Assembly (NCBI GenBank): GCA_018813805.1
Contig: JAHJAP010000093.1
Coordinates: 1-5,887 of the forward strand
Length of the DNA stretch: 5,887 bases
Direction of reading: 5' to 3'
Source of the DNA: Patescibacteria group bacterium
Lineage (GTDB): Bacteria; Patescibacteriota; Patescibacteriia; Patescibacteriales; GWC2-42-12
The notes beneath the pieces were generated by a model. The model saw only the letters and a list, made by a program, of their open reading frames with translations, did no database searches and was not told the DNA's origin. The position numbers and the translations under genes were made by a program. Each line of letters begins with the position of its first letter. Within the stretch, counting starts at the first letter, position 1. Positions 1 to 5,887 of this stretch are shown here, piece by piece.

Positions 1-13
1 AACAAACGCACTT

Positions 14-51
14 ATAAAAAATCTGTCGCTGAATACTGTATTCAACGACAG
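14..51 (-). terminator. Rho-independent terminator-like hairpin, minus strand
   Basis: Positions 23-51 form a near-perfect hairpin: the outer arms CTGTCG and CGACAG pair, one C/A mismatch follows, then TGAAT pairs with ATTCA around a short loop. Read on the minus strand, the stem is followed at once by six Ts (positions 21-16), the classic intrinsic-terminator layout. It lies 27 bp beyond the stop of the minus-strand recombinase gene and would end that transcript after it has crossed the tRNA gene antisense. On the plus strand no T-run follows, so it is less likely to end a plus-strand transcript entering from the left. Confidence 0.7.
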
Positions 52-66
52 ACCCATAAAATTTAT

Positions 67-140
67 GGACAATTAGCTCAGTTGGTTAGAGCGTCACATT
101 GACATTGTGAAGGCCACTGGTTCGAGTCCAGTATTGTCCA
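67..140 (+). tRNA. tRNA-Val (anticodon GAC)
   Basis: A complete 74-nt cloverleaf can be folded. The acceptor stem GGACAAU (67-73) pairs with AUUGUCC (133-139), with discriminator A140. The D stem is GCUC/GAGC (76-79 and 89-92). The anticodon stem is UCACA/UGUGA (94-98 and 106-110) around the loop UUGACAU, which puts GAC at 101-103 and so reads the valine codons GUC and GUU. The T arm is ACUGG-UUCGAGU-CCAGU (116-132). The 3' CCA is not encoded, since A140 is followed by CAT. The 3' end coincides with the start of a 117-bp repeat, and the recombinase gene overlaps the whole gene body antisense from position 78. tRNA 3' ends are common integration targets, which fits the neighbouring recombinase. 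Confidence 0.95.
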
Positions 141-1679
141 CATTTCAAGATTTCTTTCGCCCTCGCCCTTCGCTTCGCTCGGGGCTCGGGCTTCCACCTT
201 CGCACTTTGTGCTTCGGCGGACAAGTCGGCGGGCAGAAAATAAAGGTAATTCCACGGCTTTTTGAAATCTACAAAAAGCCGTTGGTCAAAAATTCGGCGG
301 TTCGAGCCGATTTTTTTGATAAAATTTTTCATCTCTGAAAAATCGTTCTCCAAAGCGAAATTTTTGGCTTGGTTGGCCTCTAAAATCCAATTTCTTGTGA
401 GTTCGAGCCAATGATTTCCTTTTCGCTCAAAATCCGATAATTTTTCCTCTTTTGTTTTCTTTTCCGCCATTAGGGCGTTTTTTGTTTGCTGAAATTCCAC
501 CAGTTCCAACGCTTCGGAAAGATAAGCGTCTGTTAGTCGTTCCAGTTTCGCTTTAATGGCGGAAATATCTTTTTTGAGATTTTGAGCGAAAAGGTCTGAT
601 GTTTGGCGGTTCTCATTTTCCCACACTTTTAATTTATCCAAGTATCTTTCCCGCCAAACATCGGGCAAAGAAACTTTTTGACAATTCTCTTTTACCTGCT
701 CGGTTAAAAGTTCCTCCCGCAAAAAGCGAGTTTGCGAACAATTTTGCGTTTTGCTTTTATGGGTGCAACGATAATATACAAATTTTAGTCCGCTTTTTTT
801 GATGTGCCGCTCCGCTGTTATGGAATATCCGCACTCGCCGCAAACCGCAAAATTGAGAAATTGAAAATTTTTTGGTCCTCGTTTTTTGCGAGGCTTGCCG
901 TTCGTTATTAATACTTCCTGTATTTGGTCAAAAAGTTTCTTTGAAATCATTGGTTTATGCGATCCTTGATGCACTTCGCCCCGATAGCGAAAATGTCCGT
1001 AATAAAACGGATTGGTCAAAATTTTCTGTATTGTAGAAAGATGAGGTAGTTTTCCGTCTTTGCCAACCAAGCCAAGAGAAAACATTTTGCTTTGAATTTT
1101 CGTTAAAGTATATTCGCTCGTTGCAAAAGCCCGCAAAATTTCTTTCACTTTGTTAAAAGTTTTTCGGTCTGGCTCAATCGTTCGCAATCTTGGCTCATTG
1201 AAATAACCGAGAGGGGCTTTTGCCGAAAGTTCACCTCGCCTGATTTTCTGCCTGATTCCTCGCAAAATGTTTTCTCTTAAATTATCGGTGTAATATTTGG
1301 CTTGTCCGAAAGCAACGCTCAACATAAATTTTCCTTGTGGCGTTGGTTCAAACCAAAAGGTAGGGAATTTTAGCGAGGTAATTTTTCCGGTATCAACGAG
1401 ATAAATTATCCGTCCGCCATCAATACTATTTCTCGCGAGGCGGTCGGGATTCCACGCTAAAATTCCCTGTGCGTTGCCTTTTTCAATTTCGGAAAGCATA
1501 AAATTAAAAACTTCTCGGCCCGGCTCTTTGGCTGTTTTGCTTTCGTAATATTCTTTAACCACGAAAAGATTGTTCTGTTTGGCAAATTCTCGCAGTTCTG
1601 CGAGCTGGGCCTCAATGGACAAAATTTGTCTTTCTTCGTCCTCACTTGATTTGCGACAATAGATAAAGTATTTAATCAT
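78..1679 (-). CDS. Large serine recombinase with a read-through tail antisense to tRNA-Val
   Basis: This 533-residue protein is a DNA recombinase of the large serine (resolvase/invertase) family, which cuts and rejoins DNA at attachment sites through a covalent seryl intermediate. Visible in order: an N-terminal catalytic domain (about 1-145) with YCRKSS and S11 or S12 as nucleophile (S11 by register with YxRxS), and the arginine motif NPDRLARNS (77-85); a recombinase domain (about 155-260); a zinc ribbon with C280, C283, C305 and C314; and a probable coiled coil (about 345-420). The body ends near W476 in a KPWNYLYF motif. Residues 476-514 are encoded by the 117-bp inverted repeat, and residues 515-533 by the antisense of tRNA-Val, so the tail looks acquired rather than ancestral. 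The start is ATG with no clear Shine-Dalgarno. The gene diverges from the regulator gene and its likely terminator is at 14-51. It could act as integrase for the island, as an invertase of its own segment, or both. Confidence 0.9.
   Translation of the reverse strand: MIKYFIYCRKSSEDEERQILSIEAQLAELREFAKQNNLFVVKEYYESKTAKEPGREVFNFMLSEIEKGNAQGILAWNPDRLARNSIDGGRIIYLVDTGKITSLKFPTFWFEPTPQGKFMLSVAFGQAKYYTDNLRENILRGIRQKIRRGELSAKAPLGYFNEPRLRTIEPDRKTFNKVKEILRAFATSEYTLTKIQSKMFSLGLVGKDGKLPHLSTIQKILTNPFYYGHFRYRGEVHQGSHKPMISKKLFDQIQEVLITNGKPRKKRGPKNFQFLNFAVCGECGYSITAERHIKKSGLKFVYYRCTHKSKTQNCSQTRFLREELLTEQVKENCQKVSLPDVWRERYLDKLKVWENENRQTSDLFAQNLKKDISAIKAKLERLTDAYLSEALELVEFQQTKNALMAEKKTKEEKLSDFERKGNHWLELTRNWILEANQAKNFALENDFSEMKNFIKKIGSNRRIFDQRLFVDFKKPWNYLYFLPADLSAEAQSAKVEARAPSEAKGEGERNLEMWTILDSNQWPSQCQCDALTN
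138..254 (+). repeat. 117-bp perfect inverted repeat, left copy (IR1-L)
   Basis: This copy is the exact reverse complement of 1735-1851 over 117 bp, checked base by base; the next base at each end mismatches. Its outer end is the CCA at 138-140, which is the tRNA-Val 3' end. Its inner end falls at codon 476 (Trp) of the recombinase gene. It is strikingly GC-rich compared with the AT-rich surroundings and contains GC-rich dyads. It encodes recombinase residues 476-514 on the minus strand. Just outside the repeat the two flanks still resemble each other (ATTGTCCA here against ATTGACCA beside the other copy), as if the right copy had once carried a tRNA-end-like sequence. Confidence 0.95.
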
Positions 1680-1698
1680 AGTTTTTAGAAGTTTTTAA

Positions 1699-1908
1699 TT
1701 TTATTTTTACACCGACAATTTAAAAAATTTCGTTTGGAATTACCTTTATTTTCTGCCCGCCGACTTGTCCGCCGAAGCACAAAGTGCGAAGGTGGAAGCC
1801 CGAGCCCCGAGCGAAGCGAAGGGCGAGGGCGAAAGAAATCTTGAAATGTGGTCAATTTTAGAAAAAGTTAGAACTCATTTTCAAGAAAACCCCGACGCCG
1901 ACTTCTGA
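1699..1908 (+). pseudogene. Orphan recombinase-like C-terminal reading frame through IR1-R
   Basis: On the plus strand a frame opens after the TAA at 1696-1698, passes through the right repeat copy in the same phase that the recombinase uses in the left copy, and ends at TGA 1906-1908. It encodes WNYLYF, the repeat-encoded tail, then a different ending, SILEKVRTHFQENPDADF. There is no credible start codon, so it is unlikely to be expressed alone. Either it is the stranded 3' end of a recombinase gene, or the alternative C-terminus the recombinase would gain if the segment between the repeats inverted. Frame conservation is seen directly; function is inference. Confidence 0.4.
1735..1851 (-). 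repeat. 117-bp perfect inverted repeat, right copy (IR1-R)
   Basis: This is the exact reverse complement of 138-254. Its inner edge lies 56 bp upstream of the recombinase start codon, so the pair frames the recombinase body and its promoter region (255-1734). Within it, GCCC-GA-GCCC (1798-1807) can pair with GGGC-GA-GGGC (1821-1830), giving two 4-bp GC stems separated by a tandem GA/GA internal loop. The 13-nt apical loop contains GCGAAGC (1811-1817). A second dyad, GCAC-AAA-GTGC, lies just upstream. Perfect identity between copies implies a recent duplication, continuing gene conversion or inversion, or an assembly artefact. Confidence 0.95.
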
Positions 1909-1920
1909 AAAATTACGCTC

Positions 1921-1969
1921 GGGCGGGCAAAAAGGAAGGGGGTTGGGGGGAAGGAATTTTTGCCCGCCC
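1921..1969. repeat. G-rich-loop hairpin (13-bp perfect stem)
   Basis: GGGCGGGCAAAAA (1921-1933) pairs perfectly with TTTTTGCCCGCCC (1957-1969). The 23-nt loop consists of G-runs (G2, G5, G6, G2) split by AA, TT and AA, so it could form a G-quadruplex on the plus strand. The downstream half of this hairpin belongs to the 75-bp inverted repeat, whose far copy stops inside the loop and lacks the first stem arm. No T-run follows directly on either strand, so a standard terminator is not the best reading. Confidence 0.75.
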
Positions 1970-2014
1970 TCACTTTCGCCGCTTCTTTTTTCGCCGCCGC
2001 AATTTTTCGTATTT
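1940..2014 (+). repeat. 75-bp perfect inverted repeat, left copy (IR2-L)
   Basis: This copy is the exact reverse complement of 5704-5778 over 75 bp, checked base by base, with mismatches immediately beyond each end. It is GC-rich and dominated by repeated cgcc/gccg units. It begins inside the G-rich loop of the hairpin at 1921-1969. Together with its partner it frames the regulator, the methyltransferase and the whole preQ0 operon. It shows no similarity to the 117-bp repeat beyond general GC-richness. Confidence 0.95.
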
Positions 2015-2030
2015 CGCGAAGCGAAAAACG
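2008..2030. repeat. Short hairpin with GCGAAGC apex
   Basis: CGTATTTCGC (2008-2017) pairs with GCGAAAAACG (2021-2030) with one mismatch around a GAA loop, so the apex is GCGAAGC (2016-2022). The same heptamer is at the apex of the dyad in the 117-bp repeat. It straddles the inner end of the left 75-bp repeat; the right copy does not extend into it. Confidence 0.6.
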
Positions 2031-2040
2031 TTATTTACTC

Positions 2041-2126
2041 TTTACTATTTTTGATTTTTGGTGTAGCATTAAAGTAATAGCAAGGAAATATAACTAATAC
2101 TTTAATTCTACCACTACGATATTAGT
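2041..2126 (+). promoter_or_regulatory. Possible promoter and operator of the Xre regulator
   Basis: An inverted repeat, ACTAATA (2093-2099) and TATTAGT (2120-2126), has arms 20 bp apart, the second directly abutting the regulator start codon. A smaller dyad, ACTA-N6-TAGT (2113-2126), overlaps it. Xre-type repressors often bind such dyads to control their own gene, so this is a reasonable operator candidate. Promoter elements are weak: TTTACT (2041-2046) with TAGCAT (2064-2069) at 17 bp is one possibility. No Shine-Dalgarno precedes the ATG. Confidence 0.35.
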
Positions 2127-2324
2127 ATGTCAAATATAACCAAAAATTTAAGAAGGATGAGAGAAGCCAAAGGGCTTTCTCAAGAAAAATTGGCGAGATT
2201 GGCCGATGTCGCCAATAATACGATTATCAAAATTGAAGCTGGTAAAAATCAGAATCCAACACTTGATACACTCAAGAAAATAGCTAAAGCTCTTGAGATT
2301 AGTGTCGATGATTTAATCAAATAA
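2127..2324 (+). CDS. Xre/Cro-C1-type HTH transcriptional regulator
   Basis: This 65-residue protein is a single helix-turn-helix domain of the Xre (HTH_3) family with no other domain. The recognisable core runs from LSQEKLARLADV (17-28) through NNTIIKIEAGKNQNPTLDTLKKIAKAL (30-56), the usual five-helix pattern with the recognition helix around 30-37. Small stand-alone Xre proteins are typical of plasmids, phages and islands, where they repress their own promoter and neighbouring genes. It is the first gene inside the 75-bp repeat pair and is followed after 5 bp by the methyltransferase gene, so the two are probably co-transcribed. The dyad abutting its start codon is a possible autoregulatory site. 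Its targets are unknown; the que promoter and the recombinase gene are candidates. Confidence 0.85.
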   Translation: MSNITKNLRRMREAKGLSQEKLARLADVANNTIIKIEAGKNQNPTLDTLKKIAKALEISVDDLIK

Positions 2325-2329
2325 TTTTT

Positions 2330-3082
2330 ATGGAGCAAAAAATGGAATCAGAAAAACCATTGGAAAAACCAGAAAATATCAATCCCGAAATAACTAGAAA
2401 CTTTGTTGATTTTATAAAAGAAAAATCTGAGGCGGGGCCGTATAGAGTCGAAGTAAAAGTTGGCGATAAAGTTATCCCGATTGATGTTTTTCCAACGGTT
2501 TTTCCTCCCAGATCGGATTACAGCGTAAGTTCAAAATCAGTATTTGAAACATTTGGTAATCTTCAAGGATTAGAAGTTGCCGACATCGGTTCGGGAAGTG
2601 GAATTGAATCAATTGTTGCGGCAATGGCCGGCGCAAATCATGTTGACGCGGCTGATATAAATCAACAAGCTGTTGATTGCTCAAAACATAATGTTGAAAT
2701 GAATGGTTTGCAAAACACTATAGAAGTTTTTTATTCTGATCTTTTTCAGAATTTTCCAGAAAAGAAATATGATTTAATCATTGCAAATTTACCGATTGTA
2801 AATTTTGACGCTGGCGATAGCCCCATTAATCAAGCACTTTACGACAAAGGCTTTGAAATACATAAAAGATTATTTAGAGATGCCAAAAAAAATTTAATTG
2901 AAAATGGAATAATCATCTTTACACACGCGAACCTTCAGAGTGCAAAAACAGCAAGCCCGGATTATGATTTTATAATTTTAGAAAAATTAATTGATGATTA
3001 TGGTTACAAAATCACGGAAAAAGCGGAAAGAAAAGATTTGGGCTATAAATGGATAAATTATAAAATCGCTCTTAAAAGATGA
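2330..3082 (+). CDS. Class I SAM-dependent methyltransferase, substrate unknown
   Basis: This 250-residue protein has a Rossmann-fold methyltransferase domain. Motif I is VADIGSGSGIES (83-94), which binds S-adenosylmethionine. D109 in DAADIN is the expected acidic residue of motif II. ANLPI (152-156) sits where PrmC/HemK- and RsmC-like enzymes have NPPY or NPPF, so the catalytic motif is atypical: NLPI keeps the Asn and one Pro but lacks the aromatic residue. The preceding FPPRSDYSVSS (58-68) resembles the segment before the core in that group. The first 35 residues are charged and probably flexible. Protein, RNA and small-molecule substrates are all possible; nothing ties it directly to 7-deazaguanine chemistry. 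An ATG at 2342 (Met5) has a well-placed GGAG and may be the true start. The gene sits 5 bp after the regulator and 169 bp before queD, which has its own promoter. Confidence 0.8.
   Translation: MEQKMESEKPLEKPENINPEITRNFVDFIKEKSEAGPYRVEVKVGDKVIPIDVFPTVFPPRSDYSVSSKSVFETFGNLQGLEVADIGSGSGIESIVAAMAGANHVDAADINQQAVDCSKHNVEMNGLQNTIEVFYSDLFQNFPEKKYDLIIANLPIVNFDAGDSPINQALYDKGFEIHKRLFRDAKKNLIENGIIIFTHANLQSAKTASPDYDFIILEKLIDDYGYKITEKAERKDLGYKWINYKIALKR
2332..2344 (+). promoter_or_regulatory. Shine-Dalgarno favouring the internal methyltransferase start
   Basis: GGAG at 2332-2335 is followed after 6 nt by ATG at 2342-2344, which is codon 5 of the longer reading frame. The ATG at 2330 has only T-rich sequence upstream. 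The internal start would shorten the protein by four residues (MEQK) outside any domain. Confidence 0.5.
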
Positions 3083-3251
3083 AAACATTGCCGCTAAGTC
3101 ACAAAATTTCCGGAATAAAAATTGAAATACTCCTTTTACCAGTAGTCCAATTATAAATGAGAGTTTCCGGACGCATACAATACTTTGAATAATTCCGACT
3201 TTTGATTTATAATGTTATCATAACCAATTTATTCAATTTAACAAATTACTT
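3083..3251 (+). promoter_or_regulatory. que operon promoter region (TTGAAT-17-TATAAT)
   Basis: TTGAAT (3185-3190) and a perfect TATAAT (3208-3213), 17 bp apart, make a strong sigma70-type promoter. Transcription would start near 3220, giving a leader of about 30 nt. That leader is AT-rich with no C-rich pseudoknot-forming element, so I see no preQ1 riboswitch in it. Upstream, the 8-mer TTTCCGGA occurs twice (3107-3114 and 3164-3171) and could be a regulator site, though this is weak. No clear terminator follows the methyltransferase gene. No Shine-Dalgarno precedes queD. Confidence 0.7.
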
Positions 3252-3599
3252 ATGATTAAAATAACAAAAGAATTTACCTTTGATTCTGCTCATCAGCTAA
3301 ATTGGCATCAAGGTAAATGTAAAAATTTACATGGCCATACTTATAAACTGCGAGTTACTGTCAAGGGAGAAATAAATCAAAATGGTATTATTATTGACTT
3401 CGGAGATTTAAAAGAGATTGTCAATGAGTTGGTAATTGAACAACTGGATCATAAATTTTTGAATGACATAGTAGACAACCCAACCGCTGAAAACTTAATA
3501 GTTTGGATTTGGGATCGGTTAAAATCAAAATTAAATTTATCAGAAATACGGCTTTGGGAAACTCCTACAAGTTATGTAACTTATAAAGGAAAATTATGA
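3252..3599 (+). CDS. queD: 6-carboxy-5,6,7,8-tetrahydropterin synthase (QueD)
   Basis: This cytoplasmic enzyme of the 6-pyruvoyltetrahydropterin synthase fold converts 7,8-dihydroneopterin triphosphate to 6-carboxytetrahydropterin, the second step of preQ0 synthesis. At 115 residues it has the usual QueD length. The zinc ligands are visible: H14 in FDSAH, and H27 and H29 in LHGH. The catalytic cysteine is C23 in the C-x3-HGH arrangement. Further family signatures are IDFGDLK (48-54), LDHKFLND (65-72) with the Asp-His pair, PTAEN (77-81) and E103 in WETP. All key residues are present, so it should be active. It is the first gene of the operon, behind its own promoter, and its TGA overlaps the queC ATG by 4 bp (ATGA), indicating translational coupling. 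Confidence 0.95.
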   Translation: MIKITKEFTFDSAHQLNWHQGKCKNLHGHTYKLRVTVKGEINQNGIIIDFGDLKEIVNELVIEQLDHKFLNDIVDNPTAENLIVWIWDRLKSKLNLSEIRLWETPTSYVTYKGKL

Positions 3600-4252
3600 A
3601 AGCAGTTATTATTATTTCAGGGGGAATGGATTCGACAGCAGCATTATATAAAGCGTGCCGAGATTATGATGCGGTCGAAGCTATTAGCTTTGATTATGGC
3701 TCAAAGCATAATCATAAAGAGATCCCTTTTGCCAAATATCATTGCGATAAGTTGGGAATTAAGCATCAGGTTGTTAATCTTGAATTTATGAATAAACTAT
3801 TTAAGTCTGATTTACTAAAATCAGGCGGGAATATACCAGAAGGACATTATGAACAAGAAAAAATGAAATCTACCGTCGTTCCTTTTAGAAACGGAATAAT
3901 GCTTGCCATCGCTTGTGGGTATGCCGAGAGTATTGATGCAGATAAAGTTATTATTGGTTCCCATGTCGGCGATCACGCCATATATCCAGATTGTCGAACT
4001 GAGTTTAATAAAGCCATAAATGAAGCCATGAAACTTGGAACTTATAAAAATGTTCAACTTGAGGCGCCTTTTGAAAAATTAAGAAAAGAAGACATTGCTA
4101 AAATGGGAAACGAATTAGGAATAGATTTTTCGCAGACCTGGTCTTGTTATAAAGGTGGCGAATTGCATTGCGGCAAATGTGGAACCTGCGTTGAGAGAAA
4201 AGAAGCTTTCAAACTCGCGGGGTTAGAAGATAAAACTCAATATGAAAATTAA
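3596..4252 (+). CDS. queC: 7-cyano-7-deazaguanine (preQ0) synthase (QueC)
   Basis: QueC converts 7-carboxy-7-deazaguanine to preQ0 using ATP and ammonia, first adenylating the carboxylate and forming an amide, then dehydrating it to the nitrile. The 218 residues match the family length. The PP-loop SGGMDST (8-14) binds ATP pyrophosphate; the VPFRNG segment (95-100) is a family signature. The C-terminal structural zinc site has C184, C192, C195 and C198 in SCYKGGELHCGKCGTC (183-198). The ATG overlaps the queD stop and is preceded by AGGA (3587-3590) at 5-nt spacing, one of the few convincing ribosome-binding sites here. Its end overlaps queE by 11 bp. No defect is visible. Confidence 0.96.
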   Translation: MKAVIIISGGMDSTAALYKACRDYDAVEAISFDYGSKHNHKEIPFAKYHCDKLGIKHQVVNLEFMNKLFKSDLLKSGGNIPEGHYEQEKMKSTVVPFRNGIMLAIACGYAESIDADKVIIGSHVGDHAIYPDCRTEFNKAINEAMKLGTYKNVQLEAPFEKLRKEDIAKMGNELGIDFSQTWSCYKGGELHCGKCGTCVERKEAFKLAGLEDKTQYEN

Positions 4253-4889
4253 AATCAATGAAATCTTTAAAAGTATTCAGGGGGAAGGAATTTATACGGG
4301 CCTTCCTACGACATTTATCAGAACGACGGGGTGTAATTTAAGATGTTCTTGGTGTGATACAAAATACGCCTACTTTGGGGGGAGGGAAATGACATTAGAT
4401 CAAATTTTGGATAAATGTAGAAAATTAGAGGTAAAGAATATCTGTTTGACTGGAGGCGAACCATTAATTCACGGAGATAGGTCAAAGGAGCTGATTAAAT
4501 TGCTAATCAAAGAGGGATACGAGGTTTTAATCGAAACTAATGGGGCGTTCAATATTTCCAATCTGTCTAAAGAAGCAATTATTTCTTTGGATATTAAATG
4601 TCCTTCTTCTGGTATGAGCGATAAAATGCTTTATAAAAATTTGGATTTATTAAAGATGAAAGATCAGGTTAAGTTTATTATTGACGATATGAAAGATTAT
4701 AATTTTGCCAAGGATATCGTCAAGAAATATAAACTCGAGGGTAAAACCAACATTATTTTTCAGCCAGTATACAAAGAAGATACAAAATTTATTCAGAGTC
4801 TAATTAAAAAATTATTAGTCGACAAACTTCAGGTAAGAATAGGTTTGCAACTCCACAAAATTATCTGGGGTAATAAAAAAGGCGTTTAA
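4242..4889 (+). CDS. queE: 7-carboxy-7-deazaguanine synthase, radical SAM (QueE)
   Basis: QueE is a radical SAM enzyme that contracts the ring of 6-carboxytetrahydropterin to give 7-carboxy-7-deazaguanine, the committing step toward the deazapurine core. At 215 residues it is of the compact type usual for the family. The [4Fe-4S] cluster ligands are C31, C35 and C38 in CNLRCSWCDT (31-40). SIQGEG (11-16) is the characteristic N-terminal QueE signature for substrate contact. LTGGEP (69-74) contributes to SAM binding, ETNG (about 98-101) follows, and QLHKIIWG near the C-terminus is typical of the family. The start overlaps queC by 11 bp and lacks its own Shine-Dalgarno, so translation probably depends on coupling. 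Confidence 0.95.
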   Translation: MKIKINEIFKSIQGEGIYTGLPTTFIRTTGCNLRCSWCDTKYAYFGGREMTLDQILDKCRKLEVKNICLTGGEPLIHGDRSKELIKLLIKEGYEVLIETNGAFNISNLSKEAIISLDIKCPSSGMSDKMLYKNLDLLKMKDQVKFIIDDMKDYNFAKDIVKKYKLEGKTNIIFQPVYKEDTKFIQSLIKKLLVDKLQVRIGLQLHKIIWGNKKGV

Positions 4890-4899
4890 ATTAAAAAAA

Positions 4900-5685
4900 A
4901 TGAAAGACATTCAAAAAAACAAACCTGTCCGAGAGATTGATATTAATATGGTAGGCGTCAAAAATCTGAAGGCGCCGCTTGTGGTTATCGATAAAAAGAA
5001 CAAATGTCAAGAAACAGTTGGCAGTATTAATATTTTTGTTAATTTACCCCGACATTATAGAGGTACTCACATAAGCCGTTTTATTGAGGTTCTGAATAGA
5101 TATACAAAAAAGACGCTGACGGTTGAGGTTTTAGATAAATTAACTTTAGAAATTTTAAGAATTCTTGAGGCAGAAAAAAGTAGAATAGAAATAGAATTTC
5201 CGTATTTTATTTTAAAATCATCACCTATCTCAAAGAAAAAGTCATTGTTGGACTATCAATGTAAGATAATTAGAATTGCCAATAGAAACATCAAGGAGAT
5301 TGAGCATATAATTCAGGTTGAAGTACCAATTACAACCGTCTGTCCATGCAGTAAAGCAATAAGTAAATATGGCGCCCATAATCAGAGAGGATATGTAACA
5401 GTAAGTATGAAATTGAATAAATTTTTTTGGATTGAAGAGGTTATTGATATTATTGAGGAAGAAGCTAGTTGTGATATATATCCACTTTTGAAGCGAGAAG
5501 ACGAGAAATATGTGACCGAAAAAGCCTATGAAAATCCAAAATTTGCCGAAGACATTGTTCGAGATGTTAGTTATAGATTAGAACAAGATAAAAGAATTGA
5601 TTGGTTTAAGGTTGAATGCGAAAATCAAGAGAGTGTTCACAATCATAATGTTTACGCAAAAATCGAGAATCGGTTACCAGATTAA
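4900..5685 (+). CDS. folE2: GTP cyclohydrolase FolE2 (type IB)
   Basis: FolE2 opens GTP to 7,8-dihydroneopterin triphosphate, the entry step shared by folate and preQ0 synthesis. At 261 residues it is full-length for the FolE2/MptA family. Signatures include GVKNLKAPL (19-27), VNLPRHYRGTHISRF (47-61), the active-site stretch TTVCPCSKAISKYGAHNQRG (145-164) with C148 and H160 as likely metal and catalytic residues, LKREDEKYVTEKAYENPKF (197-215), and ESVHNHN (244-250) with H247 and H249. It is not QueF: the QueF reductase has a different nitrile-binding Cys motif and the protein aligns throughout with the GTP cyclohydrolase pattern. It starts 10 bp after queE without a clear Shine-Dalgarno and is last in the operon. 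Placement with queD-C-E indicates service to preQ0 rather than folate. Family members are less zinc-dependent than FolE1. Confidence 0.95.
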   Translation: MKDIQKNKPVREIDINMVGVKNLKAPLVVIDKKNKCQETVGSINIFVNLPRHYRGTHISRFIEVLNRYTKKTLTVEVLDKLTLEILRILEAEKSRIEIEFPYFILKSSPISKKKSLLDYQCKIIRIANRNIKEIEHIIQVEVPITTVCPCSKAISKYGAHNQRGYVTVSMKLNKFFWIEEVIDIIEEEASCDIYPLLKREDEKYVTEKAYENPKFAEDIVRDVSYRLEQDKRIDWFKVECENQESVHNHNVYAKIENRLPD

Positions 5686-5703
5686 AACAATTTGAAATAT
5701 AGA

Positions 5704-5778
5704 AAATACGAAAAATTGCGGCGGCGAAAAAAGAAGCGGCGAAAGTGAGGGCGGGCAAAAATTCCTTCCCCCCAACCC
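5704..5778 (-). repeat. 75-bp perfect inverted repeat, right copy (IR2-R)
   Basis: This is the exact reverse complement of 1940-2014. It begins 18 bp after the folE2 stop and breaks off inside what is the G-rich hairpin loop in the left copy, so this side cannot form the 13-bp stem. The pair encloses about 3.7 kb (2015-5703). The sequence after it changes abruptly to a composition without the repeat's GC-rich character, which may be the flank outside the cassette. No separate terminator for the que operon was seen between folE2 and this repeat. Confidence 0.95.
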
Positions 5779-5825
5779 AGTATGAGAGAATTAATTTAAA
5801 TATTGCTCTATGATATTGTGAAAGC

Positions 5826-5864
5826 AGGAGGCAAACAATGTTTACCCCAGACCTGCCAATTTAA
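5826..5864 (+). other. Strong Shine-Dalgarno with an 8-codon reading frame
   Basis: AGGAGG (5826-5831) lies 6 nt before an ATG (5838-5840), the best ribosome-binding site in the window, but the frame MFTPDLPI stops at TAA 5862-5864. It may be a short leader peptide, a decayed gene start, or chance. A minus-strand frame is also open from the window edge (5885) to TAG at 5808-5810 (25 residues); I do not recognise it, and it could be the end of a gene entering from the right. Neither is claimed as a gene. Confidence 0.2.
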
Positions 5865-5887
5865 GGCTTGAAGGGGATTGCAATTTG

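Follow-up and report, generated by a model that had tools for sequence, protein, structure and literature searches.

The locus examined here raises the question of why a gene for a large serine recombinase should lie between two perfect inverted copies of its own 3' portion, one of which runs into a tRNA gene, with the reading frame open through both. The stretch of DNA analysed (the window, 5,887 bp) is the whole of contig C42 of a 93.4%-complete genome bin of 688,760 bp in 121 contigs. An earlier note on this DNA had read the segment between the two copies as a possible module that inverts itself and thereby exchanges the tail of the recombinase. The recombinase part of the window holds the following features:

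67..141, plus strand: tRNA-Val (GAC), putative insertion target, its last bases within the left arm (ARAGORN; Rfam RF00005, 74.1 bits)
78..1679, minus strand: large serine recombinase of 533 aa, whose present ending, WTILDSNQWPSQCQCDALTN, consists of antisense-tRNA codons (ORF; Pfam)
138..254, minus strand: arm R, the final 117 bp of recombinase coding sequence up to the junction (repeat search)
138..254, minus strand: the same arm as a putative attL-like junction (R-tRNA) reading into the antisense of tRNA-Val, as judged from the tRNA or tmRNA genes on the 3' side in relatives
255..1734, no strand: segment U between the arms, with the recombinase body and its upstream region (repeat search)
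1735..1851, plus strand: arm R', perfect inverted copy of R (repeat search)
1849..1908, plus strand: T, native C-terminal codons W-SILEKVRTHFQENPDADF and stop (open frame, conserved tail, purifying selection; tail HMM 41.4 bits)

The perfect inverted repeat and the two endings described in the earlier note were both confirmed. The arms (138-254 and, in opposite orientation, 1735-1851) are identical over 117 bp (100%), reach 133-254 and 1735-1856 (122 nt) if one mismatch is allowed, and occur in exactly two copies, with no third, in the whole bin; a repeat of this length and perfection cannot have arisen by chance within 5.9 kb. Inverted repeats thus flank a segment, as they do in invertons. 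The left arm starts at a CCA (138-140) inside the 3' end of tRNA-Val(gac), which by our reading represents the final acceptor-stem bases plus the discriminator. The recombinase frame stays open through both arms, ending in WTILDSNQWPSQCQCDALTN on the tRNA side and in WSILEKVRTHFQENPDADF on the far side (codons 1849-1905, stop at 1906-1908), and the stretch from R' through T (1735-1908) is read as an intact second attP-like site.

By its domain content the enzyme belongs to the large serine recombinases, since it carries a resolvase domain (PF00239 Resolvase, 2.6e-19), a recombinase domain (PF07508 Recombinase, 1.4e-10) and a zinc beta-ribbon (PF13408 Zn_ribbon_recom, 1.8e-8), and it matches in sequence the A118 integrase structures 6dnw and 4kis (E about 5e-9); its NCBIfam matches all fall below cut-off. 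R9, K10 and S11 are invariant across 34 aligned recombinase proteins, and the conserved N-terminal serine in its YCRKSS context is the residue that we take to be the nucleophile. An AlphaFold model has a mean pLDDT of 64, with the tail mostly below 50 and helical at low confidence only.

Homologs were gathered from the family, order, class and phylum of the window, from named genome contigs (nearly all of them Patescibacteria) and from larger stretches, and those of at least 250 aa and at least 40% identity were retained and duplicates removed, giving 159 recombinase genes. Inverted arms were detected in 124 of them, so that the repeat is no local oddity; the median arm is 124 bp long (range 40-238 bp, 40 being the floor set in the search) and 98.8% identical, and the arms are at least 95% identical in 103 genes and fully identical in 50. 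Where both flanks are available (86 genes), arms are found in 73. A tRNA or tmRNA gene lies on the 3' side of 123 of the 159 genes, under 37 different labels; two of these genes have one on both sides, and five others have one on the 5' side only. Distant homologs (below 40% identity and outside the 159) often read into tRNAs as well, mostly without detected arms. Four copies (L142, L145, L147 and L178) sit at predicted tmRNA genes instead of tRNA genes, and at L249, in the single-contig genome G611 (contig C1), a pair of family members in facing orientation occupies tRNA-Leu and tRNA-Gln.

Homologs at E <= 1e-60, not all of them proven elements, occur in 125 of 380 genomes at class level and in 133 of 379 at phylum level. 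Viral contigs gave two partial matches to the recombinase, and the 8 plasmid records and the 10 listed of 25 phage records contained only relatives below 30% identity. A 483-aa gene upstream of the recombinase is 91% identical between L084 (G002:C5) and L067 (G108:C19), which come from different families of the order, suggesting recent transfer. An empty site supports insertion: in G458, DNA matching the downstream gene starts 141 bp after tRNA-Ala(ggc), whereas in G582, of the same genus, tRNA-Ala(ggc) and that gene are 8.9 kb apart, of which 7.4 kb is the element (L251), with an attL at the tRNA 3' end and an attR. The element does not account for the other 1.5 kb of extra DNA in G582, which lies beyond attR.

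Just outside the far arm, a regular-expression scan found the tail in 43 of 58 repeat-bearing named loci, and in a set picked by the protein motif, pN/pS was 0.26 (bootstrap 0.18-0.35) in the recombinase frame against 0.77 and 1.77 in the other two (28 pairs), with diversities of 0.34, 0.16 and 0.46 at the three codon positions. Since the motif was itself used to pick these tails, the set leans towards conservation, and the test was repeated on 65 loci chosen without it, having arms of at least 60 bp and at least 95% identity that end at a tRNA (35 other loci were skipped, 19 at contig ends and 16 without a tRNA at the arm end). In all 65 the recombinase frame is open for at least 12 codons past the far arm (with L223 masked wholly and L258 in part), whereas the other two frames are open that far in 49 and 22; the tail motif is present in 61, mostly with a stop after 13-19 codons, and pN/pS is 0.29 in the recombinase frame but 1.10 and 1.49 in the others (24 pairs, 60 sequences). 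Judged by these comparisons, the native C-terminus of the recombinase is the one encoded past the far arm (WSILEKVRTHFQENPDADF in the window). In-frame purifying selection implies that the tail is selected as protein and must sometimes be translated on the recombinase. This changes the assignment of the earlier note, in which the VRTHFQENPDADF tail was the novelty that inversion would create: it is instead the native tail, and the tRNA-encoded ending is most simply a product of integration. A frame-shifted variant (CYFSICSNFF-like), found in six of the best 120 of 7036 matched proteins (P0039, P0052, P0055, P0074, P0079 and P0101) and at 1-145 of L153, suggests that part of the conservation is due to the DNA site, and also suggests a second class of T.

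Selection on T bears on the possibility that a nested insertion left behind the far arm and T as an inactive relic of a second recombinase copy. R' and T do look like a truncated recombinase 3' end, and several recombinases share some contigs (G002:C5 has four matches), but a remnant would drift, while here T is under in-frame purifying selection and the arms are near-identical within loci and present in 124 of the 159 genes; we hold this origin to be very unlikely.

Outside T the window continues with cargo genes and a second, partial copy of the tail region:

1940..2014, plus strand: outer part of T, with an inverted match at 5704-5778 (75 nt, 100%)
2127..2324, plus strand: cargo, 65-aa helix-turn-helix protein (HTH_3, 2e-17)
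2330..3082, plus strand: cargo, methyltransferase of MTS / PrmA type (Pfam; NCBIfam matches all below cut-off)
3252..3599, plus strand: cargo, QueD (TIGR03367 above cut-off; PTPS, 1.7e-39)
3596..4252, plus strand: cargo, QueC (TIGR00364 above cut-off)
4242..4889, plus strand: cargo, QueE-like radical SAM protein (TIGR04349, 2.1e-69, below its curated cut-off)
4900..5685, plus strand: cargo, GTP cyclohydrolase FolE2 (NF010200 above cut-off)
5704..5778, minus strand: partial T' on the far side of the cargo (75-nt inverted repeat)

The cargo of the window is thus bracketed by a second perfect inverted repeat (1940-2014 and 5704-5778). This 75-bp sequence also occurs in contigs C43 and C110; a dispersed genomic repeat was considered and set aside, as equivalents flank the cargo in relatives, and we read it as the outer part of T and T'. 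Among 68 genes of at least 40% identity with more than 1.5 kb of upstream sequence, 27 have a tail-profile match upstream in the opposite orientation (T'), at 1.4-9.4 kb, and 41 have no second tail match; because of the permissive profile threshold, some few among the 27 may be chance matches. In 24 of the 27, T and T' form an inverted repeat across the cargo of 45-348 bp and 80-100% identity, several at 100% (for example L120 with 272 bp, L124 with 299 bp and L127 with 226 bp). No such repeat was found in L086, L147 and L177, and the upstream matches of L086 and L147 may be due to chance.

The second copy of T across the cargo, taken with the arms, gives the order of integrated relatives as host-T', cargo, T-R', recombinase, R-tRNA, with R/R' and T/T' as two inverted pairs that are often near-perfect. 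The segment at 255-1734, which the earlier note had treated as a self-standing module, is by comparison with these relatives one half of a larger element with a second inverted pair around its cargo. The same order bears on the idea of an insertion sequence of 1.7 kb with tRNA ends as its target and the recombinase as its only gene, in which the arms would be the terminal inverted repeats. A recombinase between long inverted repeats at many tRNAs is what such a transposon would look like; the DNA outside the far arm, however, is conserved, continues the recombinase frame and recurs across the cargo, so the arm is not the end of the element. With conserved coding T and cargo outside the far arm, the repeats are not outer ends, and we have ruled out this extremely improbable reading.

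Cargo genes are oriented divergently from the recombinase in 22 of the 27 loci with an upstream tail match, mixed in four and co-directional in one. Pairs of homologous ORFs lie in the same orientation in 13 cases and in the opposite one in a single case, a weak count given that several pairs are non-independent, three lie beside repeats and some lie beyond the cargo. A Pfam scan of 30 chosen cargo proteins from 14 loci matched restriction endonucleases, DNA methylases, OLD-type nucleases and a two-component system, along with NUDIX and Ham1 enzymes, a Na/Ca exchanger, GrpB and an HTH protein; six of the 30 had no Pfam match at 1e-5.

We consider it likely that the locus is an integrative element in which the last ~117 bp of the recombinase gene form half of the attachment site, so that integration at the 3' end of a tRNA gene swaps the native tail for antisense-tRNA codons. 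The free circle would carry two inverted attP sites (R-T) that divide it into a recombinase half and a cargo half, one of them overlapping the 3' end of the recombinase gene. Integration through this attP would replace the native tail and leave the other attP intact, while use of the other attP, or exchange between the arms, would keep or restore the native-tailed form. Simple integration with one attP was rejected because it cannot leave an intact, inverted R'-T beside the recombinase. Serine integrases are not known normally to pair attP with attP, which counts against this reading. By its arrangement, the window represents the tRNA-facing, tRNA-tailed state of the element.

Proteins carrying the alternative tails were sought among 7036 matched homologs, of which the best 120 were scored for tail class. 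The native tail was present in 20, which hold the junction between recombinase and VRTHF tail that the earlier note had proposed to look for, 72 fit a loose antisense-tRNA pattern (a few of these being truncated proteins), 22 have neither tail, many of them cut at the junction, and the other six carry the frame-shifted variant. P0027, with the native tail, and P0022, with a tRNA tail, are 99.4% identical over their first 470 aa. In genome bins the native fusion is rare: the profile found it in one of the 159 genes (L153), to which come a partial case (L079) and a diverged one recognised by eye (L241). The tail switch proposed earlier therefore stands in so far as two C-termini occur on near-identical enzymes, but the switch is probably integration itself rather than flipping.

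Flipping deserves separate consideration, because the arms could also delimit an invertible module: the segment between them would flip in place, by homologous recombination or through the recombinase, and thereby change both the tail and the orientation towards the tRNA, with no excision of the element. The arms are perfect in the window and homogenised within loci, the native tail is under selection, and both arrangements of the arms relative to the tRNA occur, since at 10 loci the upstream arm leads into a tRNA or tmRNA gene. Integration through the second attP explains away-facing copies equally well, however, and frequent inversion is not supported by the orientation of the family: the 123 genes with the tRNA on the 3' side against the five with it on the 5' side only make free in-place flipping doubtful, and the cargo bias (with the homologous ORF pairs, weakly) points the same way. 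Among 46 loci first found with native-tailed queries, 39 have a 3'-side tRNA and none has one on the 5' side. We regard an in-place invertible module as rather unlikely.

Where a tRNA adjoins the upstream arm (10 loci), no complete away-facing copy with a native tail was seen; eight of these loci end at most 137 bp from the last recombinase match, and the other two, L087 and L093, have tRNAs on both sides of the recombinase. The recombinase lies between two tRNA-Pro genes in L087/L005 and between two tRNA-Ala genes in L093/L008, an arrangement that could arise if the two attachment sites each recombined with a different tRNA, thereby rearranging the chromosome.

The likeness of the arms to each other adds a further constraint. 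Within a locus the two arms have a median identity of 0.992. The figure falls to 0.799 when the best arm pair is taken between a locus and its nearest neighbour, although the bodies of those neighbours have an identity of 0.849; the within-locus value is the higher one in 90 of 98 comparisons, equals the other in two and is lower in six. Part of the arm similarity is built in, as the arms were found by similarity. With that caveat, the pattern calls for recurrent exchange between arms. Such exchange, the arms being inverted, ought to turn the intervening segment round as well. Orientation is nevertheless strongly biased, and the counts given above (123 to 5, 39 to 0, and 22 of 27 for the cargo) indicate either that inversion through the arms is infrequent or that it is selected against, the flipped state being soon lost. 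Rapid loss of the flipped state fits a model in which copies that face away from the tRNA and have the native tail are active and depart. The marked predominance of tRNA-facing copies suggests that the native-tailed, away-facing integrated state is brief; this would agree with a native tail that marks the active enzyme and whose loss locks the element in place, as we predict.

The far end of the element in the window is less clear than the left one and consists of the partial T' at 5704-5778 only. Beyond 5778 the 88 bp of T that would be expected to join the host at attR do not follow, and no attR was found for the window itself. The end of contig G000:C43 (L036) carries a near-identical T' piece with the same flank as 5704-5887 of the window, so attR is either truncated or the assembly is ambiguous there. 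Two contigs of one bin with different contents thus have this T' piece and flank in common, which could mean that different cargoes adjoin a single flank within the population or that the assembly is ambiguous. Because the contig is short, its bin is split into 121 contigs and its far end is ambiguous, a fold-back or chimeric assembly artefact in a fragmented metagenome bin might be thought to account for the repeat itself, and the earlier note had named misassembly as a concern. The same architecture is found in the single-contig genomes G582 (802,554 bp), G611 and G555 and in many separate assemblies, which contradicts an artefact for the family and leaves this explanation barely credible.

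Patescibacteria have tiny genomes and few described mobile elements. The elements of this family carry restriction-modification genes, a two-component system and NUDIX enzymes, and the window carries a preQ0-synthesis set at 3252-5685 (QueD, QueC, QueE-like and FolE2), with no QueF seen in the window. This set could supply queuosine in tRNA or 7-deazaguanine modification of DNA. More tentatively, and with well under even confidence, we propose that the target tRNA acts as a molecular lock: insertion would overwrite the conserved tail and silence the integrase, and the inverted spare 3' end would let arm exchange re-arm the enzyme and free the cargo, in what would be widespread small elements of Patescibacteria. 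Inverted attachment sites combined with a target-encoded C-terminus make testable the old question of what stops a serine integrase from undoing its own insertion, and if the tail is the switch, a simple one-way integrase for genome engineering is suggested.

Among the titles found in a literature search, none describes this architecture, and its parts recall several known systems. With large serine integrase elements of the phage A118 type it has in common the Resolvase, Recombinase and zinc-ribbon domains and site-specific insertion; it differs in having two inverted attP-like sites, as we infer, instead of one, in the placement of one of them within the 3' end of the recombinase gene, and in that integration would rewrite the C-terminus of the enzyme, the conserved native tail being missing from the integrated copy. 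Archaeal integrases of the SSV type are tyrosine recombinases whose attP lies inside the gene, which is split by integration. The present element resembles them in an attP within the integrase gene and in the alteration of coding sequence by integration, but here the gene stays open with a foreign tail and the native 3' end is kept in inverted form. In the yeast 2-micron plasmid, a eukaryotic plasmid, the tyrosine recombinase FLP acts at FRT sites to bring about inversion for amplification, and there is no chromosomal integration; the likeness lies in a small circle halved by inverted recombination sites, a circle that we infer here from R/R' and T/T' of integrated copies. Intragenic invertons and shufflons switch protein C-termini, and like them the element has inverted repeats within a coding region and two C-termini on offer, but its alternative tail would come from the integration target, and any inversion of its segment is putative. 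By analogy, then, the element would work like a tRNA-targeted integrative element that combines SSV-like rewriting of its gene with a 2-micron-like inverted pair of sites.
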